Shown here piece by piece: positions 1-64,000 of a stretch of DNA of 64,000 nt (the stretch's first letter is position 1; each line of letters opens with the position of its first letter). The notes under the pieces are model-generated. The model saw only the letters and a list, made by a program, of their open reading frames with translations. It ran no database searches and was not told the DNA's origin. The translations under genes and the position numbers were made by a program. This DNA is from Utricularia gibba (Eukaryota > Streptophyta > Magnoliopsida > Lamiales > Lentibulariaceae). Where the stretch lies: contig CM007989.1 in assembly GCA_002189035.1 (NCBI GenBank), positions 3,596,001 through 3,660,000 of the forward strand, in the 5' to 3' direction.

Positions 1-2171
1 TTTTCAATTGAATACTGAGCTACAGTTCAACACCGAAAAAAAAAAAAAAAAATGGAAGTGGAGGACCTTACCGCATTCACCTTCACATAAGTCTGTCAGC
101 CTTGCGATGGCTTTGGTGAGACCTTGTTCATGCTCCTGTGTATCAAAGTTTTACAGTTATTTTACTTTCCAAAACAGCGTTCAGTATAAGTTTAAGATGA
201 TGTTCTGACCTTCAGCACCAACTTAGCCTTCTCCATCTCCGCAGGATCCGGATGGTTAGCGCTAAATACCATCTCAATCTGCCACCACCAAAGAATAACA
301 GATACAGAAGACACATAGAATGCGCATACATGAAAACTAGCATCGTACCTCCTTTATCAGAGTTTCCGTGTGAAGCAGTCGGATGTCGTCAAGACCACTC
401 TTCCCCGTGCCATTTTGGGATGGTGGGAAATCCTTTCTTGATTGACACTTAGCCATTCCTATCCCCTTTCCAACACCCAAGCAACGATCTCGCCCAAGCT
501 GTCTATTTGTGCCAAGCTCCGTGCCACCATAACCCTTGAGATGAGAAATTTCAGGGTCTTCACCTTCCCATTGCAAGTCATTGGGAGAAATCTGCAAGGC
601 ATTAACATAGAAGAAAGGATTTGAAAAGGAATACCTAAAAAAAGTGCATGCTATTTAAAAAATGACTAATAAAATTTAATAGAACAGAGCATGCATTTTT
701 TTTTTTTTTTTTATGGATACCGTGCATATGCATTGGTGATATTAACTTTCCACTCTCCATTAGAAAGATCATAATGAAAATAATTACCTCAGAAAGATTG
801 ACCCATTCCCAAGTTTCATTAGCAGTACCGACATCATAGACAAGGAAGTGTCTACCCTGGAAAAGCATCAACATGATTTAGGTGCCAAGTTAATAAACAG
901 AAGTTTCATAGTCGTGGAAGATAATGTTTACCTCAACAGGATTGTAATCTGTAATCATAGCTTCATAAAAATTATTATCATCAGGCCACCTCGTCCTCAC
1001 TTTCCGACCAATCAATGGGTCAATTGGAGCTCCTTCTACGGGTTCCTTGCCAAAGCCTCTAGAAGGAATACCCTGACCTAACTTACCCCTTCCAGGTGGG
1101 CCACCAGGGTACTGCATCTTTACAGATGACGGCCCTAGAGGCATCTTCACAACAATTAAGCAAAGAAGCAGAAGTCATTTAGCAGGTGAATGGGAGCATC
1201 ATAACTAATAGCAAAACATCACTCACTGATTTCTGCCTCTTCATTTTTGCACCCAAGGGTCTACGCTTCCCCGCTGATAAGGTTGGTTGATTTGGTGTAG
1301 CCGTCGTCTGTGGGTGGAAAGAAGGAGATGGGGGACCAAAGGATTGAGAAGGCAAAGATGAAGCTGCTTTCTGTTTCTTACGAGAAGCTGGGATGGAAGG
1401 GCTAGGCAATGGCTCGTGGACATTTTGACTCACACCATGCAATCCTTGTTGAAGTCCAGCAGATTGTCTCCACTCCCTGAACAGTGTAGCCAAGGGTAAA
1501 CATAAAATATTGGTCTTAGAAAATTTTAGGAACCCACGGAATAGAAAATGCATTCTTCTTCTTCTCAAAACCTTATACGTCGAATTGTTTCATCAGCATT
1601 CACCCTGGCAAGAAGTTCTCTGTGTTCTTCATTCGATAATCTCAACTCTCTTCTAAGCTCAGTTATCAAATCTTCCTTCTCCTGGAGATGATATGCGCCG
1701 TTATCGATGACCATAATCACACAAACTACGCACTCTCTCAACGGACAAAGAAGTACCCATGAAATTGCATCTGCTTGAGCTTTAAATGCTCTTAAAACAG
1801 AACTATACGCTTCTTGCTCAAGTTGATGAATTCTGGATTCCATACTGGTCTCCTCGAGCATCCTTGGTTGCATCACTGATCCCACGGCTGCAGACCTTCC
1901 ATTCCTGGAGATTCGGCCGCCTCTTGGCATTCTATTCTGAAGTGGTGGGGGCAAATCATCATCAGTTCCTGAAACAACATCCAATAGAAACCAAAGGAAC
2001 GAATAACATTGCTTTGCACAGAAACAGACACATGAGCTGCAAACAAGCCATCCCCCAGCTGAATGGAACAAAGAAATTGACAAAGAATCCCCGAGCTAAA
2101 CGCAAAAAATGAAACACCAAACATTCCAGCACAAATTACTTACCACTGCTATCGTAAGGCTTGAAATCCAT
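1..2171 (-). CDS. EMSY-LIKE (EML) protein: ENT domain plus Tudor/Agenet-like domain, 3' end cut by window edge
   Basis: Plant EMSY-LIKE proteins are nuclear chromatin readers that recognise histone marks and act in defence gene control and seed development. The ATG lies at 2171 ([10 protein letters not shown]). Exons, all with GT-AG borders and matching phases, are 2144-2171, 1757-1968, 1572-1681, 1227-1476, 932-1144, 788-856, 349-591, 210-278 and 72-135, with a last piece starting near 19 and running off the edge. The second and third exons encode the ENT helix bundle ([19 protein letters not shown], then [19 protein letters not shown]). The 932-1144 and 788-856 exons encode the Tudor-like part ([32 protein letters not shown]). 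The 3' exons carry the family motif [16 protein letters not shown] and a helical EHEQ segment. Domain order and exon phases fit EML. The final exon junction is inferred. Confidence 0.9.
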
Positions 2172-5100
2172 GGCCAGCTTGAACAAACCGAATTTGAGGT
2201 CACCTGCGGCTCCGAGCTGTGAAACCGATGGAAAACCTAATTAGAGCAGCACTAGTCAAGAAACTATGACAGCAAAGCAATTTTTACGGCTACAATGTGT
2301 GACGAAGTGTATGATCGGAAAATTGGTTCTGCTGATTTCCGAGGGCTCCGACCGTGTGCCACCGAGGTGCGCGGGCGCTTCGCGATTTACTAACAACACA
2401 CGATTCCGCAGTCACACGCTTTCTTTTTGGTCATTTTTTAATCCCTTCCTAGTTTTATATTTTACATGTTCACCAAAGCAACTAAAACACCAACAAACGA
2501 AGTTGCCGTCGCAGTAGATCATTCCAGAATCATCGCAGAAACCACAAGGAACTAGCAAGCGTCCCAGCCGTAACAAACAAACTACGCGATCGGAGAATCG
2601 CCGCTGTCAGCATGATCCGACGGCCTGAGTTGTTGGAGATGCGCGGACGTGAATTTTTAAGAAGTTTCGTTAAATGCAGGTGTTTCAATTCCGCCTTCTG
2701 ACGCCGTCGACGTGTAGCGGGAACACCAATCGGGTAAACCATGACTCTGGAATCTGGCGTATGGTAACACCACAACGTGCTGCGTTTTTAAAATGCACCA
2801 ATATTAAATATTTTCTATAATAGGTTAAATTTTTAATTATATTTTAAAATATATAAATTCCATCAAATCTAATTCGTATCGGAACTCATCATTTCACATT
2901 AATTACTCACTCACCCTCTACATTTATTCTACGATCTCGTTCTCATTAATAAATCCTGTTATTATTAATATTATTTATTCCATTATTTCAAAAAAACATC
3001 ACTAAGATCTCCTTCAATTACAAAAATTATGTTATTCATTAGGTATTCTTTAAAAGAGTAAAAATAATAACTAGGGCAATGTGCAAATTGGAAAAAATTC
3101 CACTATACTAATCATTAAATAAAACTAAGATATAGAGTTGCATTTATTTTTTAAATAAAGATTCAATGTATTGAATTAACACATTCAAAATTTAAGTACA
3201 TAAGTGTTAAGATCGAAAATCAGTTCTGAAGAATTTGACCAATTCCCAGAGTTGCGAATGGAGTTTGACGTAATCCGGTTTGTGATATACCGATTTGTGT
3301 TGAGAACAAAAGAAATGTAAAGACATGAGAATTTTTACGTGAAAATTATCGTAAGATGGGAAAAATCACGAAGTTAATAGAACTCGTCGAAAGAGTGGTT
3401 TCACTAACAAAGGAGGGAAAGAGATACACAAGGGAGTGTAGAGAGTTCAACATTTTCCACTTTGAACTTATCTGTAATTATAGGGAGAGTTTATCCGACC
3501 GAATTCTGCAAGTATCGATTATTTTTTGCATCTAGTATCCATACTATAATCCTGTTAACAAATAATCACCGATTGCAGTGTTATTACTGTAATTCAGTTA
3601 TTTTATAAATTATAAAGGTCATCACAACTCAAGTTTAATACTTATCGATTTGTCAACTTGCAGTAGTTTGTCAAGATATATTTTGATCTTTTTTGTCAAC
3701 CGATTTATTTAACCTCCACCAATAAGAAATATAGATTATTTTTAAAAAATTAGATTCGATCAATTAATACTGATTTATAATCTTTTATATATTTAGTTAT
3801 ATTATATTAATTTCCTGATATGAAATTATTTTTTGTTCTAATATGCATTATATGATATTTTCTATTAAGGGGTATCAGATATCATGATAAACGATGATAT
3901 GGAAAAAGAATATTTGCTCATATGGATGTTATGGCACATGGAGGACATGGTGACAGCGGCGATCATAGACACATGATCGATCATGGAGGAGGTATGTATG
4001 TGGGATGATGGATGAAAAACGAAGGGGGAAAGTGGATGCAGTGCACATGGGAAGGGAGACAAATGCCACATGAAAAATAACATGGAGCCTTTGCTCCAAC
4101 CCTCACCCCTTTTGTTTCTTGTTTCTCTTCTCATCCAGCCATGACACCCTACCAGATAATATCCCCCCATGACAATAATATCCGCATAAATATCTTACCA
4201 TAGACAAGAACCATATTCCATTCCACAGAGGCCCAGGCGCAGTGAATGCCAACAATTCCATTGTCCGCTTCTGCCTTTGCTTTCAAAAATGTGCAGAGGA
4301 TGTGCTGCTCGGATGGATGGATGGATGGATCCCGTGCCCAGGGCCTCCCCGGCCCACCACGCCTTACAACATTGAGTTTTAATTTAGTACAAATTATCTT
4401 ATTATTTTTATTTGATAATAAATTATCTTCAAGTTTCTTGGAGTTGAATCAACTGGAGAAATGTCTTGTTGTCTAAATGTCCTATCTTGTCTCTCGGGGA
4501 TAAGATTTGTGTGTCATTAATTTTTCTCCCACATAGACGCAATAATCATGTGTTTTGATTGGCCAGTCTTTTATTAAAAAAGTATTTTTTGAGAATTAAT
4601 ATTAATAAATAGAAAGTTGGTTTTTATAGTTGTTTTTAAATTTATATTCTTTTTATAAGAAAAATCATTCCCTAGGATTTTGTATAAATAATTCCTACTT
4701 AAAATGGTTTCAAATAATTATGTGTCGGATAGGCTCAAGAGAGCGGTGTGGGGCCCACTCTTCCTTCTTCTGTCCGACGCAATAGAGGTCGCTGTTCGCC
4801 ACCTTACAAAAGTAGCCAGGTGTTTGCCAGCTGGATTTTCGAGATGGGTGTCCTTTTGTTCCATTAATTTATATAAAAAAAGTCTTTTTTACAGTGATTA
4901 AAAGTGTATTATATTTTATTCGATGAATTATAAATATAAGTAATCCACGTGTCCGTAGAGGATTGGTGCGGAACCAGACCCTGCAAAAGAATTTCCTTCT
5001 CTTAATAAAAAAAATGTAACATTTTAATTAATGAATTTTATATATTGAATATGACATGATGTATGATTGGATTCTAAAAATAATTGCTGGGGAAGGGGCG

Positions 5101-5499
5101 GACAGGTAAAATGAGAGGCAGGCAAGCGAAGGGGAAGGGGGAGGCGCAGACCAGACCTGGTCCTGGTCCAACCCATCAGCAGATATTCCGATCACTGTAA
5201 TCAATGCCACTCCTAGAGGGGGAACGAAGGGGAGAAAGAAAGAATCACATCGCAGTTTCACACGTTGGTTGGGCGTCGGGAGTCGCCTTTTCTTTATCTG
5301 TTGCTTCTTCCCGTCGTAGAATAGTTGAATTTCAAATCGCTGTCTGAAAACCGCCGTTTTATTACCATCTCTCTCTCTCTCTCCCTTGAATCGTCTCTTA
5401 AAAGCTGCTCCTTCATATACCAAGACAAAGAAACAACCAGCTTATATATAATATAACCTTCTTCTTCTTGTTCTTCTTTGGGTTCTTTGCTGTCTGAAA
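2172..5499. other. Intergenic region with divergent upstream regions
   Basis: No convincing gene is seen in these 3.3 kb. The left end holds the 5' leader and promoter of the EMSY-like gene. AT-rich DNA follows from about 2790. A moderately GC-rich patch at 3190-3500 contains the words acgtgaaaattatcg and gggaaaaatcacg, which resemble retroelement-derived plant repeats but are too decayed to classify. A (GGAT) run lies at about 4313-4330. The right end is the promoter of the O-fucosyltransferase gene. A short His/Met-rich reading frame at 3924-4010 is reported among the findings. Confidence 0.6.
5368..5455 (+). promoter_or_regulatory. Probable core promoter of the O-fucosyltransferase gene
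   Basis: A CT-rich tract (5368-5385, a Y-patch-like element common in plant core promoters) is followed by a strong TATA-type sequence, TATATATAATATAA, at about 5443-5456. This lies 45-57 bp upstream of the ATG at 5500, so any leader would be short. The assignment rests on position and composition only. Confidence 0.45.
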
Positions 5500-7503
5500 A
5501 TGGCTGTGACCAAAGGGAGAACCAAGGACAAGCAGCAGAGTTTCATCTCGGTTCCATCTCCGGTGATCACCTCTATTTCCCAGTCATCCCTCGAGTCTCT
5601 GTTGCTTTCTCCTAAGAGGAGACAGAGACCCGTGTCCAAGCTCAGAGCTTTCTGCAACAACCCAAGATTTTACGCTTTCTTGCCTTTTCTATTCGTGTCT
5701 CTTTGGTTTATGAAGATTTGGCTTGAATTCGATCCTTTCTCGAGAAACCCATGTTCTGTTTCGCGAGAAAGCGGGCTTGTTTCAGCCGGGTTCTCGAGTT
5801 TGGAACCAGAACGAAGCTATGAGTTTGAAGACAAAAGCGAGTTCTGGAAGCAGCCTGATGGCATGGGATATAAGCCTTGTTTGGGATTCAGCCAAGGGTA
5901 TGAAGTGGAGAGCAGTGAGATAGTTAAGGACAGAAGCAAGTATTTGTTGGTTGTGGTTTCAGGGGGGATGAATCAACAGAGGAATCAGGTTGTCGATGCT
6001 GTTGTTCTTGCAAGAATTCTTGGTGCTGCTCTGGTTGTCCCCATTTTGCAAGTTAATGTTATATGGGGAGATGAAAGGTAAGTAACGAAGTCATCTTTAC
6101 CTCCATGTTTTCTTCATCATATCTTTGATCATCATATCCGTGATTGCTGCAGTGAATTCTCTGATATATTCGACTTGGATCATTTCAAAAACGTTCTTGC
6201 AAACGATGTAAGAATAGTTTCATCTCTTCCCTCGACCCATCTGATGACGAGGCCTGTGGAGGAGAAGAGGATTCCGGTTCACGCATCGCCGGCATGGATT
6301 CGTTCTCATTACCTTAGACGGGTACCTGAAACTTATGCCGTATCGGAATTTTTTAAACATGTTTACTTGTATTTTGTATGCTGACGAAGTTTGATGCGCT
6401 TCTGCAGATTAGAAGAGATGGGGTTTTGCTCTTAAGAGGCCTGGACTCGAGGCTGTCAAAGGATCTTCCATCTGATCTTCAAAAGCTTCGTTGCAAGGTG
6501 TGTTTTCAGATTCTTGCTTTCTCTGCTTCTTTTATTTTTAATCCGAATACTGAGTTGTTTACATAGTTTTCAGGTTGCTTTTCATGCTTTGAGATTTGCT
6601 CCACATATAACCGAACTTGGCAATAAGCTTACAGAGAGGATGCGAAGTAAAGGACCTTACCTTGCTCTTCATCTCCGGATGGAGAAGGATGTGTGGGTTC
6701 GGACTGGTTGTCTGCCGGGGCTTACCCGGGAATACGATGAGATCATACGTAACGAAAGGAAGGCGCGGCCGGAGCTCCTGACTTCGCGGTTGTCGAACGT
6801 CTCGTTCCATGACAGGAAACTTGCAGGATTGTGTCCTTTGAATGCCATGGAAGTCACAAGGTAACTTCCTGTTTTTTCCTGGGTATGGAAGCTGAGTCGG
6901 ATTCCGGTGAGGGCTCAAGGGCAAGTGTTTTTCAGGCTCCTTAAAGCTCTGGGAGCTCCATCAAATACAAGGATCTTTTGGGCTGGAGGTACGCCTTTGG
7001 GAGGAAAAGAGGCTCTGCTGCCATTGATGAAGGAATTCCCTCATTTCTACAACAAAGAAGACCTTGCCTTACCTGGGGAGCTTCAGCCTTACTCGAAGAA
7101 AGCTTCCACAATGGCTGCAATCGATTACATTGTCTCCGAGAGAAGCGATGTTTTCATGGCTTCCCATGGAGGAAACATGGGACACGCCATTCAGGTAATG
7201 CGCTTTCTGATTCAAAGCAAGCACAGTGCTTTGAATCCCCATTTTCGTGCAACTTACCTGCCTGCTCTGAAACAGGGGCATAGAGCTTATTCAGGGCACA
7301 AAAAGACCATCATCCCTAACAAAAGAGAAATGCTCCCTTACTTCTTGAACTCTCGTCTTCCTGAAAAGGAGTTCTCTGCTATCATACTGGGCCTGCACCT
7401 TGATTCTCTTGGACAACCGGAGCTTAGAATGAGCAAAGCCGGGAGAGATGTGACAAAATATCCCATACCGGAATGCATGTGCAACACTACGACGACATCA
7501 TAG
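5500..7503 (+). CDS. O-fucosyltransferase family protein (plant GT106-type), type II membrane protein
   Basis: The gene encodes a predicted 536-residue Golgi glycosyltransferase of the plant O-fucosyltransferase-like family. Exons are 5500-6077, 6153-6321, 6408-6497, 6574-6860, 6936-7194 and 7276-7503, and phases agree throughout. A Lys/Arg-rich cytosolic N-terminus is followed by one membrane anchor at about residues 53-72 (FYAFLPFLFVSLWFMKIW). The catalytic region has the family pattern: LLVVVSGGMNQQRNQVVDAV (donor-site loop), PYLALHLRMEKDVW (HLRxExD motif), and the late SDVFMASHGGNMGHAI segment followed by GHKKTIIPNKREM. The unspliced frame across 7195-7275 is open, but the GT-AG intron restores the HAIQ-GHRAYSGHKK family sequence. 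Its acceptor sugar cannot be read from sequence, so no specific symbol is given. Confidence 0.88.
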
Positions 7504-9532
7504 CAGAGGCTATGATGTTGAAAAAATGTTGAAAACAGCAGATGGCTTTCTGGTACATATCTCTTGATGTTATAATATTCTTTGTAAGGAGAATACGGTG
7601 ATGTATTCTTCTCATTTCATTCGTTCCTTGGGTCTGCATGTATCTGCGGCTGTACTCACCATGTTTATACATAAAACGTCTTCCCGGATTTTCTTCAAAA
7701 CATCACAAGAAGCACTGAAACCACCAGACGGGCTTTTGCTTAAGCTGCTCAAATTCTGACTGGTTTCTATGATAAACAAGGCGGTTTTCAGCCTCACCTT
7801 TCCATGTAAGAATGGATAGAAACTGAGCTATCGATGAGCTGCAATCCAAAGAAAAGGGTGAGATTTGCAGTGTCAATGTAGCACACAAGTGGTTGGGACC
7901 AGAGTTACCCTCGGATAGCTACAGAAAGCAATGCTTTTAATGGCTGGGTAAGTGGATGCAGCCAATTTGGGTGTCTGTTTTATGGCATGCCCCATGTGGT
8001 TAAAGAGCAACAACTTTTTGTATAAGATGATAACAGCTGATGCGATGCAATCTCGTCAGAAAGCGAGCAAACACCTAGATGATCAGACTGTTTTTCTTGA
8101 TCAATCTTGGGATAAAACACCCCTTAAGTGCTCAAGTTGGATGCCCAAATCTTACACTCTTTTGCTCCGGCGTAGTTCCTGGCTCCTCTGGCAAGCCTTG
8201 AGGCAATTGAAGGCAGAGTGGCCATTCCCATATAGACAAAGACAACCAACGTGGAATGAGGGTCGGCAGCATTTTCTGCTACAAAGACAGCAGGATCCTT
8301 TCCACCTTCCCTTGAGTTCCCCTGCCTCCCTGAGAGATCGAACACTGCTGCCAACTCCCCTGCAGGTCAGCGGCAGTCCTAGGTATGCAGCGATCCCCGT
8401 GTGATGCTCTGTCCCATATAAAGAGTGGAAGAATTTAAAAATTTTTATATTTTTATTTTTATTTTTTAAAAATAAAAATAATTTTGTTGTAGAATAATTT
8501 CAATATAAAATTAATTTAATAAAAAATAATTAAGATTATACTACAAAATTATTTTTAAAAAATAATTAGTTTATTACTTTTACTTTTTATTTCTATTTTT
8601 ATAAAATAATTTTCAAAAATAAAAACAGTTTTCAAAAATTTTCTAGAATACTGTTTTAGATAAATTCCATATTAGTTATGAATAGGGAAATATTAAATTG
8701 AATAGAATAATAATGTAAATTTCGTATGAGTACTTTTTTAGAACACAATAGAATATACTTGATAGAAACTTAAGAGTTAAACATGCTTAATTTAAAATAA
8801 TATGAGGATTGGATATCCGAACAATATTATATAATGTAAACATGAGTCGTTACATCCATGAGACAATGGTTATATAACAACTCATGGAAAAAGCAGGCAA
8901 ATCATTCGTTTGTGATGCCTTAATTTATTAAAATAGTATTTTAAAATCAAATTGAAAATTATTTTATGATTGATTTATAGTTTTAACTTAATTTGTTATA
9001 ATAAATTGAATCATATTTAATTCATAAATATATTATAAAAATAAACATTAAAAAATTAATTAAAGACTCACCATATTTGCCAGCGAAACTCAAAAGCAAC
9101 TCATGGTTTTAATAACAAAATTAGTATTTTCGTAAATCAGATAGAATTGGAAAAATTAATATTTTCAAATTACTCTAATTTTAAATGAAGTTATTATTTT
9201 TTTATTTATGAAATATTAAATGATTATTTTTGATAACATCTGCTAATTAAAATGCCTCTCAATGGGTGGCTGTTGAACACCCGGTGTGTGGTGTAGACGG
9301 TGCTAAAATGCGCCAGGGTATGAGTGTGATAATACTCTGCTAAACTGGGCCGCCATAAGGCTACAATGCGCCGATAATAATTTATTCTCGGGGAGGGCTT
9401 GCTTCCTCCTGTAGTCCTGTTAGAATGTTCCAGAAGTAGAACTCTGCGCCTTACCCATCTGCCCTCAGATTTCTCCCCGGAAAAAAAGCATACTAATACC
9501 TCTTCACTGTGTTTGGTGATTCTGGGCAACCG
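7504..9532. other. Intergenic region: 3' UTR, unrecognised open frame, AT-rich repeat
   Basis: The 3' UTR of the O-fucosyltransferase lies at the left. An open frame of 150 codons on the plus strand (7952-8404) overlaps a 76-codon frame on the minus strand (8124-8354). I recognise neither product, and they may be chance frames in a transcribed or decayed segment. From about 8430 to 8670 the DNA is an AT-rich palindrome-prone repeat related to the pair of elements at 33949-34565. The stretch 8670-9230 is AT-rich with no feature seen. The promoter and leader of the DnaJ gene fill 9250-9532. Confidence 0.55.
8430..8670. repeat. AT-rich MITE-like repeat, diverged copy
   Basis: The right end contains aaaacagttttcaaaaattttctagaata and, before it, ttattttt-aaaaaataat-agtttattacttttact. 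Both word groups recur in order in the element at 33949-34254, so these are copies of one dispersed repeat family. The left end (aatttaaaaatttttata) is an imperfect inverted match to the right end. The copy is degraded and its borders are approximate. Confidence 0.5.
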
Positions 9533-12500
9533 ATGGTCCGGCTCCACCTTGTCCGTCGGCTGCTGCCGGTATTCCTTCGAGTCTTGAGTGTATATTCCCT
9601 AATCGTCTTGGTTGATGATTATGGACTTCTCGTTCTGCAGTTAGTGGATACGGTGTCGAACAGAGGCTGCACGAGGAGTATAGTTACCTCATCGTGCAAT
9701 CAAGCAGGGAGCTTTTTTGATTGGGGTTCAAAAAATGGTACTTGGATTAGGGAGTAAGTGTCGGGATGTTTATTGGGTGATGGGGAGCGTGATTATGATG
9801 TGCAATGTTTTGCAGATGGTGGTGAGAAGTGGGGTGGTGTAAAAATAGGCTTTATCAGTAATAATCTCAATGGGACACGATCAATTCACGGAACTGGTAA
9901 TCATTGGCGCATGGAAGTGTTTTTTGACTTCGTGATTTCTCTTGTTCACCTGATTTGGATGTAACATCGGAATTCATCTTAATAGTTTCTCTATAGGGGT
10001 TACTTCATTGTTCCTTTTCCGCAACCACAGATGGCTAAGTGCCCTCACGTTGCAGGATTATGTGAAGGCATAATGTATTAAGCATGCATTTTCATGGTCT
10101 AATTAGGAGTGAAATTTTGCTCAGAATGACATAAGAAGTTGGCATCACTGGGTCTAATTTATTTTTTCTCTTTTTTGGTGAACTCATCTTCTTAGCGATA
10201 TTGTCAAGAGATTTTTATGATGTTCTTGGCGTCAGTAGGAACGCGACATCATCTGAAATTAAGAAAGCTTATTATGGGGTAAGTATCATATTATTTGAAA
10301 TTTGGCTGATGGTTTGCAAAGTTCTGGCATTTCCGTGTCGTCACATGATGTTCATTTGACTTGTAAAACCTGAAGCTAAAACCTATTTATCTACCTTTAC
10401 TAAATCTAGGATCAGGGTTTGAGATTCCATTGTTTTCTTTGATTCACAGCTTGCAAAGCAGTTACATCCTGACACAAATAAAAATGATCCAGAGGCTGAA
10501 AAGAAGTTTCAAGAAGTCCAGAAGGCCTACGAAGTACTTTTTGAAACTATTTTTCTTGCATTAGCTATTTTACAATTATTAACGTGGTGAAATTTTTTTG
10601 ATGTTGTCTACATGGCAACATTCGTAGGTCTTGAAAGATGAGGAGAAGCGCCAGCAGTATGATCAGGTTTGAGAATACTTTTTTCTCAGTTACATGAGCC
10701 CCATTGGGTCGAACGAAAATACACGAATTGCTATTTTTGTGCCTAAAATTTGGGTTGATTGTAAACTGAGGTCTGCTAAAATGGCAATTCGTTTCTAATT
10801 GGGAGCATTTCATATGTATGGTTTGCAAGTAAACCACCTTTTTTGTATACAACAGTTTGTGTCATATTGATGCTTCATCATTTTTGGGTTTATAATTATT
10901 ATTTTGTATTTCGCTGAAACTTATTTTTTGCAGAGGTTGACACTAAGCAGTAACCTAAGCATATTTTTTGTGGAACTTGCATTCAACAGATTGGACATGA
11001 AGCTTTTGAACGTGCTGCTACTGGTGAAGGAGGATATGGTCCGTTTGGAGGTGGCTTCAATCCGTTTGAGTCTATATTCAGAAATGCTGGTGTAAGCTTC
11101 TACCCCACTCCTCATATGCATTTCATTTGTGGTAATATATGCTCTTTTGACACGGGAAACTTATTTGGCGTTCAGTTCCGCTCTATCTTCGATACTGACA
11201 TGGGAGGTGAAGATGTTAAGGTTGCTTTCAATTTCGAAGTGTAGATTAGTAGAGCTGCAATCTTTCGTTTATTGGATGTTGCAATCATAACGTTTGTTAA
11301 ATAAAATTTAGGTTGCCGTTGAAATTTCCTTCATGGAAGCTGTCCAGGGATGCAGCAGAACACTGTCTGTTGTGACTGATTTGGCTTGTGATACTTGTGG
11401 TACGCTCACATGAACTTTTGATTTGTAATCCGAGTTGTTTCAGCATAACTCTGAATGTAACCATATCAATTTTCCTTGGATTTTATTCCGTGGATGTCAT
11501 CTATTTATTTCTTTGTTACTTTAGGTGGGTCGGGTGTCCCTCCTGGGACCAAGCCTGAAACTTGTAAACGATGCCGTGGATCTGGGATGGTGAGAGTGAT
11601 CCTTCTCTATTGGTTTATTCAGTGGGTGTGTCATGAAATCTTTTGCATCTTATTCCAGGTCATATCTCAAAATGGTTTTATGACAATCCAAGCAACATGT
11701 CCACAATGTCAAGGAACTGGGAAGATTATATCTGTATGCATTTATCTCATACTCGAAATGCATTTAAAATATTGTAGTTTAGGCATGAAGATTTCAGTAA
11801 GTTTCTCCGAAAATATTGTTGTGGAATTTTAGTCACAAGTTCTTTCTTCTTGCAACAGAGTTTTTGCAAGTCTTGCAGGGGTAAGAGGGTGGTGAAGGGG
11901 TCAAAGACAGTGACAGTGAATATCATGGCAGGTGGATTCATTGAAAACTTTGTTTTTATCATTTGCTTGATCACTACATTTTATTTTTATTGCATTACCG
12001 CCCACAGTCATCAATTGTTAAATGTTAAAAGTATATGGAAATCAGCTATCATCTGATTTGTTGGTAATCCATCATGCTTGTTCAAGTCGTGCTAACAATT
12101 TTTACCATCATATGGTTGCTTGTAACCAAAAATATGTTTCTAATGGGAAGACTGTGGTGAAAAAGAAATGGCTTATTGCGTTGATGGTTCATTCTGTCTG
12201 TAGGGGTTGACAACAATGAAACTCTTAAGATTCCAAGAAGTGGTGGAGCTGACCCTGATGGTACTCACCCTGGTGATCTTTATGTCATGATTAAGGTTTG
12301 AAAATTGATCTTTCTTATTGACTTTATCATCTCTCTCTTACTCAAATATTCGTCAAGACATGCTTATGCTTTCTGCTTCACAGGTCCGTGAAGATCCAGT
12401 ATTTCGTAGGGAAGGCTCGGATATCCATGTTGATGCAGTTTTAAGCATCACTCAGGTAAAAGGCTTATGCATTTTGTTCCAACTGTTTACCTTTTTCATT

Positions 12501-13294
12501 TGGGTGGGCGTACCCTATTCATTCGCTTAGCAACTGCATGTTAATGCATTTTGCTACTGAACTTACGTCATCTGATATCTCTTTTAAGTCGATTTTATCA
12601 GTCTACGAATCTGTTGTGTGTTAACATAAATTGTGATGTGCAGGCAATTTTGGGTGGCACTATCCAGGTCCCTACTCTAAGTGGCGATGTTGTCCTTAAG
12701 GTTTGTTATATTCCCGAAATCTCTCATCCTTGTAGCCCGAACTGTACATTTGAACATTGGTCACAAACGCTATCACATTTCCTGTTCCTTGTGCAGGTGC
12801 GCCCTGGAACTCAACCTGGTCAAAAAGTGGTCTTGAGGAAAAAAGGTTAGTGTCAATATCTATTTATGCTCTAGTTAGTTAATGGCTTCAGTGCAGTCTG
12901 CTAGTACTCATAGAGATGACTACACTGTATGACGCTATGTTTGTTTCCTCCGTTTTTTTCTACATTCGCTGTTATCCCATCACATGTATTCGAAACGGCA
13001 CACCTTCTAGCATGGGGCATAGTGGCAAAGTTGATTCTTCTGTTGATGCAGGGATAAAAGCCCGGAACTCCTTTTCCTTTGGTGATCAGTTTGTTCACTT
13101 CAACGTCATCATTCCAACGTGAGTTATAGCTCATTTCATTAAGATCACTCTTTCTTTTGCCTATCGGTTTATCACGTTGCATATATTATCTCTGCAGGGA
13201 CTTGACTCCACGGCAGCGCGAATTAATCGAGGAGTTTGTGAAGGAAGATCAGAGGCAAGATGAGAAGAGTGCTGCTGCTGGAGCATCCGTATAG
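9533..13294 (+). CDS. GFA2: GFA2-type mitochondrial DnaJ (type I Hsp40) chaperone
   Basis: This is a co-chaperone of mitochondrial Hsp70. In Arabidopsis, GFA2 is needed for synergid death and polar nuclear fusion. The model has 17 exons and about 448 residues: 9533-9753, 9859-9896, 10196-10278, 10450-10533, 10628-10666, 10990-11091, 11176-11220, 11312-11399, 11525-11589, 11659-11733, 11859-11931, 12204-12295, 12384-12455, 12644-12700, 12797-12845, 13052-13118 and 13198-13294. Features in order are a basic hydrophobic presequence, a J domain ([20 protein letters not shown], with HPD in KQLHPDTNK), a short Gly/Phe stretch, four zinc-finger CxxCxGxG-type repeats ([32 protein letters not shown]), and the C-terminal substrate-binding domain ([33 protein letters not shown]). 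The ATG is chosen because [11 protein letters not shown] resembles GFA2 starts. The exon 1 to 2 junction is the weakest part. Confidence 0.9.
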
Positions 13295-13938
13295 AGATGA
13301 ATGGGGCTCCCAGGATAATCAGGAGCTTATTCTACTCTCATTTTGCTAGTTTAGATCTTATCTTTCTTTGTTTTTTTTGGCATGAAGTTCTACGAGACCT
13401 TCATGTAATGATGTAATCATATCTCAGAAACCCAACAGGCATCTACTTGGCCAATAATCTGGGGAGTAATTTGTATTATTATATTGTGCCTCCTCTAGCC
13501 AACGTATCTATAGAGTGTGACATGTTGAGGTGGGTACAGTTTCTGAAGGGTGTCAGATAATGAATATTTGGTAATTCTAAATATATATCCTAGTTAGGCA
13601 TGACAGTCCATTCAGGTAACTTACTCAACATTTTCATATGGAAGAATATCATTATCTTAAAATACTTTCATGATAAACATTGCAGTCTACAACTCATGTC
13701 TTCAAAGGTTCCATGAGAATTTATTCAAAGACACAAATCACTAGGTGCATTATTAAGAGCTTCTCTGTTGGAAGCAGAGGAGAGTCAAAAATGATGCCTA
13801 CCTCTCTATTGCAACCTTGGGAATGATATTTCTTCTAGGCTAGAATCTAGATGATACCTCCCATACTATGAATAAAGGAAAAAAAAAACGAGATCTCAAA
13901 CTTGATAGAATAAAGAAATCAAAAGAAACTTAGTGTCT
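13295..13938. other. Convergent 3' region between GFA2 and FRIENDLY
   Basis: These 644 bp separate the stop codons of two convergent genes. They hold the two 3' UTRs and no other feature that I can support. Confidence 0.6.
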
Positions 13939-16900
13939 TCAAGATGAGGCCTTAGCTTTCATCTTTTGCTTCTTGACATCCAAAGAAGCCAGTCCCGAAC
14001 CTAAACCAACCGGAGATTGATCCTGTTGATGAGCTTTGGGTTGAACCTTTTCCGTGTCCTGTAAACCATTTGATGTATGCTCTCTTGATTCATCATTTGG
14101 TACATCAGCTGCTTTGTCGCTAGGTGCAGCATCTGGCACAGCACCCGTGTTGATGATATTGAGAAGCTGTTGGGTGAGTGGTGGGAGAGTCTGAACTGGT
14201 ACGCCATGGGGTCGAATGATGAGGCCCCTGGCTGCTGCTTTCTTTCGCATTTCTGCGGCAGCTCGGGCGCCTCTCTCATCAACACCCCTCCCACGGGGTA
14301 ACCCATCGCTGGCGATCCCATTGAATGATCTGTTTGCTGACCCAGGGTTGCCAGTGCCCCCAGCAACCGCAGCAGCTTGAAAAGCTTGGATCAAGTCTGG
14401 GTGCGCCTGTCCCACATGCACAAATTTATCATTACATGGTTTATGATGTAACAGGAAGATCACGTTGCCGCAATCAGAAGCACATTTTTAAGATGACTAC
14501 TTCCCTCGTGCTTTTAGCATCTCCAGAATGATCATGCGATATGAATGTATTCTTACCTTAAGTATATCAATCGCTTTTTGTGCAGAAACAGTCTCTAGAG
14601 AGCCCTTCTGCTTCTGCGCGTTATTCTGTGAATTCATGGAATTAGTAGAAGAAACTCCATAGCATATACAAGAAGGGGGGAATTTTTAACAATAATCAAC
14701 GAATCTCACTTGCAGCTCGCGCATCTTAAATTGTTTCATCCAGTTCAGAGACTCCTTGGTCCTGGAATCCTCCTCACCCAATTGTTTTAGGAGAATGTCG
14801 TATGTTCGCTTTTCATGCTGAGAAAACGAAACATGAAGCAGTCATTAATATGCAAAACCATGTCAAACTCAACAGAAGTAAGGCTTCGCACATACCTGAA
14901 GAGACAGCTTGTACGCACCCATACAATTAAATGCAATTGCTAAAGCATGATAGCACACGGCAGTTTGGATGTGTTCCTCTCCAAGGAGTCGTTCATTCAT
15001 TTTCAATGCCTCTTGCAAATATCGAAGGGCCGTATCCATCTTCCCGATGTCTTGATACATCATGGCAACGTTTATGAAAGTAGCAGCAACATCAGGGTGA
15101 TCTGGGCCAGATGATGAGCTTAGCAGAAGCAAAGCTCGGGACATATGCTGCAATGCTAGCTCTGTCTGGTTGAGTCCATGATAGAAGAGAGCCATATTTC
15201 CATAACTGCAACACAATTTCCACCTTAGGGCAGGAATACGTTAAAGGCCAACGATGCAGAACAGAGGAGATTTCATTCTATTTCAGGGCTCTAGTTTACT
15301 TGATCACGAGTTGGATCAAGAGTTTCATAAAATGAAGATGGAAATAGATGTCATTGTTTCGTTCACACGCCAAAGGCCAAAAGCTATTATGAGACAGATT
15401 CCGCTAGAAGCAATGAACGAGTTAATGCAAGGACAATCTGAGAGGGAGAGAGATTTTGCCTGTGAGCAGTGTCCGGGTGATCAAGTCCAAGACAGCGTTC
15501 GTTTATGATTAGCTCCTTGTGCTGTTGCATTATGGCTCCTGCCATATCTCCAGCATGATAAAGGACCATGGCTAGGTAGCTGTATCATTGAAAGACGTCG
15601 GAGCAAACACAGGGTGTAAGTTATTTGCAAACCAAAAAATATGGAATGCAAGAGGAATGGCGAAAAAAAAAAAATGGTACTTACCGGCAGCAATTTGCAA
15701 CCTCTCCATGCATCGGACCTGTGACCTGCATTTGTTTTATTTTTTTACTTTTGGAAAGGGGGTTTTATAGATGGTTACCATCAAGAAATCACACCAAAAT
15801 ATATGGGCTTTCACCGACCTGCTGAAGCATTGAAAAAGCTTCCGAAAACAGAGCGTATGCCTCACTCAGCATCCCCTGATAAACAGAAAAAAGGATGAAA
15901 ATAACTCTCTGAACTTGATCCATCTGGTTATGCCATATTTTAAATTTCATAGCATGATTATCACTCGGATATTTTTAAACTGCCATGTGCTTTATAAGTA
16001 AGTTGTCTAAAAATATATGATACGATGATGCATATAACTTATCCACATTGTCATTGGAGCATTCTTTTATAGTAAAATAAAGCATATCTTACTTCGGCCA
16101 ACTGAACTTTTCCAGTTTCCAACAGGTTTTTGGCTTCTGAACAAACAGGGATGGAATGCTTCACAACTGGCTGGACATTCAATATATCAGACACTTGGAA
16201 AGGTGCAGGTGCCTCAAAATCGTATTTACGAGCCGCAACAGTGATTCCAATCTGTGAAGAATCATTGGAAGACACGCATGAAAATATGCACAGATTTTAT
16301 AGTGCAGACTACTATATATCATGATCCACATTTCAGATCATAGCCTGAATTATGCTTCTGATTTGACTCTTATAGCAAAAAAATCTCAATCCAAAGACAG
16401 GTACAGTCATTATGACAAACCCGATGTCAAAGTGTGCCAAGTTTTTGAAGGGATGGTGGATATGACAGTAAAGTTAGCTGAATTCGATTTAGATTTTTCT
16501 TTTTCATTTTAGCGGTAAATGACAAACTCAACATAAACGCTACCTTTTGACAAATATTTCTCACAACAGAGATTTTTTTCACACGCTGCCTTGCATCTTC
16601 TGGCAATTCAAACTGCAAAAAATATTTGTTAAAGAGTAACAATCTTGAGAAATGAAGTACCGCAGAAAAAAGTCATCATAGACCACGTACCTGATATTTG
16701 GCTAGTGAAAACTCTTCAATATCGGACCATAAACTATCCGAGCTCATACTTAAATACAAAGACTGTTTTTTCCTCACAAATCCCCATCTCTTAGCTTGGA
16801 CTGTCCTTTTACGGACCTTCTTGTACCATTATGTCCTGAATGAACCTGTAAAATTGGAATTTCAGAAAAACCCTGTCCATGCTGGTTGGCGTGATAATTT

Positions 16901-19900
16901 AATCAAAAACCAAAAACGCATCTCCAACCATGTGCATGCTATCGGAATAAATTGAGTAAATAAAAATATAAAGAACAGAGGATCACAGAACGTATCTAAA
17001 ATTGGGATAAATTTTCAAAAGCCCCTTCACTGAGTTCCAAAGTTAAGCATGTTGACTACCTTTTTTTGATTTTTTGATTGTGAGCCGTTTGCAGAACCTT
17101 TCCCAGAAATAGCCTGAGCATTTCCTAAGAAGCAGTTGAAAAAATGTGAAAGTGCATGACCAAGATCGTGGTCCTCAGTATCCCTTAGTATATCCTGCAA
17201 AATTCAAAACAAAGGGATGAGAAACAACTTGACAATATTGACAATGTTAAGGTAGTTCAGATTTTTCATTGAAAAAAAAAAGCTGCACGAACTGAGTCCA
17301 GAATCCCAGTGAGCGTGAAAACATATAAACAAAAACCTGATGGGAAGAACAGCGCAACTGTTATTATAATATTTACCCTAACAATATGCTTGGAAGATCT
17401 GACAACAATTTCATTGGAGCACAAATCCCATAAGTGGGGCATAGTTCTTGTCCCTTCCGCAATCTAAATGAATAATACATATATGAAGTTGAATTAATTT
17501 AAAAAACCATTGAAATTCAAGCAAATCCAGGACAAAAAATGGGATTCAAACTGATGAGGATCTCTCTCTTACTTTTCCAATATAGCGAATGTTAATACCA
17601 TGTGCATGAAGTGCTTCAGTTAAAGTTTGTCCATCCATTGGAGAGACTTCAAGACTGCAAAGATCCTGTATAAATTTAGGAATTACCACGTCTTTCAGAT
17701 GTAGACTTGCTCTTCGCACATTTTCCTCATCTGCCGTGATCTCCTGTAATAATGCAATTTCTATATAAATGTCTCAGAGAAAAATTGATCTTTCCCAAAA
17801 TTTTACCTCTTGATCTCCAGCAAGCTTAACTTCTGTAAAGACATTTGGATTGAAGAGTATATCCTTCGTTTTATCTACAGGATTATCATGATGACCCCGT
17901 TCCTGAAAGTTACATTGTTCAACCTTTTAATGAAAACATGGGGAACTATGAATAGCTTATTGCCCTTCGACAAATGAACCATTTCTGACAATCAAATCAG
18001 GACCTCTTATTAAAAATCAAAGAGCATTTCAATAGGAATTCATTGGGGAAAAAACCTCTGATCCACTAGCTCCATTGGTCGCTTGTTTTGTCTCAGTTTC
18101 CACTTCTACAGAGCTGCTAGCATTTGCAGTAATATCACTTTCTGATTGGACCTGATCCTTGTGTTTCTCAGATACTTCAGCCTTTTCATGATAAAAAAAA
18201 AAGGTTAGATCACATTTAATTGTCGAACAAGTGGACAGAAGAAGATTCACCTGGCAAAAGGCAGATATTAGTTCAGGTCTCAAAATGCAAAATCTGGAAT
18301 TTGGACCAGTATAATTTGCATCACGAGGAGTGATCCTCATTAGATCCAAAAGATAGTGCCTGGGTATAAAACAGTTTCATTAAGTTAATGCAGAAGGCTG
18401 AGGTCATGAGACTGCATCACATTCAGGGAGCCTGAGAGAATTAGAACATAAAATAAACTACGTGACGAGATTATAAAATCAACCCAGATTGTTTCCGGAC
18501 AATACAGCTGATGCTCAGACACATAAATATGCAAAAGGTTAGAGTACCAACTAGAAATGATAATTATAACATTAAACTGATATCAAACAATTGGAGAGAT
18601 CAAGATAAATATAAACAGATAACACGTTTCACCTGTCATCACTGCCAATAATGCCCTTGCACTCAACTGGAGCAGCTAACTTGAAGACATTCCCAGATCC
18701 ATCAAGCACGCAATGCTCCTTCAGATGTAGATGTTTCGCAGCTTCTAGTACCTACGTGATAGTTTCAGGCTGTGATCAGAAACTATGATGAGGAAAATTA
18801 AAAAATGGTCATCTGTAACATCAGTTTCTACCCTTGAATGGAAATCATCCGACCAGCATATTTTCCTGCCATTGTCTACAGAGCCATACAAAAGCGAGTC
18901 TGACTTGTCACCTTGAAGGATCCCTGGTAGTACACTCTGACAACAGGCGAAAAGTAGGCATAAATAGCACAAAAGATTGGATGCAGAAACAAAAACAAAA
19001 ATAGCTCCAAATCAGCACATACAAAAGTAGACGCATGCTATGATCTGATGCTCAAAATGGTGAAATTAATTTTCTTAGAGGGTAAAAAATGGCATGAAAC
19101 TAGTGAGATAAGAATCTGAAAGATACAAAAAGTTAATTGCGCCATTATCCAGATGAGGCATCTATTTTGTTAAATTCCAAATTCAATACTGGGTGAAATG
19201 CACCCTAGGAATGCAGGTAAATTCACCTGGGCAACAACCCGATGGCCTCTATAATCAATTATGGCCATTGCAAGATTGTACAAGCCGGAGATGTCTGCTT
19301 CCTGAAAGGCCTTAGTCCCTCTCAGGTCATTGTTAGAGCTTGCATATGTTGCTTGCTCACTTTCAGTCATCTGGGCCTCAGCAGGAATATCCTCGCTGGG
19401 TGAATGACTAATGGCAGCATTCCTCTCCACATTTAAAACAGCAGATTCATCAACGAATGGTAATCCAGAAGCTTCATGCGGCAGACCATCTTGTGACTTG
19501 TCAGAATGATTCTGAGACAAATTTGTGGAGGCAACTTTAAGATTTTCCTCTAATCCCTGCTTCTTGGATGACAGCTCAAGGTCCGCATCAACAGCAAAAC
19601 TGAAGAATATGTTGTTATGGACGTACCTAAAACAAAAAGAAACAGTTCACACAGCTATTAGTAGCAGCAGAAGCTTAACACCCAGAAAAATGTTCATAAA
19701 ATCTGTCCTCGTTGAAACAAATCCACTTTCAAACTAAAAAATCCCATATTTTTCCATGGGTACTCACATATGAAAGCACTCTGGATCAGTTGGATTAATA
19801 GGTGGAATACATCTGCTTATTACTCCAATAGCACCTTTAGTTGCAGCCTCAACAAAATCAGAGGTCACTTTGTACAAGGCCCTGTTTCTTAAGATCCTGA

Positions 19901-22398
19901 ACAAAGGGAAATAGTATCAACACAAAAACACCAGCATTTAGCATGCAGACAATGTAGTTTCTTGTATATCCCAGTGTGCACCTTTCCTGGTGGCTAGCAT
20001 GTGGGAACTCTCGGCAGGATTGCAGTTCCTCGTTCCAGTCCCTCTGCATGCCAATCAGCTCACTTCCAAAAGTTAGCGTCAATGAGTTTTCAGCTCTTGA
20101 TGCATCACGTTTGTGATCTGATATCGCCATCACAAGTTAAAAAGCGACAAGTCATTATCATATGTCATTATTTGTACTGATTACCGGTTATCTATTAATG
20201 CATATACATCATATCAGGAGGCCATCCTCAAGTCATCTTAGAAAAGCATGTGGTGCTAGTTATCAGGAAAAAACATTGACGCACCAGGGATGGGACATAA
20301 TCCAAGCCATGAATTGGGAGGCAAAAGAGTCTGAACATTCTCAAATGGATGAGCAGATGCCTTGCGCTCTAGTATTTCACGAAAAGCTGAAAACACATTC
20401 GAGAAAATAAAGATTTCGGCAATGAGCTATTCCCAATATTTCAACAAAAATTGTCACCTTTCTTAAATTTTGGGCTAATCTTTTGTAGAAGGCCAACAAG
20501 GGATGTTGCTTCTAATGAAGCCTTATTTGGCCTTGGATCAAGAATGTTCCCAGTACTTGAATTTACATAAAAAGAATTTGTAGTTCCTGTAATACAATAT
20601 TTACTTCCTTCAACGGTTGCTATATCCAGATAAATCAGGTCTCCAGAAAGCCTGATTTCAACCAAAAGAAGTAAGATTAGAAAACCCACACCATTAAATT
20701 CATGTAAAATAACAGAAAATTAAAACTCAATGCAACACATGAATAAAAACAACCTTCTGTAGCTAGGAGGTGGATTGAATGAAGAGAAAACAATGGATTC
20801 AACACTCCTAATCTCCTTGGATGGCGAAGAAAGTAAATTATTGAGTGCGCCAGAAGCATTTTCTTTAAGTAACAGGCTGTCCAGTTCTTGCACTTCAGTT
20901 TTCGCTGCATCTTCATACAGAAATGGAAAATAAAGTTAACTATAAACTCATTAAAGAAATTCAGAAAATATAGGAAGACTAAGAGGGAACAACAACAAAA
21001 AAAAAACAATTCAAAAAGAAGAATCAGAGTTGTTAGACAAAGAGTCACAGACCTCCCGTGCCTGAAGGTGGCATTTTCTTAGTTTCATGTTGAAGTGCCA
21101 GTGTTGTAGACAAAGATGAGTGAAAAGTTGCAATTGAAAGCAATTCCCTAGTACGCTGAACATGAGCCCTGATAGATCTATCATCATAGAGAGCTGCAAG
21201 TAATTTCCAGGATTTCAGAATTTTTTTGGCCATTCAGGATCCTCTTAAAAGTAACTAAAAACATTACACAGACCAGAGATCATCTCCAAAAAACAGCTCC
21301 CACTAGTAATATCTGCAACTTCTGAAATGTCATTGTAGTCTTCAAGAATATGCGAACCTCCATCCTTTGTATGTAGCACTAGATCGTAGCAAGTAATGAA
21401 GCATGTTTCAGGGGCATCAAGAAGAAACTGCCGAACATCCATGACAGAATCCCCAGGGCTTAACTGCAAATGCCATTTAAATTTACCTTGAAAAATTTCC
21501 GAGGATGTAAAAGATGAATTCATAAATAATATGTGAAAAAAAAAAGAAAAATGCAAGCTTTCGGCTTCAGATGGTGAAATAATTTCAGGAGCTATAGTTC
21601 CTTGTTTCTTTATTCAGGATAACTCGACTCAAGATATCAGCTTACTTGCAATTCAAGCTTTTCTCCTCCAGGTGTTTTAACAGAAACAGGATAAAGATGA
21701 ATGTCATCTGCAAACAGAAAGAAACATGTACTGTCAGTAATAGTGAACAAGTTTTGGGTACCAAATGAGGACAGTAATAAAAGTCTTTGTCAAATATGTC
21801 TGGGAAGATTAACCAGGCACAGAAATTGATGTCAGAGATGGAACTCAAAAACGCAATGCGTCCTCAATACTCCCTGAGGTATTTGAAGTTTGGGTCTAGT
21901 AATTGAAGATTGCAAGGCCAAAACACTAGTTAACTACTTGAAAAAACCATAATTTTCCCTGAGGTATTAATTTAAAAAACAAATGGAAAAGCATAAGATG
22001 ACAATGAAAAGTAAAAGATATGTGGTTTCATGTTCATTCCCCTGTAAATATTACAGCAACTAATCCACTAATCCGATTCATTGCAGAATTCAAAATGTGT
22101 CACTCAAGTTTGAAGTGACAATAAAGTCGCAAAGCAACAGGGGCAACCCTAAAAAGATTTAACTTTACTGAATCTAAATGGATAAATCATCATGAAATCC
22201 ACCTTGCTTTGCTGAAGTCTGTTCCGATGCAATACCATTCTCTTTTTCCTTAGAATTTACATCAATAACGCCATTTGCAGGAGAAGCAGCTGAATTTTCA
22301 GGCAACGTGGTATCAGAAGAGGGAGCCTGTTCCGAAGGGTTGACAGCAGCATGCTGTGATCCCTTACGATTCCTGCCCCGATTCACTTTCCCAGCCAT
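13939..22398 (-). CDS. FMT: FRIENDLY / clustered-mitochondria (CLU) protein
   Basis: This is a large cytosolic RNA-associated protein required for normal mitochondrial spacing; its loss causes mitochondria to cluster. The ATG is at 22398 ([15 protein letters not shown]) and the stop at 13939 ([10 protein letters not shown]). It has many GT-AG introns. Blocks in order are: a low-complexity N-terminus; a ubiquitin-like CLU N-domain ([19 protein letters not shown], near 21430); YDDRSIRAH near 21180; [20 protein letters not shown] near 20600; the CLU domain ([20 protein letters not shown] near 20050, GHRVVAQ near 19230, [21 protein letters not shown] near 18880, [16 protein letters not shown] near 18310); an IF3-like linker; then TPR repeats ([17 protein letters not shown] near 15530, [19 protein letters not shown] near 15180, [20 protein letters not shown] near 15080). 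The C-terminal exon 13939-14410 is Ala-rich. The close match throughout supports one intact gene. Confidence 0.93.
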
Positions 22399-24161
22399 CC
22401 TCTAAACCCTGAAAAGCATGCTTCAAAATTACAGTAAAGCTACGCCCAACACACACAAGTATATACCAAAATGCAAAGAAGTAAACCATACAAAAAAATA
22501 GCACGAAGAAATAAACACCTGGCCCCTACTATCAAAGCCAAATCATAAACACCGATCACTTCACACCTGCTAACCATCCAAGAGTTCACAGCTTCTTACT
22601 TGCGAACATTGTATGATGCATCCGCACGAAAAAAAAACATACCATGATTGCTCTCAACCTAATTTAATTATAATAAATAACGAAACACAAAGTTAACGAT
22701 GTAGAAGCTCAATTCATTCCACGATACAACGCTACCTCTGAGAACAAAGAACGAGGATTGAGAATCCGAATCCGATCGTTCGATAAAACTACGACAAAAC
22801 TTCAAAATGCAGAGGCTGTAAAAATCATATCGGCCGACTGTAAATTGAAGATTTCTGGAGTTTTCTATGAACCGAAGCAGTAGCAGCAGCAAAAACCAAC
22901 AAAAGACGGCTGGCGATTGCTTCAATGTAAAACCCATTTTTTGCAAGGTTTTATTGCGGTATAGAAATTAGGGGTAAATGCGTAATTGCACATTAATCTT
23001 TGGCTAGATCAAGGGTTTCATTTCAGGGTTTTAACTATATTTAACGAACCACTTTATATTCAAGGTCACCGTTGGGACGGCAGACGGCGGAGCCGTCGTG
23101 CAAATACCGGGAATCGACGGAGAGTGATTATTATCTGGAAGATGATATTGTTACCGGTTAAGGTAAGTGAAATCGTTTTGGATTGTGTGAAATGCGGATA
23201 GGTGAAAAAAACAAAAAGCAAGCAGCCTGTGATGTGATTGGGATCCCTGGTAATTAATTAAGCTTTTATGATGGTGCAGTGTAGTGTAGATCATGTTGAG
23301 ATTTGGACTTGTGAGTAGTTAGCATTAATTGGTTGTGCAGTGGAATGTGAGTGATGGACCATCATACCTGTTCATGGAGAATGGGGCTCTGGTTTTTGAG
23401 TCATGGACTCCAAACTCTTGAAGATTCAGTGGCTGAATACATTGGAAATCAGGTTGGTCCCCTCCTGGATTTCCACAGCTTAAAGATTTCCTCTTTCCTT
23501 CTCTTCAGTGATTGATCAAAGGCCATCATCAGCGTAGAGGTTTCTTCAATGAAGTTTGTTATATTGGAATGGCAGTCGGAGCAGCTACCTTCCATCTCTA
23601 TACCCCATCCCTGTCGCGTTGATTATTTCATTGGTTTCATGTCACTTTTCTGAAAACCATGGGGAACTGCTCGACTGTGCCAACTATCTCGAATGTAGCA
23701 GAACAGGTGTGTGCTCCACCGGTTTCCTTGCCGGATCCAGCCCGGATGACTTCTACGGTGTCAGCCCTGTCCATGGATACGACATGTCAACCATGCCATC
23801 CCGTGGCTCCGACAACTGCTCCACTGTCAGCTGCGCCTTCAACTTGAACCCGGATTGCCCTGCAAATCTCCAAGTTACAGAGAGTGGTGTGGTTGCAGCC
23901 TGCAAGAGCGCATGCTTGGCTTTTAAGGGACTGCAACAATCTCCATGTTTGCTCCATGGCATATAGCCATCCTGCAGAGAGGCTAACTGTTTGATCATAT
24001 CCCTTCCTAGAAAATAAGAAGGAGCCTGTGAAACGAACAAACTGAATCATTTAAAAGATATGGCTCTGATCAGAGTATTGTATGGTTTGAATATTTGAAG
24101 GCTATCTCTATTGTTGAATGAATGCTTGCAACCAGAAGACACACCAACGAAAATATGAATC
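22399..24161. other. Intergenic region with FRIENDLY leader and a thaumatin-like relic
   Basis: From 22399 to about 22970 lies the 5' leader and probable leader introns of the FRIENDLY gene. The stretch 22970-23560 shows nothing I can support. A thaumatin-like fragment occupies about 23640-23966 and is listed separately. The rest is the 3' UTR of the RABA4 gene. Confidence 0.55.
23640..23966 (+). pseudogene. Thaumatin-like protein (PR-5 family) fragment
   Basis: The plus frame contains DDFYGVSPVHGYDMSTMP, then CSTVSCAFNLNPDCPANLQV, then GVVAACKSACLAFKG. This is the central part of a thaumatin-like protein (the family's DFYDVSLVDGYN, the CxATGC..DLN..CP.ELxV block and ACKSAC.AF). The N-terminal third, with the signal peptide and first beta strands, has no recognisable counterpart upstream. 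The usual CC-containing segment and the C-terminal quarter are also missing, because the frame ends at CLLHGI. No flanking exon was found. I read it as a truncated relic; a short expressed gene is possible but unlikely. Confidence 0.7.
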
Positions 24162-24942
24162 CTATACGGATGCACAGCAACTGAGCTTGTTTCCACCAGT
24201 TTTGGGCTCCTGCCCAGGAATCACAATGTTGCTTCCCTTCAACAGTGCTTCCTTTCCATTCGATTCCACTTGGCTCGCGACCAGTGACTTCTTGCCGATC
24301 ACCTTAAGAATCTCGGAAAGAAGTGTGAAGAAAGCAGGCTCCACATTAGTCGCTTCTAGAGCTGATGTTTCCATGAAGAAAAGGCCCTCGCCCTCGGCGA
24401 AATCTTTCGCTTCTTGCGTCGACACTTGCCGGAGAGTCCCCAGATCGGATTTATTCCCCACAAGCATGATAACAACGTTCTTCTCAGCATGGACCCTGAA
24501 CTGCTCTAGCCATCTGGCGACATGTTCAAAAGTATGGCGCTTGGTGATATCATAAACCAGCAAAGCCCCCACCGCTCCTCTGTAATAAGCACTAGTGACA
24601 GCCCGATATCTGAAACCAACGAAGTTTCCCAAACACGAGATAAGGAATCAGAAATCTGACAAACAACTCCAAAAAGCAGCAGAAGCATGGTCCATTTCAA
24701 TGAAAGCAAGAGTTGGTCCACCTCTCCTGGCCGGCGGTGTCCCAAATCTGCGCCTTGATGGTCTTGGTGTTGATCCCGAGGGTCCGCGTCTGAAACTCGA
24801 CCCCGATTGTGGCCCTAGACTCGATGCTGAACTCATTCTTGGTGTACCTGGAGAGAAGCTGAGATTTCCCCACCGCGGAATCGCCGATGAGCACAATCTT
24901 GAAGACGTAGTCGATTCTAGTGCCGAAGTCGGTGGAATCCAT
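24162..24942 (-). CDS. Rab GTPase of the RABA4 class
   Basis: RABA4 proteins act at the trans-Golgi/recycling compartment in polarised secretion, such as root hair and pollen tube growth and callose deposition. Two exons, 24722-24942 and 24162-24609, give 222 residues. Nucleotide-binding motifs are all present: GDSAVGKS (P-loop), TIGVEFQT (switch I), WDTAGQER (G3), GNKSDL (G4) and ETSALEA (G5). The effector region with [22 protein letters not shown] is typical of RABA. The tail [12 protein letters not shown] resembles RABA4 tails and ends SCCASV, giving a double-cysteine geranylgeranylation site. The intron after GQER is at the family position. RABA4 is chosen over RABA3 or RABA5 from the tail and KTIKAQIWD; the exact member is unsure. 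Confidence 0.92.
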
Positions 24943-25427
24943 GGAAACAAGCCGCCGCCGTAAATGGTGTCAAAACTTTCTCAGATTGTCATCAATGGAA
25001 AGAACGCAGTGCAGCAACCATCGTGAAGTCACTCACTCACTCAACATCCGCGGTCCCCAAGACAGAAAAAAATTTAGGAAACGGTTAAAGACTACATAAA
25101 TTTGAATGACCGGCCCCGCCGGTCAGAGCTTGTCGGCCGGAGGACGACCACACCGTCATGGCCACCTCCTCTCTCTGTCCCACACAATTCAATATTAATT
25201 TTTTTTATTTAATATATGAAAAAAAAATGTATTTTCCATTTTGTAAATTGTATTTCTTTTAAGTAATAAAAAATATAGTCTAACTTTCTTATTCTCTTCT
25301 TCTTGAAGATGGAAATAAGGGTTCCAGAAAACACCATCAAAATTTATAATACAAAGTACAAAATGGCTTGTTGGGGGAGAGGAGGGTAATTTGAACTCCC
25401 TTCCGAGGAACCCGCGGCCGAAGTTGA
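24943..25427. other. Intergenic spacer
   Basis: This holds the promoter and leader of the RABA4 gene (left) and the 3' UTR of the bHLH gene (right). No further feature is seen. Confidence 0.5.
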
Positions 25428-27149
25428 TTAGTTGTCGTTGTTAGGGACTCGTTGCTTGGACATGCAGATGCACTTGGCCTTCGCATCCGTGAGGGTCTTT
25501 GTTGTTGAAAGCAAACAGTAAGAGTGTGAAACAAATGAATGGTTCAACCTGGGAGGCGGCTGTTGCCTTGTTGGGTTGGTTACCTGGAGTTGGTGCTGAA
25601 GGTCTTTGATGTACTCAACTGCCAAATCCAGCATATCGGCTGTACTGGTTTGCTGCAATAAATGTGGAAAGGTTGGGTGAACTACTCGAATCCTGAACTA
25701 GAATGGAAAGGGAGGTACTTGCTACCTTGTCCATATTGGGGAAAAGTTCTTGCAACTTCTTCATCTTCTCGCTGATTCTTGTTCGCCTCATCTGTGGGAG
25801 AAGCAGAAGCTTTTAAGGGGTTGTGCTCCACTGCCATGGCTGAAAGAGTCAAGTTTTGGCTTACCCTTTCCGCAATGCTTCGAGGATGGGTAGCGCAGCC
25901 TCGTTTTGCCCGCATTTGGCAAGGGGCAGCATCTGGATGGAACTGCAGGAATCTGATCCTATCGCTTTCTCCCTTTTCGGTTGAAGTTGTAGGCAAACTC
26001 AAATGGTGGATCAGCTTGGGGGAATTCCTTCCGGTTTCTGCAGTCTGGATACATGAATTGCCATCATCAGGTAACGCAAATTGGGAGTCTTTTAAACAGC
26101 AACAGCAACAGCAACAGCCACAGCCACTCACCTGGTTATGCACTTCATTGAAAGTGGAGAACATCTTCAGATTACCATCATGGTTTCTTTTCAGGCACTC
26201 AGTCCATGAGTCATGGGAGAAGGGAGCCTCAACATTCCTTGAGTGCTCGCTTTTTGAACCTCTGTTATCCGGTATATTTGGGATGATTCTGGGGCTCAAG
26301 GATGGACCAGAAAAGTTCAGTTGACTGCTGCTTACATCTGTAGCAGAAGAATTGGCTCTGTGAGCACCATAGTTTCCCACGTCTCCAATCAGACCACAAC
26401 CTGACGCATGGACAAGAGTTTTCCAAGATGCCATCAAAACAATCATTAGAGTTACAATAGCACATCACACATTCACACGGCCCTAAACGCACAGGATCCA
26501 AATTCAAAGCAAACAGAGGGAAGTAGGAAAAAAGTGAACTTAAAGTTATATCTCGAAGCTCCTACTTTTATCGCGCTTCATTCTCTACTACTTGAAGCAA
26601 TTCAACATAAAAGAAGAATGGGTGCAGTTCGAAAGATAGTAGCACTAAGAAGGAATAAAAAAGTTTCACCACTGAAGAATCCAGCAGGGGAACTATTTTG
26701 CCTGAGAAGATTTGGGTTTGATCCATTCCCACAGTTGGACCTCAGTTGAACTTGACGTTCCGTCCCCGATCCAGCACCGCCGCCTCCACTGCCTGCGCCG
26801 GTGTAGACGGTCAGCCCACTCGAGAACCCTGACCTTATCTCCGATTCAGCCCCGTGTCCTGCATCCCGAACTGCATCTGGCAACTATCATCACCTCCCTT
26901 GTGATTCAAATCAAGAGGCCCACTCCAAATTGCGGAGAAAAGAGCTTCGGATTCATCTCCACTGCTGCTATTATCCGCCGGGGAATCCATAAGCGCAGCA
27001 AGGAAAGATCTCGGGGCCGATCGATAACGCGGGAGCGGCGCGCTCTCCTGGTAGAAATCCACCTCAACCCCCCTGGAATTGTGCTTGTGAACATCGTTCG
27101 AGCTGGTGTTACTCGTCATCTCCCCTGCCAGAGTCCCCGACTTGAACAT
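25428..27149 (-). CDS. bHLH130/FBH-like transcription factor with an apparent frameshift in exon 1
   Basis: The product is a nuclear bHLH factor of the group that includes Arabidopsis bHLH122, bHLH128 and bHLH130 (FLOWERING BHLH). Exons are 26670-27149, 26132-26400, 25865-26044, 25726-25791, 25584-25652 and 25428-25496. The start at 27149 (MFKSGTLAGEM) is the first ATG in frame. Family motifs in order are RYRSAPRSFLAALMD, NPNLLRQNSSPAGFFSG, IHHLSLPTTS, RAKRGCATHPRSIAER then MRRTRISEKMKKLQELFPNMDK, and TADMLDLAVEYIKDLQHQLQ. Reading from the ATG reaches a stop at about 26839. The downstream family sequence SEIRSGFSS is in another frame, and adding one base to the four-base C run at 26850-26853 (plus strand) would join them. 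All other splice phases agree. It is either a mutated allele or a base-call error. Confidence 0.85.
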
Positions 27150-28552
27150 CCTCCTCCAATCACGAACCGAAGCACTCCGCCGTGATCGACTACTACTCAC
27201 TCCGGCTCTGGAGCAGGCACCGCGAGAAGAAAGGGAGAGAAAATCTCGGAAAACAAGGGCTCTCGTTTACGAGGCAATCAAACACAGATTGTGTTGCTAC
27301 TTCCCTGAGGATAACACTAAAACGTACCCCTCCCAAAAAACGCAATATGTCTCCCTATTTCTGGACGATTTTTTCCCCCTTCTCACTCCTCTTAATTCTT
27401 AAAATACAAATGCCAAATAATCCGAATAGTAAAATGGGGAGATGGAGGGGCGGACACACATGGCCGCAGGCAGACTCTCAGACGTCTGTCGTGGGCCCCA
27501 GGGCCGAAATTTACCTCACTGTCTCTTTCATTGACAGTGTATTCCCCCTTGGTAACTCTGTTAATTTTTTCATATTTTAATACTTTGTTTGATACTTAAT
27601 TTTATACATATATCATTATTTGATTAACTAGTATATATATGTAACAATTGTATCAGTATACCACTCACATACTCATTTTTTGAGCATAATATACACAAAT
27701 GAAGTGGAAACTAAAATATTTATATTAATTGTATATTTAAACTTCTAATTTCAAATATCAAATCTGATATATAATTGAGTGTATACATATTTAATTATAT
27801 TATACTTAAATATACTAATATATTGACATCAAATGACTTCTAATTAATTTCTTTGGAGGCAGATAAAAGCTTCATTAGAATGGAGGCTTGACTAATTAAA
27901 TTGATTAATTAATCCCATAAGTCAATATAATATAATTATTAGCGTTAGTGACCCCGACTTCCCACTGCATTCATCATAGAGTAAAATGTCACTTATTAAA
28001 TTAATGTAAATTAATTACCACCTTTTTCTGAATTTATTGCTTCAATAAAATCTCCCACGAGGGTTGCGTGGAGATACTATTTTAATTTCACAATTACATG
28101 ACCTTATTATTCAAAAAGGGCTTTTTTAAATTACCGTTTAATAATAATAACAACCCCGACACTCCACGAGACTAGAAAAAGGAAAAAGTACTGGTGCTTC
28201 TGGTTGGCATGTTGATTGAGCAGCTGGTTTGGGGCAAGTTGAGGAGAAAGCGACGCTAGTGTCTTATTTCGCAGCTGCGACTGCATGTACGGACGGTGTT
28301 TCTTGGGAAAAGGAGCGGGGAAGCGCACAAATGAAGAGAAGAAAAGCCCCCCCACTGGCTCAATCCCCATCCCCATGTGGGAGGAGCTGTTTCTTTTTTC
28401 TCAACTTTCACCTGGAGGCAGATATTGCTTCTGTGGCTCGAGGATTTTGAACGAGTATGAAATAATAATCAGTGGTGTCACGAGGGAAAGAGAACAGCAT
28501 CCAGCAGAATCAGCAGTAGCATTGCTTTGCTGTGTCAGGGAGATGCTTCTCT
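27150..28552. other. Intergenic region, AT-rich
   Basis: The bHLH 5' leader and promoter lie next to 27150. The stretch 27560-28130 is very AT-rich with no gene. The segment 28140-28552 is the 3' flank of the SURP/G-patch gene. Open frames here have no family resemblance. Confidence 0.5.
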
Positions 28553-30917
28553 TCAGTAATAAGCTTTTCGGGGATTGTTCTGCACAGCAGCAAAAGACAA
28601 GGTATCCGGAGTGAGTGCTATCCGCTCGCAAGGGGAAAAAGGTGGTGGAGCAAGCACTTACAAGGGGATTCGGCCTGTAGCGATAGCCGAGCATCATCCG
28701 CTTCTTGTACTGCTCATAAATGTCGTCTTCAGCGGTCACTTCACCAGGGGCATGGGCACCCACTCCCAGATTGTCCTTTTTCACATCCCCTGCCATTATT
28801 GGATCTGCAATTCCAGATCTTGAACTCCCAAGGCCCTCACCTGCAGTTTAGAAGCTTTGGTTGGTACCGTCGATTACTTGCATGTTGAAGACATTGGCCA
28901 GTGTAAGTCCAAGTGCCAACGCTATGCTTACCCTCCTTCCAGCCCATCTTGGACAGCAGTCTGTGGCCAACATTATCCGCCTGGATCTTTGCCTTCTCGG
29001 CGTACTCTTTTGCATACTTCTGTGCAGATACGTCATTACAAGTAGCCAAGAATTTCTCAAGTTCTTCAGGGGGGATGTAGTCGCCCATGTGATGACCCTT
29101 CTTAGGAGCTGTGTAAAAGATCATTCACGATTGGGGCTCTAAAGAACCGTGAAGTATACGTAAAAGAAGGGAGAGAAAATGTTCTGGTGCATGTAACACG
29201 GGAAGCAATTTGGGGAAAAGCCGGTGTCTTCAAGTACCTTGCAAGGACTCCGGAGGTGGCATCTCGTCCTTTGAGGCCTTAGGCGGCCTCCGCTTCTCTT
29301 CTTGGGCTGCCTTTTTCATGTAGTATTCCATCATGGCTAAGGGATCAGAGGCACCTGAAGTAAAAGACTCGCCTGCAAACAAGCACACATTGGTAAATGA
29401 CCAGCAACGACCCGAACAAGCATGTGCAAAAGATAGCAGCACGATGAAATCCGGGTAACAAGTACCATATTTTCCCGCTTCTTCAGTTGATACAAGGGTC
29501 CCTGGATGTGAAGAACTCTCATGCAAGGCTGAGACTGGAGTTTGATAGTTTGGTTGCCGATAATGTGATCTATGGGAGCTGCTTGATGAATGTGAAGCAC
29601 TATCTAAACAAGAAGAGGGAAATGAAAAAATAAGCATGAGGATAGCATGATCCATTGGAATTACAAATAAAACTAACCACTTTGTGAAGATTGAGATTCT
29701 CTTGTTCGGAGTACTTCCTTTTCCTCTATACTTAAGCGATACTCATAATACTTGTAGTCTGGAGAGGTATTGTCATATAAGAACCTGCCATAAAGCTCTT
29801 CCGTTAACACATCAACAGGGATAGATGATCAACATAAAATAAAGGCAGTTCAAATACATACGAATCTACTAAAAAACAAGGAGAAATAATAAGGATCGAT
29901 GCATACTTGAATGGAGTATCCCCAGGGTTTTTTTGTCTAGTTACATGCTCAAACTGCCGCCCATTTTTTGCCACAAAACTTGCTAACTTGTCTGCCACTT
30001 TCTTTACAGTAGGATCGCTTGGGGAAGGCGGTACTGCATTGTCACTTAAAGAACGGATTAAAACCAGGACCATGAAGCAGTCAATTGTAAACTACTCTTG
30101 CAGCCACAATGCAAATCTTTCACAGAACACCTCTTTCCACCAACGTTGATAGGATAAGTAAAAGCTGCATTCATCAGATGAAAGTAATTCAAGAGTGTTT
30201 TGTTCTCAGTCCAGACCGAATATCAGAAATCCCATGACAATTATCCAAATTATACAGTGTCCTTATTACTTAACAAGGGCTTCATCAAAAGCAGCGGAAG
30301 GAGCTTCAGCTAACACAGAATTGAGATAAGGCAGGAATTTTTGGAAGAGAACAGCGAAGCAGTTTGCAGCCTCACTGAAAAAACTGTGGAATCAAAGTAA
30401 TATTATCCACCTGCTGCCTCAAAGGCATGGCATGACTTCAGATTGAACCAGTCTCTTGTCACTCTATGCAAGTATAAACCATATGAGAATGAAAAAAAAG
30501 GAAAAGAAATGGAACTACCATTATCAGGTTGTTTAGATGATTGATCAGAGGATCCCATCTGGTTCAACTTTGCACGCTTCACTGGCCCATCATCTGAAGA
30601 CCTTCCATTCTCTTTGTCATCTTCATCTTCCTCAAATCTTACAGGGGGGAGACAAGTTTTGACTTCTGCTTCAAGCTGAAGGCCAGTTTTCCTCCTGACG
30701 AAGTTTGGGCTGTATCTTGTGAGCTAGTTCTCTTAGAATTTGCCTTCGTTTTGGAAATGATAGTCTTCGGAGTGGAAATCAAAGAGGTATTAGAGAGTGA
30801 CTTGGAGGTGCTACCCATGGCTTCAGTTTTCTTGTCCTTCTCTTGCTGAAGCTGTTTGAACCTCTCTAAGAATGATCCATCATTTACAAATAGACCGGGA
30901 ACTGTTGCGTTATCCAT
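28553..30917 (-). CDS. SURP (SWAP) and G-patch domain splicing protein
   Basis: A predicted nuclear pre-mRNA splicing protein, related to Arabidopsis At3g52120 and to SF4/SUGP1. The ATG is at 30917 (MDNATVPGLFVNDGSFLERF) and the last exon, 28553-28579, encodes NNPRKAYY then stop. Blocks in order are: an N-terminal helix (FLERFKQLQQEKDKK), a Ser/Lys-rich linker, VRFEEDEDDKENG near 30630, the SURP domain (VKKVADKLASFVAKNGRQFE near 29960, then NPGDTPFKF, LYDNTSPDYKYYEYRL near 29760), a Ser-rich linker, an EEKRRPPKASK segment near 29280, IPPEELEKFLATC near 29060, the G-patch (DNVGHRLLSKMGWKEG joined by an intron to EGLGSSRSGIADP), and the tail YEQYKKRMMLGYRYRPNPL. Domain order matches the family. 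Internal exon borders were not all worked out. Confidence 0.9.
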
Positions 30918-32291
30918 CCCTTAATTGCCAATGTTGTTCCAGAATTACGGATTGGCTGCTTGGCAGTAAAGCTCAAGCACGAGTTAGCAGTGAAAGGGGC
31001 CAAATCATATATAAATATCCAAATGTGCGTTACCCAGAAAACTATCAATTTGATGTAACCGCTTTTCAGTCCATGACGAACCAAAAAAAAAAAAAAAAAA
31101 GAAATCTCCTTCTCACGATATAATAACTCGGAACAAGGACCGTTAAACATGCCACACGCTCAGAAAACTGAACGACAAAAGATTCAATGCTCGACATACC
31201 CAATAAATAGGTCATTTTATTAGCATATAAGAACGAACTCAAAAAACTACTCCGCTTCAATCCCCAACCCCTCCCCATGTTTCCTGAATTCGACATATCC
31301 AGATTCCGATCAATACTTTCAAAAATCACCTACCACTTACGAGCAATATCAATCTCCCTCAACGCAATAAAGGATAATAAAAAAATCACAAATTTCGAAC
31401 GCGCTGTGCAGCGGATACGAACCGATCAACGAGGAAATTTTGAAGCTTCTTCGATGGGGAGTGAAACCCTGATACTCCACCCAATCTCCGATCTCCAGGA
31501 TGAAATGTTGATTCACCCACGTCAACGTCGTCCTTATATAGCTTCGCCTCGTTTTTTACATGCGGGAATTGGTCTAAATGGGCCGGTACCATTTTTACGG
31601 CCCAATAACTCCAGGCAAAAGTAACACAAATTCAATGTTTGTAGGTGTTTAATTGAGGCCAGAATCTATTTCAATAGCAAGCCGAAGTTAGCTTTTAGCT
31701 CCATACATTAATTATATCAAGTCCTATCAGCCATAAACTAGATTCAAATGTTTGATTTTGATTCTCAAAAAATAATTTCCAAAAAAAAATATTTTTTAAA
31801 ATTTGTTTTTATAGATAAGTAGAATTCATTATTATATGATAATAAAATTAATTATTTTAGAAATAAAAATTATTTCAAATATATTTTGAAGAGAGTTAGG
31901 GCTAACATGATACATGTGCCCAGAAATGCCCTTGTGTCCCAACGGATCTTTTTATTTTTTTATTTTTTTTCTTTTATAGGTATCTCCAATTCTCCATTGA
32001 CTCAACGGACCTGTTACTGAGGGTAAGAGCTCAAGCTCCTTCATGACAGCATAGGAACTCCATTTGACATTCAGCACAAGCAAAAGAGAGAGAGAGAGAG
32101 AGAGAGAGAGCTTATTACACGAATAGATACCAGAAGAAGGTTCGGGAAGACAAATCATGGTGTTCTAGCATGCCCCTGAACAAGTACAGGAACTCCCAGC
32201 ATTGGGATTTTGAGTCTAAGGATACCCATCCTGTGACTCAATGCATCAGTGGAGTTTTTCTTGCTGTGCTTGAAAGTTGATGTTGAAATCT
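30918..32291. other. Intergenic region with SURP gene leader and a GA microsatellite
   Basis: The 5' leader and promoter of the SURP/G-patch gene probably extend to about 31550. The stretch 31640-31960 is AT-rich. A (GA) microsatellite lies at about 32084-32110. The 3' UTR of the A20/AN1 gene adjoins 32291. An 18-base A run lies at 31081-31100. Confidence 0.5.
32084..32110. repeat. (GA)n microsatellite
   Basis: An uninterrupted GA dinucleotide run of about 13 units is visible. It lies downstream of the A20/AN1 gene and is probably length-variable between individuals. Confidence 0.9.
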
Positions 32292-32807
32292 TTAAATTTT
32301 GTCCAGCTTTTCGGCCTTGATCAATGGGTTGGCCTTGGCTATGGCTTCCTGACCAGCTGAACGGTAGTCAAAGGAGCATTGGTGTTTGTCCGAGTAGCGA
32401 TGAGAGGAGCAGAAAGTCCCACCACAGCGACAGTTGAAGCCAGTGAGACCTACACGCTTCCTGCAGCAGCCACACCTCGTTGGACCATCTTTAACTTCCT
32501 TAGCCTCTTCTGTGGTTGGCAATGCAACAGAAGCTTGAAGTAATGGCGTTGCAGTGTCTAAGCTCACAGTTTGTGCTTCTGCAGACGCTACATTGGCATC
32601 AGAATGCTTTCCCAAAACACTGGATGTGCCATCCACGATGCTCTGGATAGATGAAGCTGCAAACTTGGTTTGCTCTTGCTTTAACACGAGGTCTTTGTAG
32701 CACTTCGAGCACATGTTCATGGTCGCTACTGCTCCGAAGAAACCACAGTTGTTCACACAGAGGATAGGAGCCTGAGGAGCATGGCAGCCAGTCTCATTTT
32801 GTTCCAT
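32292..32807 (-). CDS. A20/AN1 zinc finger stress-associated protein (SAP)
   Basis: A 171-residue intronless coding region, as in most plant SAP genes. These proteins bind ubiquitin and influence responses to abiotic stress. The N-terminal A20 finger is seen as CVNNCGFFG followed by [10 protein letters not shown] Ser/Thr-rich linker separates it from the AN1 finger at the C-terminus ([18 protein letters not shown], then [17 protein letters not shown]). Metal-binding Cys and His residues are all present. The start at 32807 ([12 protein letters not shown]) agrees with the family. An intron in the 5' leader is likely because an AG acceptor-like run lies just upstream and the leader appears to start near 33420. 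Confidence 0.93.
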
Positions 32808-33948
32808 TGGTAAGATTTCTAAAAAAAAAAGAGCAGAAAAAATCTTCATGAGTCACCCCTCACATCATGATACATGGTAAGTTTCAGTTAAATGTGGCTT
32901 CAAATTCCTGAATTTTGAAAAGCATACACAGATCAGGAATGAAGTTTCTTTTTTTCTGCACACAGAGTCCATAGGCCTCCTCCACTAATAAAGAAAAAGG
33001 CACAGAATATTCCCCAAAATCGAGCAATCTCAATCGCGATCCCCTCTCATCCCAAACAGACTACCGAATTCGCGCTTCACGATAAAAAAAAAAAGCAACA
33101 AAGGATTAAGAAGCATCAACTAGAACTCATCCATTCGCAAAAAAGTTGATCCATTTCAGCTCCTCCCCCGGGGAAAGACCCCCAAAACAACGACAATGCA
33201 AAACCCCCCGAAAAAAATAAAAAAAAAAAGGAATTGCCATATGAACATGCCCTCAAATTTCCAGAAAAGAATTAATTGATCCCGGAAACGCGATCCGTAT
33301 CACCTAAAGGAAATCAACACTTCGTGTATTGAAAGAAGAAAGAGCAGAGACGTACAAGAAATATAGAGAGAGAAAACCCTAGAAGAGCGAAGAGAGAGAA
33401 CGGTGAATCTCAACTCAACAGGCGGACGCCGAGAGTTCATCGATCAGGTATATTTATCCCTGTGCTGCGGTCCACCTGAGCCCACCCCCAAGACCTGAAA
33501 AGTATCTTTTAGATTGGCCCAAAGAGATAGTCCCTTACCCAAAAAAAAAAAAGAAAAAATCCGCACCGATTTAGAAGGGGTCCAAATAGAAACAAATAAT
33601 AAATTGCCTCGCCCCCTGGCCATGACGGGATTTCATACTAAAAATATTGAAATTCTTATCTTTAAAAAATATCTCATTGAATCAATCTTTTTATCCAGTG
33701 GGGCCTGGGCACTGAAACAAAAGTGAAGTAATGGGAAGATCCTGATCTATTTGGAATCATGAAATAAAGCTAGAAGCCTCGCCCCTTTTGACACCATAGA
33801 TTAAGAAAACTACAATCGAGATAGGCAACGATCAATGAAATTGAGAATCACGATATAGAACGAACTACATGAAATAAAGTGAGTAGAAAAAAGGTAGACT
33901 AAAAACCATATAACCTCTGCGGAACTTATGGCAAAATCCCAAACCTAA

Positions 33949-34254
33949 TTAAAACAATGTTTTAGAAAAATTTTTAAAACTGTTTTTACTTTTCAAAATT
34001 ATTTTTGAAAAATAGAAATAAAAAGTTAATAAGTATTCTGAAAATTTTTTAAAACTTATTTCTAATTTTCAGAAGTAAAAATAGTTTTATTCTAAAAAAC
34101 TTTTAATTGTAAAAGTAATTCTATCAAAAATAATTTTAAAATTATAACTACAAAAGTTATTTTTAAAAAAGTAATAAATTTGTTACTTTTACTTTTCAAA
34201 ATTATTTTTGAAAAGTAAAAACAGGTTTCAAAAATTTTCCATAATATTCCTTAA
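33949..34254. mobile_element. MITE-like element, copy 1
   Basis: About 306 bp bounded by TTAA at 33949-33952 and TTAA at 34251-34254. The ends form an imperfect inverted repeat (left tgttttagaaaaatttttaaaac, right gtttcaaaaattttcc-ata). The interior is AT-rich and palindromic, with a clear hairpin near 34187-34220 (ttacttttcaaaa / ttttgaaaagtaa). There is no coding capacity. It is adjacent to copy 2 and shares the TTAA between them. Confidence 0.6.
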
Positions 34255-34565
34255 ATGTGTGTTTTAGAAAATTTTTAGAACTTATTTTTATTTTTGAAAA
34301 AGTAAAAAGTAAAAGTAGAAATAGTTTATAAAAATAGAAGTAAAAATGGTTATTCTAGAATAGTGTAAAATTTTTTATGGATTTATGTTGAAAAATAGAA
34401 ATAGGATACAAAATAGCTCAATTCTATTTTTTCAAAATTATTTTTGAAGTGTAATACTAAAAGTATTTTTAGTAAAAATAAAAAAAATGGTATTCTAGAT
34501 TAAAATTATTTTTATTTTTCCAAAAATAAAAATAGGGTGTAAAAATTTTCTAAAACACACCTTAA
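34251..34565. mobile_element. MITE-like element, copy 2, with perfect terminal inverted repeats
   Basis: A perfect 21-bp inverted repeat: bases 34257-34277 (gtgtgttttagaaaatttt then ta) are the exact reverse complement of 34540-34560. TTAA occurs just outside each end (34251-34254 and 34562-34565), consistent with a TTA/TAA or TTAA target duplication. It is about 315 bp, non-coding and AT-rich. The size, termini and target site suggest a Tourist/PIF-Harbinger-type MITE, though the superfamily is inferred. Confidence 0.75.
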
Positions 34566-35289
34566 CTTTTCACATTACTGCATTCAAACCTACCGGAAAC
34601 CAACCCCAATTTTTGAAATACATGGATACTATTTTAAAAACAAATTGAATCTATTTTTAGTTTATTTATTGGATTTGTTTTGTGATTTTAAGTTGCGCGT
34701 TAGATTATATGGGATAGAATCAATTTTGAAATTATGTAAATAGAATTAATTTAAGAATGTAAAACTTTTTTGTGATATAATATAAAATTATATTATAAAA
34801 ATTAATAAAATAAAATATATATTATAAGGTTTAATATATTAAAATAATGTATAATTTATTATTATGACTTATGATTTTATGCAAGTATATTTTTAGAACA
34901 GATAAAAAGTAAATATTATAAAAAAATGGTTAATTTTTAGAAAATTCCAAAGTGGAAGATGAAAGTCAAGGCAGCATATGAGAGAAACAGAGGGAGGCAC
35001 TATGAAATGGCAAAAGACGACATGGGAAAATGTACTTGGACAGTCAAATGAACGACACAGGCTGCTTGATGATGAGGAAGGGTTGCGGTTGCGGTGGTGT
35101 TCCTGGACCTGGACAGTCAAATGAATGAACGAGGGTCGGGTAGGGTAGGGTAGGGTAGGCTCCATCCAGGCTGTGTCTGCTCGGCTTCAACAAAGCAGTG
35201 AGTCGCTGGCATGGCATGGCATGGCATGGAGGAGGAACTCAACGCACCGCACCCCACCATGATTGGAATGCAATGCTGACTTTTACAGC

Positions 35290-35297
35290 TATAAGTA
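35290..35297 (+). promoter_or_regulatory. TATA-type box of the proline-rich gene
   Basis: TATAAGTA lies 31-38 bp upstream of the ATG at 35328. This spacing would put transcription start almost at the ATG, so the second ATG at 35334 or a slightly shifted start is possible. Confidence 0.4.
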
Positions 35298-35327
35298 GCC
35301 AGCGCTGGGGTGAGACAGAGCAGGTAG

Positions 35328-35915
35328 ATGGCCATGGGGGGGAAGCGATGGGGCATCATCTTCATCGCCCTGTTTGCGCTGCTTGCTCAACACTTTGTTG
35401 TGGCTCATTCATCGGACGGGGCCGGGGGCGGGGACGGGGACGGGGACGGGATGGGGACGGCGGCGGCCACTGGCACTGGCATTGGCACTGGCACAGGGAC
35501 TGGAGATGGTGGAAGCATACCCCACCACCACCACCGGCTAAACCCCTTCTCCGCCACCGGCTAAAGCGCCTTCTCCATCACCGGCAAAACCGCCATCTCC
35601 GCCACCGGCCAAACCGCCATCTCCGCCACCGGCCAAACCGCCATCTCCGCCACCGGCCAAACCGCCTTCCCCGCCACCGGCTAAACCACCTTCCCCGCCA
35701 CCCGCTAAACCACCTTCCCCGCCACCCGCTAAACCAAACCACCTTCCCCGCCACCCGCTAAACCGCCTTCTCCACCACCGGCCAAACCGCCACCTCCACG
35801 ATATCCGCCGCCGCCACCACCGCACGGGCATGATTTCAAGTGCAGGCAATGCCGATGCTGGGAATGTGACCAACCTTACCCCGGACATCATTACCCATAT
35901 GAACACTACCACTAA
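35328..35915 (+). pseudogene. Secreted Gly/Asp-rich, then Pro-rich cell wall-type protein, frame broken three times
   Basis: The ATG at 35328 begins a hydrophobic signal peptide (MAMGGKRWGIIFIALFALL...VVAHS), then a Gly/Asp run and a Thr/Gly run. After 35520 the sequence is about nine 24-bp units that encode A-K-P-P-S-P-P-P. The end encodes PPPRYPPPPPPHGHDFKC, then a Cys/His/Tyr-rich tail stopping at 35915. These parts are not in one frame. One base appears missing in the C runs at 35520-35523 and 35543-35546, and a 5-base duplication (aaacc) lies near 35731-35740. The three changes sum to +3, so the tail returns to the first frame. As written, translation stops at 35562-35564 after 78 residues. 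It is either a decaying gene or a mis-assembled intact one. Confidence 0.65.
35540..35790. repeat. 24-bp coding minisatellite in the proline-rich gene
   Basis: Units such as gccaaaccgccatctccgcc-accg are repeated in tandem about nine times with small changes (gcc/gct, cca/ccc). One unit has a 5-base insertion. Purity of the repeat makes slippage and assembly errors likely here. Confidence 0.85.
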
Positions 35916-36772
35916 AACACATCCCACAAACCGCCATCTCTTCTCCTTCGATTCGCCGCATAATCATCGCATTGTTGTTACCCCGGAATAAACCTCCCGT
36001 CCTGTATGCTTCAGGCGTCGTCTTCTCTTTTCCTGTCCTGTGTCTGGTTATTCCCTTCAAAATAAAAAACGTCTCGTATTCGTTGGCTGCTAAAGCATCA
36101 TTTGTGTTTTAATAGTTGAATTCAAATGTAACAATTTTCATTTTGCACGTGTTTGTTTGGAATTAATTGATATTCCAAAAAATATTTTAATACAAGTATA
36201 TTTGATTTATAAATTGAAAATAAGAAAATAAATATTTTAGAAATATTTACTTTTTATAATAATGACTATACATTTTCTCATTTTCTATACACTTAATTAT
36301 AAAAATTGAAATAGCATTCATAAAAACATATAATATCGAATATTCTACCAATAAAACACAAATTTATCATCATCATCAGTGAAATTTCAGAAAGGAAGAA
36401 CAAATTTTAGAATATCAAACCCAACAAATTCCGATGAATAAAAAAGAAAAAAAATCAAAATTAAAGATGCAGAACAAAAAAAATCATTATCAATTAAATC
36501 GATCACATGAAAAAGAATTGAATGAAATAAAAAAATCATGAAATAAAATTAAAATGATAAAATCATTATAATATAATATTAGAGAACAAAACAATTATTA
36601 ATTATCAATTAGAAAGTCAAATTTATGTCACCTCCCTACTCCATTTAATTTTTTTAAATACTTAAAAAATATCTCAAATAAATAACGACATATTATTTTT
36701 CTAATAATAAAATCCTCCCGTGGGTGATTACGTTTTGTTCCAAGACACGAACAAGGGAGCGAATCAGTCAGG
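35916..36772. other. Intergenic AT-rich spacer
   Basis: The 3' flank of the proline-rich gene reaches about 36110. An AT-rich stretch (36110-36710) has no feature that I can support. The TERT 3' UTR lies at the right. Confidence 0.5.
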
Positions 36773-39700
36773 TCAGTATTTGATGCTCCAGAGTGCGGAT
36801 GAATGGGAATCGTCTACTGCGTACCTGAGTTCCGGCGGCATGTCGTTCAGCTTTCCGCACGCCTGGAGACGCGCCCTGAGATATGAGAGGAGCTCGCTGT
36901 GTGCTGATTGCTTCCTTTTGATTACACGATAGTATGCATAGAGTCCAAGCCACATGATCTCCCTCTTCTTGACGTCATATTTGGGACGGGCGTTGGGATC
37001 CCATCGAAAATTATACATCTTCCTCCGAATCAATCTGTTCATGTACCTGGAAACAGGATGCGAGAAGGGAAATGGGCACACTGAAGGGGTAAAAGGTTGC
37101 ATGGGTGTGTATGTGGGTGTTGGTTACCTGAAGGATGTGTCAATGGCCTTCATGTAGAACTGGGGAGTGAACTTGGGCAGGATGGATAAATGGGAGATGT
37201 AGCAAATGAATTTCATAGCGCAGAGAACGAATAGCTGGTAGATATTTAGCCTGACGACGCATCTTGAGTTGATGTTGGAGTCGTAGAATATTGGATGGCA
37301 CTTGGGGCGCAGGAAAGCCTGCAGCTTTCGGGTTATCTGATGGCCTACTCTGCCTTGGCAGCTCACCGTTAGAGTGGAACTCAAATGTGTGCTGAGATAC
37401 CTGCAGTAGGAGACAAGGATCGGGTAGCATTAACAGTGAGTTGTTTTGATGTCAATGCAGGCAGGAAGCATGAGATGAACCTGGTGTAGTCGGCCTGTAT
37501 TTCTAATGTTGCACAGTTGACAAGGAGCCCACTCCAGCGGAGAAAAGAGATGCCGTCTTTGCCAACAAAGAGCCTGTTTGATTGAGAGAAATCTCTGTCT
37601 TCCATGCTGAAGTTTACACCGGACTTCTCCATATTCATGTGGCAGTTGTAATCTCGTACTCCTCTTTCCAACCGCGAAAAGAACATAGAAGCTTGCTTCT
37701 TGGAAGTTGATATGAAAAGGAAGTCGTCAATGAACCTGAGTAGAAGATAATTGGAACCACCTGAAGAAGCTTGTTTCGCGTTGTTGTTCCCTGAAGTTGA
37801 AGCATCGGTTTTTTCCAAGAGATCTTCAACTTCACAAGATTTCTTCATGAACGGGAGAAGCACACTTCTTTCCATATGCTCGTAATAAAACGAACAAAGC
37901 AGAGGAGACAAAACACTTCCTTGAGGTATACCAACACGTTGCAAGAATAAGGTGTTACCAAATAGCACCACATTGCGTGTGATATGCTCTTTCAGGTTGA
38001 AGTTAATTTCTGCCTCGCCCACAGTCCTTCTCGTACCCTTGAAGAGGAGGGAAAGAAATGATAGTTTAACCATCAAGCTTATAACTATGGAACATATACA
38101 GACAAATTTAGTGTCCATGTCTTGTCAAGATCAACTAAGTGACCTCTCACGAGTTACTATCATGCGATCGGCTAGAAATGCATCATTTATCATGAGAAGT
38201 AACAAGTGGTAGCAATACCTTGTTAATGAAAACACCATCCAAGGAATCAGGAGGAGGCAGTAGGGGAAGTTTTGCAGAATCAGTAGTGCTATCTTGATGC
38301 ACTAATATCTGATGTCGACGGACGTTCAAGGACCCATTGGAGCAGACAACCTGTTTAACCTCTTCCAATGTATATTCATTATCTAATATGACATCCCTTA
38401 GTACTGTAAGCAATTTATCATGCTTGATAGAATCAAAGGCTTTTGAGACATCTGAAACAACAATATACACTCCAGGAAATATAGCCAATCCTTCCCTGAG
38501 AGAATACAAGAAGGGTACAAGTTTTTGGTATACACCATTGTAATCAAAAACCGATGAATTGAACTTCAGTGATTCTGTACCAGATAAACCTTTAAGAACC
38601 ACGTGCATATCATGCAGAACTTTGTTAACAGACTTAAAAAAATGATTTCTCACTCGGATATTTCTAAATGCTCGCATGTGCTTTTGACTAGAGCCAAGTC
38701 TATGAGACTGTCTCAGAGGCAGTCTCGACGGTGCTTGTAGGTTTGCCAAGAGTCTGAATCCCATTCTCTTTGGACGAAGCCGGACTCTTGAGAAACCAAA
38801 CATTCTTTTCTCCAATATCTTCTTAGCAGAGCCCTGGCCTAGCTTGCTATAATTCTCATCACTCAAGCATTCAGCTTCGCAACTTAGTTTTTCCCAGACA
38901 GACTTCTGATAATATAGTACCTCTAGTTTTTCATCCTCTGAATCTGTGACATAAAAGTTGGCCTGAAGCAGGGGTGACACCAGATGGGTGAAAAACCAGA
39001 ATATCCAGCGTTCCATCACTGCATGTCTAGCAATATCATTGTTGGAAAGTGCGCCACACACCTTAACATCCTTGTGATAGATGCTTGAAAATAATGGGAA
39101 CTTGGATATTTTTAACCTATGAATACATTCTTTCAGGGTGAACTTCTCATATTTTCTCAGCTTGATAAACCTTGAGATGTTTTTCCTCAGAACTCTCCAG
39201 TTAGAAATCTCTCCAAGCAGAGATGGAGGGATTATCCTCCTGCAAATTGCCCAGATAAACGACACTACTTGCTTCCTCGGGCAACAGAGCTTGTTTAGTT
39301 CACGTGGACCATCAGAAGCTTCAGAAGTTATATCATTCTCCGCTGTCTGGCCAAATGATTCTCCTTCAGAACGTGAGGGCCCTAATCTGCGGGAATGTTT
39401 GTCTTTTGCAGAACTGCTTTCCTAGATCAAAATGTCATGGATCTAAGCACACTCTCCTGTATCACCATCGATAAAATAGCAATAATACTAGCTAACTGAA
39501 AGCAGGTGAGCAAGGAACACACAACGAAAACAGTGAGACACAGAGAACCTTAAACTTAGTGCAACCACTTGATTTTGTATCCTGATGACCAGCCATGCAA
39601 TGTCTATCAAACAGCCTCAGATGCGGGCAATTTCTGGTCTTCCGTATGAGACCTTTGAGAAGCTTAATAAGAGAGTGGTACCTGAATACAGAAGAACAGG

Positions 39701-41827
39701 AACAGATGGTGGATAACCGTATTCCTTTACTCCACTCAACTTATAAGCACTCATAAGGAGGGAGCGCTGAGTGCTTATAACGTGAGTAGCCAGATGGAGA
39801 ATATCTCGAAAACACTGTGCCTGGTTTGTTAGACTAAATAATCTTCAAATTAGTGCAAAGGCAGCTTCAAACTTACAAACAGGGGGGATACTACTGGAGT
39901 GGCAACAAGTGAACTCCATTGCGGTTTCACTTTCATCAGCACCGAATATCTTTGAGAACAACTTAGCTGCCCCGAAATTATTGGCTTTTAATGCATACAG
40001 AATATCTGATTATAGCTGAGTCTGCACAAACTTTTGCTCAGAAGAAAGCATATGGAGTGGCATGAAGATAAGGGCACATCGAAAGTGACGTATGACTACG
40101 TTTTTTTTTTCAAAAAAGAAAAGAAAAAAGTTAAAGCATGCAGGAGATTGGTAGCGGTCGGAGAATTAGAGAAGAAACCCAGATAATCAGGGATTAAGTA
40201 AATACTAGAAAATGACAATGAGGATACGCTTCCTTGGGAGCATGGTTGTCAAACTTCCTGATTTATAAAATATGCTTCGTCTCTCAATCTCGGTATTGCG
40301 GCTCATCCTCCCTAAATTGCAGAAAACTGAACAACAGATACAGCTAGAAGAGTTCTGCAAAGATTTCCGCATTGCATTCAGTGTCTTTCAATTCTGGATC
40401 CTTATCAGTTCCTTTATTTGGTTGTCTAAAAACACGCATGAATTCAAAGGTGATCAACCTCTCAGTACAACCCATACCTTCTCGTGACCGTCAATTGCAA
40501 CTGTGGAGATGTCATCCTGAAGTCCCTGGGGTGTGCTATGGTCGCCATGAACTTCTTGGGCCGCCAGCTGCCGACGTAATTTCTGTCGTTGCCAACGGAA
40601 TGGCCTTGCGTGCTTCTTAGTTAACAAAATTTTACGTTCTGCGCCTTCTTCATTTTCTTTACTGAAAGGCTCTTCATAAGAGACACAACTTGACCCTGCA
40701 TTTAATCATAGTTCCTCAGGTGAATCTCATTAAGGGATCACGAGCTTTCCAATACTTCTACACATCCTCACCCAGAAATCCATCATGCTTAGTAGAAGAT
40801 GAACAGGTCTCAGAACCCGAAGAATAAACAGGTACTTGTTTCCCTAGTAAAGGCTCGCCAAGCTCATCCCTTTTCCTCTTTCTTGTTCCTGAAAAGACTA
40901 AATTCTGAATGTGAATCACATAAAATATGACCATGACAGGCTTGAGGATGGCGCTGTGTTTTACTTCTTATCAAGTTTCCAGAGGCTTTGAGTTGGATAT
41001 CACTGATCGGGAATCCTGAAACCTGATGGTACTTCTTTGGGTAGACAGGAAGGAACAATGAAGTATGCATCAACAAATACATCATCACAACATCACCAAC
41101 CTGAAATTCATAACACAATCATGTACGGCGTGCAGAAGTATTTCGTCAGGGAAAAAAGAAATCAGTACTCTTTGCAAGAGGGCTGCCCACTCGGGAGTTG
41201 TCAGTTTAGATAATACGGCACTTGTTCCTTTGTACTGCAGAGAGGAGCAAAATTAATGAACTACATACACTTCAGCAATCGCAAAGCCAACTGCAAAAAA
41301 CGAAAAATGGACAGAAGTATGATGGAGCGTTTTCCCACCTTATCATATCCGCAACAGATCAAATTTGAGGAGTGTGGTTGCTTAAACAATATCCTTTCAA
41401 TGGATCCTCTTACAACCTGAATCCATAAGCATTCACCGACATCCTCAGCACGAAAAAAGTAAATCTACTAGTAGTCCCACAAATTTGACACTCGAGCACT
41501 ATAAGCACACTAAAGACAGTACAGGGAATAACGAACCTCAAGTTGCGACCAGCGGGAAAAGGAGTGAAAGCATCCGAGAGTAGGCGAATCTCCGGAAACT
41601 ACAGCGTAACACCTCGTAAGCAGCCGCCGGTAGTCGGAGGAATCGTTGGGTCTGAGGAGGAACGACATTGCTTCCGTACCGCTGCAAAAAAGGCAACCCA
41701 ATCCCTTGCAGCAGCACCCATCGGGATTTTCCGAAATCAGAGCAACGATGGTGTCAGCCAGCGGCCGAGCGCGGTCGCGGAAGAGTCGCCATAGAACCTC
41801 AGGAACTCGCTTCCTCTTCTTCCCCAT
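36773..41827 (-). CDS. TERT: Telomerase reverse transcriptase
   Basis: This is the catalytic subunit of telomerase, which adds telomere repeats using an RNA template. The ATG at 41827 begins MGKKRKRVPEVLWRLFRDRA, the conserved plant TERT start, and the stop is at 36773 (SSALWSIKY). The TEN region shows CRC-type cysteines (GCCCKGLGCLFCSGTEAMSF), followed by WSQLE, the exon RGSIERILFKQPHSSN near 41400, and WAALLQRVL near 41200. The T motif and RT domain lie in the long exon around 38183-39420: VVSFIWAICRRIIPPSLLG, FYVTDSEDEKLEVLYYQKS, motif A VYIVVSDVSKAFDSI and motif B' VGIPQGSVLSPLLC. Motif C LLLRFIDDFLFIS has the catalytic Asp pair near 37720, and motif E FLRWSGLLVN follows. The C-terminal extension (CHPIFYDSNIN, then YRVIKRKQSAHSELL) is complete. 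No frameshift was seen. Confidence 0.95.
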
Positions 41828-42064
41828 GGCCAGCCCAAACAAAGAAGAGTAGCCGTTACGCCATGCCGGGAGGCTTAAGCTTTAAAGATTGCGCAGGCCA
41901 TGCAGGCCGGCTAGTTTAGTATTATTCCATGGGTCTACGTTGGGCTGGCCTGCCACTCAAAATGGGATGCATTCTTCCCAAAAGAACCAGAAGCATACAA
42001 AAAGCGGTTATCTACTACCGGTTGGAGGATTAGCCTGTCTACAATGGTGAGCTTATGCAAAACA

Positions 42065-45000
42065 TTAGGTGTTGCTTGGATTCTCGTCTGCTGGAGTAGA
42101 CGCAAGCGGAGTTCCGGCATCGTCGAGCACCGGAGTAGACGAAACATTCGGAGTTCCGGCATCGTCGAGCGCCGGAGTAGAAGAAACATTCGGAGTTCCA
42201 GCATCATCGAGCGCAGGAGTAGACACATTCGGAGTTCCAGCATCGTCGAGCATCGGAGTAGAAGAATAAGAAACACTCGGAGTTCCAACATCCTCTCGCG
42301 CCGGAGTAGAAGAAACATTTGGAGTTCCAGGATCAGTTTGTGTACCGTGGTTCCGATTCCACCCAGGGCGGGAAATAGGCTTTCTGAAATATTTGCGGAG
42401 AAAGCTTTCAGCCCCTTCAGGATACTTCAACCTCAAGTAGCTTTCCAGGCATTTGCGGTATGAAAAGTCTAATCTCACGCCATCCACGGCGACCACAAAG
42501 AAGCACCGGCTGTCTGGGAAATCTGGATGCGTACTTATCTGTAGGTTACCAATATGTGCTGATCGGCATGAGTTACAGACGTCAAAAAAGTGTGATTTCG
42601 TAACGGGGAAGAGAAATGGAAGCATACCATCAAGTAATCCAATCCAGCTCCCAGCTTGTTAGCTTTGTTAGGATGATGGTTCAATACATTCTCAACCATG
42701 TATGTCTGATCATCTGCAGATAAAGGGTCACCATCATTGTACCTGCATGTGGAAATAGAATCCTGAGTTACTAGGAGAAGGAGGAGACGAAAGCATGGGC
42801 CGCATGGTGTTCGTCTATAGGAGCAGATCACAAGCTAGCTTCCTCTGCCTATGAAGATTTGATGAAGATAAATCCCACTATTTGAATGTTGGGTATGAGG
42901 TAGTCATAATGCTCCCTACATATGTCTATGGTGCCTTGCCTGCAGCTGAAGCATGTCAAATGGGTACTCAATACGAGGGTGGTCAGAAAAAGAATTTACC
43001 CAGTAACCTTCAAAATCCTTCTGACGTTCTTCATGATTGATTCAGTCTCGGAAAGAATGTCTTGTTCTTCGGCAGTGAATGAATCCAAACGCTGTCTTGT
43101 TAAAGTGAAAAGGACAGGGGAGTCATTCCCATGAGGAGGTCGCCTGTTCTTCCACTCCCCATCATTAGAAGAGCCACGACCTTCCCTGCCACGGCCCCAT
43201 CCTCGGCCTCGACCACGGCCTCGGCCCCGTCCCCACTGAGGGGGGCCTTTGTCCTTGAAATCATCAGCTTTTGAGGGAGCTGAATCATGATCAATCGAGG
43301 AGCTCTCAGCCTGCCTCCATCCAGAACTCCACCTATTAGAAGGTGACCTCGTATTCTGTCCCCAGTTTTTCGTAGAACCCCAACCAGGTGATGCTTCAGT
43401 GCCGGCACTCTGGTCAGCAGGAGTTTCCTTTGAATCTGGCACACCGGCATCACCTTGAGATTCCACCGGAGTTGTACTCCAGCTACGTTTCTCTCCCCAA
43501 TCAATATCCGAATTCACCTTCTTCCCTCGTGCCAAGTCTGGAGTTTCTTTGCCCCATCCACTGTCATTACCATGCCATGCAGGAGAATCAGATTCTGTTG
43601 CCCAATCGCTTTCATTGGGCTTGCCGTTTTTCTTGTGTAGCAAATTCTTGCCCCAGTTGTTCTCAGACTTCTTACCCCAACTACTTTCCTCAACGTTGGA
43701 TTTTTTGCCCCAAGATCCCTCTTCAGGCTGGTCCCAGTCACTGTTATTCACCTGCTCTGCTTCTAAACTCCAGCTACTTTGTGCAGCCTTATCCCTTTGT
43801 TCGTGTTCGAAGTCATCTTTCTTACCCCAAGTATTCTCATTAGCATTCTTGCCCCAACCACTTTCTTTGGAGTTGCTTTTTTTATCCCAAGTTCTTTCTT
43901 CAGGATTCTTTTTCCAATCAACTTCTTGTGAAACTCTCTTACCCCAAGCATTCTGTACATCATCCCTTGTGTCGATGCCCGTTGTACCAATCTTTTGGGT
44001 CCATCTGGCATCTCCAGCATCCTCAGCAGTACTTTTCGATGCAGAGTCACTATTCGAATTCCATTTTGTATGTTCAGTTTTACAGTTGCTCCAGTTACTT
44101 CCGCCAGATGCAACCTTCTTACCCCAGGAAGACCAGCCATCTTCAGGCTCCAGAACACCCTGTAAAAGAAGTGATTACTCCATGGGTCCAATTAATGTGC
44201 ATACACAATACGAAAAAGACAACTCCTTGCCTCATTGTCGTCAACACCAAGTTCAGGCCCATCTTCAAAGGTGAGTTTCTCAAGACCGGGATCTCTTTCT
44301 GGGGAGAGTTCAAAATCCATTAAAGCGTCTTCTGGGAGATCATCAATTTCAGTTCCAATGCAACTTGTTCCAGTATCCCCATGCTGTGAGCTGCTATTCA
44401 CCATATGAAGGAAATTGTAGACATCAATTTCCTTTTGCGGCCTCAGTTCAGTCTATGAATTCCATAGTCAAAATTAGGTTGCAGCAAACCACAAGAAAAT
44501 GATTAGAATGACAACAAATTATTAGAATACCTTCCGTGTGTCCCAAAGAATCTCAAAATTTGAACCAGTTCCCACCGACACTTCTTTCCCCCAAGCACAT
44601 GAACCGACAATGCTAGACAACTGATCGACATGGCACTTTTCGGCAGCTCTTTCAAAGCATTTTCTAGGCGTCTAGAAAGTATGAAGACAAAATCAGGTTG
44701 ATGAATGAAATGAAATGAAATGCGGAAAATGCACCAGAATAAGCTAGAGTTCATACGAATAATGTTGCATTCATGAATGGCGCATGGACATCAAGTGCTA
44801 GAGACAAGGCTTTAATACCGCCAGCATTGAAACCAATCAAAGTGCCAGCACACGTCATGTTATTTCCTAACAAAAGGAGATGATCTTTGAGCACCCCCTT
44901 GGTCACCATCGTCACAGATGTGTACAAACGCTGGAGACCAAAAAATGTAATTAGTTTTAACAATAACCAGCAACTTTTAAAATTCTGAAGTTCTCTTATT

Positions 45001-48000
45001 GTACAAAAACTGTTATCCTCGGCAAGACAACTAGACAATTTATTGTGCCCTGCAGCATTAGTTAGTTCATCACATGTTGCGTCATCAAAAAGAAAAATGA
45101 GAAAATTTGTATTCGTGAAGGGAAGCAGGCAAAAATAGCAAGAAAGTACTATCCACGAGCAGGTTCATGAGCTTGAGGTATCCCACTAAATTATCAAGCA
45201 ATCCCAGTAATTCACGAATGCTAATATTATACACACATGTTACCTGAACAGCCTGCTCGAATGTACAAGAAATCCCAAGCAATTCTTCAACTTGTTTTAT
45301 CGCGTATGGGATTGACCGCCTTGTATCAATCAAATGGAACACTGGCAAACAAGCATCCAGTACAACCCTCCACGCGTCTCCACTTTTCTTGACAGCTTCT
45401 CTTTCAAGGACAATGTCTAAAGCGATCTCACCCTTTGGGCTCTTAGACGGACTCCTAATCCATGTACCCATGCTTGGAGTTTGCCAAACTATCTCCACTG
45501 TCGAAACCCTAGAATCCCCTGTACCAAGAACATCATTATTAGTTTACATCACTACATATAATAATTCACAAAAGACCTCCATAGCACTCTATTCATCCTT
45601 AATAAAATAGATATTGAATACACAAAAGAGAGAGAGAGGCAAGGGGGCGACAGAGAGACTCCAACGAAAGTAAACAAAGAACAACGACATCTACTTTGCC
45701 AGAATTCACTTTCGGAAAAATCTTAATGGCGACAACATTCCAGGTGAAATAGATTACAAATCAACTTTAAAATACCTTTAATTATTGTCTGTAGCAACAC
45801 TGGGCACACTTTTTCAGCAAGAAGGCGCGAGATATTCTCCAAAGCATCATTACAGATCCCTTGCCAAAGAAACTGGACACATGGAACGGCATATGGCCGG
45901 TTTTTAGAAGATCCGCAGAAGTTACAACTCTCACTGAAACGAAATACAGACCATGAGCGCATAAACACAGATTTCAGCTCTTCAGAAATATATATACACT
46001 AATTGCTAATATTGTGGTAGATCTCAATTTTCTATGATAAAGTACTCCATCTGGATGAATTCGGGTGTATCACTTGATGTTATCCAATTCCAACGACTAC
46101 AACATTGTCAAAGACAAGCATTGCAGAATGTGGCAGCAATATCGTCTTGCGGATGGCTGACAGCATATAGAAGAATTCTGGTACAAGGCAATTGAATCTA
46201 GAGATGGCATAAGCAAACCTCAAACTTAAGTCAATTTTCCTGAACAACTGTCCGAGTTCTTTCTTCTTATGCCACAGATTTTTTGTCTCTTGGCATCTTT
46301 CAAGAATCTTGTGCATATGGATGCTTGATCGTTCGAGCTCCATCTGTAGAATTTTTTCAGATATTATGAAACATTAGCCACATATCTCAGATAAGATACG
46401 CTATAATCTTAATACTGGTGACCTTGCTTAGGTGAATGTGCCCAACTAGACCCCCAGTATCCTTATACGATACTTCAGATCTATATCTGCAGAAAGAAGA
46501 TACAAAAAACCAATCAGCATTAAGTCAACTATATCCACCAAAGTAAATACAACACTGCCATAAGACAGAAATTGAATATATTGAAGTAAAAGCCTGACAG
46601 GAAAATTCACAACCCTATCAAGGGATGCTGGTGCAACATAATTTTGACGTAGAAACATATATTAAAATAGGTTGTAAGAATCTGAGTTTTTCAAACGATC
46701 CTATCAATATAATTCTAACAGAGAATAAAGAAACCCAATGCAATTCTTTGGCCCGAACTCTGGATAAACCACAATATGCAGAAGGAGAGTACTGAAATGT
46801 TAAGAGGCAGATGATGGTACTCTATAAGGAATTCAGTGGCAGCATCTCTCAAACTGACTTTCTTCATGTGATTCTGAACCACTAGTGCAGCATTTTCCTG
46901 GCAATGCTTTCTGCCACAGTCACAATAATTCAAGTACAAGATCACCCTACGGTCGGAGATATCATTTTTGAAGGTGACCCCACAAAGCATTATCTCCTGA
47001 GTTAAGGCGACAAATGTAAATTGATCAGGAAAAGCTATCAAAAGTTAATAAGATATCGAGCATCAAAGTGAGAACTTTTCTAAACGCAAAACTCAAGTAC
47101 TTTCATCATCTTCCAGGAGGAGTTGCTACTAGAGGAAGAATCAAGAACGGCTTTGTATGCAGGATTAGACATTGCGGTTGCTGCTAAGACTCCAACTGGA
47201 TCCCCAGCACAGAATTCACTCGCAACATTGGTACTATTAACTCCATATTCAAATTGAACAATTGAGTTGCTACACATATTTCGCACTGTGCCATCATAGC
47301 ATATCACCACATCTCTAAGAATGGCCATCAGATTCTTGAATAATGTCCCAGGTTCAGTTAAGCCCCTACTTGAACGAACAATGACTTCCCTGCTCGAAAT
47401 GGAATGAACCATCTCCTGATATGGATTCAGTCCTCGAAAGAGTGGTTTACCAACTAAGCCAAACTCTTCAGTCGGATAATCACCAGATGATGGATAGTTC
47501 TTTTGGAATAACGATGACATATTTTTGACCAGCGTCTCAGTATAGAACTTCCCCTTTGGTGATATTTGCAACCCAACGAAGCCAATTTGCTGAATAACTT
47601 TGTTTAGAGCAGATTCACTTTTACAATCTACAAGGAGGCCAACAGCAGAAGTGCTAACTATGAAATCGGTGATTGGACGTTTCAAACTGTTCAAATAATT
47701 ATCTAACTGCACAGCAATTGAGTCACTATATGAATGATATAAACAAGCCAACTCTGGAGAAATTTTTTGAACATTTTCCTGGATGCTCTCCAAAACCTCC
47801 AGCGGCACAAAAAAATCGCTCAAACTGACACTAAAACCTTCTGCATGAAGATTTTCCATCAACAATGGTTGTATGGAATTAAAAAAACCTAAAACTTGAA
47901 CTGGGCCCTTCAAGAAAAAAAGGGAAGTGACTAGGTCATTGACAACTGATGCCATTACATTCCTGTTGACCTCCAAGTTTAAAATCTCACCTTTTGAGAT

Positions 48001-51000
48001 TAAATGCTTCTCTCCAGAGCAACAAAATAAAGGCGGAAAAGTTGCCTGCAAAACTTGCAATGAAGTCCACTGGGGGCCAATTTTCGATTTAACTATGGCA
48101 GGCCCAGAAAGCATGTTGACTAAAAACATGGCCAACTGCTGTACAGCTTCTTTCCTGAAGAAATGCTTGAAAAGAAGAAGTTTGAGTGACAAAAGCGAGT
48201 CAGTTGCCAGCTGCAGATTGAAGTTGCCAGTGTGGGAGCTGAGCAGCTGTTTTTCTACTGAGAAAAGCTCTACCACCTCTGCTCTGGCTTCAAGAGACTG
48301 TGGATAGAACAAATGGATGCAATCGCCATCAAAATCGGCAGCAAGTGGACCACACATAAGGGGTTGATTTTCACAGTATGATTGTCATGCACATACACTC
48401 TCAAGGCTTGGAGAGAGTGCTTGTGTGTAGTTGGAGGCCTATTAATGAACACGATATCACCATCCATTATCCTCCGATGTACAACCTGACCTGGTCTCAG
48501 AAATGTATGCCCCTTAGACCCTTCACGGAGTGAATACATTGAGCCACCATCCTTGTAAGTCAAGCAAAGCTTCTCGTCCACAAGTTTCTGCAAGAAACCT
48601 AGGTTATGCTGGTTTACTCGCTCCACAAATGTTATCTTCTGGGCAATTTCATAAGGCAACCCAATCTCAGACACCCCTTTATAGGGTTCTCCTGTTATAA
48701 CTGAACGGGAAGAGAACCCAGAGCCCTTTCTGATGAATAAAGTTTTCATCTTCTCAAGCCATGCCTTGGTAGACGATTTATTCGTTTCTTTTTTAACTCC
48801 AAACCGAGAATCCACATCACGAGCAGCCTAATGGAAACCCAAAATGTTTTATAACAGTGGAAATATGTATGTTACATATAAAGATAATGGAAAATTGTGA
48901 TGATTAATTAATGCACTTCACATTCTTAATGAACTAAATAAAGACCTAAGATGTAGTAGACGAAAAATTCCAGTACATAAAGACCAAAGAGAAAGTAAGA
49001 GAAATATAGGACTCAAACAATAAAGCATTATCATGAATCACCAAGTTGATAGCACAAGATACTATGTATACGGTATAGCTGAGATCCAAATCAATGATCC
49101 GGATGTTTATAGGCAGTGGAAATGGTTCTCAAAACAGCATTTTTGCATTCAACAGAAAATATTATATTACCTTTCCAGTTCCCCTGTAAAGAAGATATTG
49201 TGAAACTGCAGCTTGTAGATCATTAGCCTCAATCTCTTGAGATTCAAAGTTTGGATTCCCAGACCTTGAATTTTTAATGATTTCAACTTGCCTCAACACC
49301 CTTTTAAGCAAATATACTGAATAATCCTGAGCATGTAGGACATCGTAAAAAATTAGCCAGAATCCTTGAAATATAATATTAGAGAAATATAATAAATTCA
49401 ACTAGCACCTAACCGTGGACATGGTGTGGATTCCATCCGATATATCAGGCACACATAAACAGTTCGGAGGAACTGGTAAAAACTTGAGAATGTATCCATC
49501 TTGAGGATAATAACCCTTTAACGCAAGCTTTCTTTTGGTCTCAAGTGGTAGATTTTTCAGTATTGAGACCACCTGTAAATGTTAACAAAAAATCAGTAAA
49601 TAGTTCAAAAGCATCTGATTGCGAAAAGGATGGATGCATAAGGAATAAAATATTTGATTACGGTGACTTAAGTTGTACAAATCATGTATTGACTTTTCAT
49701 CCTGAAAACCGACAAAGAAAAAAACTTGCTTATCACTGCAAATAGAACTGTAAAAAAGATAATGGTAAGTGAAGCACAGCGTAGACCAAGATTAAAATGT
49801 TCATGACCACTATGATGCAACAACCAAAATAAATTTAAAAATAGAATGATTCCAGAAAAAACCTCAGAAGGAAGTAATGGCCTAGAATAATCATTTCCAT
49901 GACGAAATCCATATTTTTCCAAGAAGTTCCAAAATCCATCTCTAAGTCTTGATCTCGATGGCACTTTTAGCTCCAAGGAGAAAGCTCCATCCAAATTTTT
50001 TGTTTCATTTATAGTCATTTCTGAAGTTTCCTGCCAAATTAAGTAAGTTAAAGAACTTCAGGAATCTATACAGTAAATAAATTGTACAGGTTAGAATACA
50101 AAAAATATACCTCGCAACATGAAGACAGCATTCGTTCCGCAATACCAACAGCCTTAGCCTGAAATAAACATAATATAATATGCAAAAAGGATAAAAAAAA
50201 AGCACGCTAATTCTATGCTTATTGTTCTGTTGCATCAAGGACTTCCGGAAAAATAAGTCTGCCATTGTGTCAAGGCAAGCTCAGTCTAGGATTATTGTCA
50301 AGGACTACTGGAAAAATGCCATATAATAAAAAGCTCATGCAAGACCAAGAAATAACTTATTATATTTTATATGATTACCTCTATCCTCCATGCGGAAATG
50401 ACAGACCCAGAAAATCAAGATGGCACATGGAACGAAATATTCGATGTTTCAGAATTTTATATTAAAATTGACTTTGAAACAAATGGCAGCGAACTTTTAG
50501 GATATGTAGTATATTATTCTTGTGATGATGCTTCTTCAGTGAAAACTTGTCCTAGAAGCATGAAAAACTTTATTGGAAAAAAAAAAGGGCATTGCTAACT
50601 AGGCAGGGGATCACAGAGTACAGCACCTTCCGGTTTTTTAACTTCAAGCACTTCAAGCACAGCAAACTTAACAGCTTCTTGAGCTCAGCAATATGATCAG
50701 GATGATATATCGGAGTTGGTAATTCGATGTATCCAAAATGGCCTATAAAGACAGCATGAGACCAAGAGATAGAAGTTAATTTCAACCTTTTTTAGTTGTT
50801 ATTATCATGCAGAATGCCTATTCTTTTTCTTCCTGGCTTATATTCCGAAAGGTGTAAAGTATGTTACCTTCACATTGACCTGGCTCACTCGTACCACATG
50901 ACTCACATTTCCCGGACTCAAGAGGCAGTCCAAGAAAAGGATTGGAAAGTTGGCTAGCATGTGTGATAGGACAGTCGCTAATCGATGATTTACACTAACA

Positions 51001-51230
51001 AAGAGACAAGGAAGCAATCAAGATTTCTGAAACTAAATTCAAATAACCACAATAAATATGGGGTGCCAGGCACCTTCCTAGCCTTCATGCTAAGTTTAAA
51101 TTGCTTAGAGCTAGAGAAAGAAAATAGAAGAGAAAAACTTGCTTACGATTTCATGAGATTTTGTCAATCCGAATTTTACTCCATTTATTCGAGCCTCAGC
51201 AACCACAGTGGCAGAATTCGGGTTCTCCAT
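42065..51230 (-). CDS. NRPE1: RNA polymerase V largest subunit, with an apparent frameshift before the catalytic motif
   Basis: Pol V makes scaffold RNAs for RNA-directed DNA methylation, and its AGO-hook tail recruits AGO4. The ATG is at 51230 (MENPNSATVVAEARINGVKF) and the stop at 42065. Seen in order: the cysteine cluster and H-GHFGYIELPTPIYHP near 50740, KCLKLKN near 50650, VPSRSRLRDGFWNFLEKYGF near 49920, IRKGSGFSSRSVITGEPYKG near 48700, GQVVHRRIMDGDIVFINRPP near 48450, the metal-binding DFDGD near 48320, SSRGLTEPGTLFKNLMA near 47350, and SKGVLK-HLLLLGNNMTCAGT near 44870. The WG/GW-rich tail lies at 43100-44190, and the DeCL domain (RLDFSYRKCLESYLRLKYPE) near 42450. The upstream frame ends KINPL while the next family residues MCGPLAADFDGD are in another frame; the join is at the four-base G run 48360-48363. 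NRPE1 is chosen over NRPD1 because of the WG tail. Confidence 0.93.
42085..42345. repeat. Tandem coding repeat in the NRPE1 C-terminus
   Basis: About six units of 39-48 bp encode variations of T-P-N-V-S-S-T-P-A-L-D-D-A-G on the minus strand. Units differ by in-frame changes (STPAREDVG, YSSTPMLDDAG, STPVLDDAG). They follow directly after the DeCL domain and end the protein. Confidence 0.85.
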
Positions 51231-52230
51231 TTTACGCAAGGCCTGAATGGAAAAATCAATCACAATGCATCCTGAGATCAGTTTCACTATGCATGGTGAA
51301 GGAAAAATATGCAGAACATTACTAACCACCGGGTACAAATACAATGAATATCTTCAAGCTAATAAGAAACAACATAAAGGGAAGAGTGCACAAAAGGCAA
51401 TATCAACAATGCCACATTCGGGACAGGAAAATGAAAATGATGAACAACTACGACGCAAAAAAAACAAGACAAAACCCGAAACCTCTTTTCAGAAAAAAAA
51501 AAAAAAAAAAAAAAAAGCGAACGACCTCTAGCTTCTGTTTGGAGTAGAAAACTGAGGCGCGAATCAAATGGGAATCGTGATTCCAGCAACTTCACCCCGG
51601 CATGCAGCGACTGGACCTCATCACCAGCGTTCACAAAACTCTCCTTTTTTTATTTCCTTCACAACTGCCTCTCTCTGGGTGCCGAGTACGGTAACCAGAC
51701 CGAGGCTTTTGACTCCACGGGGATTCTGAACCGCCGGCATCGCCTCGCCATTTCGACGAATTGGAGAACTGAGAAGTAATTACTAAATTACCCTCCTCTG
51801 TCTTCGTCTCCTTTGAAGAGGCCCCACCCGCATCTGAGGATAAATGTACCGTTGCCGATTTGCTCTCATTCCCACGTCACGTATGGTGCATTTAGAATGA
51901 TAATTACATTAATTATATTTTCTATTTAAATTTATTTAATAAAACAATAAATAAATAAATTAGCTAAAATTCAACCCATGCGGTTAAGGGAGGCCCAAAA
52001 GATCAAGCGAATGCAGCCCATTGGAATGCTTTTAACATGGCTTTTATTATTATTTTTTGATATATTCAAAATTTAATAAAAAAGTAAAAGTAGGGTGGGG
52101 CCCGCGTACCCGCGGCTTTTGTTCAATTTCGTGGATTGTCAAGATAGCCGTTGCACTTGACTTGGATCGGATCTGCCATTGACGTGTCTCTTACCTTGAG
52201 ATTTATCGCCTTCAAATCCTGGGAGAAGAA
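51231..52230. promoter_or_regulatory. Divergent promoter region between NRPE1 and the WD40 gene
   Basis: The ATGs of two divergent genes are 1.0 kb apart. A TTTTCCATTCAG acceptor-like sequence on the minus strand just upstream of the NRPE1 ATG suggests an intron in its leader. A run of about 24 A bases lies near 51490-51515. The segment 51890-52090 is AT-rich. No defined cis element is claimed. Confidence 0.5.
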
Positions 52231-53400
52231 ATGGCGCTGTGCTCTGTTGACTTGGATTCCCGAGATTGCTCACCAATGTTAACTCCTTTGTTGACGCCGG
52301 CGACCAGCGCCACCTCCAGCGGCCGCACCAGCCACGAATCTGATGAACAAAACCTCCTGAACTTCAAAATCCCCAATCCGCCGCCGTCACGCTCACATTG
52401 CAAGAAATCTCTGGCCATTCTCACCGGACACGCCGGGGCCGTCTCCTGCCTGACGCTCTGCGGCGAATTCGTTATCACCGCTTCGCGTGGCGATGATATC
52501 ATCGTGTGGCAGCACCCGGATCTGAGAGAATTCGCGAAATTCGGTTATGGTGACGGTGCAGTTAAGGCGGTATTCAGCTGCGGGAACAGAGTCTTCACGG
52601 CGCATCAGGATAGTAGAATCAGAGTATGGAGAGTTACAACCGATTCACAAAATGTGTTCAAGCTGGTAACCGCACTTCCCACGGCGAAGGATTATTTAGG
52701 AAAGTTTTTGAATCAGAGGAGCTACATCCAAACCCGGCGCCACCACAAGCGTTTGTGGATCGAGCACTCAGATAGCATTTCGTGCCTTGAAGTTTCAAAT
52801 GGATTGATATACTCTGGCTCTTGGGACAAAACTCTCAAGGTTTGGAGACTCTCTGATTTCAAATGCTTGGAATCCATAAACGCACACAGTGATGCTATAA
52901 ACTGTTTAGCTTCCAGAAATGGGATTGTGTACTCTTCCTCTGCAGATGGAACAATCAAGTCTTGGTGCAGAGACAAGAAAACCAAAACACACCGACTGAA
53001 AGCCATCTTGATGGGGCATAAAGATGTCTCATTGAACTCATTCGTTGTGTCTGATGATGGGAAGTCTGTCTACAGTGGAGGTTCTGATGGATGCGTTATC
53101 GGGTGGAGGGGGAACGATGAATTCGACTCGTTTGTGATGTTCATGGACATGAAAGCACATACAATGTCTGTGTTGTGCATGTGCTTGGTGGGAGATTTCT
53201 TGTGTTGTGGCTCAGCTGATAAGAGCATCAGCGTGTGGAGAATAGAAGGGAATGGCTTGAAGGAGCACATGGTGCTGAGAGGGCACGAGGGGGCCGTGAA
53301 ATGTTTGCAGGGGATGAGAGCAGGGGGAGGATTCATGTTGTACAGTGGGAGCATCGACAAGACAGTGAGGGTCTGGTGGGTTCCCATTGCGACAGCATAG
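52231..53400 (+). CDS. WD40 repeat protein, JINGUBANG-like
   Basis: An intronless 389-codon frame. It encodes a Ser/Thr-rich N-terminus (residues 1-60) and seven WD40 blades. Blade motifs include LTGHAGAVSCLTLCGEFVIT with DIIVWQH, NRVFTAHQDSRIRVWRV, SDSISCLEVSNGLIYSGSWD with TLKVWRL, AHSDAINCLASRNGIVYSSS with TIKSWCR, GHKDVSLNSFVVSDDGKSVY, and AHTMSVLCMCLVGDFLCCGS with SISVWRI. The final blade is GHEGAVKCLQG with YSGSIDKTVRVWWV. The pattern and single exon match plant JINGUBANG-type proteins; in Arabidopsis the founding member restrains pollen germination. A specific role here is inferred only from family. Confidence 0.9.
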   Translation: MALCSVDLDSRDCSPMLTPLLTPATSATSSGRTSHESDEQNLLNFKIPNPPPSRSHCKKSLAILTGHAGAVSCLTLCGEFVITASRGDDIIVWQHPDLREFAKFGYGDGAVKAVFSCGNRVFTAHQDSRIRVWRVTTDSQNVFKLVTALPTAKDYLGKFLNQRSYIQTRRHHKRLWIEHSDSISCLEVSNGLIYSGSWDKTLKVWRLSDFKCLESINAHSDAINCLASRNGIVYSSSADGTIKSWCRDKKTKTHRLKAILMGHKDVSLNSFVVSDDGKSVYSGGSDGCVIGWRGNDEFDSFVMFMDMKAHTMSVLCMCLVGDFLCCGSADKSISVWRIEGNGLKEHMVLRGHEGAVKCLQGMRAGGGFMLYSGSIDKTVRVWWVPIATA

Positions 53401-53672
53401 AACAAGGTCATCACTATTTCTTGAATTGGTTGTTTTCTTATATTATATTGGGAAATTAGCAATTATAACATTAAATATTAATGTTTACAAGCTAGGGATA
53501 ATTACAATTCGGTGGTATAATGGGGGGATTATGATTAATTATTTGAATGTGTACTTCGCGGTGTAATTTTATTTCTAGGGTACGACAAGTTGACATAGCG
53601 GTTACGTGCAACTAATAATTAATTAATTGGTAATACATTCCCGAACACGCCTGGCCCAGGCTGTCGTTACGG

Positions 53673-56621
53673 ATGGCGGGTTTACTCACCACTCTCCGGC
53701 AACAGCCATCGTCCGCCGCTGTCAACTACCAATCCTTCACGGCGAAGCTGATCTTCATTCTGACTTTCCTTCCCCTATCTCTCGCACTTTTTGCGTTTTT
53801 TCTCCAGTGGCGAGGAGGAGACGTCCTTGATCCCGTTTCTCAATGGTCTACCGACGGATCCCGCAAGTTCCCTGGGATGGATTCATCGTCTCTCGTTACC
53901 AGTACTCAACGCTCTTCGGTTTCGTCGGATTGTTCCACGCTTGTGGGACACTCAACTGCTGCTTCATTTCCCTATTTCAGGGAATGGGAGTCCAAGCTTA
54001 ATTCCGATCTTAAGCCCAAGGTTTCTTCTTTATTTCTACGTTTTTGTTTTTTTTATCTTGGGTTTGTTTTCTTGGTTCTCTCAAGGATTCATATGAGGGT
54101 TGACTATCTTAGTTTCATAAACTGTTTTCGCCCACTCAGTCTGAAGTTCGGGTCATTTTCCGTGCCTGCATTTTTGTGCTTACTAATGTGTATATTCAAT
54201 TGATAGATTTTTTGCTCTGAAAAGACTTTTTTTTTTTTCTCACTGTGCTCTGCGCAGATATGTGTAACAACAAGCACATCTGGCGGCTTGGATCAGATTC
54301 TGCCATGGATGTTTTACCATAAAGTTATAGGGGTATCAAATTTTTTCTTGTTCGTAGAAGGGAAGGCTGCCACTCCCACCGTTTCAAAAGTTCTTCAATC
54401 CATTCCTGTGAGTTAAGATCCACTTAACTCGTTTCTTTTTAACCATGGAAATGTGTTTTTGGACTCGATTATAGATGTTCATGCCATGACTTGAAGGCTG
54501 TGTTTGATAGACGTACGATAAATGCCATGGGAACATATGCAATTAGCTCTCTATAAGTAGGTCAATACTTCGATATCAGTATCAGGGAATGCTGGAATTT
54601 TTTCTTTCAGGGAGTGAAAGTTATATTCAGGAACAGAGAGCTTGAGGAGCAACAATCTAAGAGGTACTAAACATTTTACCCGGTTTTAATCACATGTCCT
54701 ACAATTTTTGGTATTTCATTTCACTACTTTTGTTGCTAATTCAGCCGGATATGGAATGAGACCTGGTTGTCCAGTTTCTTTTACAAGCCTTGCAATTATG
54801 AGCTTTTCGTGAAACAGTCTTTGAACATGGAGATGGCAATAGTCATGGCCAGGGTATAAGTTTTTTAAGCCCCTGTCAAGTTCAAATGTTTTCAAACAAA
54901 TAAATCACGAAATTTTTCAATATGTAATGACAGGATGCTGGGATGGACTGGATACTTCACCTGGATACAGATGAGTTGATTCATCCAGCTGGTGCTCGAG
55001 AATATTCATTGCGAAGATTGTTTCTTGATGTGCCTTCGAATGTGGATATGGTTATCTTTCCGAACTATGTAAGCCATTATGTGGTTGTGTTTTACTTTGG
55101 TACCATGTTGTGTAAGAAGATGCAGCAGCCCAAGTGAGTAAACTTACCATTGTTCGCTCTTTTCAGGAAAGTAGTGTTGAACGAGATGACATCAAGGAGC
55201 CTTTCATGGAGGTAAGCATCATTCATTTTCAACAAACTTGAAAGCATGATGCAATTCGAGATTGAAAACTTTTTTGAATAACTTCCTTGACCTGCCCCAA
55301 GTGACCACATTTTGGTTTCATTGCCTTTTAGGTATCCATGTTTAAGAAAAATTACGATCATTTGCCAAAAGATACATACTTTGGCTTGTATAAGGAATCT
55401 ACACGTGGAAATCCGAATTACTTCATGACCTATGGGAATGGTAAAGCAGCTGCTCGGATACAGGATCATCTTCGCCCTAATGGTGCTCACAGATGGCAAA
55501 ATTATATGAAAACTCCAAAGTACTTCCTTTTTTCCCAGCTGCTTTCTTATTTATTACAGCATTGACAATAATGTACATTTTTTAATGATTTGATGATGAT
55601 GCGAAGAAAGCATTGATTGACAGTGAGATCACGTTAGAAGAGGCCGCTGTATTACATTATACATATGCGAAGTTCTCTGACTTGACATCTAGGCGGGATC
55701 GATGTGGATGCAAGCCTACAAAGAAAGATGTGAAACGGTGCTTCATGTTGGATTTTGATAGATCGGTAAGTGGTATCCCCTTCTACCGTTGCCTATATTT
55801 TCATTTGTTATTTTCTACCTAAAAGCACATGAAATGCGGTCATGCATATGACTCTTATACATGAAATAAATTGAAGACTCATATATTAAGTTTTGATCAC
55901 ATGGCCTGATCTTATAAGATAGCCTGTTTTTAACATCCAAGTAATTACATTGCCTGACATGAAGTGTGAGCTGTCAATTGTGTTCAATTGTATGAGTATT
56001 TTTCACTTCTTATTCTGATATCACGGTGACAAATATGACACATTTATCCAGGCATTTATAATTGCTTCAACTGCAACTGAGGAGGAGATGCTGAACTGGT
56101 AACAGTCGTGGTCCCACAAATGCTCATGTGTATGCGTTCCTTGATGTAGTGTTGAACTGTTATCTATTTCTCTGCAACAGGTACCGTGAGCATGTCGTCT
56201 GGGCTGACAAAACTCTCAACCTGAAGTTACTGAGGAAGGGAATATTAACACGCATATATGCTCCAATGGTAAGCTCTTCAATTAGAAGAAAGCCTTTTGC
56301 TAGCATGTTGTAGTCTGATTTTTGTTGTTTGTTATTCAGACCATCATCCAGGAATTGAGAGAATCCGGGGTGTTTGAATCTGTCATTGCTTCAGCGCAAG
56401 GATCATCAGAGTCCAAGAACAAATTATTGGCTTCCTCTGACATCACCAATTCTTCTCAGTCTGCTGATGCAGTAAGTTTCCACTCGCGAAAGGTGGGAAG
56501 AAATTTTGAGTCTCAAGCAAATGCAAGAAAAGTCCTTGAAACAGCATCCATATTCCAAGAGCTCGCAGTCCCACCTTTATCTCCACCGGCCATGGATGAT
56601 GACCCCGGGCACGATGCCTAA
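53673..56621 (+). CDS. KOB1: KOBITO1/ELD1/ABI8 glycosyltransferase-like protein
   Basis: In Arabidopsis KOB1 is a Golgi/plasma-membrane type II protein needed for cellulose deposition, cell elongation and sugar/ABA responses. Eleven exons in phase give 528 residues: 53673-54020, 54258-54407, 54611-54663, 54745-54853, 54934-55068, 55167-55211, 55332-55519, 55624-55765, 56052-56098, 56181-56268 and 56340-56621. An N-terminal anchor ([19 protein letters not shown]) is followed by FFLQWRGGD. The glycosyltransferase-like core shows [33 protein letters not shown], and [20 protein letters not shown] with the putative metal-binding DTD. Further blocks are [37 protein letters not shown] and [14 protein letters not shown]. 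The acceptor at 55623 restores a conserved K-T-P-N-E junction. Confidence 0.92.
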
Positions 56622-57048
56622 CCCTCTACCTCGCTCACGGTTGCTGCTTTTGCCTTCTTTTCTATGATCAAACCCAGAGGATAGCTTTGTATCCTCCACG
56701 GTTAGTTGTAGAGAAGATGTGAGTGAGCAAGCAAGAGTTGTGTGGGGGTTCTTATAGCTGTTCCCGATCATTTACCCAAGCGCCGGTGTATAGTGCTAAC
56801 CTTCTAACAGGGAGAAGAGGAGTCCGGTTTTGTCTGGAAGGTGGAGGATGCATTTCTGGAGCTCCAAAAATTATGCATACAAATCAAGCACTTGCCTCAT
56901 CTCTCTTTGTCCGGTTTAACTGTTCTTAGTTTCCGTGTGGTTAGCAGAGTGATTTATGTCTGGAACGAGTTGCTCTGACCGAGATGCATGGTTGATGGTA
57001 ACAAATTTATTTGGGATATTGGAACTGAAAGGAAGGTAGTTGGAGCTT
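56622..57048. other. Convergent 3' region
   Basis: The 3' ends of KOB1 and the geranylgeranyl reductase-like gene face each other over 427 bp, so their 3' UTRs may overlap. Nothing else is seen. Confidence 0.55.
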
Positions 57049-58395
57049 CTACGCTACCAATTTCATGTCCATTCCTAGGATATGGCACCGGAGCATGCCT
57101 CCGGCGGTCTCAGCCGCCATCTTGAGGTCCTCCAACGGCGCTCTGGGAGCGAGTTTCTTGTACATGTAGCTATCGAAAGTCATCCTCTGCACGTAATCGT
57201 TGTTGAAAATCTCCACCATGGCCTCTCTCGCAGCGTTGCTAGAGTAGAAAATGCGCTGAAGTGTGTCCAGGAACTTGAAGGTGCAGAAATATTCATCGTC
57301 CCACTTCTTCAGATACTCCCTTTTCAGATCTTGTTCATTTATCATCCTGCTCCCATTGTAGGAAGCTCGGACTATGGCCTCTCCGCACATTCTCCCGCTT
57401 TTGGCAGCGAAATATATACCCTCACCGGCGCATTTTGTCACGTATCCGGCGGCGTCGCCGACGAGCGCCGCCCTTCCCCGGACTCGCAATGGACGTGGGT
57501 GCTCTGGTATGGGGTGCGCCTCCACCTTGATGATTTTGCCGCCTCGGACCTTGTCATGTGCTCGGCTTCTAATGGCGCGCTGAAGGTGTTTGATGTTCTG
57601 CTTCGAGCATGTTGTGCCTGTTCCCACAGCTACGTGGTCGCATTTGGGGAAAACCCAAGCGTAGAAATCAGGGGAAACATCGTCACCGACGTACATCTCC
57701 GCGAGATTTTCGTAGTACTTCATCTGTTCTTCAGGAAGCTTGATTCTCTCTTGAAAAGCAATGGCGCAGGTATAATCCCCTGCTTTAATCGCTCTTGCCA
57801 CTTTGCTGTTCGCACCATCTGCTCCGATTACAACATCCACGGCAAGTGAATGCTGAGTATTCTCAGAGACATAGTGGATAATGTAAGGAGATTTCTCAGA
57901 TTCAGGTAAGTCAATATCTCTGACAAGAGCTTTGATGGGAATGGCGCCACTTTCCGTGGCTCTGAGCCTAAGGAAGTTGTCCAGAACTTCACGGCGGCAC
58001 ATGGCGATGAACTCATGATCCTTGAGTGTTTTCCCGATGTCTACAGTGACATTGGAGGGTGAAATCATCTTCATTTTGGTTACCTTTCGGTCAACAATGT
58101 GTGTGGGGATGGAGAACTCATCAAGCATGCAGAGAGGGATGGCACCACCGCAGGGCTTTGCTGCTTCGGGATTTCTTTCGAAGATGTATGTTTCGATGCC
58201 GCCAGAGGCGAGGGCCTCCGCCGTTGAGGACCCAGCTGGACCCCCTCCAATCACCGCCACCCGCAACTTTGAGCATACGATTACTGATCTGGGTTTCTTT
58301 GTTTGAAGCGCTAGGTTCTTGGATCTGAGAGTTTGGTGAGTTGGGGTTTGGAGGTGAAGATGAATAGCTCCTGATGAAATGCCGTGGGCTGCCAT
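57049..58395 (-). CDS. Geranylgeranyl diphosphate/geranylgeranyl chlorophyll reductase-like protein, intronless paralogue
   Basis: A single-exon frame of 448 residues. Canonical CHLP reduces the geranylgeranyl chain to phytyl for chlorophyll and tocopherol synthesis in plastids. The N-terminus (MAAHGISSGAIHLHLQTPTH) is Ser/Thr/Arg-rich, as in plastid transit peptides, before the FAD-binding RVAVIGGGPAGSSTAEALAS. Conserved blocks are CKPCGG-type AKPCGGAIPLCM, VTKMKMISPSNVTVDIG, VIGADGANSKVARAI, EMYVGDDVSPDFYAWVFPKC, HVAVGTGT, IPEHPRPLRVRGRAALVGDA and AGYVTKCAGEGIYFAAKSGR. The C-terminus (YKKLAPRAPLEDLKM) is family-like. Upstream residues in the same frame lack an ATG, so 58395 is chosen. Many changes from canonical CHLP suggest a divergent paralogue; its substrate is unknown. 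Confidence 0.88.
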   Translation of the reverse strand: MAAHGISSGAIHLHLQTPTHQTLRSKNLALQTKKPRSVIVCSKLRVAVIGGGPAGSSTAEALASGGIETYIFERNPEAAKPCGGAIPLCMLDEFSIPTHIVDRKVTKMKMISPSNVTVDIGKTLKDHEFIAMCRREVLDNFLRLRATESGAIPIKALVRDIDLPESEKSPYIIHYVSENTQHSLAVDVVIGADGANSKVARAIKAGDYTCAIAFQERIKLPEEQMKYYENLAEMYVGDDVSPDFYAWVFPKCDHVAVGTGTTCSKQNIKHLQRAIRSRAHDKVRGGKIIKVEAHPIPEHPRPLRVRGRAALVGDAAGYVTKCAGEGIYFAAKSGRMCGEAIVRASYNGSRMINEQDLKREYLKKWDDEYFCTFKFLDTLQRIFYSSNAAREAMVEIFNNDYVQRMTFDSYMYKKLAPRAPLEDLKMAAETAGGMLRCHILGMDMKLVA

Positions 58396-58861
58396 TTTTC
58401 GCTGCGATATAGGAGCTCGCAAAGGCTGAAGCTTTGAGGTCAATGAGATCTAGAATAGATTTAAGCGTTCTCGTACTGGATGATGCAATTACTCCTGGAA
58501 GAATGGCCCACATTCTCAGGGGAATTATGACAGGCATACGCGCCATACTACCATGACTGTCTGCACGTATCATGTGCGCCCACTGATCTCTGAGGAACCT
58601 TTTTTGTTTTTATCATCGAGGAAGAAAGGACGATGGGGATGGAACAGAGCAGCCATCCTAGGTATAGACCAGACTCCACCCCTTATTCATGCCCGATCCA
58701 ATCCTATGAATGTGTAGACCGAATGACACCCATTCCTTTGTGGGGTATGTCCATATGGGTCTTGTCAATCATGGATACCATTGAGAAAGAAAAGCCAATA
58801 GAGCATCAAGCAAGGTATACAACATCAATAGATACAAGCTGGATTTAAAATAATTTGCATA
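58396..58861. other. Intergenic spacer
   Basis: Promoter and leader of the reductase-like gene lie on the left and the 3' UTR of the IQD gene on the right. No other feature is seen. Confidence 0.5.
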
Positions 58862-59956
58862 TCAGTTAGTCTTAAAGCTCATGGATGCCTTGAGAATGGG
58901 TCGCCCGCTCAGGGCAGTTGTGTTTGTGACTGTGGTCATGCCTTCACTCTTTATTGATGGCAATGCAGAACACCAGAAATTCATGTATCTCTGCTTTGGT
59001 GTGCTTTTTGATCTTGCTTTCGCTGTGGATGATGCAGTCGTAGCCATGTAAGCCGGCAAAGAATCTTCTCTAGTCAAGCGACGACTTTTGGGATGGTTAT
59101 ATGATCTTCTTGATGTAGGTATAGAAGCTGATACTTCTGCACTTCTTGTTAGTGAGTCCCATCTCGGCCCACCAGGTTTACCTTTGGCAAGATGGCTATC
59201 CATCCATTGGTCTAACCAATATCTCTGTCCATGGCATTCGGTTTTCAGTGAACTCTGCCAGATTTAACAACATTCTTAACATGATTCATTTCACATGATC
59301 ACGGGAGAAGAAGACTGACCCGTTGTTTAAGGCTGTAGGACTCTCTATAAACATGTTCCTTCACGAAACTCTTGCTAAATGTACCCCAATCATAATTCCT
59401 TTGCCTGTTCCAGCTTACCTGCACATCTTTATCTTGATATCTCAAGGCTTGAGCGTTGAACTCTGACTGTAGGTTGACGATGGACTGCAGTGACTTGAGG
59501 GTGTTGATAGTATGCTTTCTAACAGCCCAGCCACGAATGAGAGCTTGCATCTTGACCACTCCCTTCAATGCTCGCAATGCTTCCCTGGACTGGATAAAAA
59601 AAACAAAATTTTGATTCATGTAAGGATCGCATCATTATACTGTTTGGTTTGGCTCTTCCTATCCATGCCACTTTTCTCACCAGATAAGCTCGGAAAGCTG
59701 CTTGGATTGTGATGGCAGCTGCTAGCTCCTGAGCCCCGTTCGACTTTGAACGGCTTGGTGCTTCAGATGATGGAGCACGTCTCTTCATTTTAAACAAGCC
59801 AAAAGCCCATCCTCGTAGCTTCGCCTTCTGACAACACAAAGCATACTCCAATTGGTCGGTCTCACAAGAAACAGAACTGCCATGACAGTTTACCTTGTGA
59901 GCTCGTCCTCTTCGACATGGCTCTAATGAGCAGAGCACTTGTGTGAATCTGCCCAT
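58862..59956 (-). CDS. IQ67-domain (IQD) calmodulin-binding protein
   Basis: IQD proteins bind calmodulin and associate with microtubules or the nucleus as scaffolds. Four exons in phase (59894-59956, 59681-59827, 59320-59589, 58862-59254) give about 290 residues. The IQ67 region spans an intron at its family position: AAAITIQAAFRAYL, then SREALRALKGVVKMQALIRG with WAVRKH. C-terminal family motifs are RYWLDQWMDSH, LPAYMATTASSTAKARSKST and PKQRYMNFW. The protein is basic, as is usual. The first exon (MGRFTQVLCSLEPCRRGRAHK) is the least certain part: the first intron is only 66 nt and is an open in-frame segment, so it could be retained. IQD subgroup is not assigned. Confidence 0.82.
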
Positions 59957-60845
59957 CTCTCCTCCTTGCTTTTCGGTCGAATCTGCACTGCAGGCAATTG
60001 TGTGTCCACTGCCCTTTAAGTGGATCCCATGCCTTGGTAACTGCTGAGACTCTGCCCGTGTGTAACATTCATTGATCTTATCTGATTTCCATTAGAAGCC
60101 TCAATGATGCCAAGATCTGTATAAGTGGGACGTCTTCCTATTCTGTAGGCCAACCATTTTTTCAGTGTATTCACGGGTTTGTCCGATGGTGGACATGATG
60201 ATCCATTCCACGCTGCCAGATTTGGCCTCTTCTTTGTCCTCAACTCTCACAGGTTTGCGCTTCAAACCTTGTTTTTATGCACGGGTGAGATGATTAAAAA
60301 TGTCCCCAAACAGCAAAAGTTAGGAGCCTCACAAGCTTCCATATGACAGACTTGGCAGAACCCACTAAAAGTTACAAGGCATCTTGGAGCTAGACTCAAG
60401 TACAACAGAAAGAGAACAGCATAACCCAAGACAACTCAGAAACTCTGCCATGAAGCAACCGGAGAAGATGAGCACTTTTAGTACCAGGAAGAACATGTAT
60501 AGGTATAACTGGTATTCACCATACAGTTTCTTTGATGAGAAAAACGATATTACCCATTCCCATATGGAAAACGAAACAAGATGAACAGGGAAGGATGCGA
60601 GCAAGTGATGCCATTGAGTATGATGAGCAGCTGAATTGCACAAAGAAAAATCAAGTCTTCCATCGATGGAAGTAGTTGCTGAAACACGATAAAAGAAAAT
60701 TTGCATTCTCTAGAAATCTGCATTGAGCACAGTTTTATCCTCAACACTCAGTGAATGGAACAAGCTCACCATAGATGACAGGACAACCCGTAGGTACAAG
60801 GGGGTTCCCGAAATTCACCTAACCTGAGAAAGAAGAGGATGCCAA
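59957..60845. other. Intergenic region
   Basis: A 75-codon minus frame (60016-60243) upstream of the IQD gene has no family match and is probably leader or promoter sequence. The remainder includes the 3' UTR of the CHZ gene. No other feature is supported. Confidence 0.45.
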
Positions 60846-61508
60846 TCACGCATCTTCACTTTTATCGTTAATGCGAAATCCTGCCTGGGGTTTACATCGC
60901 CTTGTTCTTGAAGGCAAAATGTTGTTCAAATCGACCTCAGCAAGCGGATCATCCTCAGCATCACTGTCATCGAGTCCATCGGAGGAGTTTCCGTCTGAGT
61001 CATCGCTGGAATCATCGTCATCATCGTCGTCATTCTGGGAATCTGAATCTTCATCTTCGGAGTCCACCATTTTCCCCTTTCCCTTCCTATCTACGGCAAT
61101 CCCTTTCCCTTTCACATCAGCTCTTCGTTTTACCTCATCCTCGTCTTTGTCTTGCTCAACACTATAGTCTTCTTCATCATCATCATCATCCTCCTCCTCT
61201 TCCTCATTATCATCATCGTTTTCTTCTACCAAAGCATCGCCACCTCGGAGATGATACTCTTCCAGAGGCAAAGAACCATTATTTTCATCAATCTTACGCC
61301 TCTTACCGGAAGCTGCTTCCTCTGGTTTCTCCAAACTCTCACCGGCGTCCGGAGGCACAGACCCGTTCTTCTCGGCTAATGTTTCCATCTTCCGCTTATT
61401 GCCGGGATCCGCCTCCTCTTCCGGTATCCTTACCAACGAAGTCGACCTATCAACTTTCGGTTTCCAGGAAAATTCATCGTCTCCTTCGGCAGATTTCAAC
61501 TCCGCCAT
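60846..61508 (-). CDS. CHZ-domain histone chaperone-like acidic nuclear protein
   Basis: A single-exon frame of 220 residues. It begins at the ATG 61508 (MAELKSAEGDDEFSWKPKVD); in-frame codons upstream lack an ATG. The middle is a mixture of basic NLS-like patches (GNKRKME, SGKRRKIDE) and long Asp/Glu/Ser runs (around residues 115-185). The C-terminus carries the CHZ motif DDPLAEVDLNNILPSRTRR, which in yeast Chz1 contacts H2A.Z-H2B. A histone-chaperone role is therefore inferred from the motif plus the acidic tract. The match is short, so confidence is moderate. Confidence 0.75.
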   Translation of the reverse strand: MAELKSAEGDDEFSWKPKVDRSTSLVRIPEEEADPGNKRKMETLAEKNGSVPPDAGESLEKPEEAASGKRRKIDENNGSLPLEEYHLRGGDALVEENDDDNEEEEEDDDDDEEDYSVEQDKDEDEVKRRADVKGKGIAVDRKGKGKMVDSEDEDSDSQNDDDDDDDSSDDSDGNSSDGLDDSDAEDDPLAEVDLNNILPSRTRRCKPQAGFRINDKSEDA

Positions 61509-62392
61509 TGATTTCTGTGTTCGGAAACTAGGGTTTTCCCCTCTACTTTCACCTGTAGCGCAACTCACAAAGGGAATTGTCGGTTATACCCCAACAGGCA
61601 AGCAGTGGAATGTGAGAGAGAACACATAAATTACCCTCCATTGAATGAAGTCATCTGGATCGCCGAAACATTAATCTGCAACAAGGATTTGCGATTCATG
61701 TGTTTGAAGCTTCATAGTATAGATTGGTGGATTAGTGAATTTTGTTTAAACGGCGGGATGCATAAAAAGCGCTAATGGATCAGCGTTCGCGCCTGGAGGC
61801 GGCTATGTCGCCAGGGGAAAGATGGCTGGGGGGCATGATCTGCAATTCAGCTCTTTAGCCAATCTGGACATATTCGAGCTCGATTTCGTTTTCGATGATC
61901 GCCTACTTAGATTAGCTGGTCCTGTTTCTAGTTCTGAGCGATTCAAACGGCTTTCGTGAGGGAAGAGCCTTACGGATTCCGCGGAATACGCGCTTGGTGT
62001 CATTGCTGGTGGACTTCTTGACGGAAGTAATGGGCTCTGGAATCCTAAACATTTCATCGGGTGAGTCTAAGTTGAATCTGGTATACGTTGGAAGCTCTTT
62101 TTTCTGCGTTCCTGATGTTAATTCTACTGCTTTACGGATGGAAGTTTTCCTTTTGGTTCCCGATTGCAGTTAAATTCAATAGCTACCGAAGCTGGGGTAG
62201 GCTATCTTTGGAACTCTCTGGGGGACCCTTGGAGTGATCTGGGGCTTTAGACAGCACAGCAGAAAACGCAGCAGCCAACAGAAGCCTGAATCTGTGAGAA
62301 GTAAAAGATGATGATATGAGGACAAAGCACTTGTTGAAACACATCTTGATGATGCGCCAAAGAAGCGATGTTGTGAAAATAACCTGTTGTTT
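61509..62392. other. Intergenic region with a SEC31 relic
   Basis: The CHZ gene leader and promoter lie to about 61700. A SEC31-derived fragment occupies 61771-62064. The rest (62065-62392) is the 3' flank of the resistance gene; I see no continuation of SEC31 there. Confidence 0.5.
61771..62064 (+). pseudogene. SEC31 (COPII outer coat) N-terminal fragment with an internal stop
   Basis: The plus frame starting at 61771 reads [20 protein letters not shown], then [17 protein letters not shown], then SSERFKRLS, a TGA stop at 61957, then GKSLTDSAEYALGVIAGGLL and DGSNGLWNP. This parallels the start of plant SEC31 (LAPDAPYLAAGTMAGAVDLS, SSANLEIFKLDF, SSERFNRLAWGKNGS, LGLIAGGLVDGNI-LWNP). The stop falls exactly at the position of a conserved Trp, so TGG changed to TGA. 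A GT donor-like gtgagt follows at 62061. The first exon codons and the remaining 1000 or so residues are absent. The copy is a non-functional fragment. Confidence 0.8.
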
Positions 62393-64000
62393 TCATCTCA
62401 AACTCAAGGTCTTATAAACAGAAGTTCCATCAATCTCCACACAGGGAATTCCCGATATTTTTCCCCAGTATTCTCCCCTGTCTTTCACACACTTGTACTT
62501 GAGGGCTTCACAGTCACTTATTTCCAGATGCCACAGTTTTGCCAGCACTTCTTCACTTGGCAAGATCCCGATTTTGGTGCAGTTCATGATCGATAGATAC
62601 CGAAGCAACTTCAGATTATCGAGCACCTTTGCAAGGGTAGTCAGTTTGGGGAATCTGGCAATGGAGCACCGTATCAGCGAAGGAGGGAACAGATGGCTAC
62701 CGTCATCGCTGAGCTGCTGAAGGTCTTTGAATCCTCCACAAATGGAGAACTCCTTAAGAGACGAGAGTGTGCTGAGACCCCACTGCTTCAGGGGCTTCAA
62801 TTTCTTGGAATCCAATACTCTAAGAGAAGATAAGTTTGGAGGCAGATCGAAGTTGGGAAAAATTGTGAGACTTGGACAACTCTGTATCTCAAGTGACAAG
62901 AGAGAGGTCATGTTGCTTGGCAAGGACTTGATCTTGGTGCAGTCTTCAATGTGAAGTGATCTGAGGCTCGATGGCAAGCCCTTCTCTGGGAAATGTTTAA
63001 TGCTATGGCAGCTCGATAAGTGCAACTTCACAAGGTGCTTGAGTTCATATAAATGGTGACCAAGATATTTGAAGTTGCTCCAGTTGGATGAACTGAGATC
63101 TTCTAGCAGCATTCTCCCTTTCCCTAGTAGCATATTCTCTGAAATAGGTTCCAGTTGGCTGCAGTTTTTGATACCAAGTTTCCTGAGAGCTATGGGGAGG
63201 ACACACGTCCATTTCTGCAACGACGAACAATCCTTTATTTCTAGACGTTCAAGGTAGAAAATGTTGCTTGGGAGGGACTCCACAGCATTGCAACTGAGAA
63301 TCTCAAGGCGTTTAAGTGAGGAAGGAATGCCAGGGAAAGTGACTAACTTCATACATTTTTTGATGATCAGCTCCCTTAAAAAGCCGAGGCTGCTCAACTG
63401 TCTTGGAAGAAAGGTCAAACTTGGACAGTGAAATAGTTCTAGGACTTCGAGATTGCACGGAAGTTGTCTTTCACCATATCCCAAGGACACGAGCTGCAAA
63501 CAGTCAATGATTATGATTCTCCTTAGGCGGGTAAGTTGTCCTTGTTCAATTCCTTCTGACCAGAGTGCCAACATTTCATTGCAGTTGCAACATTCTAATG
63601 CCTCTAGCGCTACCAAAGACTCTACAAGTTCCTTTGGAAAATGGAGTAGCCCTGAAACAGCCTCAATCTTCAGATACGTCAAGAGGTTGAGGCTCAAGAA
63701 ACTTAGAAGCAGTTCCTTACTGCAGTCCTCGAGATCCAATTTACTCAAAACAGGAAAAGCCAACGGAGAAATAACCATTAACTTGCCACATTTGGTTACA
63801 GCAAGGTCTTTCAGATGAGTGAACTCTATGCGAACGCCATCAGCACTATAAAACCCAATCCATTCTCTCCATTGGGGCATGTCATCAAACCTCAGACTTT
63901 CCAGCTTTGGAAATTTCCTATCTGTACCAGTGCCGTAGAACTCCTCTCCAATGCGTCTGATGTTCGGCAAATTTCCTATCCGTAGATGCTTAAGGCCTGG
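62393..64000 (-). CDS. LRR region of a CC-NB-LRR (RPP13-like/RPPL1 type) resistance protein, 5' part beyond the window
   Basis: A continuous frame of at least 535 codons, open at the right edge (PGLKHLRIGNLPNIRRIGEE) and ending at 62393. It is built of non-TIR type LRRs of the R1/RPPL class: LESLRFDDMPQWREWIGF, LKDLAVTKCGKLMVISPLAF, LEVLELFHCPSLTFLPRQLS, LRELIIKKCMKLVTFPGIPS, LRSLHIEDCTKIKSLPSNMT, LLSLEIQSCPSLTIFPNFDL, then LWHLEISDCEALKYKCVKD and HIDYWGKI-type GEYWGKISGIPCVEIDG, which is the family C-terminus. No stop interrupts the LRRs. The NB-ARC and coiled-coil parts would lie past 64000, so completeness cannot be judged. Confidence 0.88.
   Translation of the reverse strand, partial: PGLKHLRIGNLPNIRRIGEEFYGTGTDRKFPKLESLRFDDMPQWREWIGFYSADGVRIEFTHLKDLAVTKCGKLMVISPLAFPVLSKLDLEDCSKELLLSFLSLNLLTYLKIEAVSGLLHFPKELVESLVALEALECCNCNEMLALWSEGIEQGQLTRLRRIIIIDCLQLVSLGYGERQLPCNLEVLELFHCPSLTFLPRQLSSLGFLRELIIKKCMKLVTFPGIPSSLKRLEILSCNAVESLPSNIFYLERLEIKDCSSLQKWTCVLPIALRKLGIKNCSQLEPISENMLLGKGRMLLEDLSSSNWSNFKYLGHHLYELKHLVKLHLSSCHSIKHFPEKGLPSSLRSLHIEDCTKIKSLPSNMTSLLSLEIQSCPSLTIFPNFDLPPNLSSLRVLDSKKLKPLKQWGLSTLSSLKEFSICGGFKDLQQLSDDGSHLFPPSLIRCSIARFPKLTTLAKVLDNLKLLRYLSIMNCTKIGILPSEEVLAKLWHLEISDCEALKYKCVKDRGEYWGKISGIPCVEIDGTSVYKTLSLR

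Follow-up and report, generated by a model that had tools for sequence, protein, structure and literature searches.

A one-base frame break ahead of the catalytic motif of Utricularia gibba NRPE1 is probably an assembly consensus error

NRPE1, the largest subunit of RNA polymerase V (Pol V) in plants, is represented among solved structures by the chains of 8hyj, 8hil, and 8him, to which the gene described here is homologous without interruption from the N-terminus across the catalytic region. It also has the WG/GW-rich C-terminal domain of known NRPE1 proteins and a DNA-encoded DFDGD motif, whereas, as assembled, it is one base short just before that motif. Two further systems are close enough to be compared. 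In Utricularia gibba, DCL3, which like NRPE1 is a gene of the RdDM system, has been described as truncated, with a loss of about 600 residues for which transcripts and 5' RACE gave confirmation (PMC8333044); in contrast, the NRPE1 lesion is a single base known from the assembly alone. The published U. gibba genome is an HGAP assembly of PacBio reads (PMC5793159) with a mean per-base coverage of 34X (PMC8333044), and an HGAP/Quiver assembly of another genome was found to retain 205 indels, of which almost every one lay in a G or C homopolymer (PMC4832174). The cases reported below resemble those residual indels in being one-base length errors, mostly in short C or G runs of otherwise intact genes, although the runs in the present assembly are short (3-6 bases).

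The analyzed window (64,000 nucleotides of contig CM007989.1, here C1, positions 3,596,001 to 3,660,000) contains on its minus strand a gene that had been annotated from its sequence as NRPE1, an identity that is borne out by comparison with solved structures. A hand-built gene model with splice sites places 19 exons at 42065-51230, with the ATG at 51230 and the TAA at 42065, complete apart from the frameshift; 17 of the 18 introns are GT-AG and one, intron 16, is apparently GC-AG (donor at 44231, minus strand). The coding sequence as assembled is 5,669 bases long, one below a multiple of three. The best solved relatives of the translation are Pol V chains, matched by the two halves of the gene with E values of 1.2e-191 and 1.9e-142; the largest subunits of Pol II and Pol IV match far less well (for the downstream half, Pol IV comes next at 5e-41). 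Exon 17 (43000-44159) is intact and encodes the WG/GW-rich extension typical of NRPE1, the repeats of which can be read in its translation, and exons 18-19 (42065-42742), also intact in the gene model, contain the final repeats and a conserved C-terminal region, presumably the DeCL-like one. Just downstream lies a telomerase reverse transcriptase gene with Telomerase_RBD and RVT_1 domains (37381-39421, minus strand), and an open frame of 405 codons for a WD40 protein is present at 52183-53400 on the plus strand.

The break is located in exon 8 (47101-48827, 1,727 bases), which also holds the catalytic DFDGD. A run of four C at 48363-48360 on the minus strand (four G on the plus strand, 48360-48363) directly precedes PLMCGPLAADFDGD. 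The frame as assembled reads RVYVHDNHTVKINPLCVVHLLPILMAIASICSIHSLLKPEQRW and then a stop, and the family sequence PLMCGPLAADFDGDCIHLFYPQ begins one frame over at 48363, with its ATG at 48357-48355. Adding one base at CCCC would join the two frames. The initial annotation was accurate in describing a one-base frameshift immediately before DFDGD, a run of four G where five are needed, and a continuation in another frame from 48357. The out-of-frame tail (48270-48360) consists of LCVVHLLPILMAIASICSIHSLLKPEQRW followed by a stop, and the metal-binding (Metal A) motif DFDGD at 48322-48336, 3' of the shift, does not share the reading frame of the start codon. Consequently, no open frame runs from the start through DFDGD in the assembly, which we judge to be a probable consensus error, and the predicted product is a protein of 471 residues that stops before DFDGD and is without an active site, the catalytic consequence that had been anticipated on paper. 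Open codons extend for 440 positions before the break and 1,448 after it, and because both flanks are long and highly significant matches to NRPE1, the break is far beyond chance.

An intron within the break was considered and rejected, as had also been argued from the sequence. In the alignment with solved Pol V, the upstream half corresponds to residues 5-442 of the 8hil chain and the downstream half to residues 440-864 of the same chain families, so the halves are contiguous and no residues are missing between them. It is also conceivable that the gene is functional, its frame being mended by slippage, either of the transcript or of the ribosome (-1, on the CCC codon). Moving back by one base on CCC would indeed restore NPLMC exactly, but the same could be said of every deletion within a run of C; furthermore, the A-site codon would pair poorly after the shift, and the solved Pol V relatives are contiguous proteins that give no hint of a shifted frame. 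To our knowledge there is no precedent for such slippage in plant nuclear genes, and this explanation appears scarcely credible.

A second copy of NRPE1, for which a search had been proposed, was looked for in the sequence between the N stretches of the assembly (100.09 Mb, 516 contigs), and the DNA search found only one copy. A protein search of the same assembly revealed, besides NRPE1, only more distant paralogues. Pfam matches placed the nuclear polymerase largest subunits each at a single locus, together with plastid rpoC1, the Pol II locus being identified by its heptad repeats and the other polymerase loci by resemblance; these single-copy loci suggest that the genome, at about 100 Mb, is nearly complete. 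In principle, the break might be a one-base deletion in an allele that is heterozygous or specific to a line, with the same plant or other plants also having an intact allele; a consensus can retain one allele, and no additional contig that would represent the other state of the run turned up in the DNA search. The same objections apply to such an allele as to a fixed loss (see below), and the background of errors would be sufficient alone, which makes this reading highly improbable.

That background was estimated from other conserved genes. HSP70, HSP90, P450, and CesA were picked as controls without foreknowledge of breaks, and NRPB1, the largest subunit of Pol II, came from the first family search. 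NRPB1 is an essential gene. The only NRPB1 found, which lies on C1 like NRPE1, has two one-base losses (at about 1383030 and 1383570 of C1) with zero gap between the frames, so that a lesion of the same kind occurs twice in an essential single-copy gene on the same contig. One is GAAGTCCCAAGGGTGAA at the join of IMNDEVP and KGELND, where animal chains vary in length, and the other is CTTAGGGTGTC at the join of DYLR and GVTENIML, which is contiguous in solved RPB1. Since NRPB1 is essential, real frameshifts there are not credible, and both losses are taken as consensus errors.

Among the heat shock proteins, two of six cytosolic-type HSP70 genes were found to have one one-base deletion each, reading GC-CCCAAG in the gene on C451 (fitting a change from C5 to C4) and ATC-CCAC in that on C496 (fitting C4 to C3). 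Three deletions were detected in two of five HSP90 genes: GACTCCCCTG on C451 compared with GACTCCCCCTG in an intact paralogue, and, on C255, CTGATCCCGAG compared with CTGATCCCCGAG and ATCCTTTTG compared with ATCCTCTTTG in paralogues, the last of which lies outside any C or G run. Of the HSP90 deletions, one is a change from C5 to C4 relative to an intact paralogue, the same change as in NRPE1. In addition, a CesA gene on C244 carries one one-base deletion, and no clear adjacent-frame pair was seen in the P450 family when its table was checked by eye. All resolved control cases are deletions, and most are in C or G runs, with the one HSP90 exception. A divergent HSP70 gene is present on two contigs (C304:2235400-2238400 and C241:15700-18700), and its two copies are 99.6% identical and share the same one-base deletion; this could reflect either an error that recurred or a true pseudogene, and it was left out of the error count because the defect is possibly real. 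A suspected frame break in an HSP70/BiP-like gene (C1, 2261 kb) was rejected, as tblastn reads it in a single frame.

Independently of these genes, length differences of this kind were also detected between repeated pieces of the plastome contig (C516, 172,489 bases). Two same-orientation stretches, one toward either end at a distance of about 150,029 bases and probably representing the end overlap of a circular molecule, are alike over 4.97 kb except at two sites, where G6 stands against G5 and G5 against G4. In NRPB1, HSP70, and HSP90 together there were 7 deletions in about 22.6 kb, from which 1.75 would be expected per 5.67 kb; with P450 and CesA added, 0.61 errors would be expected in 5.67 kb, the background lengths being approximate and those of P450 and CesA rough. 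With 0.6-1.8 errors expected in a gene this long, one in NRPE1 is unremarkable. When G/C run lengths were counted across the window, length 5 was only slightly depleted, and this census carries no weight in the verdict.

An assembly error, which the initial annotation had itself named as the alternative, thus appears to be the best explanation of the break, and its implication that Pol V has really been lost is unsupported, as one-base deletions, mostly in C or G runs, recur in essential genes. We put at about 92% the probability that the shift is a one-base consensus error, most likely an undercall, in a short C/G run of the PacBio HGAP assembly. The base at the C4 run would then be present in the plant, and its single-copy NRPE1 would be ordinary and intact, encoding a normal Pol V largest subunit. 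Beyond the break, no further stop, indel, or broken splice site was found across the 19 exons (~5.7 kb of coding sequence), and the gene shows none of the additional disabling changes or decay of a real pseudogene.

The opposite reading, a real and very recent loss of function of NRPE1 that is fixed or common, with a stop at residue 471 and Pol V lost, would represent one more step in the erosion of RdDM within a tiny genome, after the truncated DCL3. It agrees with the absence of the base from the assembly and of a second NRPE1, and U. gibba is known for a DCL3 without its helicase half and for low CHH methylation (PMC8333044), so that selection on Pol V may conceivably be relaxed. Against it, both the type and the rate of the lesion match the assembly errors in NRPB1, HSP70, and HSP90, no second disabling change is seen over a coding sequence of about 5.7 kb, methylation in all contexts persists in the TE bodies of U. 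gibba, and NRPE1 is listed as present by the authors of that study (PMC8333044). A real or allelic loss keeps a small probability because RdDM is already altered in this species, and the fixed or common loss is very unlikely. If it were true, an angiosperm with eroded RdDM (truncated DCL3) would very recently have lost Pol V too.

With a consensus error as the preferred reading, the NRPE1 break has no importance as a biological finding, and its value is that of a warning about the assembly. We estimate that in its conserved coding sequence a one-base deletion occurs roughly once per 3-10 kb; at such a rate, a gene should be called lost or truncated on its basis only with support from reads or transcripts, as was provided for DCL3. 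A DCL3-like gene with RNase III domains is located on C213 at about 2760000-2764000, where no helicase-like ORF was recognized by eye among the forward-strand ORFs of 20 kb, which fits the description of a U. gibba DCL3 without its N-terminal half (PMC8333044). In the assembly as a whole, strong RNase III matches occur at four loci, a further match being weak, and Dicer_dimer matches occur at three.
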